Positions 1 to 64,000 of a stretch of 64,000 nucleotides of DNA are shown in pieces. A program made the position numbers and the translations under genes. The stretch covers positions 160,604 to 224,603 of the forward strand of contig NZ_KN266208.1 of assembly GCF_000766945.1 (NCBI RefSeq), written 5' to 3'. Below the pieces are notes generated by a model, which was not told the origin of the DNA, searched no databases, and saw only the letters and a program-made list of their open reading frames with translations. Each line of letters opens with the position of its first letter. Position 1 is the stretch's first letter. This DNA is from Cellvibrio mixtus subsp. mixtus J3-8. Lineage in GTDB: Bacteria; Pseudomonadota; Gammaproteobacteria; Pseudomonadales; Cellvibrionaceae.

Positions 1-351
1 ACCGCTACCCTCTGCTGCCGGATGTTCGGCATCGTTATTGGTATAGCGACCAATGGTCACACCGGGAACACGCTGCAATGCTTCGGTTACACTGCGATCC
101 GGTAATTTACCAATATCTTCTGCGACGATTGAATCCACAACAACGGTTGAATTCTTTTTAACATCCTGCGCCGATTGAATACTCGCACGCTGGCCACTAA
201 CAACAATCTCTTCAACTTTCTCAGCAGAAGTTGTTTGCGCAATACCGGGTACTGCAATACCCATTGCACCTACTACCAGTGACAAACTTGATGCCATTTT
301 GATATAGGCTGGTAATTTCTTTTTCAAAAACTGTTTATTTTTTGTGGTCAT
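1..351 (-). CDS. TonB-dependent receptor, N-terminal part (runs off the window edge)
   Basis: The first 117 codons of an outer-membrane TonB-dependent receptor are present; the rest lies before base 1. The ATG at 351 follows a good ribosome site (GGAG, about 7 nt upstream). A basic start and hydrophobic stretch (about residues 1-40, ending GIAQ) form a signal peptide. Then comes EEIVVSGQR, a typical TonB-box/plug entry, and the plug motif IGKLPDRSVTEALQRVPGV, which is standard in the sugar-uptake receptors of Cellvibrio, Xanthomonas and Caulobacter. It lies 41 bp downstream of the GH95 fucosidase on the same strand, so it is probably co-transcribed and imports oligosaccharides released from a fucosylated glycan. 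Substrate identity is inferred from context only. Confidence 0.93.
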   Translation of the reverse strand, partial: MTTKNKQFLKKKLPAYIKMASSLSLVVGAMGIAVPGIAQTTSAEKVEEIVVSGQRASIQSAQDVKKNSTVVVDSIVAEDIGKLPDRSVTEALQRVPGVTIGRYTNNDAEHPAAEGSG

Positions 352-392
352 GATTTTCTCCAGTTAGCATTATTTTTGACTACCCCGTAAAG

Positions 393-2843
393 CTATCTCT
401 CGCTGTTGGTTAAGAGATATGTGCTTCCTCCTTGTGCGATGAAAGTTCCCGTATTTTCCTTGAGAGTTAACGCAAGGTTTTTTTCTCTTTGTACATCTTT
501 CAATGAATATTTCATTAAAGGATGTGTAGTTCTCAGCTGTATTGCGGTTGTGCTTTTCGAATTGCCGGGGTCAGCATTTACATAAATTTTTGCTTCCGTT
601 AATTGGCGCTCATGCCATTGCAGATCCAATGTAATACCACCGCGCGCGCGCAAACCGGTCACTGAACCGGAGGGCCATGCGTCCGGCAATGCAGGCAATA
701 AATGCAATTCGTTGTTGTGACTTTGCACTAGCATTTCAGCAATACCCGCAGTCGCCCCAAAGTTGCCATCAATTTGGAACGGTGGATGGTTGTCCCATAA
801 ATTGCTTAACGTGCTGCGCTGTAATTGCTCACCCAGGACCTTGTGGGCACGATTGCCATCCAGTGCACGCGCCCACATATTGACTTTCCAGGCTTGCGAC
901 CAACCAGTGCCCCCATCGCCACGCGCATTAAGTGTGGTGCGCACCGCACGCAATAATGCGGGCGATTGATTGACGTTGATTTGTCGGCCGGGATGAAGCG
1001 CAAATAAATGGGAGATATGACGATGTTCATTTTCGGGATCATCAATATCTTCTTTCCATTCCTGCAATTGTCCCCACGAACCAATGCGCAATCCGTCATC
1101 AAAGTTGCCCAGTTTTTTATCCAGCTTTTTTTGAAAGGATTTATCGTCCAGCAACAGGGCTGCGTCACGGGTATTGCGTAATAAATCAAATACGATTTGT
1201 TGCGACATGGCAGCGCCATTGGTGAATGGCCCATGTTCGGGAGAAAAACCGGGCGATACAATCCATTTGCCATCGCGCGGATCTTTTATTAAAAATTCCA
1301 GCCAAAATTCAGCGGTGCTTTTCATCAATGGATATGCATGATGACGCAAAAAATTTTTATCGCCCGAAAATAAAAAATGCTCGTAATAATGTTGTGCAAG
1401 CCAGGCACTCGCTTCCGGCTGCCAAAATGCGGTGGGCCATTGGATGACACCGGTAAAGCCCCAGATGTTGGTATTCAAAAATACAGTCCAGCCGTTATTG
1501 ACACCAGCAACACGTTTGGCGGAAATTTTTCCCGGCTCGACGAGGCTGTCGACAAAATCAAAATATGGTGCCATCAATTCCGGCAAGTTGGTGGTTTCTG
1601 CCAACCAGTAATTCATTTGCAGATTGATGTTAACGTGGTAGTCGTCATTCCACGGTGGTGTAGTGGAGTTGTTCCAGACACCTTGCAAATTGGCAGGCAA
1701 GGAACCGGCGCGCGACGATGCGATTAACAAATAACGTCCGAATTGAAAATACGTGGCTTCCAATGCCCGGTCTGCAACAGCATCGCCTTTTTTATAGTTC
1801 GCGAGCAAAACACTCGTGGGTTGTCCGGACACTTTTGTGGGTAATTGGTATTGGCCAATATCGAGGCTTACACGCTTAAATAGCGCGTGATAATCCTGCC
1901 GATGAGTAGTTTGCAATTGCGCAAATGTTTTTACACTCGCTGCATCCATTTGCTGCTGCAATTTTGCATGGGGATGAACACCGCGATAGTGCGGGTATTT
2001 TTGTGCGTAATCTGTGCTGGCGTTGAGCAGAATTACCACGCTATCGGCGTTGGTAATAGTAATTTTCTGATTTTTAACGGCATCGAGTTTTCCACCTTGC
2101 GGTAAAAACTGGATTTGGGTTTCAAATTGCAAACCATTACTGTGCAATTTTCCCGTGGCAATAATGCGGCCATTTTCAATACGGGTTGCAAGCGTACGAT
2201 TATCCGGAACTTTCACGCTCGCATTAAACGAAATTTTTCCAGGCTTATTCGCGGAAAATTTTACTGCAATAACCCCATCGGGATAACTCGCCAGATATTC
2301 ACGAGTATAGGTAACACCATCCTTTATATAGCTCACATTTACCTGGGCATTATCGAGCGATAATTTACGACCATAACCAATGACATCGCTGTCATTTTGG
2401 GAAAAGTCTAAAACCAGGTCGCCGAACGTTTGATAATCGCCATACGCAGTAGTTTTTCGTCCCAATCGCTCCGCCGCAAACTCCGGAGTTACTGAGCCTT
2501 CTTTTGCAATTGTTTTGCGCACTTCGTTTAAGGCAGCAGTTTGTGGTTTGTCTGGCCATCCAAAATCGTAACCTTTCGCGCCCGGCCCGCCTGTCCAGAG
2601 TGACTTTTCATTGAACTGGATAATCTCTCGCTGGATGCCGCCACTAATCACCGCACCCAATGCGCCATTGCCGATAGGAAGCCCTTCGCTTTCCCAATCA
2701 CTGGCGGGGCGGTCAAAACGGATGCTGGACTCAAAAGATATTGCCCCTGAGGCAAAAACGGGCACAGCAATCCCTGACAAGCAAAAGCCGAAGCTGCCGA
2801 TCAAGGCTGATCTCAAGGTTGTGCGTAATAAGGAGCAAGCCAT
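393..2843 (-). CDS. Glycoside hydrolase family 95 alpha-L-fucosidase, secreted
   Basis: An 816-residue exported glycosidase. Residues 1-32 are a signal peptide (basic start, hydrophobic core, cleavage near VFASG). The N-terminal beta domain begins with the GH95 motif [12 protein letters not shown] (about 53-64). In the (alpha/alpha)6 barrel I place the catalytic set by comparison with Bifidobacterium AfcA: N405 and N407 in [11 protein letters not shown], general acid E536 in SPEHG, and D692 in IDGNFG; all are present, so the enzyme should be active. GH95 enzymes release terminal alpha-1,2-L-fucose (some act on L-galactose). In Cellvibrio japonicus the GH95 gene afc95A sits beside the TonB receptor of the xyloglucan locus, and the same adjacency is seen here. 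Length is normal for the family. Confidence 0.95.
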
Positions 2844-3003
2844 TCAACGTGTCACAGTTATAATATGGTATATATGACTATTTGAGCCAATACTAAGCCA
2901 ATGTTTTTATACGTGCAATACAAACCACCTATGACAAAAAAATCTCCTGACCATTGATACCAAAAGAAACATGGCAGGACTTAGACGTCACATTTAATGG
3001 GAT

Positions 3004-4491
3004 TCAAGCACTAATCGTTTTAAGAAACTCCGCATGTGAATTCGCGTAATCACATCCCTTTTGTATTGCTGCCTGCATTTTATCCATGATGATGCAGGCC
3101 TTTTCGGCATCAGTTAAAGGCTCAAGACTGCGCGGTTCTATTCCAAAGCCATAAAACATGCTGATCCAGCTATCTTCTTTAAAGGACTCGTTTTCCTGCA
3201 GTTTTATATCGCCGGACGCATTGAACATGGCTATTTTTTCCGCCAGAGACGCAGGGATTTCCATCTCGCGAACATGCCGCCAGAAGGGATCGGAGCGGCC
3301 GTTTAATTTGTAATGCAGGATAATAAAGTCGCGGATTCGCTCATATTCCAGGCGATTCAGGCGATTGGCTTTCGCCACATGCTTGTCATTAATTTCAAAA
3401 TCAATCAGAAACCCGGCCATTTTGGCGATGCCGGTTTGGATGAGTGAAATACTGGTTGACTCCAGGGGTTCGAGAAAACCGCTTGATAATCCAATCGCAA
3501 CACAATTCTTGTACCAAAAGTCGCGTCGCATTCCGGTGGTAAAACGGATTAATTTCGGCTCTGTGGTGAGCTCTCCGCGCAAATTCGCCAGAAGCTCCTG
3601 ATGTGCTTGCTCGGGAGCAATAAATTGGCTGGCGTAGACGTAGCCATTTCCCACACGGTGTTGCAATGGAATATGCCATTGCCACCCCGCCGTCCGGGTA
3701 GATGAGCGGGTAAATGGATCTGGCTCGGCAATACTTTTTGTTTGTACGGCAAGGGCGCTGTCGCAAAGCAGCCACTTGCTCCAATCTTCATAGCCAACAC
3801 CCAGGGTTTTATTGATTAGCAGTGCGGGGATACCGGTGCAATCAACGAATAAATCACTCCCGATAACCAATCCTGATTCCATGGATATGGATTGGATGAA
3901 ACCGCTGGTGGCATCCAACTGGATATGATTTACCTTGCCTTCTATGCGGATAACCTTGCGCTGTTCGGCATAACCACGCAGGAATTTTGCAAACAGGGAT
4001 GCATCGAAATGGTATGCGTAGTTGTACCAGGCCAGGCGGCTTTCTGGATCAAAGTCGGGCTGGGCAAACTTGCCGGACCGCGCAAGCTGCGTACATAGGC
4101 AAAATTGCTCCAGCCCTCGCGGGAAACCAAGCTTTCTTGCCGACCACCAGGTTTTATGAAAAGGCCGGGCTTCGATAGGCACACCGTAACCGGCAAAAGG
4201 GTGGAAAAAGTGCGTGCCCTGCCCTGCCCAATCCGCAAACTCGATACCCAATTTAAAGGTGGCATTGGTGGCCCTGATAAATTCGGGTTCTTTAATATCC
4301 AGGTCTTTGATGAATTGATGAATACCGGGCACGGTCGCTTCACCGACACCAATGGTGCCTATCTGCTCGGATTCGACAAGCGTGATCTGGATATCAGTAT
4401 TTTCCAGCCAACGCGCCAAATAAGCAGCCGTCATCCAGCCTGCCGTTCCACCGCCAACAATAAGAATTTTTTTGATGGGCCTGGAGGCCAT
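3004..4491 (-). CDS. Flavin-dependent tryptophan halogenase family protein
   Basis: A 495-residue FAD-dependent halogenase-like protein. It starts with the Rossmann dinucleotide motif GGGTAGW (13-19). It has the halogenase-specific WxWxIP motif as WQWHIP (270-275), a lysine in TFKLGI (K80) matching the catalytic Lys79 of PrnA, and a glutamate in PLEST (E344) matching PrnA Glu346. The key halogenase residues are therefore present. Members of this family are very common beside TonB-dependent receptors in Caulobacter, Xanthomonas and Cellvibrio glycan loci, where their substrate is unknown; some accept free indoles. It lies upstream of the GH95 gene on the same strand with a 160-bp gap. A separate promoter or a shared operon are both possible. 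Free tryptophan as substrate is not implied. Confidence 0.93.
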   Translation of the reverse strand: MASRPIKKILIVGGGTAGWMTAAYLARWLENTDIQITLVESEQIGTIGVGEATVPGIHQFIKDLDIKEPEFIRATNATFKLGIEFADWAGQGTHFFHPFAGYGVPIEARPFHKTWWSARKLGFPRGLEQFCLCTQLARSGKFAQPDFDPESRLAWYNYAYHFDASLFAKFLRGYAEQRKVIRIEGKVNHIQLDATSGFIQSISMESGLVIGSDLFVDCTGIPALLINKTLGVGYEDWSKWLLCDSALAVQTKSIAEPDPFTRSSTRTAGWQWHIPLQHRVGNGYVYASQFIAPEQAHQELLANLRGELTTEPKLIRFTTGMRRDFWYKNCVAIGLSSGFLEPLESTSISLIQTGIAKMAGFLIDFEINDKHVAKANRLNRLEYERIRDFIILHYKLNGRSDPFWRHVREMEIPASLAEKIAMFNASGDIKLQENESFKEDSWISMFYGFGIEPRSLEPLTDAEKACIIMDKMQAAIQKGCDYANSHAEFLKTISA

Positions 4492-4698
4492 ACCTGCTCC
4501 ACATAGTCACTTTATTGTTATGGACTGACTTTTAAATCTCATTAATCATATATTGAGAGATGCCGTTGTGCCTATATTTTTATGCGGATAATCTGGCATA
4601 GCAGTTGCTGTACAGCTATCACGATGAATTAGCATGCCCTTCATCCACGTGTAAGCCTTGACGGTATAAGGGTTCCGGATAACTGGAGTACAGCAAAA

Positions 4699-5667
4699 AT
4701 GGCAGCAAGCACCATTAACTCTCAGGGCGTTAAGCCTGTTGCACCATCTCGCAGCAATAATGCCGGGCAATTTGCACACTTCTGCGACCTGTACCATCAA
4801 CGCCTGGATGCACTAACGCTTACCAAACAACTTATCCATATGATTAAAGCGGTGCAGCGCCACCGCGGTATGACCATGGGCACATTAGGAGGCAACCAGC
4901 AATTTCGCGAAGACTTGAATAGCTTGCAGGTCCAGTTAGAGCGCCGCCTGGAGTTGTTACAGGCATTTTCCGCACACTCGATCAACTTGCTCAGCCCGCG
5001 GGACCAGGACAATCTCAACAATGCCTGGCTCACCATCAGCCGCAATTGGCAGGAAGATTCAGTTATCGACAATTATGAACTTCACTGCCATCTAATTGAG
5101 CAATTGCTCAGTATGGTGGCAGCCCTGGGTAAACAACTGGAATTACCGACATCGCAGTCGATGCCTGATACGGTGGAGCCCAGAGTCATTCATGTTGATG
5201 ACGCCCTCTACCCCAACCGCTTCAAATACCTGGAAGTACTGCATTTCGCCACACGCTTGATGCCTGCTGTGGCCGAACAAATCGGCCGGATTCGCGCACT
5301 CGCCACTTACGCGGCAGCACTGGGTTATTGCGATAAAGATTTCGCTGGCAAGCTGCGTTACGTCATCCAATGCACACGGGTAAACAATGAAAAGCTCCGC
5401 CACCAAACCAAGCGACTGGAAGGCTTGCTTGATACCGATCTCACTTTGCTCAATCAATTAAAAAGTTACGAAATCAAATTGGAATTCCTGCTGTCTATGG
5501 TGGAAGCCGATGTTGTCAATTCACACCAGATGAACGCCGACAGTAACCGGCTTTTCAGCCTGGCGACAGATATCATCGATGTCTATTTGAAAGTTGTAGA
5601 CGAAGGCGTGCAGCTCCTCACTCAATGGCACGAGCAGGATATTGAAGTCTGGGTGCAATCGTACTGA
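4699..5667 (+). CDS. Hypothetical helical protein with NIT-like (nitrate/nitrite-sensing-like) motif
   Basis: A 322-residue soluble, almost entirely alpha-helical protein; I see no signal peptide and no membrane segment. Around residues 48-62 it carries IKAVQRHRGMTMG, which resembles the opening Q-x-E-R-G signature of NIT sensory domains (PF08376), followed by long amphipathic helices. NIT domains usually sit in the periplasmic part of chemoreceptors or kinases, whereas this protein is free-standing and has no output domain, so the function is unknown. The ATG at 4699 has a TGGAG ribosome site about 10 nt upstream. It is divergent from the halogenase gene and 108 bp before the phospholipase gene, with which it may be co-transcribed. 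Confidence 0.8.
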   Translation: MAASTINSQGVKPVAPSRSNNAGQFAHFCDLYHQRLDALTLTKQLIHMIKAVQRHRGMTMGTLGGNQQFREDLNSLQVQLERRLELLQAFSAHSINLLSPRDQDNLNNAWLTISRNWQEDSVIDNYELHCHLIEQLLSMVAALGKQLELPTSQSMPDTVEPRVIHVDDALYPNRFKYLEVLHFATRLMPAVAEQIGRIRALATYAAALGYCDKDFAGKLRYVIQCTRVNNEKLRHQTKRLEGLLDTDLTLLNQLKSYEIKLEFLLSMVEADVVNSHQMNADSNRLFSLATDIIDVYLKVVDEGVQLLTQWHEQDIEVWVQSY

Positions 5668-5775
5668 TGGTGACTACACTTTTTAACAGCGAGTCTTTTT
5701 GATTGAGTAACGCTGCACTTGCCTCGCCGGGGGTAATCCCTACAATAACCAAAAGCCACTCAAGGGATAATTTCC

Positions 5776-6864
5776 ATGCGTCATATCTGGCCATTCAGTC
5801 TGGTTTTCCTCGCCGCGACCACGCACGCCCAAGCACCTGAAGCTACCAAAGAATTTACATCCGAACCCACCTTAACTGCAGAAGCAATGAATACTTGCTT
5901 GCAAGCGTCGGTAGTCAGCGCTGCCGAAACCATGACAATTCGCCAGTTAAAAGAAGCGTGCCAAATGCTTCATGACCAGCAAAAAAGTGAAGAACAACAG
6001 GCGAAAATCAAGGATGCCCCACCTGAAGTCGCGCAAGCGCGTGAAACACCATTACTTAAAAAACGCATGACAATGGAAGCCCTGAATCGCTCCAACCGCT
6101 TTATGCTCACACCACATAAACGCAATTATTTTTTTCCGGTAAGTTACACCCGCCACCCGAATACAGTGCCCTATCGCAACAACAATTCCGAATCGCTAAG
6201 CACGTTAAGTAAAACAGAAGCGGAATTTCAGTTAAGCATTAAAATCCTGATTCATGAAGATTTGTTTGGCGATAACGGCCACCTTTATCTGGGTTATACC
6301 AATCACTCACTCTGGCAAGTGTATAACGATACGGATTCCGCACCGTTTCGCGAAACCGATCATCAACCCGAATTTATTTTGAGTTTTACCAACGATTGGG
6401 AAATTCTGGGTTTTCAAAACCGGCTCAATGAATTTTCGTTAACACACCAATCCAACGGTTTAGGCGGCCAGCTTTCACGCAGCTGGAATCGCATTATGTT
6501 TAATACCGTTTTTGAACGCGGAAATTTTGCCTTTGCGTTAAATCCCTGGTATCGAATTCCCGAAAAAGAACAACGCTTTCCCGGCGATCCGCACGGTGAC
6601 GATAACCCTGATATCGAACATTACATGGGCAATTTCGAATTGAACACGGCGTATCAACACAAGGAAAATATTTTTAACGCGATGTGGCGCAACAATCTGG
6701 AGAGTGACAACAAAGGAGCAGTGGAGTTGGGCTGGAGTTTCCCGCTCAGTTCAAATTTACGCGGGCAATTTAAATATTTTAAAGGCTATGGTCACAGTTT
6801 GATTGATTACAATACCGACATGGAAATATTTGCGCTCGGTATTGTATTTACTGATTTATTTTAA
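5776..6864 (+). CDS. pldA: Outer-membrane phospholipase A (OMPLA)
   Basis: A 362-residue outer-membrane phospholipase that hydrolyses glycerophospholipids in the outer leaflet when membrane asymmetry is lost. A signal peptide (1-20, ending HAQA) is followed by an unusual acidic/charged extension of about 100 residues containing two cysteines (C41, C62), then the 12-stranded barrel. The catalytic block LTHQSNGLGGQLSRSWNRI gives H224, S226 and N238, with the same spacing as H142/S144/N156 in E. coli PldA. The protein ends in phenylalanine, as expected for BamA recognition. ATG 5776 is preceded by CAAGGGATAA. The stop is only 7 bp from the convergent PilZ gene. Confidence 0.95.
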   Translation: MRHIWPFSLVFLAATTHAQAPEATKEFTSEPTLTAEAMNTCLQASVVSAAETMTIRQLKEACQMLHDQQKSEEQQAKIKDAPPEVAQARETPLLKKRMTMEALNRSNRFMLTPHKRNYFFPVSYTRHPNTVPYRNNNSESLSTLSKTEAEFQLSIKILIHEDLFGDNGHLYLGYTNHSLWQVYNDTDSAPFRETDHQPEFILSFTNDWEILGFQNRLNEFSLTHQSNGLGGQLSRSWNRIMFNTVFERGNFAFALNPWYRIPEKEQRFPGDPHGDDNPDIEHYMGNFELNTAYQHKENIFNAMWRNNLESDNKGAVELGWSFPLSSNLRGQFKYFKGYGHSLIDYNTDMEIFALGIVFTDLF

Positions 6865-6871
6865 TGCGCAA

Positions 6872-7234
6872 TTAAAACGCTTCACCTAACAAATCGACTA
6901 GCGTCCTGATCGACTCTGACGATTGGGGCGATACGTCGATAATTGAAAATCCGGTCCAGTGTTTACCGGATAAATCAGCATCGCGAGTCCACAAGCAATC
7001 AACGCCCAATTGAATAACCATTTGCCCATTGACGGGTTCCGGTACATGCAAGTCGAGTGTGTAAATACGATCTTCCTCCAGCGGAATATCGCCGACCACC
7101 ATCAACCCTTGTGCATGGATATTTACCAGGCGCCCAACATATAAATCGCGCAGATTATCGTACACATCCACATCGCCATTAATTGTATGGCGCTCTAACT
7201 CCCTGTCGTGTTCATGCGAACAATTATGGGTCAT
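6872..7234 (-). CDS. PilZ-domain protein
   Basis: A 120-residue single-domain PilZ protein, presumably a cyclic-di-GMP receptor. The N-terminal RxxxR element is visible as RELER (11-15), and the second element, normally D/NxSxxG, appears as NIHAQG. Serine is replaced by histidine, so binding strength is uncertain. The following beta strands (VVGDIPLEE, YTLDLHVPEP, WTGFSIIDV) fit the PilZ barrel. Its ATG overlaps the stop of the upstream DUF1631 gene by 4 bp (ATGA), so the two are translationally coupled and probably work together. Confidence 0.88.
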   Translation of the reverse strand: MTHNCSHEHDRELERHTINGDVDVYDNLRDLYVGRLVNIHAQGLMVVGDIPLEEDRIYTLDLHVPEPVNGQMVIQLGVDCLWTRDADLSGKHWTGFSIIDVSPQSSESIRTLVDLLGEAF

Positions 7235-9642
7235 GATCCGCTCCCGGTTTTAAGGGTATCCGCACGCTCGTTCAGGGTATGGTAAATGTTTTCCAGGGCG
7301 CGCTCGAAGAAAGGTTTGGTGCTGCCCGCAATAATTTTTGCGCGCCCCGCGAGCATATCGCGCGCCAGTTGCAAACCTGCGGCCAGGGACACTTTGCGTC
7401 CCTGTTGATCTACCAACATGTAATGCTGGGTTTTTTTGTTGTACCAGGCCACTTTTAAACGCTTGCCGCCTTCAAATTCAAACCAAGTACCAAATTCCAC
7501 CATTTTCAAGCTATCGACAATTTTTTCTTCTTCAGGTGACACCGGTTGTAATTGTTCGGATACATGCCCCGCTTTTTCAGCCGCGAGACTTTCGAGTTTG
7601 GTACGCATGGGCGCCGGCGCAGGTTCGGCTTTACGGCTCAAGAGAGCCATCCGCTGTAAAGACGTCACCGCATCCAATAATTTGCGCCCTTTTGCCTGCT
7701 CATAACCAATGGTTTCAAAACCGCGCTCCAATGCACCAAGCAGTTCGTCCTGAATTGCCATTTGCTTTACTTTATCCGGCTGTTGGGTTTTGGGTTCCAA
7801 CGACCAGAGTAAATCGTCAATCACTTGTAAAGCGCGTTTCCAGCTATCGGATTTATCGCCATAGCGTAGCAATACAAACGATAAATAATCTGACCAGGGT
7901 TGCAATAACAACAATAAAATTGCTGACGGCATTTCGCGATTATCCGTGCGGCTGCGCACTTCGGTATTCACCTGGATTTTTGCTTCACGCAATTTTTCTT
8001 CGCCCTGGGCTTTTTCCAGCGCGCGGCGCTCCATTAATTCCTGGCGACGGGCAACGTTGTGCGTGTAAGCGTTAAATTCAATTAACAACTCCGCAAACAG
8101 GCGCACATCATTTTTAAATTCCTGCAACAGTCGGAATACGGTGGTTTTGATTTTGGTAAAAATATCGTACTGCTCGCTGCCATCATTGCTCACCCAACGA
8201 ACGCCGGCTTCAGCAAGGCTGTTAAGTAAAACGCGCGCAGGATGTTCCGGCTGCTCAAAAAATCCTTTATCGATAAAAGCAATTTTCAGGAACGGTGTAT
8301 GCAAATAACTTAGCAGCGCTTTCACCGAATCCGGCAAATGGTCATCCGATAACATGTATTCAAACAACATGCCCACCAAATCGATGGTTTGCATATCGCC
8401 CGCTTCTACAGCAGCATTTTCATTTTCGCTGGCGATAGTCTCCATCATCTTGCGGCCAACTTCCGCCGCACTTTGGATTTCAATAGCGACCGGGCCAGTG
8501 TCGTGATTGGCCAGCGCGTGCCGGGTATAACTCAACGCCTGGTTTTGCATATGTTCCAATACCCCAACGAGTTGCGGCTGGGAGTACACTTGCCAACTCG
8601 CGGGTACAGGTGGAGTTGCAACCGGAGCACCGCTTTGTGCCTGTAATGCTTGCGCCGCATGGACAGCAGGCAACTGCTGCGTGACATGCGCCTGCAGCAG
8701 ACGTATCGCGTTTAGTAAGCTGTTTTGGTATTGGATATCGTTAGGGTTGAGTGCGCCGCTCAATAATTTATCGCTGGCGCGCCGTTGGTGCTGCTGCTCT
8801 TCCTCTTCCGTTTGCTGCTCACTCACCGGAGTGGCCGCCTCTCGTTCAAACGGATCATCCTGAACAACATCTTCTGCTTTAGGCGCAGCCGGTTTTTCAT
8901 TGTTGGCGGGAACAAAACGCAGGTTGGGCAATAAATTCTGGCGAATAAGATAATCGTTGAGCTCTTTATAAAGCTCATCCAACATCCCCACCACATCCTG
9001 GTCAAATAATTTGTAGGCGATAATTTTGCTTTTTACGTCCACTTCCAGATTTCCCAGCAACTTGCGCAATGATTCGCAAAATTGCACAGGGCTGACGGGA
9101 TTGCTGCGTTCATCTACTTTCTCGCCATCGTTCAACAATGCCAGGCGTTGTTGGAATGCCCACAGATATTCCGCAAAAAAATTGTCTGCCCGATGGGTGA
9201 TGGAGGTAATTGCGATAGTTTCTTCGAGATCGGAATGTTCAACCAGCGACAGGATATCGCCGCTAAAACGCTCTTCGCCGGTTAAGGTATTGAGGGATTT
9301 ATTTTTAAATTTCACAAAACCATTGGCGAGATGCTGGCAAAACTCCTGCTCTGCAGCCTGTTGGACGGCAACAATCAGGTTTTGCATTTCATAAAGGGCA
9401 ACTTGCTCTTTATTGGATTTCGCCTGCTCGGCAATTTCCAGAATTTGTTTGCACCATTGCCGCCAAAAATTGGGGAAAACCCGGTATGCAAAGCCGCGCG
9501 TAAGGTCGCGGCAATGTTTCAAATGTTGGATGACCAATTGCTCTGTCATAGCTACCGCAGAATACGTAGAAGGTTTCTGGGTATCAGAGCCTGGTAAGCC
9601 TGAGTTGCGCATAGTTATTCCGTATTTTTCCATGATGGTCAT
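7231..9642 (-). CDS. DUF1631 family protein (paralogue 1)
   Basis: About 803 residues of a large cytoplasmic helical protein of the DUF1631 family (PF07793), which has no established biochemical role. The open frame continues to 9951, but the extra N-terminus is low-quality sequence and overlaps an apparent regulatory region. I chose the ATG at 9642, with ATG 9633 equally possible; AGGGA lies just upstream. A long helical body is followed by a linker rich in E and Q near the middle and a C-terminal block TWFEFEGGKRLKVAWYN with LVDQQGRKVS, which looks like a PilZ-type beta barrel. It overlaps the downstream PilZ gene by 4 bp. A second DUF1631 gene lies at 18407-21025. Confidence 0.88.
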   Translation of the reverse strand: MTIMEKYGITMRNSGLPGSDTQKPSTYSAVAMTEQLVIQHLKHCRDLTRGFAYRVFPNFWRQWCKQILEIAEQAKSNKEQVALYEMQNLIVAVQQAAEQEFCQHLANGFVKFKNKSLNTLTGEERFSGDILSLVEHSDLEETIAITSITHRADNFFAEYLWAFQQRLALLNDGEKVDERSNPVSPVQFCESLRKLLGNLEVDVKSKIIAYKLFDQDVVGMLDELYKELNDYLIRQNLLPNLRFVPANNEKPAAPKAEDVVQDDPFEREAATPVSEQQTEEEEQQHQRRASDKLLSGALNPNDIQYQNSLLNAIRLLQAHVTQQLPAVHAAQALQAQSGAPVATPPVPASWQVYSQPQLVGVLEHMQNQALSYTRHALANHDTGPVAIEIQSAAEVGRKMMETIASENENAAVEAGDMQTIDLVGMLFEYMLSDDHLPDSVKALLSYLHTPFLKIAFIDKGFFEQPEHPARVLLNSLAEAGVRWVSNDGSEQYDIFTKIKTTVFRLLQEFKNDVRLFAELLIEFNAYTHNVARRQELMERRALEKAQGEEKLREAKIQVNTEVRSRTDNREMPSAILLLLLQPWSDYLSFVLLRYGDKSDSWKRALQVIDDLLWSLEPKTQQPDKVKQMAIQDELLGALERGFETIGYEQAKGRKLLDAVTSLQRMALLSRKAEPAPAPMRTKLESLAAEKAGHVSEQLQPVSPEEEKIVDSLKMVEFGTWFEFEGGKRLKVAWYNKKTQHYMLVDQQGRKVSLAAGLQLARDMLAGRAKIIAGSTKPFFERALENIYHTLNERADTLKTGSGS

Positions 9643-10014
9643 ATTCCCTAGCCCCCAAACCAGATAGCCAATCAATTGCCACATCCGGAAATAGAGCCTT
9701 CGAAACCTGGAGACAGAGTGAGTAAGTCTAATTAGGTTGTCCTGAGCGCCAATCTTATCAGCTTGGGAAAATAGTTCCACACACAAACGCAACCGGCACA
9801 CTTGATTAAAAATAGCACGATATCGCTGTAACTGCCTGATGTGTCGATAAAAATTACATACCTGAACAATTGCAGCTGTCACATAGAGCCGCAAAACACT
9901 CGCACCAAAACAGAGCCACACGCACCACCGCAAAGCCCTATGAGAGTGCATAAAATTTAAAACAAAAAGTCGCGCCCAATCTGAATCCCTTTAAAAATCA
10001 GCGAATTACCGAAT
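9643..10014. other. Intergenic region between the DUF1631 gene and the guanidine unit
   Basis: No convincing gene. The reading frame of the DUF1631 gene is accidentally open to 9951 here. The region contains an imperfect 20-bp tandem repeat (9901-9940) and then the sigma-54-type promoter at 10015. It should hold the DUF1631 promoter as well, but I see no clear -35/-10 pair for it. Confidence 0.6.
9901..9940 (+). repeat. Imperfect 20-bp direct repeat, possible NtrC enhancer half-sites
   Basis: CGCACCA occurs at 9901-9907 and 9921-9927, each followed at the same offset by CARAGCC (9911-9917 and 9931-9937), giving two copies exactly 20 bp apart. The left part resembles the left arm of the NtrC site (GCACCA...TGGTGC), but the right arm is not matched. 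The position, roughly 80-115 bp upstream of the sigma-54-type promoter at 10015-10030, is normal for an enhancer. The NtrC link is inference. Confidence 0.4.
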
Positions 10015-10030
10015 TGGCACCCATATTGCG
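10015..10030 (+). promoter_or_regulatory. Sigma-54 (RpoN) type promoter of the guanidine operon
   Basis: TGGCAC-N5-TTGCG with GG and GC exactly 10 nt apart matches the -24/-12 consensus TGGCAC-N5-TTGCW at all but the last base. Predicted start near 10041, about 70 nt before the riboswitch aptamer. This would place guanidine use under nitrogen control. Confidence 0.6.
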
Positions 10031-10112
10031 ATAGCAATCTCCGTAATAACTGATCCGCACTCTGGGTGGTTTTAGCTATTCGACAAACTGTTCCACACAA
10101 TTTGTTAATAGA

Positions 10113-10239
10113 GAGCTAGGGTTCCGATTGCACCTTAAATATACGTGCGATGACTGGTCCGAGAGCTTTCGACCTCTCCTGATACCTTCGAAAAGGATTC
10201 AGCAGTGAGGTTACACGGCGGGATAAAAGCCCGGGAGAT
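10113..10239 (+). ncRNA. Guanidine-I riboswitch (ykkC class)
   Basis: The leader carries the hallmark conserved segments of the ykkC/guanidine-I aptamer: CTAGGG at about 10115-10120, ACTGGTCCGAGAG at 10153-10165, and ACGGCGGGATAAAAGCCCGG at 10214-10233 followed by GAGA. This class senses free guanidinium and switches on export or degradation genes. It lies about 65 nt before the start of the transporter/carboxylase operon, whose gene content is the classic guanidine set. No run of U follows a hairpin between the aptamer and the ribosome site (GGAGG at 10294-10298), so translational control or control through a weak terminator are both open. Confidence 0.93.
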
Positions 10240-10304
10240 GATTGGCCTAACCGCCAGAGTGCTCCCTATTAAAAAACGCCGATGTCACCCGTTGGAGGTT
10301 GTTC

Positions 10305-11366
10305 ATGTTGCACCACGCCCGCCTCACCAAAACATTACTCACACTTACATTATTATTTTCTGCAGCAACTGCCTCCGCTGCCGGGCCATTCAAAGTTTGC
10401 TGGTCCATTTATGTTGGCTGGATGCCCTGGGGCTACGGCGCCGAGCAAAAAATTATCGACAAATGGGCAAAGAAGTACGGTATCGAAATCGACGTTGTAC
10501 AAATCAACGATTACATCGAATCCATTAATCAATACACCGCTGGTCAATTCGATGGTTGCGTCATGACTAACATGGACGCACTAACCATTCCTGCTGCCGG
10601 TGGCGTTGATTCAACTGCGCTTATCGTGGGGGATTTCTCCAACGGTAATGACGGCATTGTGTTGAAAGGTGCAAACAAATCCCTCAAAGACATCAAAGGC
10701 CAAAACGTTAATCTGGTTGAACTAAGCGTTTCCCATTATTTATTAGCACGCGGCCTGGAAACCGTTGGATTGAAAGAAGCCGATGTAAAAGTAGTTAATA
10801 CTTCCGACGCCGATATGGTTGCAGTGTACGGAACCAAAGATGTCACAGCGGTGACCACCTGGAATCCATTGCTGAGCGAAATCCTCACCCAACCCAACAG
10901 CAGCAAAGTATTCGATTCCTCAAAAATCCCGGGCGAAATTATGGATTTGATGGTGGTGAATACCGCAACCCTGAAAAAAAATCCCGCGCTTGGTAAAGCA
11001 TTAGTCGGCGCCTGGTATGAAATCATGGGCGTAATGAGCGCGAATGACAAAACCGCCATCGCCGCAAAAACAGCAATGGCAACTGCATCAGGCACAGACC
11101 TCGCCGGTTTCGATTCACAACTCGCCAGCACCAAAATGTTTTATACCCCCGCCTCGGCTCTTGAATTGGTTAACAGTGGCGAGCTGTTAAAAACCATGCA
11201 AAAAGTGGCTGAGTTTTCCTTTGATCACGGCTTGTTGGGTGAAGGTGCACCCGATGCAAAATTTATTGGTGTTGAAGGCCCCAAAGGCGTTTACGGCGAT
11301 AAGAAAAACGTGAAGCTGCGTTTTGATACTACTTATATGCAACTCGCCGCTGATAAAAAACTGTAA
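10305..11366 (+). CDS. ABC transporter substrate-binding protein (guanidine/urea-carboxylase-associated)
   Basis: A 353-residue periplasmic binding protein. I chose the ATG at 10305, 6 nt after GGAGG; a TTG two codons earlier is unlikely. The signal peptide ends near ATASA (about residue 25). The mature part is an NMT1/taurine-type two-lobed binder (KVCWSIYVGWMPWGYG, then DGCVMTNMDALTIPAAGGVD), matching the family described as the putative urea ABC transporter binding protein found with urea/guanidine carboxylase genes. It is the first gene after the riboswitch, so guanidinium is the likely ligand, although this was not tested here. A stable hairpin follows the gene at 11384-11404, which could help keep its mRNA more abundant than that of the permease. 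Confidence 0.9.
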   Translation: MLHHARLTKTLLTLTLLFSAATASAAGPFKVCWSIYVGWMPWGYGAEQKIIDKWAKKYGIEIDVVQINDYIESINQYTAGQFDGCVMTNMDALTIPAAGGVDSTALIVGDFSNGNDGIVLKGANKSLKDIKGQNVNLVELSVSHYLLARGLETVGLKEADVKVVNTSDADMVAVYGTKDVTAVTTWNPLLSEILTQPNSSKVFDSSKIPGEIMDLMVVNTATLKKNPALGKALVGAWYEIMGVMSANDKTAIAAKTAMATASGTDLAGFDSQLASTKMFYTPASALELVNSGELLKTMQKVAEFSFDHGLLGEGAPDAKFIGVEGPKGVYGDKKNVKLRFDTTYMQLAADKKL

Positions 11367-11383
11367 TTCACATAACAACAATA

Positions 11384-11404
11384 GGGCTTCCGTTAGCGAA
11401 GCCT
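11384..11404 (+). repeat. Intercistronic hairpin, REP-like
   Basis: GGCTTC (11385-11390) and GAAGCC (11398-11403) form a perfect stem around a 7-nt loop, between the binding-protein and permease genes. There is no T tract, so it is not a strong intrinsic terminator. REP-like hairpins in this position often stabilise the upstream message. The role is inferred. Confidence 0.45.
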
Positions 11405-11429
11405 ACCTACCACAAAGCTACCGAGACTC

Positions 11430-12248
11430 ATGAAACGATTAATTAATTTAACGCCATCCAAACCTACCCGGCTGTTATTGGGGTTGCTGCCATTTTTAAT
11501 CATTGTGTTTATTTATTTAGTCGCTTCCGATGCGCGCCTCGCCCAAAATGCCACGGATAAATTGCTACCCAGTTTCGCGCAAATGGGCGATGCAATTCAT
11601 TCCCTCGCATTTGAAGCAAGCAAACGCAGCGGCGAATATTTATTTTGGCAAGATACCCTCAGCAGTTTGTATCGATTGGCTTTGGGTATTTTTATTGCCG
11701 CCATTATTGGTTTCACCATCGGCTTGTTAACCGGCGCAATCCCTGTGATTAATTCACCCATTGCACCGTTGCTGACAATCATTTCGTTAGTACCACCAAT
11801 GGCTTTGCTACCAGTGTTATTTATTATGTTTGGTTTAGGCGAACTATCCAAAGTAGCATTAATTGTTATCGGTGTTGCGCCGTTTATCGCGCGCGATATC
11901 CAACGCTGTGCGCAAGAAATCCCACATGAACAATTAGTAAAAGCGCAAACGCTCGGCGCATCTACCTGGCAAATTTTGCTGCGCGTATTAATTCCGCAAT
12001 TACTGCCAAGGTTAATTAATGCCGTGCGTTTGTCTCTCGGTGCCGGCTGGTTGTTTTTAATTGCCGCTGAAGCCATTGCATCAACAGATGGTTTGGGTTA
12101 CCGCATTTTCCTTGTGCGCCGTTACATGTCGATGGATGTGATATTGCCTTACGTCGCCTGGATTACATTGCTCGCGTTTCTAGTCGATTGGCTACTGGCC
12201 AAAACCAGTCGCATATGCTTTCCCTGGCACTATCCCAACAATAAATAA
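11430..12248 (+). CDS. ABC transporter permease (guanidine operon)
   Basis: A 272-residue inner-membrane permease of the binding-protein-dependent type, with about six hydrophobic segments. The first (19-35) is followed by a periplasmic loop. The EAA-type coupling helix is seen as EQLVKAQTLGASTWQILLRVLIPQLLP, here split in description as EQLVKAQTLGAS then WQILLRVLIPQL, which contacts the ATPase. It belongs with the preceding binding protein and the following ATPase as one importer. The closest functional family is SsuC/TauC-type permeases. The ATG at 11430 lies 63 bp after the preceding stop. Confidence 0.9.
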   Translation: MKRLINLTPSKPTRLLLGLLPFLIIVFIYLVASDARLAQNATDKLLPSFAQMGDAIHSLAFEASKRSGEYLFWQDTLSSLYRLALGIFIAAIIGFTIGLLTGAIPVINSPIAPLLTIISLVPPMALLPVLFIMFGLGELSKVALIVIGVAPFIARDIQRCAQEIPHEQLVKAQTLGASTWQILLRVLIPQLLPRLINAVRLSLGAGWLFLIAAEAIASTDGLGYRIFLVRRYMSMDVILPYVAWITLLAFLVDWLLAKTSRICFPWHYPNNK

Positions 12249-12275
12249 GCCACATAAATAGGTGGGGAAAAAATC

Positions 12276-13118
12276 ATGACCATTTTGCCATTCGATAAAA
12301 AAATTCTCGAAGAAAAAAGAGCTAAAGCCATGCCCTTGATCAAGGCCAAAAACCTGTGGAAAAAATACGGCGATAACGTCGTACTGGAACGCATGAATGT
12401 CAGCGTCAATGCCGGTGAATTTATTACCATGGTTGGTACGTCCGGCTGTGGAAAAAGCACGTTCCTGAAAATGTTGCTCGGTATGGAATCACCCAGCTCC
12501 GGTGAATTATTACTCGAAGGAAAACCCATTCCCGATGAGCCGGATCAATCGCGCGGCATAGTGTTCCAGCAATATTCTGTTTTTCCGCATTTAACCGTAT
12601 TACAAAACGTCATCATTGCGCGCGAATTTGAACATTCACCGCTGTTAGGAAAATTATTTGGCAGCGCCAAACGCAAGGTAATGGAAGAAGCAAAAGCGCT
12701 GCTTGAATCTGTGGGTTTAACCCATGCATTAAATCGCTATCCGCATGAATTATCCGGCGGCATGAAACAGCGCCTTGCGATCGCGCAAGCATTGATTCGC
12801 CAACCGAGAATTTTATTATTGGATGAACCTTTCGGTGCGCTCGACCCGGGCATTCGCGCAGACATGCATCAACTTATTTTGCAACTCTGGCGCGAGCACC
12901 AGCTAACGGTGTTTATGGTTACGCATGATTTAAGCGAGGGATTTTATTTAGGCACCCGGCTGTGGGTATTCGACAAACTACGTCGCGACAACCAAGCCCC
13001 TAACGCTTACGGCGCAAGTATTACCTATGACTTGCCGGTTACTCGCCGCAAACAGGAATTGCCCGCCGAGCTATCCAGCGGATTGCGGGCACTCACGAAA
13101 GAAACTCAGGATCTTTAA
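12276..13118 (+). CDS. ABC transporter ATP-binding protein (guanidine operon)
   Basis: A 280-residue cytoplasmic ATPase that drives the importer. Walker A is GTSGCGKST (about 56-64), the signature is LSGGMKQR, Walker B is ILLLDEPFGALD, and the switch histidine lies in VFMVTHDLSEG. An N-terminal extension of about 20 residues precedes the usual start (MPLIKAKNLWKKYG). ATG 12276 is kept because GGTGGGG lies upstream, but the ATG at residue 19 is a real alternative. The C-terminal 50 residues after the switch region are longer than in SsuB/TauB and could be regulatory. Confidence 0.93.
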   Translation: MTILPFDKKILEEKRAKAMPLIKAKNLWKKYGDNVVLERMNVSVNAGEFITMVGTSGCGKSTFLKMLLGMESPSSGELLLEGKPIPDEPDQSRGIVFQQYSVFPHLTVLQNVIIAREFEHSPLLGKLFGSAKRKVMEEAKALLESVGLTHALNRYPHELSGGMKQRLAIAQALIRQPRILLLDEPFGALDPGIRADMHQLILQLWREHQLTVFMVTHDLSEGFYLGTRLWVFDKLRRDNQAPNAYGASITYDLPVTRRKQELPAELSSGLRALTKETQDL

Positions 13119-13154
13119 TTGTCGAGATCCTAAATATTCAGGAACAATCCAGTC

Positions 13155-13907
13155 ATGAGCAAGATTTTTTACACCACAACCATTCCTGGCAACGGCCATT
13201 GGTCGCTGGAATTACGACGCGGCAGTTTATTAAAAATGACAGACCTGGAAGGGGGAGCCAATATCGGCATGCTGTTTTATAACCCGCGTAATTTGCTGGA
13301 ACGTTACAACGCCCCCGATACACTGAAATGCCAACACACATTCAAATTACAACGCGGTAATTGTTTGTATTCCGACATGGGGCGCATTTTTGCATCTATC
13401 GTTGAGGATCACTCCGTCAACGGCGAAGGCAACTGGCACGATACTGTCTGCGGGAATAGCACAACAAAAACAGTTGAAGAACACTGGGGAAAACGCGACT
13501 ACCAAAAAGATCGCAATCAATGGCTACAAAACGGTTACGACGCATTTTTGGTAGAACTGGCCAAATACGGGCTGGGTCGCGCCGACATGGCCTCCAACAT
13601 TAATTGGTTTAGCAAAGTCATCGCCGATGATGCCGGCAATATAAAACTCGATTATAAAAATCAGAGCGCGGGCAATAGCGTAACCCTTCGTTTTGAAATG
13701 GACACATTGGTAGTGCTGCACGCCTGCCCACACCCATTAAATATTTCTGAACAGTATCCATTTAAATCCGTGCAAATTGAATTGGGTGAAGCCGATCCTG
13801 TTAGTGATGACGATTATTGCAAAAACTTCCGCGAGGAAAACCAACGCGGCTTTAAAAACAATGAACTCTATTATCTAGCAACAAAAAACCAGTTTTCACA
13901 CACTTGA
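13155..13907 (+). CDS. DUF1989 protein, urea-amidolyase-associated / carboxyguanidine deiminase subunit
   Basis: A 250-residue member of the DUF1989 (PF09347) family found beside urea/guanidine carboxylase genes and long annotated as a urea-amidolyase-associated protein. Published work on guanidine-degrading bacteria assigns the paired DUF1989 proteins as subunits (CgdA/CgdB) of carboxyguanidine deiminase, which converts carboxyguanidine to allophanate and ammonia. Conserved features visible: LTKMTDLEGGANIGMLFYN-type opening (read as KMTDLEGGANIGMLFYN), SDMGRIFASIVEDH and LHACPHPLN. It shares the DLEG...LFYN...ERY pattern with its neighbour at 13973, so the two are ancient paralogues. Which is CgdA and which CgdB I cannot decide from sequence alone. 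Confidence 0.88.
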   Translation: MSKIFYTTTIPGNGHWSLELRRGSLLKMTDLEGGANIGMLFYNPRNLLERYNAPDTLKCQHTFKLQRGNCLYSDMGRIFASIVEDHSVNGEGNWHDTVCGNSTTKTVEEHWGKRDYQKDRNQWLQNGYDAFLVELAKYGLGRADMASNINWFSKVIADDAGNIKLDYKNQSAGNSVTLRFEMDTLVVLHACPHPLNISEQYPFKSVQIELGEADPVSDDDYCKNFREENQRGFKNNELYYLATKNQFSHT

Positions 13908-13972
13908 TATGAACTCCAGCATTTTCATGAATCACTCGAAAATGCATATGATCAAAGATTGAGGTACTGATA

Positions 13973-14614
13973 ATGTCACTCGTTCAAAGCAACTTGCATC
14001 CGGAAACCGCCACCGCTCGCCACAACGTAAAAGCAGGCGATTATTTCCTTGGCGAAATAAAACAGGGCCAAACCTTTCGTATCGTCGATCTGGAAGGCAA
14101 CCAGGCTGCAGACGTTTTATTTTATAACGCCAAAGATCCCAGCGAACGTTACAGCGCTATGGACACGATCCGTACGCAAGGCAATTTATATTTAAGCGCA
14201 GGCACCAAATTAATATCCAATGCCAGCAACGAGCTGCTGGAAATTGTTGCCGATACTTGCGGCCGCCACGACACGCTCGGCGGCGCTTGTGCAACGGAAA
14301 GCAACACTGTGCGTTACAGCCTGGAAAAACGTTGCATGCATGCATGTCGCGATAGCTGGATGCTTGCCATTGCTGAACACCCTGAATTCAATATTCGCAA
14401 ACGCGACATCACTCATAACATCAATTTTTTTATGAATGTTCCCGTTACCGCACAAGGTGGGCTTACTTTTGAGGACGGGATTTCTGCGCCGGGAAAATAC
14501 GTTGAGCTCAAAGCCAAAATGGATATTGTGATGCTGATTTCGAATTGCCCCCAGTTAAATAATCCATGCAATGGTTACAACCCGACACCGATTGAAGTGA
14601 TTGTGTGGAATTAA
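13973..14614 (+). CDS. DUF1989 protein, second urea-amidolyase-associated / carboxyguanidine deiminase subunit
   Basis: A 213-residue DUF1989 protein, the second of the pair. It has [14 protein letters not shown] (about 41-54), then [14 protein letters not shown] and the C-terminal family block [19 protein letters not shown], with cysteines that could bind a metal. By family knowledge it partners the preceding protein in carboxyguanidine deiminase. The ATG at 13973 follows TGAGG about 9 nt upstream. A 132-bp gap with a REP-like hairpin separates it from the carboxylase gene. Confidence 0.9.
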
Positions 14615-14637
14615 ATTATATTCTTTGAAATAACGTA

Positions 14638-14682
14638 GGTTGCTGCGGGCCGCGTAGGCTGAGCTTGCGAACCGCAACATGA
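14638..14682. repeat. REP-like imperfect palindrome before the carboxylase gene
   Basis: GGTTGC ... GGGCCGC ... GCGAACCGCAAC: the ends GTTGC and GCAAC pair and GCGG/CCGC extend the stem, with a GC-rich centre. It resembles short intergenic palindromes scattered in many gammaproteobacteria. There is no T tract. It may tune carboxylase expression relative to upstream genes. Confidence 0.35.
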
Positions 14683-14746
14683 TAATTCTTCAGTGGACGA
14701 CCATTGTCGTATTTAACACCAGCGGGACGACCCGCCGGAGCACAAC

Positions 14747-17700
14747 ATGTTTACCAAAGTCCTGATCGCAAACCGTGGTGCCATCGCCACTCGAATTATT
14801 CGCACGCTCAAAAAACTCAATATCAAATCCGTCGCTGTCTACGCAGAATCCGATGTGGATTCTCTGCATGTAAGGCTTGCCGATGAAGCCTTTTCATTAG
14901 GCGAAGGTGCAGCGGCACAAACCTATCTGGACCGCAAAAAAATAATTACTATTGCACAACAAACCGGGGCACACGCTATTCATCCCGGCTATGGATTTTT
15001 AAGTGAGAACGCCAGTTTTGTTGCTGAGTGTGAAGCCGCAGGAATAATTTTTATTGGACCTACCGCGGATCAAATGCTGACCTTTGGTTTAAAACACAAA
15101 GCGCGCGAGCTCGCCCAGGCAGCGGATGTACCTTTATGTCCAGGCACGGATTTGTTAAAAAACATTGATGATGCACAGCAAGCGGCGGCGCGAATCGGTT
15201 ATCCCGTTATGTTGAAAAGCACTGCCGGCGGTGGTGGCATCGGCATGCAGTTGTGCAATAGCGAGCAGGATTTATTGTCTGCATTTGATTCCGTCAAACG
15301 CCTCGGAAAAAATAATTTTGCAGATGACGGCGTATTTTTGGAAAAATTTATCGCTGCTGCTCGCCACATCGAAGTACAAGTTTTTGGTGATGGCAAAGGC
15401 ACGGCGGTTGCCATTGGGGAACGCGACTGCTCCAGCCAGAGGCGCAATCAAAAGGTGGTGGAAGAATGCCCTGCTCCCAATTTGCCAGAGCATCAACGCA
15501 TTGCTATGCAAAAAGTCGCAGAGCAACTACTTGCTTCTGTAAATTATCGCAACGCCGGAACAGTAGAATTTATTTATGATTCATTGGATAACACATTTTA
15601 TTTCCTGGAAGTTAATACTCGCCTGCAAGTTGAACACGGTGTAACAGAAGAGGTTTATGGCGTAGACCTGGTTGAATGGATGCTCAAACAAGCCGCTGGC
15701 GAATTAGGGGATATTCGCAACCTGCGCAACCAACTCTCACCTAAAGGTCACGCCATTCAAGTACGTGTTTATGCAGAAGACCCCGCATTAAATTTTCAGC
15801 CCAGTGCTGGTTTGCTCAGCAAAGTAGAGTTTCCAACATTGACTGAAAATCTTCGTATTGATCATTGGATCGAAAGTGGAATTGAAGTGCCGGCATTTTT
15901 TGACCCCATGCTCGCCAAGATTATTGTGAAAGGCGCTGATCGCAATGCAGCATTATTCAATTTAAAAAATGCGTTAGGAAACACACAGCTTTATGGAATA
16001 GAAACCAACCTGGGTTATTTACGCGCGCTGTTGCAGGATGAAAAACTCTTGCAAGGCACCATGACTACGCGCTATTTAAACAGTTTTGTATTTAAACCCA
16101 ATCGTATTGATGTTATCCAAGGTGGAACCCAAACAACCATCCAGGATTTTCCAGGTCGCCAGGGTTATTGGCATGTTGGAGTTCCAACGTCCGGCCCTTT
16201 CGATAGTTATTCATTTCGCCTTGGCAATCGCATGCTAGGCAATGATGACACAGCAGCAGGTTTGGAAATTACATTACAAGGCCCCACATTGAAATTTGGC
16301 TGCACGACAAAAATTATTATTACCGGCGCAAGCATTGATGCAAAACTTGATGGGAATTTAATTCGCTCCAATGAAATTATAACTATCAATGCGGGCCAGC
16401 AATTGGTATTGGGGCGCATCACTGTTGGTGCACGCGCTTACTTGTGTGTAGCGGGTGGAATTCAATGCCCGGATTATCTTGGCGCAAAATCCACTTTTAC
16501 CCTCGGTCAATTCGGCGGCCATAATGGTCGCGCATTACGCGCCGGGGATGTACTTGCACTCGCACAAAATTGCAATCGCGAAATTGACGCAGCATTTGCA
16601 CCACAAGCATTAATCCCTGTAATTACCAACACCTGGCAACTGCGCGTTATCTATGGCCCGCATGGCTCACCGGATTTTTTCACCGAAAAAGATATCGCTG
16701 TTTTCTTTGCAACAGACTGGGAAGTACATTACAACTCCAGCCGCACCGGTGTGCGCCTGATCGGCCCCAAACCGGAATGGGCGCGCACCTCCGGCGGTGA
16801 AGCCGGTATGCATCCATCCAATATCCACGATAATGCTTACGCATTCGGCACAGTGGATTTTACTGGCGATATGCCGGTGATTCTCGGCCCGGATGGCCCT
16901 TCACTCGGTGGTTTTGTTTGCCCAGCCACAGTAATCAGCGCTGATTTATGGAAGCTCGGACAAGTACGTGCCGGCGATAAAATCCGTTTTATTCCCGTTA
17001 GCATTGATGATGCTGTTGCGATTGAAAAATCACAACACCAATCGTTGCAGAAACTGCATGTTGTTACGCACTCCTATTCCGAAGCGAATATTTCATCACC
17101 CATTGTTAAAAAGTTATTCGCACAGGAATTTGGTGAAGATATTGTTTACCGGGTTGCAGGCGACCATTTTTTATTGGTGGAGTACGGCGCACTTGAGTTG
17201 GACATTAAATTGCGCTTTCGCGCCCATGCATTAATGCAATGGCTGCAAAAAAATAGTATTGCCGGATTACGCGAATTAACACCTGGAATTCGCTCGCTGC
17301 AAATTCATTATGATAGCCAGCAAGTATCACTCACCCAATTACTCGGGCATCTGGAACTTGCAGAAAAAACCTTAACACAGCAACTAGCACAACTGAGTGT
17401 CCCTTCTCGTATAGTGCATATTCCTCTAAGTTGGGATGATGAAGCCTGCCAGCTCGCCATCCAGAAATATATGCAGTCTGTGCGCTCTAACGCGCCCTGG
17501 TGCCCGAGCAACCTGGAATTTATTCGCCGGATTAACGGCCTGAATTCTATTGCCGATGTTAAAGAGATTTTATTTTCTGCATCTTATTTAGTCATGGGCC
17601 TTGGTGATGTTTATTTAGGTGCGCCGGTAGCAACACCGGTTGATCCGCGCCATCGTTTGGTAACTACAAAATATAATCCTGCGCGCACCTGGACCGCTGA

Positions 17701-18346
17701 AAACTCGGTGGGCATTGGTGGCTCTTATTTATGTGTGTATGGCATGGAAGGACCTGGAGGTTATCAGTTCGTAGGCCGCACGTTGCAAATGTGGAATCGT
17801 TATCGCCAGACCAAAGCGTTTAAACACCCCTGGCTGTTAAACTTCTTCGACCAGATTCGCTTTTATGAAGTCAGCGCTGAAGAACTACAAAAAATCCGCC
17901 GCGACTTCCCTTTAGGCAGATACGACATAAAAATTGAAGAAAGCCATTTCAGTTTGGGCGAGTATGAAAATTTTATTGCTGCAAATAAATCCGGCATCGA
18001 TAAATTTACTACGCAGCGTGAAAAAGCATTTGAGGAAGAACTGGCACGCTGGCATGCAAATGGCCAATTTAATTATGAGCAGGAAGAAATTATTGAAAGC
18101 GAGACCGAGACTCAATTCCCTGATAGCGCTATTTGCGTAGACAGTTCGGTTTCCGGCAGCGTGTGGCAAACCCAGGTAAAAATCGGACAGGAAGTTAGCG
18201 CCGGTGATATTTTATTAATTCTTGAATCCATGAAAATGGAAATCAACATTAACGCCCCTTGTGCAGGCAAAGTAACGCATCTATTAAAAAATGATGGTGC
18301 ACGGGTTCAGGCAGGACAAACACTGGTAGTACTGGAAGAAGTGTAA
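14747..18346 (+). CDS. Biotin-dependent guanidine/urea carboxylase
   Basis: A 1199-residue multidomain enzyme of the urea carboxylase family. Order: biotin carboxylase domain (about 1-450; ATP-grasp glycine loop STAGGGGIGM, and EVNTRLQVEHGVTEE); carboxyltransferase halves related to KipA/KipI (about 460-970); a linker domain; and C-terminal biotinyl domain with ESMKM (biotinylated lysine K1163). It carboxylates guanidine or urea using ATP and bicarbonate. The riboswitch, the two DUF1989 genes and the missing allophanate hydrolase fusion argue for guanidine as the physiological substrate; several bacterial enzymes of this type prefer guanidine. The ATG at 14747 follows GGAG at 6 nt. The allophanate hydrolase needed downstream in the pathway is not in the window. 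Confidence 0.93.
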   Translation: MFTKVLIANRGAIATRIIRTLKKLNIKSVAVYAESDVDSLHVRLADEAFSLGEGAAAQTYLDRKKIITIAQQTGAHAIHPGYGFLSENASFVAECEAAGIIFIGPTADQMLTFGLKHKARELAQAADVPLCPGTDLLKNIDDAQQAAARIGYPVMLKSTAGGGGIGMQLCNSEQDLLSAFDSVKRLGKNNFADDGVFLEKFIAAARHIEVQVFGDGKGTAVAIGERDCSSQRRNQKVVEECPAPNLPEHQRIAMQKVAEQLLASVNYRNAGTVEFIYDSLDNTFYFLEVNTRLQVEHGVTEEVYGVDLVEWMLKQAAGELGDIRNLRNQLSPKGHAIQVRVYAEDPALNFQPSAGLLSKVEFPTLTENLRIDHWIESGIEVPAFFDPMLAKIIVKGADRNAALFNLKNALGNTQLYGIETNLGYLRALLQDEKLLQGTMTTRYLNSFVFKPNRIDVIQGGTQTTIQDFPGRQGYWHVGVPTSGPFDSYSFRLGNRMLGNDDTAAGLEITLQGPTLKFGCTTKIIITGASIDAKLDGNLIRSNEIITINAGQQLVLGRITVGARAYLCVAGGIQCPDYLGAKSTFTLGQFGGHNGRALRAGDVLALAQNCNREIDAAFAPQALIPVITNTWQLRVIYGPHGSPDFFTEKDIAVFFATDWEVHYNSSRTGVRLIGPKPEWARTSGGEAGMHPSNIHDNAYAFGTVDFTGDMPVILGPDGPSLGGFVCPATVISADLWKLGQVRAGDKIRFIPVSIDDAVAIEKSQHQSLQKLHVVTHSYSEANISSPIVKKLFAQEFGEDIVYRVAGDHFLLVEYGALELDIKLRFRAHALMQWLQKNSIAGLRELTPGIRSLQIHYDSQQVSLTQLLGHLELAEKTLTQQLAQLSVPSRIVHIPLSWDDEACQLAIQKYMQSVRSNAPWCPSNLEFIRRINGLNSIADVKEILFSASYLVMGLGDVYLGAPVATPVDPRHRLVTTKYNPARTWTAENSVGIGGSYLCVYGMEGPGGYQFVGRTLQMWNRYRQTKAFKHPWLLNFFDQIRFYEVSAEELQKIRRDFPLGRYDIKIEESHFSLGEYENFIAANKSGIDKFTTQREKAFEEELARWHANGQFNYEQEEIIESETETQFPDSAICVDSSVSGSVWQTQVKIGQEVSAGDILLILESMKMEININAPCAGKVTHLLKNDGARVQAGQTLVVLEEV

Positions 18347-18347
18347 A

Positions 18348-18379
18348 TTAAAAATAAAAAACCCGGCGCAAGCCGGGTT
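18348..18379 (-). terminator. Intrinsic terminator of the second DUF1631 gene
   Basis: AACCCGGC (18360-18367), loop GCAA, GCCGGGTT (18372-18379). Read on the minus strand the hairpin is followed by a T-rich tract (TTTTTTATTTTT), 28 bp past the stop of the DUF1631 gene. On the plus strand there is no T run after the hairpin, so it can only weakly stop the carboxylase transcript. Confidence 0.88.
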
Positions 18380-18406
18380 AACATCCAGGGAGAACATACA
18401 ACAAAA

Positions 18407-21025
18407 TCAATTCATCATACGTTTTTCACGCAAGTTACCAATTACTGCTTCCAGTGCGCGATCAAATAACATACCGTCATCCAGGATCGTCAAACGTTTG
18501 GTTTGCAGTGCAATAGCCAGACTCTCACGGCTTTCTTCCGCCACTTTCATACCGGCACGATTAACAAAAATATATTTTCCGACCGAGCGAATAATTGCCG
18601 CCAAACGGCAACGATACTTCTCACCCGCCTCACCTTGCATTTCAAACCATGTGCCTTGGGTAATATTATTTACCAGTGCCAAATGTTGCGGATCGACCTG
18701 GATACTTTGAGTCACGGATTCATCAATAACAACACCGGCTTCTTCAACAAGCGATTGCTGTTGTGTCGCAACCTCTTCCACCGTATTGGCAACAGTTTCA
18801 GTCGCAACCACTGGAGATCCAGCATTTTCAGGCTGTTCAATAACAGGTTGCTCTGCGGCAACAGGAGCAACTTCGCTAACGTCGGGAATAATTTCTTGAG
18901 GTATTTCAACAACAACTTCTTGCGCGATTGCCGTTGAAGGCTCGTTCACAACCGCTTCATTTGCACGCTTGGTTTGTGTAGCTTCTGCGTTCGCAGCTAC
19001 CTGACTATTACCAGCCATTTGTGCATTAGCAGCCAATTGTGCTTTTTGCTGCGCTTCGATCATAGCGGCTTTCACACTGGCATTTTTTGCCGCCAGCTCT
19101 TGCGCTTTAATAGCTAATTCCGCAGCAGAGGCAACAGGTTCAACGTCTTCGGCGACCGGCTTTGGCTCACCACGCAAACGCGCGAGATGCACCACTTCCA
19201 ATTGTTTAAATAAATTTGTTGTTTCAAATGGACTGAACGAAATGCTTTCCAATCCAGTACGCAATTTTTGCAATAATTCGGGTACCAGTTTTAATAGGCG
19301 CTGGCGATTATCCTTATCCATAGTTGCTGTTACGCTCCATACCAACTGCTGGGCAGTAGCAGAGCAAATGCGCCATTCATCACTTTCCACACCCTGCTTT
19401 AGACTGGTAATGAACATCACGTTCGCCCAAGCCTCACGCAATAATTTGGTGACGGCTAACGGTAAATCCTTACCGGTGCAGATACGATTCAACTCAGCAT
19501 CAACTTGCGCGCGCGCGCGTTCGGACTTGGCTTTGCCATCTTCCGCATCAATGGTGCGCTGCTCCAGAATTTGGGCGCGGCGCTTTTCTTTATCCAGATA
19601 GGAACGGAAATCTACAAGCAAACGCTCGAATACGCTCATATCAGTATCGAATTCGGTTAACACAGCGCGAACAGTTTCTTCCATCTTGCTATAGAGACCG
19701 TCCTTGCGCTGACTGTCTTCGCTGGATTCTTGCCAACCCAAACAAGCCATCGCCATTTCATTTAATAAACGACGGGCCGGATGGCCGCCTTTGCTGAAGA
19801 AAGTTTTGTCAGCAATAGCAACTTTCACCATCGGAATTTGCAAACGCCCAATCAGGGCTTTCATTGGCGCAGCAAGATTACGATCATCCAGAATAAACTC
19901 AAACATCATGCTGACGAGATTAATAACATCATCATCAACTTGATTGATAGCGGCAGCGGCAAGAGTTTCCTGACGCAATAACTCATTCAGCATACTGCGC
20001 AAATTCACGGGGGCACTGTGCGTCATCGCTGCACTGAACATATTTTGCTGTTGCGCCAGGGACAGAATTTTTATCAGATCCTGAGTAGTGATCTCCTCAC
20101 CTGGTGATTGTGTACGCGGCGCGTTACGGCTGGTGCCTAACAGGTTGCGCAACTGACTCAAAACCTGATTGGTTTGATCATCGTAATTTGGCGTCAACCC
20201 GCCAGTAATCGGCGCGGATTGCAAGCCCATGTCAACTTCAGCACTCAGCCCCTTACCAAAACTGTCCGCCACATTGGACGTTGGTTTTTTTGGAACACGC
20301 GACGCCTGTTTTAATGATGGCAAAATATTGGCATCAATAAGCGTCAGGTTGAGCACTTCAAAAAATTTGCCGAGCTTCGACATAACGATATTGTCAAACA
20401 GCTTAAACAATACCAACTTGGCTTTTACATCGACATTGAGTGTTTTGGTTGCATCGGTAAACGCACCACAAATAACATCCACACCTAATGGGTTATTTTT
20501 TTGATAGACCTTGATCGGTACTAAATGGTCGATACGCAACGTTAAATGCTGGATAGGTTCACTGAACTGTTCATTGGCCTTATTGACCATCGCGTCGATA
20601 GCGACCATCTCTTCCAGTTCATCATTTTTTACCAGGGAGAGATCATCAAGCGAAACAGAGTGTTCATCCACCTGTTTTTCATCGCGATAGGCATGAGGAT
20701 CTAACAAGCGCGCAAAACTGATATCAATACTGCGGAAGAACGAAGTTTCCATAGCACGACGGCGAATGCGTACTTCGCGCATAGAATCAAAAAAGATATT
20801 CTGGTCGTGGTTGTTATTGGCCTTATCAGCCAACTCAAACATAGCATCATCCACTTTGTCGAACAGCTCGCGCAAAAATAATTGCAATTGTTGCCGGGCT
20901 TTATCGCGCAGGGTGTGCATAGCTGCCGGCAAACGTGCGAGTGCAATTTGCGAATTCGCGGTAGAATTCCGCTCGACATTTAATTGAACGACCTTTTTGG
21001 GGTCAGCTTTCAGATGCTCTGACAT
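18407..21025 (-). CDS. DUF1631 family protein (paralogue 2)
   Basis: About 872 residues, a second DUF1631 protein. The open frame reaches 21121 from a GTG, but the ATG at 21025 (MSEHLKADPKK) gives a sensible soluble N-terminus and I prefer it, although its ribosome site is weak. It shares the architecture of the 7231-9642 gene: a helical N-terminal half (with DVKAKLVLFKLFD, compare DVKSKIIAYKLFD), a central helical core, an alanine/glutamine- and valine/glutamate-rich linker of about 130 residues, and a C-terminal PilZ-like block starting GTWFEMQGEAGEKYRCRL. In Pseudomonas a DUF1631 gene also neighbours nadC, so this copy is probably the ancestral one. Function unknown. Confidence 0.88.
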   Translation of the reverse strand: MSEHLKADPKKVVQLNVERNSTANSQIALARLPAAMHTLRDKARQQLQLFLRELFDKVDDAMFELADKANNNHDQNIFFDSMREVRIRRRAMETSFFRSIDISFARLLDPHAYRDEKQVDEHSVSLDDLSLVKNDELEEMVAIDAMVNKANEQFSEPIQHLTLRIDHLVPIKVYQKNNPLGVDVICGAFTDATKTLNVDVKAKLVLFKLFDNIVMSKLGKFFEVLNLTLIDANILPSLKQASRVPKKPTSNVADSFGKGLSAEVDMGLQSAPITGGLTPNYDDQTNQVLSQLRNLLGTSRNAPRTQSPGEEITTQDLIKILSLAQQQNMFSAAMTHSAPVNLRSMLNELLRQETLAAAAINQVDDDVINLVSMMFEFILDDRNLAAPMKALIGRLQIPMVKVAIADKTFFSKGGHPARRLLNEMAMACLGWQESSEDSQRKDGLYSKMEETVRAVLTEFDTDMSVFERLLVDFRSYLDKEKRRAQILEQRTIDAEDGKAKSERARAQVDAELNRICTGKDLPLAVTKLLREAWANVMFITSLKQGVESDEWRICSATAQQLVWSVTATMDKDNRQRLLKLVPELLQKLRTGLESISFSPFETTNLFKQLEVVHLARLRGEPKPVAEDVEPVASAAELAIKAQELAAKNASVKAAMIEAQQKAQLAANAQMAGNSQVAANAEATQTKRANEAVVNEPSTAIAQEVVVEIPQEIIPDVSEVAPVAAEQPVIEQPENAGSPVVATETVANTVEEVATQQQSLVEEAGVVIDESVTQSIQVDPQHLALVNNITQGTWFEMQGEAGEKYRCRLAAIIRSVGKYIFVNRAGMKVAEESRESLAIALQTKRLTILDDGMLFDRALEAVIGNLREKRMMN

Positions 21026-21201
21026 GGTGGATTTACCATTAGTAAAAACTTGCGTAAGTGAAGTATAACCAAGGGCAAGACACACCAAATAGACAAATGA
21101 TAGGATCGAGAGCCATATCACAAACAGTTATAACCACTAGGCCTGTTTTGCTATTTTTAAGTATATTTAGTAATTAAAGGTTTATTTTTGCGCCAAATTA
21201 G

Positions 21202-22098
<897 letters not shown>

Positions 22099-22110
22099 TT
22101 TAAAGACGAA

Positions 22111-22842
22111 TTACCAAGGAGATAACTCGACTGTTGCAATCACTTTTATCGTATGCCTGTTTATCAAAACAACCATAGGATTAGTTCGGGACATCATAGG
22201 TAAGTAAGCATCTGCTTCAGGCCATTTCTTTAATATTTCGATAACTCTTTCTTTAGAGTTAAAACGATTTAATTCTGTTAACTCAAGCGCAGAACTTACG
22301 ATATTAGCTTTTTCATCTTCATATGCCGTATATAAATCTGGTCTCTGAGGCAAATCAATTCCATTTTTTACAGATTCAAACACGAGCCTACTATGTGCAT
22401 CGGGCTCCTTAGGTTGCTGCGCAGATACCAATTTCGGACCAGTCCAACTTAACGACTGATATTTCGGTATGGCATCTTGTCGGTATTTTTCATTCACCTG
22501 ATAAGCCTGTACCAAATCAAACCTATCAACATTAAAAACTAACCAAACAGCGCGCCCTTCTGCCACAACGTAAAGACCATACAAAAATGCCGAAATTTGT
22601 AACAATGCTACGACCGAAAAATCAAAACTAAGATATTTTTTTCCCTGTACAGCTAATATAAAAGTAAGCAAAGGCCCTAAAACAACATCAACAGCAAGTA
22701 ATAACAGGAATATTGCCGTGGCACCGACAGCCTTATGAATTGGCGGCGGATACCAAAAACCGAATACAATTGAAACGGATACAAATGCAAGCCCTAAAGA
22801 AATCAACAGATGTAATAAAAAGCAACGCAGCCTAAAACTCAT
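22111..22842 (-). CDS. TfpX/TfpZ-family type IV pilin accessory protein
   Basis: A 243-residue inner-membrane protein. I start it at ATG 22842, preceded by AAGGTGG at about 5 nt; the TTG seven codons earlier is unlikely. Three to four hydrophobic segments lie in the first 110 residues (FLLHLLISLGLAFVSVSIVF; AIFLLLLAVDVVLGPLLTFI; VVALLQISAFLYGLYVV). They are followed by a periplasmic domain of about 130 residues with FNVDRFDLV and SWTGPKLV. This pattern fits the TfpX/TfpZ family, encoded next to pilin genes in Pseudomonas and needed for assembly of some pilin groups. It is the last gene of the pilin island and about 30 bp after the fused MFS/spermidine-synthase-like gene. Confidence 0.85.
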   Translation of the reverse strand: MSFRLRCFLLHLLISLGLAFVSVSIVFGFWYPPPIHKAVGATAIFLLLLAVDVVLGPLLTFILAVQGKKYLSFDFSVVALLQISAFLYGLYVVAEGRAVWLVFNVDRFDLVQAYQVNEKYRQDAIPKYQSLSWTGPKLVSAQQPKEPDAHSRLVFESVKNGIDLPQRPDLYTAYEDEKANIVSSALELTELNRFNSKERVIEILKKWPEADAYLPMMSRTNPMVVLINRHTIKVIATVELSPW

Positions 22843-22873
22843 TATCCACCTTAACCACTGCAAATGAGAAGCT

Positions 22874-25800
22874 CTAAAGATTTGAACGTCTGGCTTTTAC
22901 ATCCAACCAAGACAATATAAATGCTCTAATTTGGTCATACTCCCCCATACTTCCAATTAAGGCTCCAAACTCTTCATCAACTGCTTTCGCTTCCTTGTAA
23001 TCTCCTGTGGCTATGTATGCCAGTTGTAAGTACACATAAACAAACTTATTAACCTCTTTATAAAACTCTGGCCTTTGATCAGTTGTTTTTAGCCAATTTA
23101 CGGATGCTATTTTTAACTGCGAAAAATCCTTAGCTGCGGCAGAAGATATAAGATGAAGTAGCTTTTTAGCATCAGAAGAAAGAGCCTCACATTCAGACCA
23201 AGATGAGCCAATTAATACATCTTTTTGTTGCTTCGCATTCAAATAAGGAATTGTCAGTCTAGATAATTGCATCAGGCTATCAATCCAAATAGCCTCGCTT
23301 AACTTATCAAATTCTTTTTCAGAACAGGACGTTAACATTCTTTGCATCTGTCGACCTAAAATGGTCCCACTACTTATTGTATTGAGGCTATCAGGTTGAA
23401 CAAAACTAGACCGGACATCATAAGCTTGATTAATTTTCTTGAATTGCTCAGGCATTGTGTTAGTAAAACTCAATACAGTTTCATGTCCATAAATTGTTTT
23501 AACTCCCATAGACTCAAGAACAGGGAAATCTGTTTTTGCCAGGTTCATCATTAAACTTGCTTGAGCACCTGTAAATCTAGTTATAGGCGCCTTCATAGTT
23601 AACAATGGGAAATAATCACTATTCGCCTGCCCGTCATACATATTCGCATATGCTCGTAGCACATCTGCATCAGCAACTTTAAATAAGTGCAGCTGTTGCG
23701 CGTTAGCAATACCTAAACGAGAAAAATCTTTTCCCATATCTCCCTCCAGCAAGCGTTCCAGCTTCTCTTCATTAAGCATTTTCTTGGGGCTCGCCACAAT
23801 AATTAAATCAACATTGTTGGATAAATAAGCATTGTAATCAGCAAAGTTTACCGTTAACGCTTTGAGCACGGCAGATACGAGCTGATCATTGATTTCATAT
23901 AATTGTAACCATTGAACGAAAACACCGTCGTCATTCAGATAACTTGGTACAAGCGAATAGAACTCTGTAGAAAATAAATTACCTATTCCACTAATCCAAG
24001 GATTAGACGGCTCAGATATAACGACATCGTATTTTTGCTGGCCGGAAAAATAACTTTTGGCATCATCAAAAATAATATTAGAGCGAGGATCATTGTAGGC
24101 TCGCCAAACGGCCTTTTCGAAGAACCTTGCTCCTTGTACCATAACTTTCTCAATCTCAACCGTATCAACCTTCTTAACTTTCTCATTACCTAAAACTACA
24201 TGAGTTGTCATACCTGATCCAAACCCTATTATACCTACACGCTCAGGTTTGTTAGCATAAGCAAAAGGCAGAGCACCAAGTAGAGTCATTGTATATTCAT
24301 CCTCTGTAGGTGGATAACCTGTCAACCCTATTGACGCATCAGGCTTCCCGTTTGTGGCTATAGCAACAGAATTCTTACTGACAAATACCGAAACACTAGA
24401 TGTTTTACCATCGCGATAAAAAAGCATTTTTCGATCATTATTATGATGGGCAATTCCATGCCTATACACCCCGGAACTTAACACTGCAGGGTCAAATGAT
24501 GCTTTTAATGAAACAATTGATAACAAACAGAGAACCCCCAACCCCAAAATACCGTAACGAGCAAACTCTTTGTCATCAACAATTGACATCCGTATAAAGG
24601 CCATACCTATCGTAATATCAATTAATGCAGCCACTAAAGCTGTCAGTTTAAGCCCCATCAATGGAATCAATAAATGAATCGCCGCAAACACACCGAAAAT
24701 CGCACCGAGAGTATTCCATGCATAAACACGGCCAATTGCAGACTCACCGATGCCATTACGCAACAAAATGATGGTAAATAATGGCAAGGTAGTACCCGCA
24801 AAAAAAGCGGCAGGAAACATGATCGCCACAGCAACAACTGCTGTACCTATATTATATAAAGAGTATCCAGCCTCAGTCTTATTCAACAACTTAATTAAAA
24901 AACTAGACCAGTCAAAACTGGAAACATAAATTAGCAAGGAAAGAGCCACCAATCCTCCCATAAATATCTGCATCCAACCCAATAACCTAAGAGGATTTGC
25001 ATTACTGTCTGCCCGACGACGAATCCACAGCCCCCCAAAAGCGATACCAGCAATAAAAGTGGCTAGCATCAATTCAAAAGCATGCAACGTGCTCCCAACT
25101 GCAAGGCTAAGCATGCGAATCCAAACAATTTCATAAACAAATGAAGCTGCACCAGAAAGGAGTGCTCCTCCTAAAACCAATAGCAATAGTCGGCGTTTTT
25201 CAGGTGAAATAGTTGAAAGAGAAATTTTGTTTTTATTTTCTTCTAGCAAGTTCATTGTGCGCCCACCCACGATAAACGCAGCAAGTGCAACGCACAAGTT
25301 CATTATCCCGGCAACCCAAAGTGCGCCATGTAAGCCAACGTTAGGCATAATTAAAAAGGTACAACATAAAACGCCAATTGCCGCGCCAATACTATTAGTG
25401 AAATAAAGCCCACCAAGCAACCTACCTTTTTTTTCTGGGTCATGCCTGATTAACCCAGAGCTCATAAGAGGAAAAGTCATACCTAACAATATACTTTGCG
25501 GAAGAATCAATAATGCAGCCAGCCCCCATTTGTAACCGTACACCACAGACATACCACCAAGTACCGGTATTAGATGCTGATAGCTTATATCGAGCATCCA
25601 TAAAAACACCTCATGAAAAACCAACGCACACAGACCAATAATTAACTCGATCAAAGCATATATACGAATTAAATTTTTCCATCGTTCTCCTGATCGCACT
25701 ATTAATGCAGATCCAAGAGCCATCCCTCCCATAAATATTGCCAATACTAATGCTTGTGCATATGCAGCATGTCCGAGAAACAACCCAAGATAATGCGACC

Positions 25801-25903
25801 AGATAGACTGATAGATGAGGCCGGAAAAGCCAGAAAATACAAAAATAATCATCAATAAATAGGTTTGACTTGGGAACCAACGAGACAAAAATAAACTATT
25901 CAA
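22874..25903 (-). CDS. Fused MFS-like membrane domain and spermidine-synthase-like domain protein
   Basis: A 1009-residue protein. The first half (about 1-470) has roughly 12-14 membrane segments in two similar halves (FSGFSGLIYQSIWS near 24 and GAASFVYEIVWIRML near 253 are the repeated starts). Then comes a spermidine-synthase fold: GIIGFGSGMTTH (nucleotide-binding loop), DTVEIEKVM, DDAKSYF and SEPSNPWISG. In true aminopropyltransferases the last segment holds a catalytic DxxDP; here it is SEPSNPW, so polyamine synthesis is doubtful. About 200 helical residues follow. It lies between the pilin and TfpX/Z-like genes on the same strand and in AT-rich DNA, which suggests a role in pilin export, modification or assembly, but this is inference. 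Confidence 0.85.
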   Translation of the reverse strand: MNSLFLSRWFPSQTYLLMIIFVFSGFSGLIYQSIWSHYLGLFLGHAAYAQALVLAIFMGGMALGSALIVRSGERWKNLIRIYALIELIIGLCALVFHEVFLWMLDISYQHLIPVLGGMSVVYGYKWGLAALLILPQSILLGMTFPLMSSGLIRHDPEKKGRLLGGLYFTNSIGAAIGVLCCTFLIMPNVGLHGALWVAGIMNLCVALAAFIVGGRTMNLLEENKNKISLSTISPEKRRLLLLVLGGALLSGAASFVYEIVWIRMLSLAVGSTLHAFELMLATFIAGIAFGGLWIRRRADSNANPLRLLGWMQIFMGGLVALSLLIYVSSFDWSSFLIKLLNKTEAGYSLYNIGTAVVAVAIMFPAAFFAGTTLPLFTIILLRNGIGESAIGRVYAWNTLGAIFGVFAAIHLLIPLMGLKLTALVAALIDITIGMAFIRMSIVDDKEFARYGILGLGVLCLLSIVSLKASFDPAVLSSGVYRHGIAHHNNDRKMLFYRDGKTSSVSVFVSKNSVAIATNGKPDASIGLTGYPPTEDEYTMTLLGALPFAYANKPERVGIIGFGSGMTTHVVLGNEKVKKVDTVEIEKVMVQGARFFEKAVWRAYNDPRSNIIFDDAKSYFSGQQKYDVVISEPSNPWISGIGNLFSTEFYSLVPSYLNDDGVFVQWLQLYEINDQLVSAVLKALTVNFADYNAYLSNNVDLIIVASPKKMLNEEKLERLLEGDMGKDFSRLGIANAQQLHLFKVADADVLRAYANMYDGQANSDYFPLLTMKAPITRFTGAQASLMMNLAKTDFPVLESMGVKTIYGHETVLSFTNTMPEQFKKINQAYDVRSSFVQPDSLNTISSGTILGRQMQRMLTSCSEKEFDKLSEAIWIDSLMQLSRLTIPYLNAKQQKDVLIGSSWSECEALSSDAKKLLHLISSAAAKDFSQLKIASVNWLKTTDQRPEFYKEVNKFVYVYLQLAYIATGDYKEAKAVDEEFGALIGSMGEYDQIRAFILSWLDVKARRSNL

Positions 25904-25995
25904 ACAATTACTCCTTCCGCTACCAAAGCCAATACAACATATATCATGACTAACAAACCACTTATATCAATCTACAAATCTATCATATCAGCACA

Positions 25996-26022
25996 ATAAA
26001 AAACGCCCGCTGAGCGGGCGTT
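25996..26022 (-). terminator. Intrinsic terminator downstream of the pilin gene
   Basis: AACGCCCGC (26002-26010), 3-nt loop, GCGGGCGTT (26014-26022): a perfect 9-bp stem followed on the minus strand by TTTATT. It is 28 bp after the pilin stop, so most transcription should end before the membrane-protein gene, keeping pilin mRNA in excess. Confidence 0.88.
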
Positions 26023-26049
26023 CTTACCGAGCGTATAATCTATACGGAA

Positions 26050-26547
26050 TTACAGGCCGCCCAACAATGCTTGACGGCAGCTTGCTGGGAAAAATCTTAA
26101 GTTTTCAGCAGTAGCTGTAGTACCACAAGACCAACCTTGAATTGGATCCATAACTCCGGCGGTGATTTTAATTGCGGTTTTTCTATCAGTGTCAGATGTA
26201 GGCTGTAAACTCAAGGTTTTACCGTCAGCACCAGTACCAGTACCACGAATTACACCAGAAGTAACAATACCAGCACCAGTAACCGTTATACCTGCGGTCA
26301 TATATTTAGTTGCAATGGTGGCATCACATCCAGCTTCACCGGCATTAGCAGGAAACTTTTGATTCGACTGCATAAACTCAGATACTACGTTTTTGCATGC
26401 ACCTATTTGAAGGTTAACTTCCGAAATTTTAGAGCGAGCAGTGTAGTCCTGATAAGCTGGCAGTGCCACAGCAGCCAAAATACCAATGATCGCCACAACG
26501 ATCATCAATTCGATCAACGTAAAACCTTTATAAATAGATTTTTTCAT
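26050..26547 (-). CDS. pilA: Type IV major pilin (type IVa)
   Basis: A 165-residue prepilin. A 7-residue basic leader MKKSIYKG is cut before F9 (G8/F9) by PilD, and the mature protein starts [20 protein letters not shown] with E5 of the mature chain present. The remainder is the globular head, with a C-terminal cysteine pair (SCGTT ... PASCR) forming the D-loop disulfide. A central stretch of T/G/A-rich repeats ([17 protein letters not shown]) is probably surface-exposed and variable. ATG 26547 follows GGAG at 8 nt. It is divergent from pilB, has its own sigma-54 promoter (26593-26608) and a terminator. Confidence 0.97.
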
Positions 26548-26592
26548 TTTTTACTCCGGTAAAATATTAGTGTTTAACAACAATTAATATTC

Positions 26593-26608
26593 AGCAACCG
26601 CTGTGCCA
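26593..26608 (-). promoter_or_regulatory. Sigma-54 promoter of pilA
   Basis: On the minus strand TGGCAC-N5-TTGCT, an exact match to the -24/-12 consensus TGGCAC-N5-TTGCW. Predicted start near 26581, giving a leader of about 35 nt to the pilA ATG. PilS/PilR-RpoN control of pilA is established in Pseudomonas. Confidence 0.88.
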
Positions 26609-26693
26609 AACAGGCAAAAGCTTCTGTAATGCAGAGCTTTACTATAAATGACTGCTAAATATATAACTTATTTTATGGCAAAACAGGACAATC

Positions 26694-26712
26694 AGTGACA
26701 TTTTTTGTCACT
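26694..26712 (-). promoter_or_regulatory. Perfect inverted repeat upstream of pilA, likely activator (PilR) site
   Basis: AGTGACA (26694-26700), 5 T, TGTCACT (26706-26712): a perfect 7-bp dyad centred about 100 bp upstream of the pilA -24/-12 element, the right distance for a sigma-54 enhancer. TGTC-containing half-sites agree with described PilR sites. It also lies about 95 bp before pilB. Confidence 0.6.
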
Positions 26713-26805
26713 TTGTATTATTTCATCCTGAACACCTCCTACTAGTACGCGGAAACTGCTAGAGTTATTCGATATAACAGAACCTAACATTCACGGGTTG
26801 CATCA

Positions 26806-28536
26806 ATGAACAATCCTACACCAGCAATATTAAATGGCCTCGCAAGACGATTGGTTGCAGACAATCTTATAGACGCTGAATTAGCCAGCAAATCTATGGC
26901 GCAGTCCAAAAAGGAACGTATCCCTTTTGTTCAACATTTAGTTAGTCACGATATTATTGATAGCCGCACTATTGCGCGGGTTGCATCAGAGGAATTTGGC
27001 TCACCCGTCTTCGACTTGGACGCACTAAGCAAAGATACCATTCCCCAAAAACTGGTTGATGACAAATTAATACGTAAACACCATACATTGCCAATTGCCA
27101 GGCGAGGTAACAGATTGTTCCTCGCTGTCACCGACCCTACAGATCTGCACGCCCTTGATGAAATAAAGTTCAATACCGGTATTAATACTGAAGCCGTATT
27201 GGTAGAGGCAGATAAGCTCCGCATTGCAATAGACAAATATTTGAATTCCCAAGAGGAAAGTATTGGAGATGCATTAGGGGGATTGGACGGCGAGCTTGAC
27301 GATTTTGATATAGAAGCCGTGGATGAAAATAATAAAGCTGATGATGTAACTAGCAGTGAAGCAGATGAAGCTCCAATAGTTAAATACATTAACAAAGTCT
27401 TGCTTGATGCCATTAAAGGCGGCTCATCAGATATTCACTTTGAGCCCTATGAAAAATCCTATCGGATTCGCTTCCGTACCGACGGTATATTGCATGAAGT
27501 TTCCCGTCCACCGGTAAACCTCGCAACACGAATGGCAGCCCGCTTAAAAGTAATGTCTCAGATGGATATTTCAGAACGTCGGTTACCGCAGGACGGACGC
27601 ATCAAGTTAAAAGTATCAAAAAGCCGCGCGATTGACTTCCGTGTCAACACATTGCCAACCCTGTTTGGAGAAAAAATTGTACTGCGTATCCTTGACCCAA
27701 GTTCTGCAAAATTGGGAATCGATGCGTTGGGTTATGAAGATGACCAGAAGAGACTATATCTTGATGCCCTTGCGCAATCACAAGGGATGATTCTGGTAAC
27801 AGGCCCCACCGGTAGCGGTAAAACAGTTTCGCTCTATACCGGCTTGAATATACTCAATACCTCCGAAGTAAATATTTCAACGGCGGAAGACCCTGTTGAA
27901 ATAAACCTAGAAGGAGTTAACCAGGTTCAAATGAACACTAAAGTGGGCCTGACTTTCGCGGAAGCACTTCGCTCTTTCCTCCGCCAAGACCCCGATATCA
28001 TCATGGTGGGAGAAATCCGCGATTTGGAAACCGCAGAGATTGCAATTAAAGCTTCGCAAACGGGTCACTTGGTGCTTTCTACACTCCACACCAATTCAGC
28101 ACCGGAAACACTGACCCGTTTACTTAATATGGGTGTGCCAGCTTTTAACGTTGCAACCTCCGTTAGCCTTATTATTGCCCAGCGCCTTGCTCGCCGGCTT
28201 TGTACTGCATGCCGCAAACCCGCCAGCGATATTCCCGAAGATATATTAAAAGAGGAGGGATTTGACGAAATAGGTATAGCGCGAGCAGAATTCCAACTCT
28301 ATCATCCCGTAGGTTGTGAGAAATGCAACGGTGGTTACAAAGGCAGGGTAGGTGTATATGAAGTAGTTCGCATCACCCCGCTTATTGCGAATCTTATAAT
28401 GGAAGGCGGAAACTCGCTGCAAATTGCACGAACAGCAAAAGAAGCAGGCTTTAATAACTTAAGAATTTCCGCGTTGCGCAAAGTCGCAATCGGATTAACA
28501 AGCCTTGAAGAGGCTAACCGAGTCACCAAGGATTAA
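26806..28536 (+). CDS. pilB: Type IV pilus extension ATPase
   Basis: A 576-residue hexameric motor ATPase that powers pilus extension. The N-terminal MshEN/GspE-N region covers about 1-150, and the acidic linker ([13 protein letters not shown]) about 162-175. In the ATPase core, Walker A is GPTGSGKT (333-340), the Asp box is around [11 protein letters not shown], and Walker B is [12 protein letters not shown] (about 395-406). A tetracysteine zinc site is formed by CTACRKP and [11 protein letters not shown]. Length and order are those of PilB rather than PilT. It starts the plus-strand operon pilB-pilC-pilD-coaE-yacG. Confidence 0.98.
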
Positions 28537-28540
28537 TTCC

Positions 28541-29824
28541 ATGGCATTAGCATCTACGACAAAATCAATCAGTGCAGCAGCCAAAGCCAAAACAGCCGCT
28601 GTCAAAGCCAAGCAAGTCCCAACCACCAACACTTATACCTATAAAGGTGTTGATAAAAGAGGAAACAAAATCCAGGGCGAAATTAATGGCGGCAGCCCGA
28701 CGATTGTCAAAACACTTTTGGCAAAACAGGGCATTAGTGTTCGCTCCGTATCTAAAAAAGCCAAGCCGTTGTTTGGCTCAAGCGGCAAATCAATCAAGCC
28801 CGCAGATATCGCTATCTTTTCTCGCCAAATGGCCACCATGATGAAAGCCGGGGTACCGCTGGTGCAGGCATTTGATATCGTTGCTGACGGACTGGAAAAC
28901 CCGAACTTAAAAAAACTGATTCTACAAATTCGCGATAGTGTGGCTGCCGGCGGTGGTTTTGCAAATTCACTCAGAGAACACCCTAAATATTTCGATGATT
29001 TGTTTTGCAACCTCGTAGATGCCGGTGAGCAATCCGGTGCCCTCGAAACCATGCTTGACCGTATTGCTACATATAAAGAAAAAACTGAAGCTTTAAAAGC
29101 AAAAATTAAAAAAGCGCTTACCTACCCAATAGCTGTAGTTATAGTTGCCATCATAGTCACAGGTATCTTGCTAGTAAAAGTGGTACCGCAGTTTGCAGAA
29201 ACATTCGGTTCATTTGGTGCTGAGTTACCTGCATTTACGCTATTCGTATTGCACCTTTCTGAGCTTGCACAAGCATATTGGCTCTATATTTTAATAGGTA
29301 TGGTAGCTACCGGATTCTGTTTTCGTGAAGCAGTTCGCCGCTCCCAAGCTTTTGCATACCTTGTCGATAAATACATACTTAAATTACCTATTATTGGCCA
29401 AATTATTTATCTTTCAATAATGGCGCGCTTTGCAAGAACACTAGCAACAACATTTGCTGCAGGTGTCCCCCTAATTGATGCCCTTACCTCTGTAGCAGGC
29501 GCTGCTGGCAATAGAATATATGCGAATGCAATTATTAAAGTTCGCGATGATGTATCTACAGGTATTCAACTCAATACAGCATTAAAAGCAAAGGCTATTT
29601 TCCCAACCTTACTTGTACAAATGTCAGCAATTGGAGAGGAATCGGGTGCATTGGACGCGATGTTAGATAAGGTTGCCGTGTATTATGAAGAGGCTGTAGA
29701 TAATATGGTTGACAGCTTAACATCTTTACTTGAACCAATGATTATGTCTGTATTGGGAATTTTAGTTGGCGGGTTGATGATTGCCATGTACCTCCCCATT
29801 TTCCAACTTGGTCAGGTTGTATAA
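28541..29824 (+). CDS. pilC: Type IV pilus inner-membrane platform protein
   Basis: A 427-residue inner-membrane platform protein that couples PilB/PilT to pilin addition. I chose ATG 28541 (MALASTTKS), 4 bp after pilB and preceded by AAGGA; an upstream in-frame start overlapping pilB is unlikely. An alanine/lysine-rich N-terminal tail of about 35 residues precedes the ARM-like start YTYKGVDKRGNKIQGEI. It has two repeated GspF domains, each with IFSRQMATMMKAGVPLVQAF- or MARFARTLATTFAAGVPLIDA-type starts (shown here as FSRQMATMMKAGVPL and ARTLATTFAAGVPL). Three hydrophobic segments are present. Confidence 0.97.
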   Translation: MALASTTKSISAAAKAKTAAVKAKQVPTTNTYTYKGVDKRGNKIQGEINGGSPTIVKTLLAKQGISVRSVSKKAKPLFGSSGKSIKPADIAIFSRQMATMMKAGVPLVQAFDIVADGLENPNLKKLILQIRDSVAAGGGFANSLREHPKYFDDLFCNLVDAGEQSGALETMLDRIATYKEKTEALKAKIKKALTYPIAVVIVAIIVTGILLVKVVPQFAETFGSFGAELPAFTLFVLHLSELAQAYWLYILIGMVATGFCFREAVRRSQAFAYLVDKYILKLPIIGQIIYLSIMARFARTLATTFAAGVPLIDALTSVAGAAGNRIYANAIIKVRDDVSTGIQLNTALKAKAIFPTLLVQMSAIGEESGALDAMLDKVAVYYEEAVDNMVDSLTSLLEPMIMSVLGILVGGLMIAMYLPIFQLGQVV

Positions 29825-29826
29825 GC

Positions 29827-30723
29827 GTGACATTTTTTGAAGCACTGCAGGTTTATCCTGCTCTTGGTTTATTTAGCGCGCTCATTTTAGGTTTACTTGT
29901 TGGCAGTTTCCTGAATGTTGTCATTTACCGCCTCCCCAAAATGATGGAGCGCGACTGGCAAGAGCAGTGTAAAGAGTTTGCTTCTAACAATAACGATATT
30001 GCCGTTATATCCACTGAAAGCGCAGAACAGGAACCATTTAATTTAATGGTTCCGCGCTCTCGCTGCCCTCATTGTGGCCATCAGATTAGCGCATGGGAGA
30101 ATATCCCGGTCATTAGCTATTTAATACTTGGTGGCAAATGTTCTGGCTGCAAAGCAAAAATTTCTGCGCGTTATCCAATTATTGAAATTGTTACTGGCCT
30201 ACTCTCCGCAGCCGTCGTTTTTTATGTGGGATTTAATTGGAATGGATTAGCAGCGCTAGCGTTCACATGGTCGCTAATTGCATTGACCATGATCGATTTC
30301 GATACCTACCTGCTACCGGATGACATAACCTTACCACTACTGTGGCTTGGATTGATTGTTAACAGCCTGGGCGGCTTTACTGATTTATCCAGCGCATTAT
30401 GGGGAGCGATTGCCGGTTATTTATCACTTTGGTCTGTTTATAAAGTATTTAAGTTATTGACCGGCAAGGAGGGCATGGGCTATGGCGATTTTAAATTGCT
30501 GGCAGCATTAGGCGCATGGATGGGTTGGCAAATGTTGCCGCAAATTATTCTATTATCATCCCTTGTCGGTGCGGTAATTGGTATCAGCCTGATCGTCATT
30601 CGCGGAAGGGATAAAAACATCCCCATTCCGTTTGGGCCTTATCTGGCAATCGCTGGTTGGATTGCATTTGTATGGGGCGATACAATTAACCAAACCTATT
30701 TAAAACTCTTTGTAAGCTATTAA
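29827..30723 (+). CDS. pilD: Prepilin peptidase / N-methyltransferase
   Basis: A 298-residue polytopic enzyme that removes prepilin leaders and methylates the new N-terminus; it also serves type II secretion pseudopilins where present. It starts with GTG at 29827, 2 bp after pilC. The N-terminal domain has the zinc-binding CPHCGH ... CSGC pairs (methylase part) and the GSFLNVVIYRLP motif. The two catalytic aspartates of the A24 family are in MIDFDTYLLPDD and GYGDFKLLAALGAW. About eight membrane segments are visible. Confidence 0.98.
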   Translation: MTFFEALQVYPALGLFSALILGLLVGSFLNVVIYRLPKMMERDWQEQCKEFASNNNDIAVISTESAEQEPFNLMVPRSRCPHCGHQISAWENIPVISYLILGGKCSGCKAKISARYPIIEIVTGLLSAAVVFYVGFNWNGLAALAFTWSLIALTMIDFDTYLLPDDITLPLLWLGLIVNSLGGFTDLSSALWGAIAGYLSLWSVYKVFKLLTGKEGMGYGDFKLLAALGAWMGWQMLPQIILLSSLVGAVIGISLIVIRGRDKNIPIPFGPYLAIAGWIAFVWGDTINQTYLKLFVSY

Positions 30724-30725
30724 TT

Positions 30726-31349
30726 ATGGCTAACAAAAAATTGATTGTAGGGCTTACCGGGGGTATCGGTAGCGGTAAGTCCGAAGTGTGCCGTCGCTTT
30801 ATTGCAAAAGGTATTACTGTAGTTGATGCCGATATAGTTGCCCGCGAAGTCGTTGAACCTGGAACCCCCGCACTGGAACTAATCAGCGGACACTTTGGTG
30901 AAAACATACTGCTAACCACCGAGAACCAGAGGCGTGAATTAAATCGTGCAAGGTTACGCGAGATTATATTTTCTAACCCCAGCGAAAAGGACTGGCTGGA
31001 AAGAACGCTGCATCCCATTATCAATCAGCGAATCCGCGAACAATTAAAAAATGCCGCCGGCCCTTACGTGATTTTGGCATCACCTTTACTATTAGAAACC
31101 CGGCAATATCTTTTGGTGGATCGCATCCTGGTAATAGATGCAAGCGAACAATTGCAAATTGAGCGAGCAAGCCAGCGGGATTTTAGTAATGAAGCCCAGA
31201 TCAAAGCTATTATGCAGACTCAGTTATCGCGCCAGGAGCGCTGCGCAAGAGCAAATGATATTATCCAAAACCATGGTTCATTGATTGAATTAGATGAGCA
31301 GGTAGGTAGCTTACATAAGCTGTATATGGAACTAGCCCAAAACAATTAG
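30726..31349 (+). CDS. coaE: Dephospho-CoA kinase
   Basis: A 207-residue cytoplasmic kinase that catalyses the last step of CoA synthesis, phosphorylation of the 3'-OH of dephospho-CoA. The P-loop is GLTGGIGSGKS (about 9-19), followed by VDADIVAREVVEPGTPAL, ERTLHPIINQRIREQL and the lid segment RASQRDFSNEAQIKAIMQTQ (core RDFSNEAQIKAIM). It lies 2 bp after pilD, the same order as in Pseudomonas. Confidence 0.98.
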   Translation: MANKKLIVGLTGGIGSGKSEVCRRFIAKGITVVDADIVAREVVEPGTPALELISGHFGENILLTTENQRRELNRARLREIIFSNPSEKDWLERTLHPIINQRIREQLKNAAGPYVILASPLLLETRQYLLVDRILVIDASEQLQIERASQRDFSNEAQIKAIMQTQLSRQERCARANDIIQNHGSLIELDEQVGSLHKLYMELAQNN

Positions 31350-31370
31350 CTACGCAGAAATATTTGTCAT

Positions 31371-31571
31371 ATGTCAGAAGATAACACGCAAGAAATTAAA
31401 CTAAATTGCCCAACTTGTCAGAAAATGGTTTTCTGGAATGATCAATTTCCTTTTCGCCCCTTTTGCAGTGACCGCTGCCGATTGATCGATTTGGGAGAAT
31501 GGGCGAGTGAAAATCACCGTATTGCGGGGGATAATTTGGATATCAATTCAGAAGACGAATCTCAGCGTTAA
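31371..31571 (+). CDS. yacG: DNA gyrase inhibitor / zinc-binding protein YacG
   Basis: A 66-residue zinc-finger protein. The four cysteines are in CPTCQK and [15 protein letters not shown], the YacG signature. E. coli YacG binds GyrB and inhibits DNA gyrase. It is the last gene of the pil-coaE operon; I see no clear intrinsic terminator in the 144 bp that follow. Confidence 0.97.
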
Positions 31572-31715
31572 ACAAAATCAAGTTAACTTTAATCATTTAT
31601 GGCTGCGGTCATTGTTAGGTGATTAACAAATCTCCCAGCTAACTACTATAAAGCTGAATACATTAAATCCTTAAATATAGATTTTGTATAAATTTAATCG
31701 TTAACTTTAGTCCTT

Positions 31716-32669
31716 TCACCACCAAGCACTTATACCTGCAACACCTTGCGCACCTGATAACTTGGCCTGAGATATATCATCGGCCGTTAATCCACCCAAT
31801 GCATAAACCGGCACATTAGCCAACTCCACCAAAGATGCAAAAGTGTTCCACCCCATCGGCTCCGCATCAGGGTGTGACTGTGTATACTTTACTGGCGATA
31901 ACAATAGATAATCGGCGCCTATTTGTTGGGCGCGAATGATTTCATTTTCATCATGGCATGATATTCCCAACAAATAATCAGTAGCGATTGGTCGCGAGGA
32001 CATCGCAGCAGCCTCATGGCGATTCAAATGCAAACCAACGTTTGTATTAGGATATGATGAGGCAATTTGTTGAAATACGTCTACGGACGAATTAATTATC
32101 AAGTTTGCAGAAAATTTTTCGGATAGTTTTATCGCATTTGCCAGCAAAGGCTTATGCACAGAAAAGTTCAAATCACTGATACGCAACTGCACAAGCCCAA
32201 CCCCTTGATCAAGTGCACGAGACAAACGACTGCAAAAGTCGTCTTCATCGATAAACTCGCCTGTGATCAAATATTTATCAGGAAGGGTTATCGCTTTGAT
32301 AATGGGTTTATTTGCAGCAGGAAATTCAAATTTTTTTAACTCCCCAGGAGCAACCCAACATATTGGCTGCCCTTCTGCACCGCAAGGCTCGCCACTAAAT
32401 AAGGTAACCTTATGGACATCCAGCAGCACAGATTTATCAGGATAATGATGGCGAATTTGAATGAGCGGTTCGCTTGCTATGACCTTGATAGCAAGCTCTT
32501 CCTGAAGCTCTCGTGTTAGAGCTTGATGAACATTTTCACCTGCATCAACCTTACCACCGGGGAATTCCCACAATCCGCCCTGATGGGCAGCTTGTGGGCG
32601 CTTGGCGATTAAAATTTTTTCGTCGGCGCCAACAATAACACCGACAGCAACATGGATTAGTTTAGTCAC
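31716..32669 (-). CDS. mutT: MutT-type Nudix hydrolase fused to a thiamine-phosphate-synthase-like domain
   Basis: A 317-residue two-domain protein. Residues 1-130 are a MutT domain with the Nudix box starting GKVDAGE and ending RELQEELAI (39-61); the usual glycine before the last hydrophobic is alanine. It should hydrolyse 8-oxo-dGTP to 8-oxo-dGMP. Residues about 135-317 are a TMP-synthase (ThiE) fold: GVGLVQLRISD, GLHLNRHEA, LGISCHDENEI, DYLLLSPVKYTQSHPDA and ALGGLTADDI. The lysine of the ThiE LRxK motif is replaced (LRISD), so thiamine-phosphate synthesis is uncertain. This fusion is known in other gammaproteobacteria. It lies 13 bp downstream of argJ on the same strand. Confidence 0.93.
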   Translation of the reverse strand: MTKLIHVAVGVIVGADEKILIAKRPQAAHQGGLWEFPGGKVDAGENVHQALTRELQEELAIKVIASEPLIQIRHHYPDKSVLLDVHKVTLFSGEPCGAEGQPICWVAPGELKKFEFPAANKPIIKAITLPDKYLITGEFIDEDDFCSRLSRALDQGVGLVQLRISDLNFSVHKPLLANAIKLSEKFSANLIINSSVDVFQQIASSYPNTNVGLHLNRHEAAAMSSRPIATDYLLGISCHDENEIIRAQQIGADYLLLSPVKYTQSHPDAEPMGWNTFASLVELANVPVYALGGLTADDISQAKLSGAQGVAGISAWW

Positions 32670-32682
32670 AGGAAAATATTAA

Positions 32683-33903
32683 TCAGGAACGATAATCTGC
32701 ATTAATACGGACATACTCGTAAGATAAATCTGTTGTCCATACTGTTTCGGAAAAATCACCGCGCCCCAAATAAATATTGATGGCAATCTCGGCCTGGTTC
32801 ATGACTGCCTGGCCTTGCTCTTCCGTATAGGTTTTCGCTCGCCCACCATTTTCCACAATCAACGTTTCATTCAGATGTACACGTACTTTTGTAGCATCCA
32901 GATTTGGTACACCGGCATAACCTATCGCAGCAACAATGCGCCCCCAATTGGGATCAGAAGCAAATAGCGCGGTTTTAATCAGGGGCGAATGGGCAACAGC
33001 GTAAGCGACATCCAAACATTCATCACGATTCCCGCCACCACTAACAGCAACAGTGACAAATTTGGTTGCCCCCTCACCATCACTGACAATTGCTTTGGCA
33101 AGATGTACATGAGCAGCAATAATTACTTCCCGCAACCTAGCATATAACTCACTCGTGGTTTCGGTAATTTCTGGCAGATCAACCTGACCTGTTGCAATTA
33201 AAATACAGGAATCGTTAGTCGAGGTATCACCATCAATAGTGATGCGATTGAAAGATTTATCAGCAGCCTCACGCGCTAAATTTTGCAAAAGATCCCGGGA
33301 AATTTTTGCATCAGTAGCAATATAACCCAACATAGTTGCCATGTTAGGTTTGATCATTCCAGCCCCTTTGGAAATACCGTTTACGGTAATGATTTTTCCC
33401 TGATATTCAAATTGCTGGCTAAAACCTTTGGCGCGCGTATCTGTGGTCATAATACCTGCACCCGCATCATCCCAACCATCTTCATGGGCTTTTTGCAGAG
33501 CTTCAGGGATAACAGCCGTAATTTTCTGTACAGGTAATGGCTCACCAATTACCCCGGTAGAAAAAGGTAATACTTGCTCAGGTTTCACGCCGGACAATTG
33601 TGCAATTGCCGCGCAAGTTGCTTTTGCGTCCAACAGTCCCTGTTCACCAGTACAAGCATTGGCATTACCGGAATTAATCACCAAAAAACGAATTGGTGCC
33701 TGCTTCAAATGCTCTTTACACACTGTAACCGGGGCTGCACAGAATGCATTTTTAGTAAATACACCTGCAACATTGGAGCCTTCAGCAAGCTCAAATAAAA
33801 CCACATCGCGGCGACCAACTTTTTTTATGCCTGCACTGACGGCTGTACATTTAACCCCTTTTACGGGATGCATTTGCGGAAAGGGATACTCGCCAACTGC
33901 CAT
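32683..33903 (-). CDS. argJ: Bifunctional glutamate N-acetyltransferase / amino-acid acetyltransferase
   Basis: A 406-residue proenzyme of the cyclic arginine pathway that moves acetyl from N-acetylornithine to glutamate. I chose ATG 33903 (MAVGEYPFPQMHPVKGV); the frame extends 13 codons to a TTG but without support. The self-cleavage site is SKGAGMIKPNMATMLG, with the nucleophilic threonine in MAT/ML. Other family blocks are INSGNANACTGEQG, TDTRAKGF, TIDGDTSTNDS and DPNWGRIVAAIGYAG. It sits between secA and the mutT-thiE fusion, all on the minus strand. Confidence 0.97.
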   Translation of the reverse strand: MAVGEYPFPQMHPVKGVKCTAVSAGIKKVGRRDVVLFELAEGSNVAGVFTKNAFCAAPVTVCKEHLKQAPIRFLVINSGNANACTGEQGLLDAKATCAAIAQLSGVKPEQVLPFSTGVIGEPLPVQKITAVIPEALQKAHEDGWDDAGAGIMTTDTRAKGFSQQFEYQGKIITVNGISKGAGMIKPNMATMLGYIATDAKISRDLLQNLAREAADKSFNRITIDGDTSTNDSCILIATGQVDLPEITETTSELYARLREVIIAAHVHLAKAIVSDGEGATKFVTVAVSGGGNRDECLDVAYAVAHSPLIKTALFASDPNWGRIVAAIGYAGVPNLDATKVRVHLNETLIVENGGRAKTYTEEQGQAVMNQAEIAINIYLGRGDFSETVWTTDLSYEYVRINADYRS

Positions 33904-33960
33904 ATCTGTATTCTCAAAAATTTTACTAATTTCACCGTTCAATCAAAGCAAATGGGAATT

Positions 33961-36699
33961 TTATTCCAACTGACCGTGACAACTTTTGTATTTTTTTCCT
34001 GAACCACAAGGGCATGGATCATTGCGGCCAACCTTGCGGCCTTCACGCACAACAGGTGTTTGCGGACGCGGTGCAGAAGGCGTTTCATCTTCCGGCTCAC
34101 CGAGTGCAGACAACTCATCGTGGCGCAATTGCATTTTTTGACGTGCCAATTCTTCACGGCGCTGGTTTTCCATCGCTTCCATTTGTTCACGTGAGATTGG
34201 CTCAACACGAGCCATCAAATGAATAGTTTCACTTTTCACTGTTCGCAACAGATTCTGGAACAACTCAAATGCTTCACGCTTGTATTCCTGTTTTGGGTTG
34301 CGTTGCGCATACGAGCGTAAATTAATTCCCTGGCGCAAATGATCCATAGTAGCCAAATGTTCTTTCCAGGCGTTATCGAGCACCTGCAACATGACTTGCT
34401 TTTCAATCTCCAAAAGAATGTCACCTACACGCTCACACTTGGCATCGTAAGCGCCCTGGATTTCAGCAAGAATTTTTTCGCGTAAAGGTTCTTCGTGCAA
34501 ACGGGTATCTTCTTGCAGCCATTTGGCAATTGGAATGCTTAGACCAAAATCACTTTCAATTTGTTTTTCAAGGCCGGGAACATCCCATTGATCTTCAATC
34601 GATTGCGGTGGAATGAAATTGTTAATCATATCTTCGACAGCTTCAGCGCGAATCGCCGTGATAGTGTCGCGAATGGTTTCTGCATCCAACAGCTCATTGC
34701 GCTGATGATAAATAATTTGCCGCTGTTCATTAGCAACATCATCAAACTCAAGCAATTGTTTACGAATATCGAAGTTACGCCCCTCTACTTTGCGCTGGGC
34801 TTTTTCAATTGCATTGTTCACCATGCGATGCTCAATCGCTTCGCCTTTTTCCATACCAAGCGCTTGCATAAAGTTACGCACACGCTCAGATGCAAAAATA
34901 CGCATCAAGTTATCTTCGAGTGATAAATAGAAACGAGTTAGACCCGGGTCACCCTGGCGACCGGCGCGACCACGTAACTGGTTATCGATGCGGCGCGACT
35001 CGTGGCGCTCGGTACCAATAATATGCAGGCCTCCTGCTGCCAATACAATTTCATGACGCTGCTTCCATTCGCTTTTGATTGCATCAATTTGTGCCTGAGT
35101 TGGGTTTTCCAATTTTTCAATATCAGATTCCCAACGCCCACCCAGCACAATATCTGTTCCACGACCAGCCATATTGGTTGCGATAGTCACTGCAGCCGGG
35201 CGGCCTGCCTGTGCAATAATTTCAGCTTCCTGTGCGTGAAACTTTGCGTTCAATACCTGATGTTTAATTCCGGCTTTGGTCAGGCGACGAGACATTTCTT
35301 CTGATGTTTCAATTGAAGCGGTACCAACCAAAATCGGGGCATTTTTTGCCTGGAATGTTTTTACATCTTCCACAATCGCCAGATATTTTTCTTCCAATGA
35401 CAAAAACACTTTGTCATTCATATCGATACGCTGGATAGTTCTATTTGTAGGAATTACCACCACATCCAGGCCATAGATTTCACGGAATTCATAAGCTTCT
35501 GTATCTGCAGTACCCGTCATACCAGCGAGCGTTGGATATAAACGGAAATAATTTTGGAAAGTAGTAGAAGCAAGCGTTTGGCTTTCACTCTGGATTGCCA
35601 CGCCTTCTTTTGCTTCAATCGCTTGATGCAATCCTTCAGACAAACGACGGCCAGGCATAGTACGGCCTGTGTGCTCATCAATTAATACTACCTGGCCTTC
35701 CTGCACGATATATTCAACGTTCAGGTGAAATAATGCATGCGCACGCAAAGCAGAATTAACGTGATGCAATAAGGTAAGGTTATTCGCTGCATACAAATTT
35801 TGATCTGGCGGCAGCATTCCGGATTGGATCAGCAAATCTTCAACTTTTTGGTGGCCATTTTCGGTCAGTTCAACCTGCCGGGATTTTTCATCTACTGTGA
35901 AATCACCAGGCTCGGTAATAACGCGGCGGTCGCCATCTTCACCATTATCAATTTGGCGTTTTAGCTTTAACACCAATTGATTCATACGTTTATAAGTCTC
36001 CGAGCTATTTTCGGTAGCACCGGAAATAATAAGCGGAGTACGTGCTTCATCAATTAAAATTGAGTCTACTTCGTCGACTACTGCGAAGTTCAGTGGACGC
36101 TGTACCTTATCGCGTTTGCTTAATGCCATATTATCGCGCAGGTAATCAAAGCCGTATTCATTGTTAGTGCCATAAGTCACATCAGCGGCATAGGCTTCGC
36201 GCTTTACGCTGGACGGTTGCATTGATTGAATAACACCAACACTCATCCCTAAAAATTCATACAGCGGTTTCATCCAGTTAGCGTCGCGGCTAGCCAGGTA
36301 GTCATTCACAGTTACAACGTGAACCCCTTTCCCAGCCAACGCATGCAGATAACTGGGCAATGTAGATACAAGCGTTTTACCCTCACCAGTTCGCATTTCT
36401 GCTATACGTCCTTCATGGAGGGTCATACCACCAATCAATTGCACATCAAAGTGGCGCATACCAAGAACACGATGGCCAGCTTCACGAACCGTGGCAAACG
36501 CCTCCGGCAAAAGCTGGTCCAGAGTCTCGCCTTTTTGGTAACGCTCGCGGAATTCCGCAGTTTTGGCTTTGAGTTGCTCGTCGCTGAGTTTTTGCATTTC
36601 AGGTTCAAGCGCATTAATACGCACAACAACTTTATTCATGCGCTTTAATTCGCGCTCATTTTTTGAACCAAAAACTGCCTTGATTAACTTACCGATCAT
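33961..36699 (-). CDS. secA: Preprotein translocase ATPase subunit
   Basis: A 912-residue motor of the Sec pathway. Walker A is MRTGEGKT (about 102-109), Walker B and DEAD-like box [15 protein letters not shown], then the preprotein-binding region, NBD2 ([40 protein letters not shown]) and the helical scaffold. The C-terminal zinc site for SecB contact is complete: C896, C898, C907 and H908 in [13 protein letters not shown]. Length is normal. The position after the lpxC and M23 genes matches Pseudomonas, with no SecM visible. Confidence 0.99.
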
Positions 36700-36855
36700 T
36701 TTTTAATACCGTAATAATTCCAAAACTGAACACAATTTGCGCAGCACATACGAATCAAAATAATGCGAATGAGCCGTTATAAATGGCTGGCAAGTAAATA
36801 GGAAGGAGCTAACTAAAGCAAGATGAAATCAAGCCATTAGCGAGAAGAAAGGAAG

Positions 36856-37782
36856 TTAACGATTAGTGCGACGAATATAGGCAGCAGGATCTACAACTCG
36901 TCCATTTTTATAAACTTCAAAATGAACATGGGGAGCTGTTGATCGACCGGTAGATCCAGAAAGGGCAATCAATTGGCCCTTTTTTACAACATCACCGGCT
37001 TTAACAAGATTGGATTTATTGTGCGCATAGCGTGTAACCAAACCATCGCTATGTTTAATTTCTACCATGTTGCCATATTCAGGATGGCGACCAGACCAGT
37101 TAACAATCCCTGCAGCCACGCTGCTAACTTCACTGCCCTGGCGAGCCGTAAAATCCAGTCCCGCATGGAATTCTTTTTTTCCTGTAAAAGGATCAGTACG
37201 ATAACCAAAACGGGATGAGATGAAAGAATTAGTGACTGGTGAACCGGAAACAGCAGTCTCTTCTGTAAGACTGCGCTTGGCTAACAATGCATCGATAGTA
37301 TTAAGCTGTTGCTCCCTGCTATCGATTTGTTGGGATAACTGATCGACAGCAGCAAAAAAATCGGGTGTCGTATAAGTGGTATCTGGCGCTGCCTGAGAGG
37401 GGCCACCAAATGCAGGCACTTGGCTAAAATCAAACTCGCCTTGCTCCAGATTGGCTGCGGAGGTCAACTTTTCCCCTAAAGCATCAAGACGCATTAAACG
37501 CGCCTGGAGCTCACCCAGTTTACTGGTTAACGCAGCCAGTTGGGCTTCGGAAGTCTCGCGTTCTTGCTCAATTTCGGTTTCGCGGGCAGATAGGATATCT
37601 ATCCATGCCTCGTCGGTGTTAAAAAAACCACCGCGCTCATCCGAAACCAACCAACTGTAACCCCAAGCTCCAACAAAGGTGGGTATCCCCAACAAACACA
37701 CAGACAACAGCGCACGTGTCCACCCACCCAAGGTGAAACTGCGAGCCTGCGCATGGTCTTTGTTGACGATAATAATCTTCAT
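36856..37782 (-). CDS. M23 (LytM-type) metallopeptidase family protein
   Basis: A 308-residue envelope protein. One membrane segment lies at about 25-45 (TRALLSVCLLGIPTFVGAWG), followed by a coiled coil of about 60 residues (EIEQERETSEAQLAALTSKL) and a C-terminal LytM domain. The zinc residues are intact: H and D in HAGLDF, and HxH in PHVHFEVYKNG. It could therefore be a real endopeptidase, unlike degenerate EnvC/NlpD-type activators. It lies between lpxC and secA as in Pseudomonas, and may help cell-wall remodelling at division. A 156-bp gap separates it from secA. Confidence 0.92.
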   Translation of the reverse strand: MKIIIVNKDHAQARSFTLGGWTRALLSVCLLGIPTFVGAWGYSWLVSDERGGFFNTDEAWIDILSARETEIEQERETSEAQLAALTSKLGELQARLMRLDALGEKLTSAANLEQGEFDFSQVPAFGGPSQAAPDTTYTTPDFFAAVDQLSQQIDSREQQLNTIDALLAKRSLTEETAVSGSPVTNSFISSRFGYRTDPFTGKKEFHAGLDFTARQGSEVSSVAAGIVNWSGRHPEYGNMVEIKHSDGLVTRYAHNKSNLVKAGDVVKKGQLIALSGSTGRSTAPHVHFEVYKNGRVVDPAAYIRRTNR

Positions 37783-38046
37783 TCAGAAATCTACTTTTTT
37801 ATTAATCAAAATAATCCATACAACATTTGGATGCTGCGTGAAGTTTCCGTTAAAAAGTTCGACTCTCAGGTAACAGTCAATCCGGTTGAAACGCTCTCAA
37901 ATTATTTAAAGACGATTTAAAACGTTTCAAAACAAGCAGTTACACAAATTTCACAAGGGAAATAAGGCTGTGCAGAGATTCCTTGCAAAGGGCACATAAG
38001 TGCGCGAGCCAGAAATATCGCACAGATAGGAAGGATTTAACAAGTA
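37783..38046. other. Intergenic region upstream of the M23 gene
   Basis: No gene seen. The region contains an 8-bp inverted repeat, TTGAAACG (37886-37893) and CGTTTCAA (37923-37930), about 105 bp upstream of the M23 ATG, which could be a regulatory site. The promoter for the M23-secA-argJ direction should lie here. Confidence 0.4.
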
Positions 38047-38091
38047 GAAATTTATCGCCCTGTTCACAGTTTAAACAGGGCAATAAATTTC
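38047..38091 (-). terminator. Long inverted repeat after lpxC, probable end of the dcw transcript
   Basis: 18-nt arms (38047-38064 and 38074-38091) with one mismatch and a 9-nt loop; the core is GCCCTGTT/AACAGGGC and the outer part AAATTTAT/ATAAATTT. It begins one base after the lpxC stop. No long T run follows, but the stem is strong and symmetrical, so it may act in both directions or protect the mRNA 3' end. Confidence 0.65.
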
Positions 38092-38092
38092 A

Positions 38093-39004
38093 TCAGGCGG
38101 CGGCTATAGGTTCAATATAGGTAATCGGGGATGATTGATTTTCCTCAAAAGTAACGATTTCCCATGCGTCTGGCTGCTCAAGCAAAAGACGCAATGCACG
38201 ATTATTCAGTGAATGGCCCGATTTATGCGCCCGGTATTCGCACAATAAACTGTTGCCCAACATGTACAAATCACCAATAGCGTCCAATACCTTGTGCTTT
38301 ACAAATTCATCCTCAAAACGCAAACCATCTTCGTTCAGGATTTTGTATTGGTCTACCACAATAGCATTGTCCATACTGCCGCCACGGGCCAACCCCTTGG
38401 AACGCAGGTATTCAATCTCGTGCATAAAGCCGAAAGTCCGCGCACGGCTGATATCAGTCACAAATGAAGAACTGGAAAAATCCAGCTCGGTCTGCGGCCG
38501 ACGATCCTTAAATACCGGGTGGTCAAACTCGATAGAGAAAGACACCTTGAAACCATTGAAAGGAAGGAAAGTGGCAACTTTATCGCCATCTTTCAACGTC
38601 ACCTCTTTCTTAATGCGAACAAACTTTTTAGGCGCATTTTGTTCCTGTACGCCGGCAGATTGAATCAGGAACACAAAGGGTCCGGCGCTGCCATCCATGA
38701 TAGGAATTTCAGGTGCATTCAGTTCGACAATCGCATTATCTATCCCCAACCCGGCTAAAGCTGACATCAAATGCTCAACAGTAGAAACCCTGACATCATC
38801 TTTAATCAGGCAGGTAGAAAGTGTGGTTTCCCCTACATTTTTCGCAGTAGCCTTAATCTCCACCGGAGGATTTAAATCCACCCTGCGGAACACGATACCG
38901 CTATCAATCGGAGCAGGCTTAAGGGTTAACTGGATTTTATCGCCAGTATGCAGGCCAACACCTGTCGTACGTATCGAGTTTTTTAAGGTTCGCTGTTTAA
39001 TCAT
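38093..39004 (-). CDS. lpxC: UDP-3-O-acyl-N-acetylglucosamine deacetylase
   Basis: A 303-residue zinc enzyme that performs the committed step of lipid A synthesis. The zinc ligands are H78 ([10 protein letters not shown]), H237 and D241 ([11 protein letters not shown]), the same numbers as in E. coli, and the FxxG-type active-site segments GVGLHTG and MDGSAGPFV are present. It is the last gene of the dcw cluster, 188 bp after ftsZ, as in most gammaproteobacteria; the gap suggests its own promoter. Confidence 0.99.
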
Positions 39005-39192
39005 TTCTTCACCCGCAGTGGTTTTATCCGCATCGATAAAAGCAGTTTAGAAACAAGCCATTAACTAATGCTGAATAAGGATTAGGAGTGCTATCAATCC
39101 TAAATTTACCCGGGCATGTTACCAATGGTGACAGGGATCAGCCAGTTAAAACCGGCAATACCTGTCATAGCCATTTGTTTAAAACCAACTAA

Positions 39193-40362
39193 TTAATCCG
39201 CCTGACGACGCAGGAATGCCGGGATGTCCAGATATTCCAGTTCTTTCTCACCCAGTGGTGCAGCCAATGCGGCAGAACCTGCTGAATGAGCGTTAGCACG
39301 GAGTTGTGACGGACGCTCAACCACATATTCTGCAGCGCGACGGGTATTGTCGATAACTTTAGTTGGTGCAGGCTTAGTCTCTTTAACCGGAGTTGCTGCT
39401 TTGGCAGCTACACCCAAACCGGTAGCAACTACTGTGACTCGCAGTTCATTGGTCAGTTCAGGATCGATTACAGTACCAACAACCACTGTTGCATCACCTG
39501 ATGCGAACTCTTCAATGATGCTACCTACTTCGGAGTATTCACCCAGGGACAAATCGATACCCGCCGTGATGTTCACCAGGATGCCACGCGCACCTTGCAG
39601 ATTTACATCTTCCAGCAATGGACTGCGAATTGCAGCTTCAGCAGCTTCGCGCGCACGATTTTCACCGGTAGATTTACCAGTTCCCATCATTGCCATACCC
39701 ATTTCAGACATTACTGTGCGTACGTCTGCAAAATCCACGTTAATCATACCCGGACGGATAATCAGGTCAGCAATACCCTGCACCGCGCCAAGCAATACGT
39801 TGTTAGCCGCTTTAAATGCATCCAGCAAACTCGTAGATTTCCCCAACACCGACAGCAATTTTTCGTTCGGAATGGTAATCAACGAATCAACGCGCTCACC
39901 CAACTCTTTGATGCCAGCATCAGCGATAGTCATACGCTTGCGGCCTTCAAAGGGGAACGGTTTGGTTACCACAGCAACGGTGAGGATTCCCAAATCGCGT
40001 GCGACTTCAGCGACTACCGGTGCAGCACCAGTTCCGGTACCACCACCCATACCTGCAGCGATAAAAACCATATCAGCACCACGCAATACTTCTGCGATGC
40101 GCTCACGATCTTCCATTGCCGCCTGGCGACCAATTTCCGGATTTGCACCGGCACCCAGGCCTTTAGTCATGGAATTACCCAGCTGCAATACTGTGCGGGC
40201 ATCAATATCTTTCAATGCCTGCGAATCGGTGTTGGCGCAAATAAATTCAACGCCTTCGATTTTGCTGGCGATCATGTGTTTGACCGCATTACCGCCGCCG
40301 CCGCCCACACCGATAACTTTAATTACTGCATTTTGATGAATGCTATCAACGAGTTCAAACAT
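39193..40362 (-). CDS. ftsZ: Cell division GTPase FtsZ
   Basis: A 389-residue tubulin homologue that forms the Z ring. The start at ATG 40362 ([21 protein letters not shown]) has AGGGG 8 nt upstream; the longer frame to 40428 is not used. The G-box [16 protein letters not shown] and the T7 synergy loop region ([11 protein letters not shown]) are present, and the C-terminal peptide [12 protein letters not shown] binds FtsA, ZipA and MinC. The linker between core and peptide is short, about 60 residues. Confidence 0.99.
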
Positions 40363-40468
40363 GGCCACACCCCTTTGTTTCCTTTGATTCAATCTGTGAT
40401 CGTGACAAATTGTTCCGATAAGACACAATTTGCGAAAATTTATTTTTCCAAGGATGCACTCGCATCAC

Positions 40469-41716
40469 TTAGAAGTTGCTCTGAAACATTTTTTTGATTT
40501 TGCTAAAAATAGAACCCTGCGATTCTTTGGTGCTGTTAGCTGCACGACCACCACCGCTCCCCCCCTGGTGTTGCTTCATGGCATAAATCAACAAACCAAC
40601 ACCTGTCGAGTAAATCGGGTTATTCACTATGTCGGACAAACCGCGAATGTTTTGCGGGGCTCCCAAGCGCACCGGCATATGGAAAATTTCTTCTGCCAAT
40701 TCAATAACACCTTCCATCTTGGAAGTACCGCCAGTCAGCACTATGCCGGCGGCAATCAAATCTTCATAACCGCTACGGCGCAATTCAGCTTGTACCAGGG
40801 TAAATAATTCGTCGTAACGCGGCTCGACAACTTCAGCCAATGCCTGACGGGATAAATCGCGCGGCTGACGATCGCCAACACTTGGTACTTTGATGGTTTC
40901 ATCCGGGCTGGTCAGTTTCGCCAACGCACAGGCATATTTAATTTTAATTTCTTCCGCATTCGGCGTTGGGGTACGCAATGCCATTGCAATATCATTAGTG
41001 ACCTGGTCACCTGCAATTGGAATTACACCGGTATGGCGAATTGCACCGTCTTTAAAAATAGCGATATCCGTAGTACCACCACCGATATCCACCACACATA
41101 CACCTAATTCTTTTTCATCTTCAGTTAATACGGAATAGCTCGATGCAAGCTGCTCCAGAATGATGTCTTCTACTTCCAGGCCACAACGACGAATACATTT
41201 TTCGATATTTTGTGCTGCATTTACCGCGCAAGTTACCAAATGCACTTTGGCTTCAAGACGCACGCCGGACATACCTAATGGTTCTTTCACACCATCCTGG
41301 TCATCAATTAAAAATTCTTGCGGCAGAATGTGCAGTATTTTTTGGTCCGCCGGAATTGCCACTGCTTGTGCAGCATCAATTACCCGTTCCAGATCCTGCG
41401 AAAAAACTTCGCGATCGCGAATCGCCACAATACCGTGGGAGTTCAAACTACGAATGTGGCTGCCAGCAATACCGGCATAGACAGAGTGAATCTGGCAACC
41501 CGCCATCAACTCCGCTTCTTCAATTGCGCGTTGAATCGATAAAACGGTCGACTCAATATTTACCACCACACCTTTTTTCAAACCGTTTGAACGGTGAGAG
41601 CCAATACCAACAATCTCCAATTGGCCTTCAGGTGTAATAGCGCCAACGATAGCCACAACCTTGGATGTGCCTATATCCAGGCCTACAATCATTTTGTTGT
41701 CACTAGCGTTTGCCAT
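40469..41716 (-). CDS. ftsA: Cell division protein FtsA
   Basis: A 415-residue actin-family protein that tethers FtsZ to the membrane and recruits later division proteins. Actin-type ATP motifs: VGLDIGTSKVVAIVG (phosphate 1), CVVDIGGGTTDIAIF (phosphate 2) and GIVLTGGTSKMEG (adenosine). The C-terminal amphipathic tail IFSKIKKMFQSNF is the membrane-targeting sequence. It lies between ftsQ and ftsZ as usual. Confidence 0.99.
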   Translation of the reverse strand: MANASDNKMIVGLDIGTSKVVAIVGAITPEGQLEIVGIGSHRSNGLKKGVVVNIESTVLSIQRAIEEAELMAGCQIHSVYAGIAGSHIRSLNSHGIVAIRDREVFSQDLERVIDAAQAVAIPADQKILHILPQEFLIDDQDGVKEPLGMSGVRLEAKVHLVTCAVNAAQNIEKCIRRCGLEVEDIILEQLASSYSVLTEDEKELGVCVVDIGGGTTDIAIFKDGAIRHTGVIPIAGDQVTNDIAMALRTPTPNAEEIKIKYACALAKLTSPDETIKVPSVGDRQPRDLSRQALAEVVEPRYDELFTLVQAELRRSGYEDLIAAGIVLTGGTSKMEGVIELAEEIFHMPVRLGAPQNIRGLSDIVNNPIYSTGVGLLIYAMKQHQGGSGGGRAANSTKESQGSIFSKIKKMFQSNF

Positions 41717-41775
41717 TCAAAAAACCTCGTTTACCAGTTGTGAGCCAATTTCCGTGCAACTGGCATTTTTTTAAC

Positions 41776-42909
41776 TTAATGAACTTGTGGATTAACCGTT
41801 GCTGCAGGAGCAGGAACACCAACTTGCAACGGACTTTTTATGTATTTTTTTGCCATCGCCGAGTCCGCTACCCAACGTACAGCGATGCCATTTGTATACC
41901 TGACATCGATTGCTTTTACATCCGACCAAACACTGCTCAAATGTGTATCGTATACAGTAACAAATCTACGTATTTTTTCCATAACTTGATCGCGTCCAAT
42001 AGCGATTTCTACGTGATTTTTTACCGTTAATCGCCAGGATTTTTTGTTATCGCACTTTAATGCGAGAACATCCAATCCACGCGAGCGCAAAATCTGGGAC
42101 AAATCCTGATATTGCTGCAAAATTTCAATCGCATCAGCTTCACTTCCTTGAAGCCATGGCAAACCGGAAAGTGGTCCCGCATTTTCCACACGAACAATTT
42201 CACCGCGCTGATTTAAAAATCCATCTCCCCAACGGGCAATCGGTTTTTGTTCAATAATTTTTACCACTAATGTGTCCGGCCAACGACGATTGAGTGTAAC
42301 TTTTTCCACCCAGGGATCACTCAATAGCGCCGCTTTCAGCTCCATTAAATCCAGTTGCAAAAAATCGCCATTGATTTCATCGCCAATTAACTCAGTCGCA
42401 CGCTGCTTGGAAATAAGATGAAACTCACCTTCCACAACGACACTTTTAATCGGGCGCTCAAACACTTTTGCAATCGGCCCGCTTGCCCAATAAATAGCAA
42501 CTCCCAATCCGATCACCAAACATCCGACTGCAAAACGGCGATTCAACCAGGAAAAGTTCCAGGTAATACCCAACCTTTTCCCCGCGCGATAAGTATTTGG
42601 TTCTTCTGCACGACTTTTTCTTCCTTGTGGCGATGCTTTTGTATAGCCCCGCTCCCTTCTCGCCGCGGGTTCAGGTCGCGCGACCGGCATATCTCCCGCA
42701 CTGTAACGGGGCGTCGGATTCTCCATTAATACATCGCGTTCCTCGCGAATTTCCGACTGCATTTTTTTTTCATTGCGCGAATCATTGGCTCTGCGACTTA
42801 CGCTTTCCGTCACTACCGCACGCCGCCGTGGTTTCGGATTTTCATCCATTAGCGGATCTGCACCAATCCTTGGTTCAATACGCTCCCGATCCGGCTTGAA
42901 ATCGCGCAT
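41776..42909 (-). CDS. ftsQ: Cell division protein FtsQ with long N-terminal extension
   Basis: A 377-residue bitopic protein of the divisome that bridges FtsB/FtsL to other proteins. An arginine-rich, probably disordered cytoplasmic tail of about 120 residues is followed by the single membrane segment (RFAVGCLVIGLGVAIYWASG, near 128-147), the POTRA domain (IKSVVVEGEFHLISKQ) and the FtsQ beta domain (SDPWVEKVTLNRRWPDTLVV). Typical FtsQ is nearer 280 residues, so the tail is long. If an internal ATG near codon 62 were used, it would be shorter. The start at 42909 lacks a strong ribosome site and lies 6 bp after ddlB. Confidence 0.95.
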   Translation of the reverse strand: MRDFKPDRERIEPRIGADPLMDENPKPRRRAVVTESVSRRANDSRNEKKMQSEIREERDVLMENPTPRYSAGDMPVARPEPAARRERGYTKASPQGRKSRAEEPNTYRAGKRLGITWNFSWLNRRFAVGCLVIGLGVAIYWASGPIAKVFERPIKSVVVEGEFHLISKQRATELIGDEINGDFLQLDLMELKAALLSDPWVEKVTLNRRWPDTLVVKIIEQKPIARWGDGFLNQRGEIVRVENAGPLSGLPWLQGSEADAIEILQQYQDLSQILRSRGLDVLALKCDNKKSWRLTVKNHVEIAIGRDQVMEKIRRFVTVYDTHLSSVWSDVKAIDVRYTNGIAVRWVADSAMAKKYIKSPLQVGVPAPAATVNPQVH

Positions 42910-42915
42910 GGAAAA

Positions 42916-43887
42916 TTACACTTTCACCGTGAGGCTGGCGCGCAACACAGTCAGCACCAATTCTGCAAACGAAAGCCCTACCGCTTTTGCCGCCATCGGC
43001 ACCAGACTATGGCTGGTCATGCCCGGTGCAGTATTTACTTCAAGCAGATAAAAATTTTGTTGCGCATCCGCCATCACATCCACGCGTCCCCATCCACGAC
43101 ACCCCAAAGCATTAAATGCATCAAGAGCAAGTTTTTTTAACGCTTGCTCTTTCTCGACAGATAGACCACAGGGACATAAATAACGCGTATCTTCCGCAAT
43201 ATATTTCGCGTCGTAATCATAAAAACTGTGATGCGTTTCGAGTTTAATCGGTGGCAATGCCTCGCCATCCAAAATCGCTACCGTGTATTCAGCTCCCACA
43301 ATTAAACGCTCAACCAACACACTACCCTGAAATTGCGTAGCAGTATTAAATGCAGCTTCCAATTCTTCCGCGGTTTTTACGCGCGACATTCCTATACTGG
43401 AGCCTTCATTGGCAGGTTTAACCATGGCCTCACCGTTCAATTTGGTGAGCACTTCTGCAAAATCTGACCCATGGGTAAGCACTGCAAATTCGGGTGTTGG
43501 TAATTTAATGGCGCTATTCGCACTCAACCCGGTCCACAAATATTTAGTGCGGACTTTATCCATCGCCAATGCCGATGACTGAACATCACTTCCCGTATAC
43601 GGAATATGCAAAAACTCCAACAATGCTTGAATGCGGCCATCTTCCCCGCCAGGACCGTGCAATATCAAAAAGGCACGATCAATCTTTGCCGCCTGGATAT
43701 CGGCAATAACATTTTCACTTACATCAATTGCAATATGATCAATGCCCGCTTCCTGCAATGCAGCGATAACCGCCGCACCACTTTGCAAGGAAACCTCACG
43801 CTCGGCAGAAAGTCCGCCATAAAGTACGCCGACCCGGCCAATTTGTTGTTTTAATGCCGGATCAACCGGTAGTTTTACTGCTTGCAT
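42916..43887 (-). CDS. ddlB: D-alanine-D-alanine ligase
   Basis: A 323-residue ATP-grasp ligase that makes the D-Ala-D-Ala dipeptide used by MurF. Motifs: GVLYGGLSAEREVSLQSG, HGPGGEDGRIQALLE, VKPANEGSSIGMSRV, GCRGWGRVDVM and LEVNTAPGMTSHSLVP. The tyrosine/glutamate active-site set is intact and the length normal. It lies between murC and ftsQ, as in other gammaproteobacterial dcw clusters. Confidence 0.98.
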   Translation of the reverse strand: MQAVKLPVDPALKQQIGRVGVLYGGLSAEREVSLQSGAAVIAALQEAGIDHIAIDVSENVIADIQAAKIDRAFLILHGPGGEDGRIQALLEFLHIPYTGSDVQSSALAMDKVRTKYLWTGLSANSAIKLPTPEFAVLTHGSDFAEVLTKLNGEAMVKPANEGSSIGMSRVKTAEELEAAFNTATQFQGSVLVERLIVGAEYTVAILDGEALPPIKLETHHSFYDYDAKYIAEDTRYLCPCGLSVEKEQALKKLALDAFNALGCRGWGRVDVMADAQQNFYLLEVNTAPGMTSHSLVPMAAKAVGLSFAELVLTVLRASLTVKV

Positions 43888-43916
43888 TTATTTACCTCTA
43901 TGGCACCAGCCAATCA

Positions 43917-45353
43917 TTAACGCAATTGTCGCTTTGCCAATTCCGGTGAAAGCACACCGACATTTCCTGCGCCCTGGGTAATTACGATGTCACCCGCGCG
44001 CACCAAATCTTTAATAATCGTGGGAACACCATCTACGGTTTCTACAAAAATGGGTTCGATTGCACCGCGTGCGCGAATACTGCGACACAAATGGCGACTA
44101 TCTGCACCGGGGATGTGATCTTCACCAGCGCTGTAAACTTCTAACACCACTAACGCATCTACAGTGGAAAGCACCTCAACAAAATCTTCATAAAGATCAC
44201 GTGTGCGAGTGAAGCGATGTGGTTGATAAATCATGACCAAACGACGCTCCGGCCAACCATCACGCACTGCTTTAATAACTGCTGCTACTTCACGCGGATG
44301 ATGACCGTAGTCATCCACCAACATGGCATCGCCCTCGCCAATCGGGAAATTTCCATACACTTGAAAACGGCGACCAACGCCCTGGAAATTTTCCAGGCCT
44401 TGCTGGATTGCTTCGTCACTGATGCCTTCATCAGTTGCAACTGCAATCACTGCGGTTGCATTTAGCACGTTGTGAATTCCGGGAATATTAATGCGGATAT
44501 GCAATGGCTTTTCGAAACCGGGACGAATCACATCAAATTCGGAATGCATCTTGTTTTGTTTGACATTGATCGCACGGAAATCGCAATGGTCACCAAAACC
44601 GTAGGTCAAAATCGGGCGCGCAACATCAGGAATAACATCGCGGATTACCGGATCTTCGCCACACAACACTGCCAAACCGTAAAATGGCAAATTGTGCAGA
44701 AATTCGATAAAGGTTTTCTTCAGTTTGGAAAAATCACCGCCATAGGTTTCCATATGGTCTGCATCGATATTGGTAACAATCGCAACCATCGGCTGCAAAT
44801 GCAAAAACGAAGCATCGCTCTCATCAGCTTCAGCAACGAGATAACGGCTTGCGCCTAACTGTGCATTGGTGCCGGTACTGTTCACCAAACCGCCGATAAT
44901 AAAAGTAGGATCAAGGTTTGCAGCAGCAAGAATCGATGCAAGTAAACTGGTAGTCGTGGTTTTACCATGCGTTCCTGCCACCGCAATACCGTGGCGATAG
45001 CGCATTAACTCACCCAACATTTCTGCGCGACGTACAATCGGGATACGCATTTCACGTGCGCCCAACATTTCCGGATTTTGCGCATTTACTGCACTGGAAT
45101 TTACAACAACATCTGCGCCATACACATTTTCGGCAACATGGCCGATAAAAATACGCGCACCTTTATTTTTCAAACGCTCGGTAACACTGGATGCTTTAAT
45201 ATCCGAGCCTGAAATTTCATATCCCTGATTTAATAGCACCTCGGCGATGCCACTCATACCAGCACCGCCAATACCAATAAAATGAATACGGCGAATACGG
45301 CGCATTTCCGGTACACAAAACTGACCGTTGGATTTCTGCGTAGAATTATCCAC
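43917..45353 (-). CDS. murC: UDP-N-acetylmuramate-L-alanine ligase
   Basis: A 478-residue Mur ligase that adds L-Ala to UDP-MurNAc. I chose the GTG at 45353, which overlaps murG by 8 bp and has a very good GAGGAGG site 6 nt upstream; ATG 45305 ([14 protein letters not shown]) would remove 16 residues. Motifs: [17 protein letters not shown] (substrate), [12 protein letters not shown] (P-loop), [10 protein letters not shown] and [12 protein letters not shown]. Confidence 0.98.
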
Positions 45354-46446
45354 GGACAACCTCCTCACAAATTTCTGCAACTTGCATGGCTGCTTTCGGC
45401 AGTGCAAGTTGCTGGGCTTTTTCCGCCATTGATAATAAATGTTGGCGATCAGCTAACTCAGTTGATAACAAGGCTGCCAATTTCGCAGCCGTTAATTCTT
45501 TTTGCACCAGCGAAACGCCTGCACCGACATCACTTAAATATTTCGCGTTGTAAGTCTGGTGATCATCAATTGCACTCGGCAATGGAATCAGAATAGAGGC
45601 AACACCCGTTGCCGTTAGTTCAGAGACAGTGAGCGCACCAGCGCGACAAATTACCAAATCGGCCCATGCATACGCGGCAGACATATCCTCAACAAATGCA
45701 TCAACCTTGGCGTTCACTTGATGTTGCATATATAAAGCCGTAGTAGCATCTGCATGATTTTTGCCAGACTGGTGCCAAACTTGTGGACGCAACATGCCTG
45801 GCAATTGCGCAAGTGCTGCAGGCACTAACTCATTAATTGCTTTTGCCCCCAAGCTACCGCCCAATACCAGCAACCGCAGCGGAATATTTTTTTCGATGCG
45901 ATCACCGTAGCGTGTTTTTGCATCTGCCAAATCATTAATCGTAGTACGCACCGGGTTGCCAACCACTTGCACTGATTTTTCCGGCACCGAATTAAATGCA
46001 TCCGGAAATGCGGCCAACACTTTAGTAGCCACTTTCGCCAACAAACGATTGGTAGTTCCAGCAACAGCATTCTGCTCGTGGATTATTAATGGTTTGCCTA
46101 AAATCCTTGCAGCTATGCCGCCCGGGCCAGATGCAAATCCACCAAAGCCAACCACAACATCCGGATTCACTTTGCGAATTAATTGCAATGCCTGACCTAA
46201 TGCATAGCTAATTAAAAACGGGGCTTTAAATAAACCTGTTACACCGCGCCCACGTACGCCTTCCACTTTAATGAGATGCAACGGAATATTTGCAGCGGGC
46301 ACCAAACGCATTTCAATACCACGCGCTGTCCCCAACCAATGGATATTGTGACCACGCTTACGCAATTCATCCGCAACCGCTAATGCGGGAAACACATGCC
46401 CACCGGTACCACCAGCCATTATCAAAACAGTCAGAGGCTTATTCAT
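45346..46446 (-). CDS. murG: Undecaprenyl-PP-MurNAc-pentapeptide-UDPGlcNAc GlcNAc transferase
   Basis: A 366-residue GT28 enzyme on the inner face of the membrane that makes lipid II from lipid I. The start at ATG 46446 ([17 protein letters not shown]) has GGAGG 7 nt upstream; the longer frame to 46560 lies inside ftsW. G-loops: [28 protein letters not shown] and [12 protein letters not shown]; the UDP-GlcNAc site is [10 protein letters not shown]. It overlaps ftsW by 4 bp and murC by 8 bp. Confidence 0.98.
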
Positions 46447-47642
46447 GTTGTTGCCTCCACCAAACGGGTACGGGTAACTTTGGTTGCTTCGGGAACTTCC
46501 GGAACATAAACCGCTAATTCCCATTGCACACGCATAACAAATGCCATCAGCACACAGCACATTAATAAGCTGCTACCGCCATAACTGATAAATGGCAAGG
46601 TCAATCCTTTGGTGGGCAATAAACCGGAAGAAACACCCATGTTAATAAAAACCTGGAATGAAAAAAGTATGGCGATACCAAAGGTCGCTAATGCAGCAAA
46701 CATTTTTCCGGCAGCCAGGTTTTGTTTAGCCAGTTTGAAAATACGCAAAATTAATGCCGTGAATAATCCCAACAACAACACAGCGCCCAGTAATCCAAAC
46801 TCTTCCGCAATAATGGCGAAAATAAAGTCGGTATGGGCCTCCGGTAAAAAGAATAACTTTTGCAAACTATTTCCTAACCCTAAACCAAACCATTCACCGC
46901 GCCCAAAACCAATCAGCGATTGGGTGAGCTGGTAGCCAGTATTAAATTGATCTGCCCAAGGGTCCAGAAAAGTTATCAGTCGTTGCATACGGTAAGGCGA
47001 TAAAATTGCCACCGAAGCCAAACCACCCACACCGATAACAATCAGAAGCAGGAAGTGCATCATGCGCACGCCGGCAATAAACATCATGGAAAATACGGTT
47101 GCACTCAACACAACCGAACTGCCGAAATCGGGCTCAAGCAATAACAGCCCCACAAATACACCAACGACCAGTAACGGTTTTAAAAATCCTTGCCATCCAA
47201 AATGCAATTCTTGATAACGACGGGCAAAAAAACTGGCGAAAAAAACAACTGCACAGAATTTTGCAATTTCAGACACCTGGATTGATATCACACCCAAGCT
47301 GAACCAACGCTGGCTCCCATTTACTTTTTTACCGATCCCCGGAATTAACACCACTACCAATAAAAATAAGGTGATCAACAAAAAGTGCCCGGAGTAACGC
47401 TGCCACACACTCATAGGCACAGAGACAACAAAAACAGCGAGCACCAATCCCATCAACATATATACTGCGTGGCGCTTGGCAAAAAACCAGGCATCGTCAT
47501 AGGTAAGCGCAGCAAAAGACACTGACGCTGAGGCCACCATAATTAAACCAATCGACATAAGTGCAAACCACAGGCACAACAAAGGCCAGTCGATGCGCGC
47601 ACTTAATGGCAATTGATTAAATGGAGTGGCCGCTTTGATCAT
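46443..47642 (-). CDS. ftsW: Peptidoglycan polymerase FtsW (SEDS family)
   Basis: A 399-residue SEDS protein with about ten membrane segments that polymerises septal glycan together with FtsI. Family blocks: [51 protein letters not shown] and [17 protein letters not shown]. The catalytic aspartate is in EPDFGS. It overlaps murD and murG by 4 bp each, giving tight coupling. Confidence 0.98.
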
Positions 47643-48988
47643 GATGCATTTAGCTCCTGTACTGCCGCACGGAATTTCTCACCACGATCTTCGTAATTTT
47701 TAAACATATCGAAACTGGCGCAGGCAGGTGAAAGCAATACCGCATCACCAGGATTTGCCAACTCTAGCGATTTATTTACCGCATCTTGCATACTGCTGGC
47801 ATGGTTAATTTTGGTTGCGCCGGTAACAGCCTGTTCAATAACAGGTGCATCGCGGCCAATCAAAATTACCTGGCTATTAATTGCATTTAATGCTGGCGCG
47901 AGCTCGGTGAAATCCTGGCCTTTACCTTCACCACCAAGAATTACAATGAGTTGTTGCGGGTCGCGCGCCAGCCCTTGAATCGCTGCCAGCGTGGAACCAA
48001 TATTGGTTCCTTTGGAATCGTTATAAAATTCCACACCATTTTTGGTCGCAACAAATTCACAGCGATGTTTCAAACCTTTAAAACTCTTTAGCGCCGTTAA
48101 CATCGGTTCCATAGGGATACCGGCTGCATCGCCAAGAGCCAACGCGGCCAGTGCATTATCTACATTATGACGGCCGCAAATTTTTAATTCACGCGACGGC
48201 ATTAAAGGTGTCAGATTTTTTGCAAGATACTCTTCACCATTCTCTTCCATTAATCCGAAACTGCCGAAATCCGCATTGCCACCAAAATAAATTGGTTTTA
48301 CCCCTGCCGCTAATGGTGGATGAGTCAGCACGTCTTTACGATTAACGACAATATGCTCCGCACCAAAATACACACGCAGTTTGGCAAGAATATAAGCACG
48401 CATATTCTCGTAACGATCCAGATGATCCGCACTGATATTTAAAATTGTCGCCACTTTGGCATTGAGTTTGGTAACGGTTTCTAACTGGAAACTGGAAAGT
48501 TCCATCACATACAGTTCAATGGAATCATCCAGCAATTCCAAAGCAGGAGTTCCGAGATTGCCACCGACAGCAACCTTAATACCCGCCGCTTTTGCCATTT
48601 CACCAACTAATGTAGTGACAGTACTTTTGGCATTGGAACCAGTAATTGCAACAATGGGTGCTTTGGCATAACGAACAAATAATTCGATATCACCTACCAC
48701 CGGAATACCGGCATTTTTTGCTTGTTCGATAGCTGGTGTTGCAACCGCGACACCGGGGCTTACGATAATTTCATCACATGCCAATAACGTTTGGAAATCT
48801 AACTCACCACACTCAACAGTAACACCTGGAAACTCCTGCTGTACTCTTTCAAGATTCGGGGGATTAGTGCGGGTATCCAGTAACATAAATGCTTGTTTTT
48901 TTGCTACCAAAAAGCGCGCAACCGACAAGCCGGTGATACCGGTGCCGATTACTGCTTTTACTTTACTGGTAGCGATCATCTGTGACAC
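47639..48988 (-). CDS. murD: UDP-N-acetylmuramoylalanine-D-glutamate ligase
   Basis: A 449-residue Mur ligase adding D-Glu. The P-loop is [12 protein letters not shown]; alanine in place of glycine is also seen in Pseudomonas MurD. Other blocks are [36 protein letters not shown] and [18 protein letters not shown], and the C-terminal [19 protein letters not shown] closes the domain. It lies 58 bp after mraY and overlaps ftsW. Confidence 0.98.
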
Positions 48989-49046
48989 AAATAAACTCTC
49001 TTTTAAATCAGTTAGGCTTTATTGACCTGGGCAAACATGTAAACGA

Positions 49047-50129
49047 TTAGCGCAGCTTTAATGTCGCCAATCCGATCAGAACCAATATCAACGTAATAAT
49101 CCAGAAACGCACAATGACACGTGGTTCTGGCCAGCCCTTTAATTCAAAGTGGTGATGAATAGGAGCCATACGAAAAATACGACGACCGGTTAACTTGAAC
49201 GAGGCAACCTGCAAAATGACCGACACTGTTTCCAATACGAAAATACCGCCCATAATGAACAGTACAAATTCATGGCGAACAATTACGGCAATTAATCCCA
49301 GCGCTGCACCTAAGGCGAGCGCACCAACATCTCCCATGAATACTTGTGCGGGATATGTGTTAAACCACAAAAAGCCCAAACCGGCCCCGACCAAAGCACA
49401 ACAAAACACAACCAGCTCACCGGCACCGGGAATGTAAGCAATATTTAAATAATCAGAAAATTGAGAATGCCCTGCAAGGTATGCGATTAACGCCAGCGCA
49501 CCCGCCACCATGACACTGGGCATAATGGCCAGACCATCCAAACCATCCGTTAAATTCACGGCGTTGCTGGTTCCCACAATCACAAAATAAGTAAAGACGA
49601 TGTAAAAAATCCCCATATCAAGCGCAACATTTTTAAAGAAAGGGATAAACAATTGTGTTTCTGCAGGGTTTTGCGCTGTCATGTATAAAAAAATGGCGGC
49701 ACCCAAACCGGCAACGGATTGCCAAAAATATTTCCAGCGCGCAGGCAAACCTTTTGGATCACGCTTGGCCACTTTGCGATAATCATCCACCCAGCCTACA
49801 GCACCAAAAATTCCCGTAACGATTAATACCACCCATACATAACGATTGGATAAGTTGGCCCATAATAAAGTACTGACAAAAATTGCCGACAAAATTAATG
49901 CACCACCCATCGTAGGAGTACCGGATTTAACCAAATGGGTTTGCGGGCCATCAGTACGCACTGCTTGCCCAATGCGCAACTCGGTGAGGCGACGAATAAA
50001 CCATGGACCTAACAACAATGAAAAACCGAGCGCCGTCAGTACGCCAAAAATGGCACGCACCGTTAAATATTGAAACACTGCAAAGCTGCGCAGGTATTCT
50101 TGTAAATATTCTGACAACCAGTACAGCAT
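49047..50129 (-). CDS. mraY: Phospho-N-acetylmuramoyl-pentapeptide transferase
   Basis: A 360-residue polytopic enzyme (about ten membrane segments) that makes lipid I from UDP-MurNAc-pentapeptide and undecaprenyl phosphate. I chose ATG 50129 ([13 protein letters not shown]), which overlaps the murF stop by one base in TAATG. Motifs: [30 protein letters not shown] (DDxxK core), [13 protein letters not shown] and [12 protein letters not shown]. The histidine cluster [13 protein letters not shown] is complete. Confidence 0.98.
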
Positions 50130-51517
50130 TAGTGGGTATCTCCTGCAGAGTCGCAAAGTTCACGCACCACCAGATCCATTTTGGAACTGCGCGAACCTTT
50201 AATTAATAAAGTCATATCGGCCCTGGCAATTGTTTTCAAATGTGCAACCAAACTGGCGCGATCAGTAAAATGCTGTGCGCCTTCACCGAAATGCTGGCTA
50301 GCGTTTTGGCTGAGGTTGCCAAGTGTAAAAATATGGGGAAGTTTTTTGCTGCGCGCGTAATCACCCAGTTCACCGTGGAGCTGTGCCGAGTCTGACCCCA
50401 ATTCAGCCAGGTCGCCCAGCACTAAAACACCGCGAGTTTTTTGCGCCAGCACATCAATGGCAGCACGTACCGAACCGGGGTTAGCGTTATAGCTGTCATC
50501 AATAATGTGTACTTGATTAACGCCAACATGCTTGCTCATACGGCCAGATACCGGTGCGAAATTCGCAAGCCCGGTTTGGATCTGTTGCAAGCTGGCGCCC
50601 GCTGCGAAAGCACAAGCTGCTGCCATCAATGCATTGCGTACGCTGTGCTCACCCTGGGCGTTCAGCGTGATAGATGTTGCTTTGGTATCTGCAACTAACT
50701 CAAAGCTGACTTCTGCATCGCTCAGCTCAATTGCTCGCGCATGAAAATTTGCATCGCTATTATGCAGGCTCACGGAAATTACTGTGCGGTTCCGCAACTG
50801 CGCCAACCATGAAGATGAAAATTGATCATCCAGATTTACAACCGCTGTTGCTCCCGCAACAAGCGATTCATAAATTTCGCCTTTGGCTTTAGCAACACCT
50901 TCGATGGAACCAAAACCTTCAATGTGCGCGGGCATTACGTTATTGATCATGGTGACTTGCGGTTTAGCAAGTGAACACAAATAACCAATTTCACCCGGGC
51001 CGCTCGCCCCCATTTCAATTACCGCAAATTCATTGGCTGCTGTTAATTGCAATAAGGTAAAAGGCACACCGATATGATTATTAAGGTTGCCTTTGGTCGC
51101 ATGGGTATCACCACACTCAGCCAGAATGCTGGCCACCATAGTTTTCACGGTGGTTTTGCCACTGCTTCCGGTAATACCGATTAATTTGCCCGTAAACAAA
51201 CTACGGTTGAGCGCAGCAATTTGACCCAACGCCAGAATAGAATCGCTGACGACCAATTGGGGCAAAGCGATGTCCGGAAAATATTTTTCTACTACCAATG
51301 CGCACGGTTTTTTAGCAACAGCTTGTTCGATAAATTGGTGCGGATCAAAAAACTCGCCCCGAATAGCGACAAACAATTCACCTGCATTTAAGTTGCGAGT
51401 ATCGGAATTAACCGCAGTAAATTCAGCATCACCATAACATTGCACACTCACCGGACGCTGCAATGACTGTGCCTTGATAAATTCTTCAATCCGTTTTAAT
51501 GAAAGAGGCTTGATCAT
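50129..51517 (-). CDS. murF: UDP-N-acetylmuramoyl-tripeptide-D-Ala-D-Ala ligase
   Basis: A 462-residue Mur ligase adding the D-Ala-D-Ala dipeptide made by DdlB. The P-loop is [14 protein letters not shown], then [43 protein letters not shown] and [17 protein letters not shown]. It overlaps murE by 4 bp at its start and mraY by one base at its end. Confidence 0.98.
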
Positions 51518-53088
51518 GATTGCGCCCCTTTTGTATCTTCAATTTGACTTTCACGCTTAGCGATGCGGCGCTGCAAGGAAATACGTGCATGCTTGCTGTC
51601 ACTAAACGGCAATGTTTGTGTGGCAAAGATTTGATAATCCTCGTGGCCTTTGCCCGCAATTAAAACAATATCGCCAGCCCTGGCTTGCTGAACTGCAAAA
51701 TCGATGGCTTGCGCGCGGTCAGCAATAACGAGACAACCACTGGGGCTTTTCATACCGCGTAAAATATCGGCAGCAATACTGGCAGGCTCTTCAGAGCGAG
51801 GATTGTCATTGGTAACAATGACATAATCACTCAAACGCTCCGCAATTTTTCCCATTTGCGGGCGCTTGGTTTTATCGCGATCACCACCACAACCAAATAC
51901 AGTCCAGATACGACCCGGTTTGTGCTGGTGAATTGCATTTAATGTATTTTCCAATGCATCAGGTGTGTGGGCGTAATCCACAATTACTTGAATTTCCTGC
52001 ACTACCGGATCAACAGAAATCGACTGCATACGACCAGGCGCCGGCTCAAGCTTTTCAATGAGCGGCAGCATTTGTGCAAGGGTGTAACCTTGATCGCCCA
52101 CACAGGCAATCACTGCCAATAAATTACCAATATTGAATTCGCCCAGTAATGGCGAATTAATTTCTGCCTCACCCCACGGAGTAACAACCTGTGCGCGAGT
52201 ACCTGTCGCGTGCAGCTCAATGTTTTTTGCGTAAACATCCGCATTACCGCGTGTGGAATAGCTAATTATTTTTACATTTTCAGGAGCTTTGGCTGGTAGC
52301 GCTTTGGCCCAGTCATCATCAAGATTGATAATTGCCGTTTTCAATCCGGATACCAGTAAAAGTTTTGCTTTGGCGTTGCCATAGCTCACCAGGTCGCCGT
52401 GATAATCGAGATGATCCTGAGTGAGATTGGTAAAAATTGCGTGGGAAAATTGCAAACCGGCAACACGTTGTTGTTGCAAACTGTGGGACGAGACCTCAAT
52501 CGCAATTGAACTTGCACCAGCATTTACCAGCTCCGCAAGAATGCGCTGCAATGCAATTGGATCAGGCGTGGTTAAACCAGTGGAAGCCAGCAAGCCCAGT
52601 TGTTGTGACACGGGTGCAATAGACGTTGAGTCCACCAGGCCATAGCCAATAGTGCCCACCACACCGGATTTGTGTTGCAGTCCTGCCATTAATTGTGCGG
52701 CAAGCAAACTGCATGTTGTTTTACCATTAGTGCCGGTAACGCCAATCAACGGAACTTTTTTACTTGGCTCAGCAAAAAAACGTCCGGCAATACCGCTGAC
52801 TTGTTCAGGTAAATTCTCTACAGCGATCACTGGCACATTGCCCAGCCAATCAATACCTTGCCAATTTTTATCAGCTTCTACAAAAATTGCAGCAACGCCT
52901 GATTCAATCGCTTTAGCGATAAAATCGCGGCCATCAACTTTAATTCCTACTATCGCAATAAATGCATCGCCCGTTTTTAATTGGCGCGAGTCCAGGCACA
53001 AATTACGCACAGCAATATTGGCCGCGTTGCCCAAATCAAGTTCTGGCAATAAATCCTTGAGCGCAACAAAATGATGGGAGATAGTCAT
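51514..53088 (-). CDS. murE: UDP-N-acetylmuramoyl-tripeptide synthetase, meso-diaminopimelate adding
   Basis: A 524-residue Mur ligase that adds the third stem residue. The P-loop is GVTGTNGKTTCSLL, and the motif DNPR in VTNDNPRSEEP marks the meso-diaminopimelate type, as expected for a Gram-negative wall. The C-terminal GKGHEDYQ motif is present. The start overlaps the ftsI stop by one base (TAATG). It is slightly longer than the E. coli protein (495), with a C-terminal tail of about 30 residues. Confidence 0.98.
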   Translation of the reverse strand: MTISHHFVALKDLLPELDLGNAANIAVRNLCLDSRQLKTGDAFIAIVGIKVDGRDFIAKAIESGVAAIFVEADKNWQGIDWLGNVPVIAVENLPEQVSGIAGRFFAEPSKKVPLIGVTGTNGKTTCSLLAAQLMAGLQHKSGVVGTIGYGLVDSTSIAPVSQQLGLLASTGLTTPDPIALQRILAELVNAGASSIAIEVSSHSLQQQRVAGLQFSHAIFTNLTQDHLDYHGDLVSYGNAKAKLLLVSGLKTAIINLDDDWAKALPAKAPENVKIISYSTRGNADVYAKNIELHATGTRAQVVTPWGEAEINSPLLGEFNIGNLLAVIACVGDQGYTLAQMLPLIEKLEPAPGRMQSISVDPVVQEIQVIVDYAHTPDALENTLNAIHQHKPGRIWTVFGCGGDRDKTKRPQMGKIAERLSDYVIVTNDNPRSEEPASIAADILRGMKSPSGCLVIADRAQAIDFAVQQARAGDIVLIAGKGHEDYQIFATQTLPFSDSKHARISLQRRIAKRESQIEDTKGAQS

Positions 53089-54971
53089 TATGTGTCTGAC
53101 CTCCCATTACTCGCCGTTTGCGTGACCGCCGGCTTTTTCGAAGCATTATTCGCAGGCTCGGCAACCAGTGGCGTAGTTTCTTCCGGCTTGCCAATATTAT
53201 CCGGCGTTACCTGCAGCATACGTAGCGCATCTTCTGCCACTTTGGAAAATGCTGGCGCAGCAACATAACCACCATTCGCCGTAACACCGGCACCTTTGGG
53301 TTCGTCGATAATCACCATCGCAACAATGCGTGGATTATCGACCGGCGCCATCCCAATAAATGATGCAATTTGTAAATTTGAATAACGGCCATTTACCGCC
53401 TTGAATGCAGTACCGGTTTTACCCGCAACCGAATAAGAAATTGCTTTTGCACGCGAACCGGTACCTTCGGCGGCAACCACGCGCTTCAGCATTTCCTTTA
53501 CTTGTTCGGTGTACCGTTTTTCGACGATGCGTTGGCCTTCGGGCGGCGTATCTACACGCAACAAGGATACCGGGCGCTTGATGCCACCCGATGCAATAAC
53601 ACCATAGGCTTGTACCACTTGTAGCGGTGTCATTGTCATTGCGTAACCGTAGGAAATATTAGCGCGCTCAATTTTTTGTAGCGGTTTTAAAACGGGAATA
53701 TTGCCAGTTCCTTCACCCGGAAAACCTGTTCCAACGGGTTGGCCACCGCCGAGGCGCGCGAACATATCGCGCACCGTATTGGTTTCCAGCGCAAAAGAAA
53801 TTTTAGTCATCGCGATGTTGGATGATTTGGCAATCGCCATGGAAAGATCCATCGCGCCGTAATTGCGGTGATCTTTAATAGGTTTGCTACCCACCATGAA
53901 ATAACCGGGGTTGGTATCAATTACATCTTCCGGTTTGAATTTTCCGCTCTCCAGCGCGGCGAGAATTACCCAGGGCTTTACGGTAGAGCCCGGTTCGTAC
54001 AAATCGGTAATCACACGATTACGCAAACCTGTCCCACGTGCACGTGCGCGATCATTCGGGTTGTAGGATGGCAAATTGGAAATCGCCAACACCTCACCGG
54101 TGAGCACATCCAAAATGGCGATGGAGCCGGCAACGGCTCCACTTTCTTCAACAGCTTTTTTTAACTCGCGATGCGCGAGATATTGCAAACGCAGATCGAT
54201 ACTCAGCGTCAGGTTTTGCCCCGGTCGCGCCGCTTTCACCAGGCGCAATTCTTTAACCGTGCGCCCGCGCAAATCTTTTAATACTTCTTTTGCACCATTT
54301 TCACCGGTTAACCAAGCATCGTAAGCTAGCTCCATTCCTTCCTGGCCACGATCATCTACATCTGTCATTCCCACCAAATGTGCAGCCACTTCACCCGCAG
54401 GATAGTAGCGATGGTATTCAACTTGTTCGTAAACACCGGGAATATCCAATGCAAGAACGGCTTGCGCAGCATCCGGAGACATTTGGCGTTGCAGATACAT
54501 AAATTCTTTAGTGCCGTAACGCGCAAGGCGAGCTTCCAATTCTGCTTTATTAGTATTGAGTGCACGCGCCAGGTCCGCCCAGCGATGCGGAGCTTGCAAT
54601 AAAATTTTTGGATTCGCCCAGAGGGTAGAGACCGGTGTGCTCACCGCGAGTGGATCGCCATTGCGATCTGTAATTACCCCGCGATAGGCGGGAATAGTTT
54701 CCGTGCGCAGTGTGCGCGACTCACCCTGGTCTTGCAGGAATTCATAACCTTTATCGGCGTTAGGCAATACCTGGAGGCTGGCAACGTGAACAATAAGGAC
54801 GGCCACCAGAATCGCCAGCACTACGCCAACACTATAAAAACGCCAACGCGCCACTTTTAATGGTTTGCGGTTTGGTTGTACTGCAGGGCGAGCCGTGCGC
54901 GGCTCAAATGCTGAATTACGTTGCGGACGAATGATATCGCTGCGCGGTGATTGATCAGATGTGCGCTTCAT
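53088..54971 (-). CDS. ftsI: Septal peptidoglycan transpeptidase PBP3
   Basis: A 627-residue division transpeptidase. A basic cytoplasmic tail of about 40 residues is followed by one membrane segment (about 46-68), a pedestal domain and the transpeptidase domain with nucleophile S329 in STVK (329-332), SSN (383-385) and KTGT (518-521). The C-terminus carries a tail of about 45 residues rich in A, N, T and P after the last domain. It overlaps ftsL by 4 bp. The beta-lactam target residues are intact. Confidence 0.98.
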   Translation of the reverse strand: MKRTSDQSPRSDIIRPQRNSAFEPRTARPAVQPNRKPLKVARWRFYSVGVVLAILVAVLIVHVASLQVLPNADKGYEFLQDQGESRTLRTETIPAYRGVITDRNGDPLAVSTPVSTLWANPKILLQAPHRWADLARALNTNKAELEARLARYGTKEFMYLQRQMSPDAAQAVLALDIPGVYEQVEYHRYYPAGEVAAHLVGMTDVDDRGQEGMELAYDAWLTGENGAKEVLKDLRGRTVKELRLVKAARPGQNLTLSIDLRLQYLAHRELKKAVEESGAVAGSIAILDVLTGEVLAISNLPSYNPNDRARARGTGLRNRVITDLYEPGSTVKPWVILAALESGKFKPEDVIDTNPGYFMVGSKPIKDHRNYGAMDLSMAIAKSSNIAMTKISFALETNTVRDMFARLGGGQPVGTGFPGEGTGNIPVLKPLQKIERANISYGYAMTMTPLQVVQAYGVIASGGIKRPVSLLRVDTPPEGQRIVEKRYTEQVKEMLKRVVAAEGTGSRAKAISYSVAGKTGTAFKAVNGRYSNLQIASFIGMAPVDNPRIVAMVIIDEPKGAGVTANGGYVAAPAFSKVAEDALRMLQVTPDNIGKPEETTPLVAEPANNASKKPAVTQTASNGRSDT

Positions 54972-55327
54972 TGGCCACCTGCCGCGGGTATAATCGCCTT
55001 ACCTTTTTCACCGACGATTTTATTACCGGAAATCATCACCATATCTTCCGGGGTCGGAGCCATCATATTCAGTTCGGAAATTGCCGCATTTTCCACGCGA
55101 CTATAAGCCGCCCAGGTACTTTGCTCGAGTAAATATTGCCCCCACTGCACTTGCAGCTGGGCAGCTTCACGACGCAAGGTTTCAAGGCTGTTTACATCGC
55201 GACGAACAACTTGCGTCGTTGCGACAACAGCTAATGCGGAGGCGATCGTGGCCACCCACAACAACGCAATCACCGCGATCACTCCGGGTGATAGCGGCTT
55301 TTGTTGTGATGGATGACTTCTGTTCAT
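54968..55327 (-). CDS. ftsL: Cell division protein FtsL
   Basis: A 119-residue bitopic protein of the FtsQLB complex. A short cytoplasmic part, one membrane segment (GVIAVIALLWVATIASALAVV, about 15-35), then a leucine-zipper-like coiled coil (RRDVNSLETLRREAAQLQVQ) and the conserved WGQYLLEQSTWAAYSRVE block. It lies 71 bp after rsmH and overlaps ftsI by 4 bp. Confidence 0.96.
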   Translation of the reverse strand: MNRSHPSQQKPLSPGVIAVIALLWVATIASALAVVATTQVVRRDVNSLETLRREAAQLQVQWGQYLLEQSTWAAYSRVENAAISELNMMAPTPEDMVMISGNKIVGEKGKAIIPAAGGQ

Positions 55328-55398
55328 GGAATCCCTGGGGCTTATCAGTTTATCGGATGATTTTTTGTGTTCTTTCTAAGGCCTAACAGAACCGGGAT

Positions 55399-56328
55399 TT
55401 ACAACTTTTCTGCAACACGCATGACCGCGCTGCGCGAACGTACATTTGCATTTACCTCGTCATCGCTCGCCTTGATTGCCTTGCCTAGCGAACGCATACG
55501 TTTATTTAATTGATCATCACGCACCGGCAGGCCTTTAGGTATTGGATCACCTTGCTCCTGGCGACGAATAAAGCGTTTAACGACACGATCCTCCAGCGAG
55601 TGAAAACTGATCACCACCAAACGCCCACCGGGCGCCAATACTTCCAGCGCCTGCTCCAACACGGAATCCAGATCAACCAATTCGTTATTCACCTGGATGC
55701 GAATGGCCTGAAACGCGCGCGTTGCCGGGTGCTTGCCTTTTTCCCACGCCGGATTGGCTTCTTTAATCACCTCGGCCAAATGCCTGGTGCGCGTAAACGG
55801 CATTTTTTGGCGCTCGGTTACGATTGCTCTCGCCATACGTTTGGCAAAACGCTCTTCGCCGTATTCTTTCAGGACCCAGGTAATATCTTCTTCGCTGGCG
55901 GTATTCACCCAATCGGCGGCACTTTGGCCGCGGGTTTGATCCATACGCATATCCAGCGGGCCATCTTGCATAAAACTGAATCCGCGTTCGGCTTCGTCCA
56001 GTTGCGGGGAAGACACCCCCAAATCCAATAAAACACCATTTACTTTCCCACTAAGCCCGCGAGTCGCCACAAGGCTGGCCAGCTCTGCAAATGAACCGTG
56101 TGCAATTGCAAAGCGGTTGTCAGCCCCGAAACGGCTATTGGCCGTTGCTATCGCAGCCAGGTCTTTATCGATTCCCAACAAATGCCCGTCATTTGACAGG
56201 GATTGCAGAATCAAACCACTGTGACCACCGCGCCCGAAGGTGCCATCCACATAAAAACCGGAGGTGTCAGTAACCAGTGCCGCTACCGCCTCGTTCAGGA
56301 GTACGGTGATATGTTGTGAGTCGGACAC
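55399..56328 (-). CDS. rsmH: 16S rRNA (cytosine(1402)-N(4))-methyltransferase
   Basis: A 309-residue SAM-dependent methyltransferase (formerly mraW). The SAM loop is [12 protein letters not shown] (22-33), followed by [39 protein letters not shown] and [15 protein letters not shown], all family signatures. It lies 8 bp after mraZ in the usual dcw position. Confidence 0.98.
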
Positions 56329-56336
56329 GCGGCTAC

Positions 56337-56777
56337 CTAGAAAGAAAGATTTTGTAATTCGGCTGGCATTTCGCCGTCGGCGGATTGGTCCATCAGGGCA
56401 TTCCAGCTATCTTCATTCCACAGCTCTAATTTGTTGCCCAAACCAACCAGCATCAGCTTTTTATCCAGATGCGCGAACTCGCGCAGTGTGGGTGGCACAA
56501 GAACACGGCCGTTCGCATCCAATTCCAAATTTACCGCCTGGCCCATAAACCGGCGCTGGATTTTGCGAACCTGCTCATTGCCCGCAGGTAATGCCTGAAC
56601 TTTGGCCAGAACCGGCTCCCATTCAGGCTCGGAATAGACGAGTAAACAGCGTTCATACATATGGGCAGTCACCCAAATCCGGCCAGCACTGGACGCCACC
56701 AGCGAATCGCGAATGCGCGCCGGTATCGCCATGCGACCCTTTGGGTCCATGCTGATGGAATGACTACCTGTAAACAC
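56337..56777 (-). CDS. mraZ: Transcriptional regulator MraZ
   Basis: A 146-residue AbrB-like DNA-binding protein with two repeats, [14 protein letters not shown] (12-25) and [15 protein letters not shown] (about 87-101). MraZ forms a ring that binds repeated TGGG-like boxes in its own promoter and represses the dcw cluster. Four such boxes are present directly upstream here (56802-56836). It is the first gene of the cluster. Confidence 0.98.
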
Positions 56778-56801
56778 TTTTCACCACTTGAGAGGATTAA
56801 T

Positions 56802-56836
56802 TTCCACAAAAATCCACAATTACCCACTTTTTCCCA
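56802..56836 (-). promoter_or_regulatory. mraZ: MraZ operator: four boxes at exact 10-bp spacing
   Basis: Read on the minus strand: TGGGA, TGGGT, TGGAT, TGGAA, each 5 bp long and separated by 5 bp (plus-strand positions 56832-56836, 56822-56826, 56812-56816, 56802-56806). This is the described MraZ recognition pattern of repeated TGGGN boxes. The boxes lie just downstream of the -10 element, in the early leader. Confidence 0.9.
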
Positions 56837-56844
56837 CGACGCTC

Positions 56845-56872
56845 ACTATAAGTCGGGGGTGCGCAAAGTCAA
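56845..56872 (-). promoter_or_regulatory. Sigma-70 promoter of the dcw cluster
   Basis: Minus strand: TTGACT (56867-56872), 16-bp spacer, TATAGT (56845-56850). Predicted start near 56838, at the edge of the MraZ boxes, so bound MraZ would block initiation or escape. Confidence 0.8.
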
Positions 56873-57137
56873 GCAACACGGCGCGAAAATACGCACGATT
56901 TCACGGGAAAAATCGGGAAATATCGGCAAACAGGACGGGAAATAACAGGATTCACACAACTCAAAAATCAACTTAAACAACAAAATCAAAGCAATAGAAA
57001 TCAAACTTAATGTAAAACATTAAGTTTCAAATTATTTTGCAGTGAAAATTCAGGATTTATAGAAGGATTCGGTCTATATCGACCTTGATACAACGCGGAA
57101 ACCACATACAACGCAAAACACACCACAGAATTAAATC
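56873..57137. other. AT-rich gap between rnpB and the dcw promoter, with a perfect inverted repeat
   Basis: No gene seen. AAACTTAATG (57003-57012), 5-nt loop, CATTAAGTTT (57018-57027) is a perfect 10-bp inverted repeat about 110 bp downstream of the rnpB 3' end. It may be a factor-independent end signal for the RNase P RNA precursor or a regulator site; the T tract after it is poor. Confidence 0.45.
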
Positions 57138-57527
<390 letters not shown>

Positions 57528-57535
57528 GAAGCGGC

Positions 57536-57564
57536 ACCATACTCGTCGCCACAAGCCAGCGCAA
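57536..57564 (-). promoter_or_regulatory. Sigma-70 promoter of rnpB
   Basis: Minus strand: TTGCGC (57559-57564), 17-bp spacer, TATGGT (57536-57541); the start is predicted near 57529, matching the P1-based 5' end of the RNA. Confidence 0.65.
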
Positions 57565-57764
57565 GAGTAAATAAACGACAAAACAGCCACTTTTTGAGAA
57601 TTGCGTCACCAAAAGTACCAGCCTTATTCCATAGCTACAGCAAATCCCGCCATGAACTGGTATTTTTTGCACGTTAAGCTATTAATTAGTGAATATTTAT
57701 TGCCTCTATAAGGAAAATAGACTTCACGCCCAACATTCACAATAAAATTTCAGGAGATCCACCC

Positions 57765-60203
57765 GTGAAAGTACGCACACATAAACTTCTGGCAATGGCG
57801 ATTGCCCTGGCTCCATCGCTCCCTGCATTTGCACAAGACAATTCACCGGCACTGGAAGAAATTCTGGTTACCGCGCAAAAACGTGTGCAAAACCTGCGCG
57901 ATGTGCCGGTTTCTGTTAATGCGCTTTCGAGCGACAAACTGGAAAGCTCGGGCATCACCAGCATTGAACGTGTTGCTGATTACATCCCCAGCTTCAATAT
58001 GACCCAAACCGGTATCGGTACCAATATAGCGATTCGCGGCATCAGCTCCGGTGTTAACCAGGGATTTGAGCAATCAGCCGCCCAATTTGTGGATGGTATC
58101 CACTATGGCCGCGCGCAGCTATCACGCGCACCATTCCTGGATCTTGAGCGCGTTGAAATATTGCGCGGCCCGCAAAGCATTCTCTTCGGTAAAAACTCTA
58201 CTGCAGGCGCAATCAGCATCACCACTGCAAAACCGGGCGATGAGCTCGAAGCAAAACTCACAGCTTTGTATGAGCCCGAGCACGGCGAGCAAGATGTACG
58301 CTTGGTTCTTTCCGGCCCTATCACCGATACCCTCGGTGGTCGCCTGGCAATTCTGGAGAGTAGCATCGATGGCTTTATGGAGAACACGACACTCCAGCGC
58401 GATGAATCCGGCGATAAAAATCGCGTCGTTCGCGCCACATTGCAATGGAAACCCAATGATGCATGGGATATCACCCTGAAAGCGGAAGACGGTTCATTTG
58501 ACAGCAATGGGCGCAATATCGAAGTGGTGAATGCGGTTTACAACCCCAATCCTGTTTATGACAAAACCACCGGTAAATTAGTAACGCCAGTTGCCTACAG
58601 GAATGTACTGTCAGCCTTGACCAAAGCAAATTATCTATTGGATACCACCCACGACTGGAAACGCCAATCCAACGGGGATTACAGTTATAACGATACTGAA
58701 AACGTCACCCTGACCATCGAGCGAGACTTTGGTGAGCACACCCTCACATCAGTGACGGGTTACAACGCCTATAACTACGAGGAACTGTGTGATTGCGACT
58801 TTACTGGCGCGCCGGGTTTTAACATCCTTTCCGATGAGGATTACAGCCAGGTCAGCCAGGAATTGCGTTTGGCCTCAGATGAAGACCGAACTGTGAGCTA
58901 TCTGGGCGGTTTATTCTTCCAAAGTAGCTCACTGGATTTCCATGACTCTATCCGCGTTCCGGGCGATAGCTTTGTCGCCCAAGCCTTTACACCATTGCTG
59001 GGAGCTTCGTTAGCCAATTTATTGCGCAACGCCTCCACCGAGCGGAATTTTAAACAGGACACCGACCTTGCCGCGATTTTCGCCCAGGCGACCTGGAATA
59101 TTACTGATGTCTCGCGCCTTATCCTTGGTGCCCGTTACACAGCGGAACAAAAAGAAGGCAGTCGCACCCAATATCACATCAGCAATACCGGCGTTACGCT
59201 GCCACAGGGGGCACCGACCGATCTTTATAACTTTATCTGGAGCCAGTTCAAAATTGATCCACATTCGATCAATGGCGACCGCGATGAATCTGCCCTTACC
59301 CCGTCAATTACTTTCCAGCAGGATATCAACAGCACAGATATGCTCTATGCCAGCTTCACAACCGGCTTCAAATCTGGCGGTTTTGATGTGCGGGCAAACG
59401 CGGCACCCGATGAATTAGGTGGTATTTATCAAGGCCAGACTATTCCTCCCAATGCCTTCTACCGGGATGGAAAGGTACCCGACATTAAAGGCACCTGGGA
59501 ATTTGAAGAAGAAAAGGTCAGGAACTTTGAAATCGGCGGAAAGTTTTTATTTGCTGATGGCGGCGCTGAACTTAACGTAGCAATTTTCCGCTCGGAATTT
59601 GAGAACATGCAAACCAGCCAATTCGACGGCAGCCTCAGCTTTAACGTCACCAACGCTGGTGAAGCCGTAGTACAAGGTTTGGAAGTGGATGGCCGCTGGG
59701 CCGCGACAGAAAGTGTTCTGGTCCGTGGCGGATTTGCCTACATCGATTTTGAATACACAGACTTCAAAAACTCACAGTGCTATTTTGGCCAGCCGGACCC
59801 TGAAGGTGATGCGATCTGTGACGCCACCGGAAAACGCCGCGAATTTACCCCAGAGTTACAAGGCAATGTGGGCGCTGATTACACAATTAGCTTCGACAAT
59901 GGTTTAAAACTGGTTAGCACGCTCGACATCATTTACAGCGATGATTACCTGACAACCCCGTCACTGGACCCCAAGTTTGAACAAGAGGCATACACAAAAC
60001 TCAACGCACGTATTGCACTTAGTGGCAATGGTGACAAATGGGAACTAGCGTTAATCGGCAAAAACCTGACCGATGAATCAATCGTGTCATATGCCAATGG
60101 CTTGCCCGTAGCAACCACATTAACCAGCGGTACCAGTTCAGGCTACTACGCCTTTTACGAGCGCCCAAGAAGTGTTGCGGTCCAGGGAACCATCAAGTTT
60201 TAG
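57765..60203 (+). CDS. TonB-dependent receptor
   Basis: A complete 812-residue outer-membrane receptor. It starts with GTG 57765 after AGGAGA; the signal peptide ends near LPAFAQ (24). The TonB-box region is EEILVTAQKR (31-40), the plug has IRGISSGVNQG and RVEILRGPQSILFGKNSTAGA, and a 22-stranded barrel ends in phenylalanine (QGTIKF). Receptors with this TAQKR start are often of the uncharacterised class found in oligotrophs. No metabolic genes flank it, so the substrate is unknown. A strong terminator follows. Confidence 0.95.
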   Translation: MKVRTHKLLAMAIALAPSLPAFAQDNSPALEEILVTAQKRVQNLRDVPVSVNALSSDKLESSGITSIERVADYIPSFNMTQTGIGTNIAIRGISSGVNQGFEQSAAQFVDGIHYGRAQLSRAPFLDLERVEILRGPQSILFGKNSTAGAISITTAKPGDELEAKLTALYEPEHGEQDVRLVLSGPITDTLGGRLAILESSIDGFMENTTLQRDESGDKNRVVRATLQWKPNDAWDITLKAEDGSFDSNGRNIEVVNAVYNPNPVYDKTTGKLVTPVAYRNVLSALTKANYLLDTTHDWKRQSNGDYSYNDTENVTLTIERDFGEHTLTSVTGYNAYNYEELCDCDFTGAPGFNILSDEDYSQVSQELRLASDEDRTVSYLGGLFFQSSSLDFHDSIRVPGDSFVAQAFTPLLGASLANLLRNASTERNFKQDTDLAAIFAQATWNITDVSRLILGARYTAEQKEGSRTQYHISNTGVTLPQGAPTDLYNFIWSQFKIDPHSINGDRDESALTPSITFQQDINSTDMLYASFTTGFKSGGFDVRANAAPDELGGIYQGQTIPPNAFYRDGKVPDIKGTWEFEEEKVRNFEIGGKFLFADGGAELNVAIFRSEFENMQTSQFDGSLSFNVTNAGEAVVQGLEVDGRWAATESVLVRGGFAYIDFEYTDFKNSQCYFGQPDPEGDAICDATGKRREFTPELQGNVGADYTISFDNGLKLVSTLDIIYSDDYLTTPSLDPKFEQEAYTKLNARIALSGNGDKWELALIGKNLTDESIVSYANGLPVATTLTSGTSSGYYAFYERPRSVAVQGTIKF

Positions 60204-60219
60204 ATTCTTACGCAATACC

Positions 60220-60247
60220 AAAAAAGGGGCTGATTGGCCCCTTTTTT
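60220..60247 (+). terminator. Intrinsic terminator of the TonB receptor gene
   Basis: AAAAAGGGGC (60221-60230), 6-nt loop, GCCCC (60237-60241) followed by six T. It is 17 bp after the stop and, having A on the other side, may act on both strands. Confidence 0.93.
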
Positions 60248-60310
60248 ATTGCCGTTATCTATGTGTCAATAACAGTATGCCACTCGAAAATAACGATATT
60301 ACATGCAAAA

Positions 60311-60334
60311 AAAAGCGCCCCTGTGAAGGAGCGC
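60311..60334 (-). terminator. Orphan intrinsic terminator on the minus strand
   Basis: Minus strand: GCGCTCC (60328-60334), 6-nt loop, GGGGCGC (60315-60321; one G-U pair) followed by eight T. There is no annotated minus-strand gene beyond it; the 42-codon candidate ORF at 60336-60464 ends exactly 1 bp before the stem. Confidence 0.75.
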
Positions 60335-60335
60335 C

Positions 60336-60464
60336 TCAAAATCGGCAATGGTATTCGGTCAATACCGGGCTCAATGTATCCCCCTGAAAAACAGCTGACA
60401 ATAGCGAAAAACCCGCGCTAAAACACATGCAACCGATTACAAAAACCCGTTTCCGGGTGCGCAT
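60336..60464 (-). CDS. Candidate small membrane/secreted protein, 42 residues
   Basis: An ATG-initiated ORF too short for usual calling. It has a basic start (MRTRKR), a hydrophobic stretch (about 7-26: VFVIGCMCFSAGFSLLSAVF) and a short polar tail ending HCRF. It resembles a signal peptide or a single membrane segment. The stop lies 1 bp from a strong terminator in the same orientation, which is the best argument for it being real. The ribosome site is weak (GGAG about 13 nt upstream). It could also be the remains of a decayed gene or the body of a small RNA. I recognise no family. Confidence 0.35.
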   Translation of the reverse strand: MRTRKRVFVIGCMCFSAGFSLLSAVFQGDTLSPVLTEYHCRF

Positions 60465-60632
60465 CGAATATTCCAACTCCACTTCAAACTACAAAATAAT
60501 ACATCCCAAAAATTCAATATTTTTAGGATTTTAATCCCCATCAAATAAACACTTATTTTCATTAAATTTTTAAATTGAAAAAAAATGAAACCATTTACAA
60601 ATTAATAATATCTCTAAATGCAAACGTATACA
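60428..60632. promoter_or_regulatory. Three LacI-family-like 14-bp operators
   Basis: TGCAACCGATTACA (60428-60441), TGAAACCATTTACA (60586-60599) and TGCAAACGTATACA (60619-60632) share TGNAA...TACA with a central C-G or C-A and resemble LacI/GalR-type palindromes (TGNAANCGNTTNCA). The last fits best. No LacI gene is in the window. They could control the small minus-strand unit or the EamA gene. Confidence 0.4.
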
Positions 60633-60962
60633 TAAAATTAATAGCACCGAAAACTACAAAAATGCCACCAACAAATCAATTTATCAGACAAAAATTGGCA
60701 ACCTAACCTTACATTCTTGATAATAAAAAATGCACTTTATGAGGATATAGATTACCCCTCACTGATGTCGTCACTTAACTCTTTAAGTAGTTTTGTATGG
60801 CAAAACAGTTCTGTAAACGGTAGCGACGTCCATAGCTGCCCTAATCCTCCTTGCGCAATTTGTCATATTATTCACATCGAAAGGTCGCACAAGCGGCTAT
60901 GGTTAATCTATGCTGTAGACCTGTCGCCTAAGTTTTTTTGGCGAAATGATTGGATTAGCTCA
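60465..60962. other. AT-rich intergenic region upstream of the EamA gene
   Basis: No convincing gene. About 60480-60720 is very AT-rich, and the reading frame of the EamA gene is accidentally open from 60717 but shows no coding character. Two of the three LacI-like sites lie here. A short hairpin (ACCCG-GAAA-CGGGT on the minus strand, 60441-60458) lies just below it. Confidence 0.5.
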
Positions 60963-61892
60963 ATGAATGACCCGGCCACCTCCCACCTAATACCGCTTCA
61001 CACTAATGTCCTCAAAGGTTTTTTACTCGCTGCGGTAGGGTTGCTGTTATTTGCCTGCATGGATAGCACAACCAAATACCTCACCACCCACTACAACGTC
61101 CCCACCGTGGTGGCAATGCGTTACATAGTGCATTGCGCGTTGATGCTGGTGATATTGGCCCCCCGTCACTCCAGCAAACTGATTACAACCCAACGCACCG
61201 GCCTTGTTATTTTGCGCGCAGCGGTATTAACGATGGCATCATTGTGTATCGGGCTGGCACTGCAACGCATGCCATTGGCAGAAACCACGGCGATTAACTT
61301 TCTCGCTCCCACGCTGATTGCACTATTCGCCGGATCTTTGCTGGGTGAACATATAGGAACGCTAGGCTGGGCAGCAGTCGTCACCGGTTTTATTGGCGTA
61401 TTGTTAATAGCCCGTCCCGGTAGCGGGCTGGATGCATTGGGCATTGTGTTTGCCCTTGGTGCCGCTGTTGCCAATGCTGCGTACCAGGTGTTATCGCGCC
61501 TGCTTGCCAGCACCGAGCGCGCCATCACCCTGCTGTTTTACACCGCCCTCATCGGCACCATTGTGTTCGGCCTGGCACTCCCCTGGTTTTGGGAAGGCAT
61601 AACTCCCGGTACCACAGAAATTATCCTGTTTATCAGCATGGGTACGTTCGGCGGTCTCGGCCATTACCTGTTTACTCTCGCTTACCGTTACGCACCTGCG
61701 TCAGTACTCGCTCCCATGACCTACCTGCAGTTACTATGGGCCGGTTTATTAGGGTGGATTATTTTTGATAGCACTCCCGATGGCTGGGGAGTTGTGGGGA
61801 TGGTCATTATTGCGGCGTCGGGATTATTGATTGCAGTTAAATCAAAATTCAGCAAAGCGCCTCCCGTAAAATCAGAAACCGACCAACTCTGA
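60963..61892 (+). CDS. EamA-family (DMT superfamily) transporter
   Basis: A 309-residue inner-membrane carrier with about ten hydrophobic segments arranged as two EamA repeats. I chose ATG 60963 (MNDPATSHLIPLHTNVLKGF); the frame is open 82 codons earlier, but that part is not coding-like. Features: FACMDSTTKYLTTHYN at the first repeat, PLAETTAINFLAPTLIALFAG at the end of the first repeat and PASVLAPMTYLQLLWAGLLG at the end of the second. Such proteins export or import amino acids, nucleotides or other metabolites; the substrate is unknown. Confidence 0.88.
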   Translation: MNDPATSHLIPLHTNVLKGFLLAAVGLLLFACMDSTTKYLTTHYNVPTVVAMRYIVHCALMLVILAPRHSSKLITTQRTGLVILRAAVLTMASLCIGLALQRMPLAETTAINFLAPTLIALFAGSLLGEHIGTLGWAAVVTGFIGVLLIARPGSGLDALGIVFALGAAVANAAYQVLSRLLASTERAITLLFYTALIGTIVFGLALPWFWEGITPGTTEIILFISMGTFGGLGHYLFTLAYRYAPASVLAPMTYLQLLWAGLLGWIIFDSTPDGWGVVGMVIIAASGLLIAVKSKFSKAPPVKSETDQL

Positions 61893-61958
61893 TATCCAAA
61901 ACGATAGCCAACAACCCTGCACTAATGCTCCCGACAAACCCCACGCGAAGTATCAATA

Positions 61959-62426
61959 ATGAACAACGACATATTAAAAGAATTACTGGCGCAAGAAGAT
62001 GAAATCCAATTCTCACATTTCAATAACCAGACGGCGTGGGAACTGGGAAATTTACTGAAGCTTGCCGCGGATAAACTATCGGCCTCTATCGCGATTGAAG
62101 TCTATGCATTTGAGCATGTGTTGTTTAGTTATTTCATGCCAGGCACCAATAAAGACAATCACGAATGGATAAAACGCAAACGCCAATCAGTGATGCGCTT
62201 TGGTCACAGCTCGTATTATCAAGGGCAATACAACGCTGCCAAAAATCGCGATTTTGAAGCACAACCCCATATTGATCCCAAAGAATATTGTGCGCACGGT
62301 GGATCATTTCCGATACGGATAAAAAATAGCGGCATCATCGGTACAGTAACCGTTTCCGGTTTAGCACAGGAAATTGATCACCAACTCGCGATAGATGCAC
62401 TGCGTGAACTTATAAAAAACAATTAA
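61959..62426 (+). CDS. UPF0303 / GlcG-HbpS-like heme-binding-type protein
   Basis: A 155-residue cytoplasmic protein of the UPF0303 group in the GlcG/HbpS fold (PF03928). Family blocks: WELGNLLKLAADK near the start, RFGHSSYYQGQ, and EYCAHGGSFPIRI with GIIGTVTVSGLAQEIDHQLA near the end. Members have been described as heme-degrading or heme-binding in some species, but the activity here is unproven. It lies 66 bp after the EamA gene. Confidence 0.88.
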   Translation: MNNDILKELLAQEDEIQFSHFNNQTAWELGNLLKLAADKLSASIAIEVYAFEHVLFSYFMPGTNKDNHEWIKRKRQSVMRFGHSSYYQGQYNAAKNRDFEAQPHIDPKEYCAHGGSFPIRIKNSGIIGTVTVSGLAQEIDHQLAIDALRELIKNN

Positions 62427-62611
62427 TTTAATTTCAGATCCCGTCAAAACCACGCACGGGAATGTAAAAGTTAATACAGGTGGTGTTGCTTTACACCGAG
62501 CGGCACAACAGGGTGCCAAATCCTTCTGCCATGGTTTTTGGGGATGGTGTTATACTGAAAGGCATCACCTGCCTAACCTGCCTGGCTCAATGTTTTCAAG
62601 GACCGCTGCTG

Positions 62612-63367
62612 ATGCTTTCCCCCGAACAAATTCTGCACTTCAAAAACCAGGGCTTCCTGATTCTGCCGCAATTTGAATCAGTTGGGTTTTGCGAAGCGGT
62701 TATTGAATTGGCCAAGGGTGAATTACAAAAGCATGCGGCACCAATCGAATACGAAGCCGATACACAATACCCCGGAGCACCTCACTCACGCGATGCAGAG
62801 GGAGGGAAAACAGCGCGCCGCTTATTGAGTGCCTATGCCCGCGATCCATTATTAGCGCAGTGGGCAACCGCTGAAAAATTACGCGCGCCGTTGCAACAAC
62901 TATTGGGAAGCGATGTGTTTTTATCCCAATGCCACCATAACTGCATCATGACCAAACAACCCGCTTATTCCAGCCGTACCGGTTGGCATCGCGATAGCCG
63001 CTATTGGAATTTCGCGCGCCCGCAACTAATTTCGGCATGGTTAGCACTAGGTAATGAGCTGGAGGAAAACGGTTGTTTATGGGTAATTCCCGGCTCGCAA
63101 GAATTGGAAATTGATAGTGAACAATTGGATAAATTGCAATTTCTGCGCACCGATCTTGAACTCAATAAAACGTTATTAGAACAAGCAATTCCGGTTCCGT
63201 TAAAGCAAGGGGACTTGCTGCTATTCCATAGCAATTTATTTCACGCAGCCGGGAGAAACACCACCAATATCACCAAATTTTCCATGGTGTTTACTTATCG
63301 TGATGCATTGAACCTTCCCAAACCCGGAACTCGTTCCAGCGTGTTGCCCGATATTAAATTGAACTGA
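62612..63367 (+). CDS. Phytanoyl-CoA dioxygenase family protein
   Basis: A 251-residue Fe(II)/2-oxoglutarate-dependent oxygenase. I chose ATG 62612 (MLSPEQILHFKNQGFLIL), 9 nt after AAGGA; the open frame from 62480 is not convincing. The iron triad is visible: HxD in GWHRDSRYW (H and D), and the distal histidine in FHSNLFHAAGRN; an arginine four residues after that histidine binds 2-oxoglutarate. The substrate is unknown, since this family hydroxylates many small molecules. Confidence 0.9.
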   Translation: MLSPEQILHFKNQGFLILPQFESVGFCEAVIELAKGELQKHAAPIEYEADTQYPGAPHSRDAEGGKTARRLLSAYARDPLLAQWATAEKLRAPLQQLLGSDVFLSQCHHNCIMTKQPAYSSRTGWHRDSRYWNFARPQLISAWLALGNELEENGCLWVIPGSQELEIDSEQLDKLQFLRTDLELNKTLLEQAIPVPLKQGDLLLFHSNLFHAAGRNTTNITKFSMVFTYRDALNLPKPGTRSSVLPDIKLN

Positions 63368-63381
63368 TTCAGTGGTATTTA

Positions 63382-63401
63382 TTGCGCATTAACCGGCGCA
63401 A
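63382..63401 (+). terminator. Weak hairpin after the dioxygenase gene
   Basis: TTGCGC (63382-63387) and GCGCAA (63396-63401) form a 6-bp stem, followed by an interrupted T tract (ATCATTTTATTATTTT). A possible but weak intrinsic terminator 15 bp after the stop. Confidence 0.35.
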
Positions 63402-63530
63402 AATCATTTTATTATTTTAAATCCGGATGCATTTGCTTCGCAGGCCGAAAAAACAATAAACGCGATTTATCAATGGAATGATTTTTTCGGAAATGATTAA
63501 TAAAGAAACGGATAAAAAAACCAGGGCAAA

Positions 63531-63557
63531 CCCGCATTTCGTTAGACTCCATGCGGG
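63531..63557 (-). terminator. Candidate terminator of the azurin gene
   Basis: CCCGCAT (63531-63537) and ATGCGGG (63551-63557) form a perfect 7-bp stem 14 bp after the azurin stop, followed on the minus strand by TTT and a further T run after a few bases. Confidence 0.55.
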
Positions 63558-63571
63558 CGACGAGAGATGAA

Positions 63572-64000
63572 TTACGGTGCGAGGCTGAGGGTGCCTTGCA
63601 TAATGGCGACGTGACCGGGGAATGAGCAGAAAAAAGTATAGGCTTCCCCAGCTTTCAGTTTGCTTACCGGAAAAGTCACTGATGCTGTTTCACCGCCACC
63701 GATGATTTTGGTAAAGGCAATTACACGCTCATCGCCTTTTTTAAGGTATTCGTTTTCGATACCCGCCGAAAGACCATCAGCAGCAACCGGTTTGGCATCA
63801 GCTGCTTTGGTCAGTACCCAATTATGGCCCATTACATTTTTAGGCAACTTGCCAGTGTGGGTCAGATTCAAGGTGAAGGTCTTACAGGTTTTATTCACGG
63901 TAATGGACTTTTGATCAAATTGCATCGCGTCGGTGCTGGCAAGAGCAAAAGTACATTCGTCCGCCTGAGCAAATTGGGCACCTGCCAATAAAAGCGCAGA
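63572..64000 (-). CDS. azu: Azurin, 5' end cut by the window edge
   Basis: 142 residues of a periplasmic blue copper protein; the start codon lies beyond base 64000. The visible part begins inside the signal peptide ([13 protein letters not shown], cleavage before DECTF). The type 1 copper site is complete: the histidine in VMGHNW and the Cys, His and Met of [14 protein letters not shown] with the azurin spacing. The N-terminal disulfide cysteines (DECTF and KTCKTF) are present. It probably carries electrons between cytochrome c and terminal or nitrite reductases. A TTG at 63988 is not the true start. Confidence 0.97.

Follow-up and report, generated by a model that had tools for sequence, protein, structure and literature searches.

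Layered control predicted for a guanidine-assimilation operon by a sigma-54 promoter and two guanidine riboswitches

The 64-kb stretch of DNA analysed here (hereafter the window) carries a guanidine-assimilation operon that is very probably under layered control, combining a sigma-54/NtrC promoter (layer 1) with a Guanidine-I riboswitch (layer 2) and a Guanidine-II riboswitch (layer 3). Under nitrogen limitation, phosphorylated NtrC on paired upstream sites would activate the sigma-54 promoter and RNA would be made from about position 10041; the leader would then fold into Guanidine-I, and guanidine binding would permit the importer and deiminase genes to be expressed; finally, Guanidine-II, in front of the carboxylase ATG, would gate translation of this ATP- and biotin-consuming enzyme. 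The logic would be that of an AND gate, nitrogen need and guanidine being required together.

Results

Gene content and pathway

The Guanidine-I aptamer sits upstream of guanidine transport and metabolism genes, namely the TIGR03427 importer, UAAP1/2 and the carboxylase (Table 1). Asp704 of the carboxylase aligns to Asn1330 of yeast urea amidolyase, a site that we take to be the exact specificity position. Guanidine enzymes are described as marked by Asp and urea enzymes by Asn (review PMC12186494, text available in part). By the Asp at the diagnostic place, the carboxylase, which is urea carboxylase by its best model, is predicted to be of the guanidine rather than the urea type. UAAP1 and UAAP2 are equated here, by name, with the CgdA/B subunits. 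Their deiminase role is taken from the published CgdA/B operon (PMC12508155, text available in part).

Table 1. Predicted features of the guanidine operon and its leader, in window coordinates.
Feature	Position	Strand	Evidence and remarks
NtrC-like site	9902..9916	.	one GCACCA half-site and one weak half; centred near -132 relative to predicted start
Weaker NtrC-like site	9922..9936	.	13 bp from the 9935..9949 site
NtrC-like site, one good half	9935..9949	.	33 bp from 9902..9916; centre about -99
Sigma-54 -24/-12 promoter, predicted	10015..10029	+	TGGCAC-N5-TTGC, exact; RNA start expected near 10041
Guanidine-I riboswitch aptamer (RF00442), predicted	10105..10239	+	85.5 bits, gathering 63, E 7.4e-14 (Rfam)
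Expression platform	10240..10304	+	Shine-Dalgarno GGAGG about 10294-10298; without terminator-like site
ABC transporter substrate-binding protein, probable guanidine importer	10305..11366	+	TIGR03427, 555.8 bits
ABC transporter permease	11430..12248	+	best models TauC and SaoP, both below cut-off
ABC transporter ATPase	12276..13118	+	best model ntrCD, below cut-off
UAAP1, probable carboxyguanidine deiminase subunit	13155..13907	+	TIGR03425, 310.3 bits
UAAP2, probable carboxyguanidine deiminase subunit	13973..14614	+	TIGR03424, 331.2 bits
Guanidine-II riboswitch aptamer (RF01068), predicted	14691..14735	+	32.2 bits, gathering 32 (Rfam)
Guanidine carboxylase, by model urea carboxylase	14747..18346	+	TIGR02712, 1859.4 bits

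Allophanate hydrolase was not found in the operon, the next gene being a DUF1631 gene on the opposite strand. The only allophanate hydrolase above cut-off in the genome (820.5 bits) lies on another contig and adjoins the second carboxylase of the genome, which has Asn at the specificity position. Allophanate, the product of the pathway, is probably hydrolysed by this one clear hydrolase, encoded elsewhere. The hydrolase locus (L224:1490-3297 (-) and L230) also holds, by reading, a GntR-like regulator, and a guanidine aptamer was not found there; a one-mismatch -24/-12 site, suggestive only, stands 69 nt before the hydrolase ATG. As a separate observation, DUF1631 (PacR-like) genes flank the operon on both sides on the opposite strand (7231-9951 (-) and 18407-21121 (-); 517 and 766 bits), giving the impression of an operon placed between paralogues.

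Promoter and aptamers in the window

By direct reading, all ten fixed bases of the GG/GC -24/-12 consensus are matched upstream of Guanidine-I with correct spacing, and the genome encodes RpoN (one PF04552 match, 238.8 bits). The site is one of two exact TGGCAC-N5-TTGC matches on both strands of the 64 kb; the other lies at 26594-26608 (-). An earlier note on this DNA had placed a near-perfect -24/-12 element at 10015-10030, about 70 nt before a ykkC/guanidine-I aptamer at 10113-10239. The element proved to be exact and one base shorter, and 76 nt separate its -12 C (10029) from the first aptamer base. The covariance-model search that the note had proposed confirmed the aptamer class, with a score well above the gathering threshold (Table 1), and moved its start, which had been set 8 nt too late. 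Guanidine-I had a single match at E 0.001 in the 5.18-Mb genome, the one in this operon, and so had Guanidine-II, in the same operon.

Guanidine-II was absent from the earlier note. Its score is marginal, barely over the cut-off; it consists, by reading, of two GGACGACC hairpins and ends 11 nt before the carboxylase ATG. Among 65 Guanidine-I matches in the family, 41 have Guanidine-II 2.9-5.3 kb downstream on the same strand, and it was not found nearby in the other 24, some of whose contigs end early; an Rfam scan also placed it downstream in five of seven longer loci of the named set described below. The aptamer itself is observed, and its gating of carboxylase translation would follow by analogy with published Guanidine-II work.

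Predicted action of Guanidine-I

Guanidine-I was found in 63 of 144 genomes of the family (65 matches), and 64 of these matches were used, one (G026) being left out at a contig edge. For folding, 59 of the 64 leaders were retained, no start or pattern being found in the other five. In the free fold, the Shine-Dalgarno sequence pairs with the aptamer in 50 of the 59 leaders, in 48 of them with the P2 arm. Its unpaired probability is 0.157 in the free fold versus 0.405 with the aptamer forced, and this opening is abolished when the platforms are shuffled (0.263 versus 0.261; p 2e-8); opening by more than 0.2 is predicted in 37 of the 59 leaders and closing in 4. The duplex between P2 and the Shine-Dalgarno sequence is stronger within leaders than between genera (-16.35 versus -13.85 kcal/mol; 61 leaders, three of the 64 dropped; p 3e-6) and beats the cross-genus duplex in 16 of 19 genera, with the own duplex falling within the best 5% of cross-genus pairs in only 18% of leaders. 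AGGT[TC] occurs at the Shine-Dalgarno position in 43 of 62 leaders (two of the 64 dropped) versus 9 of 73 control starts further downstream. In one leader (G060) the start used for the duplex and AGGT[TC] counts, and not for the 59-leader folding, lies 239 nt away and is probably that of the next gene. Platforms also contain segments that could pair with the aptamer core GGUUACACGG; these reach 8 nt or more in 14 of 62 leaders, a result matched by 0.3% of shuffles.

On these models, Guanidine-I is likely to act as a switch on translation in the family, with a small or absent predicted effect in the window. Here the Shine-Dalgarno sequence is unpaired with a probability of 0.10 free and 0.25 bound when a coding tail of 12 nt is included; with a 20-nt tail the values are 0.26 and 0.21, that is, no opening, and in the fold of the whole leader the Shine-Dalgarno region pairs with the leader 5' end instead. 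Complementarity between the Shine-Dalgarno sequence and P2 was rejected as the window's own proof, the duplex energy being -13.4 kcal/mol versus -13.7 across genera.

The weak or absent opening in the window leaves room for another reading of layer 2, possible although the less favoured one, in which the Guanidine-I check is transcriptional, acting by antitermination, and the Shine-Dalgarno sequence pairs only incidentally, through the shared ACCU/AGGU. Guanidine-I riboswitches are usually transcriptional according to the available part of a review (PMC12186494), and a GGGAG...CUCCC hairpin can be read after the aptamer, with at least five T in the nine bases past its 3' arm in 11 of the 48 leaders where that arm was found by pattern. 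However, terminator-like sites numbered zero in 9640-10320, where shuffles average 0.8, and an intrinsic terminator of the transcriptional type, a feature that class membership does not require, was not found in the platform of the window; Rho-dependent termination is invisible to the scans used. The loss of opening on platform shuffling, the AGGT[TC] excess over control starts and the stronger own duplexes likewise speak against incidental pairing. We lean towards the translational reading, in which the Shine-Dalgarno sequence, otherwise paired to the aptamer P2 arm, would be freed by guanidine; the transcriptional one touches layer 2 only and is compatible with layers 1 and 3.

NtrC-like sites upstream of the promoters

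In the 220 nt before each of 147 promoters (duplicates included), the most enriched unseeded 6-mers were GCACCA (119 versus 14.0 expected) and TGGTGC (70 versus 12.0), half-sites that we take to be the binding motif of NtrC. Sites found by a trained matrix concentrate 80-120 nt upstream, and their pairing peaks at spacings of 30 bp (30 versus 0.6 expected) and 31 bp (40 versus 1.0). The matrix is circular for site counts, and weight is therefore placed on the unseeded 6-mers and the spacing. Pairing at 13 bp was also seen (35 versus 2.8 expected; in the window likewise, at 9922-9949), an overlap that a single-site model does not explain.

The genome encodes NtrC (TIGR01818, 767.4 bits, cut-off 558.6), and its only exact GCACCA-N3-TGGTGC precedes, by about 106 nt, a frame reading as ntrB, beside ntrC. 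From this anatomy, NtrC is inferred to be the activator of layer 1. The NtrC model is matched over much of its length by about ten further proteins of the genome, and the window's own sites (9902-9916 and 9935-9949) are imperfect, being half-sites rather than full palindromes; the -24/-12 element could accordingly be used by another enhancer-binding protein, in which case the promoter would not report nitrogen limitation. This is unlikely given the top rank of the two 6-mers with their 30-31 bp spacing and the palindrome before the ntrB-like frame. In addition, loss of ntrC in Burkholderia abolished expression of an operon whose annotation, taken alone, suggests orthology (PMC5491218, text available in part).

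Conservation of the promoter before Guanidine-I

Within 250 nt upstream of Guanidine-I, a -24/-12 site was found in 19 of the 64 family leaders at no mismatch, in 43 at up to one and in 62 at up to two, versus 0.05, 1.1 and 8.45 expected from dinucleotide shuffles of the same 64 regions; on the reverse strand the counts were 0, 0 and 9. The 62 sites stand 45-170 nt upstream of the aptamer.

Two further sets were compared. The named set was drawn from the best 80 of 524 relatives found via the substrate-binding protein, 71 of which had a full aptamer by text pattern and 70 of which were used (one had an N upstream), the first aptamer being taken where there were two; the pattern misses some true aptamers, as L190 and L195 fail it and pass Rfam. 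Sites numbered 12 (exact), 50 (up to one mismatch) and 62 (up to two) of the 70, and 0.1, 1.5 and 11.6 in shuffles. For the class set, 369 genomes were drawn from across the class (gammaproteobacteria), 29 of which held Guanidine-I (38 matches); the 29 loci used gave 7, 23 and 26 sites, against 0.05, 0.25 and 3.7 in shuffles. The family and named sets share at least five contigs and are not independent. Leaders with three or more promoter mismatches made up 2 of 64, 8 of 70 and 3 of 29 in the family, named and class sets, respectively.

As a control, 30 loci out of 74 Guanidine-II matches were examined. None of the 30 leaders had a -24/-12 site at up to one mismatch, and five had a two-mismatch site. 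By length and first residues, these loci comprise 12 exporters, 14 carboxylases and 4 ambiguous cases; the exporter-type leaders gave 0 of 12 at up to one mismatch and 3 of 12 with a two-mismatch site. The exporters resemble the small multidrug-resistance type, and all six tested match PF00893.

A chance origin of the window's -24/-12 match was rejected on the conservation of its place and strand across leaders. That it arose by chance, with the operon read from an unrecognised sigma-70 promoter, is very improbable: although matches at up to one mismatch occur in the whole window at chance frequency (7 versus 8.17 expected), place and orientation hold in 62 of 64 family leaders versus none at one mismatch on the reverse strand, and a sigma-70-type match was not found in 9640-10320, where shuffles average only 1.0.

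The promoter and the aptamer also recur together when the gene is doubled. In nine loci with two adjacent substrate-binding-protein genes (by reading), a separate promoter and aptamer (by text pattern) precede each copy, 17 of the 18 sites having one mismatch and the remaining one two; these loci are titled Pseudomonas except L171, from a Pseudomonadaceae genome. Plasmids, one from Pantoea and one from Rhizobium, likewise carry an exact site ahead of Guanidine-I. At an Azospirillum plasmid locus (L227), neither aptamer nor promoter was found before the gene in question, which follows atzF.

Two arrangements may be recorded separately. In Pseudomonas peli (L181), two Guanidine-I aptamers (5390-5514 and 6825-6933) and one Guanidine-II (11306-11352) share a strand and span no more than 6 kb; a one-mismatch -24/-12 site and a substrate-binding-protein-like gene accompany each of the two Guanidine-I aptamers. 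A doubled Guanidine-I is seen by text pattern in eight other loci. In L114 and L115, a mere 7 nt or so separate an exact -24/-12 site from the start of the Guanidine-I pattern, which would place the RNA 5' end very close to the aptamer.

Discussion

The AND-type reading of the earlier note, nitrogen limitation followed by a guanidine check, is supported by the anatomy of the window and by the comparison across genomes. A broader proposition, for which we judge the case to be evenly balanced when all of its parts are taken jointly, is that guanidine-assimilation operons of gammaproteobacteria and at least some alphaproteobacteria are headed by a heritable module of NtrC-sigma-54 promoter and Guanidine-I; that riboswitch-controlled exporters go without the promoter (as in the 12 exporter-type Guanidine-II leaders); that Guanidine-I in the family acts translationally through an anti-Shine-Dalgarno sequence in P2; and that the internal Guanidine-II is a third serial check.

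Assimilation operons with a promoter responding to nitrogen limitation would tell when bacteria treat guanidine as food and not poison. They also provide a clear system in which to test riboswitches that operate beneath a global nitrogen regulator, the second check requiring no protein. Many such genes still carry urea names, and published nitrogen-regulon data may already hold a guanidine response. COG3665 is presumably the UAAP-type family. In a survey of predicted sigma-54 regulons, this group contributes 102 predicted sigma-54 genes, spread over alpha-, beta- and gammaproteobacteria, and 59% of these bear the name urea carboxylase (PMC12316311, text available in part). The string 'guanidin' is absent from that survey, and 'riboswitch' occurs once, within a reference.

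Among the titles listed in searches of a literature with few subscription papers, none was found to join an NtrC/sigma-54 promoter with a guanidine riboswitch; as far as these searches go, the earlier note's remark that nitrogen control of riboswitch-gated guanidine operons has rarely been detailed is fair. The parts are published separately, as a two-riboswitch operon in Vreelandella and an NtrC-controlled 'urea carboxylase' operon in Burkholderia. According to the available text of PMC12508155, the Vreelandella boliviensis guanidine carboxylase operon resembles that of the window in that Guanidine-I opens the operon, Guanidine-II precedes the carboxylase, and an ABC importer and CgdA/B are present, whereas it also holds atzF and methylguanidine genes, both of which the window operon lacks. 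Its proteins are high on guanidine, and most are undetected on ammonium; guanidine and ammonium were compared there as sole nitrogen sources, so that the two signals are not separated, and 'NtrC' is absent from the text of the paper. A double-riboswitch operon in enterobacteria is also described in the available part of the review PMC12186494.

For nitrogen control, the counterpart is I35_7283-7286 of Burkholderia cenocepacia H111, whose expression under nitrogen limitation is lost in the ntrC mutant. Like the window operon, and by annotation only, it encodes a substrate-binding protein, an aminomethyltransferase-like protein and a carboxylase; in the available portion of that study (PMC5491218) it is counted among urea genes, with a 'urea carboxylase', and the word 'riboswitch' is absent from the paper.

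The closest known logic, by analogy, is that of nitrate assimilation in Klebsiella, where general nitrogen control (Ntr) is likewise combined with a leader-RNA check specific to the pathway (PMC5424462, text available in part). Antitermination in the Klebsiella leader needs the nitrate-binding protein NasR, whereas in the window sensing is predicted to lie with the RNA itself.
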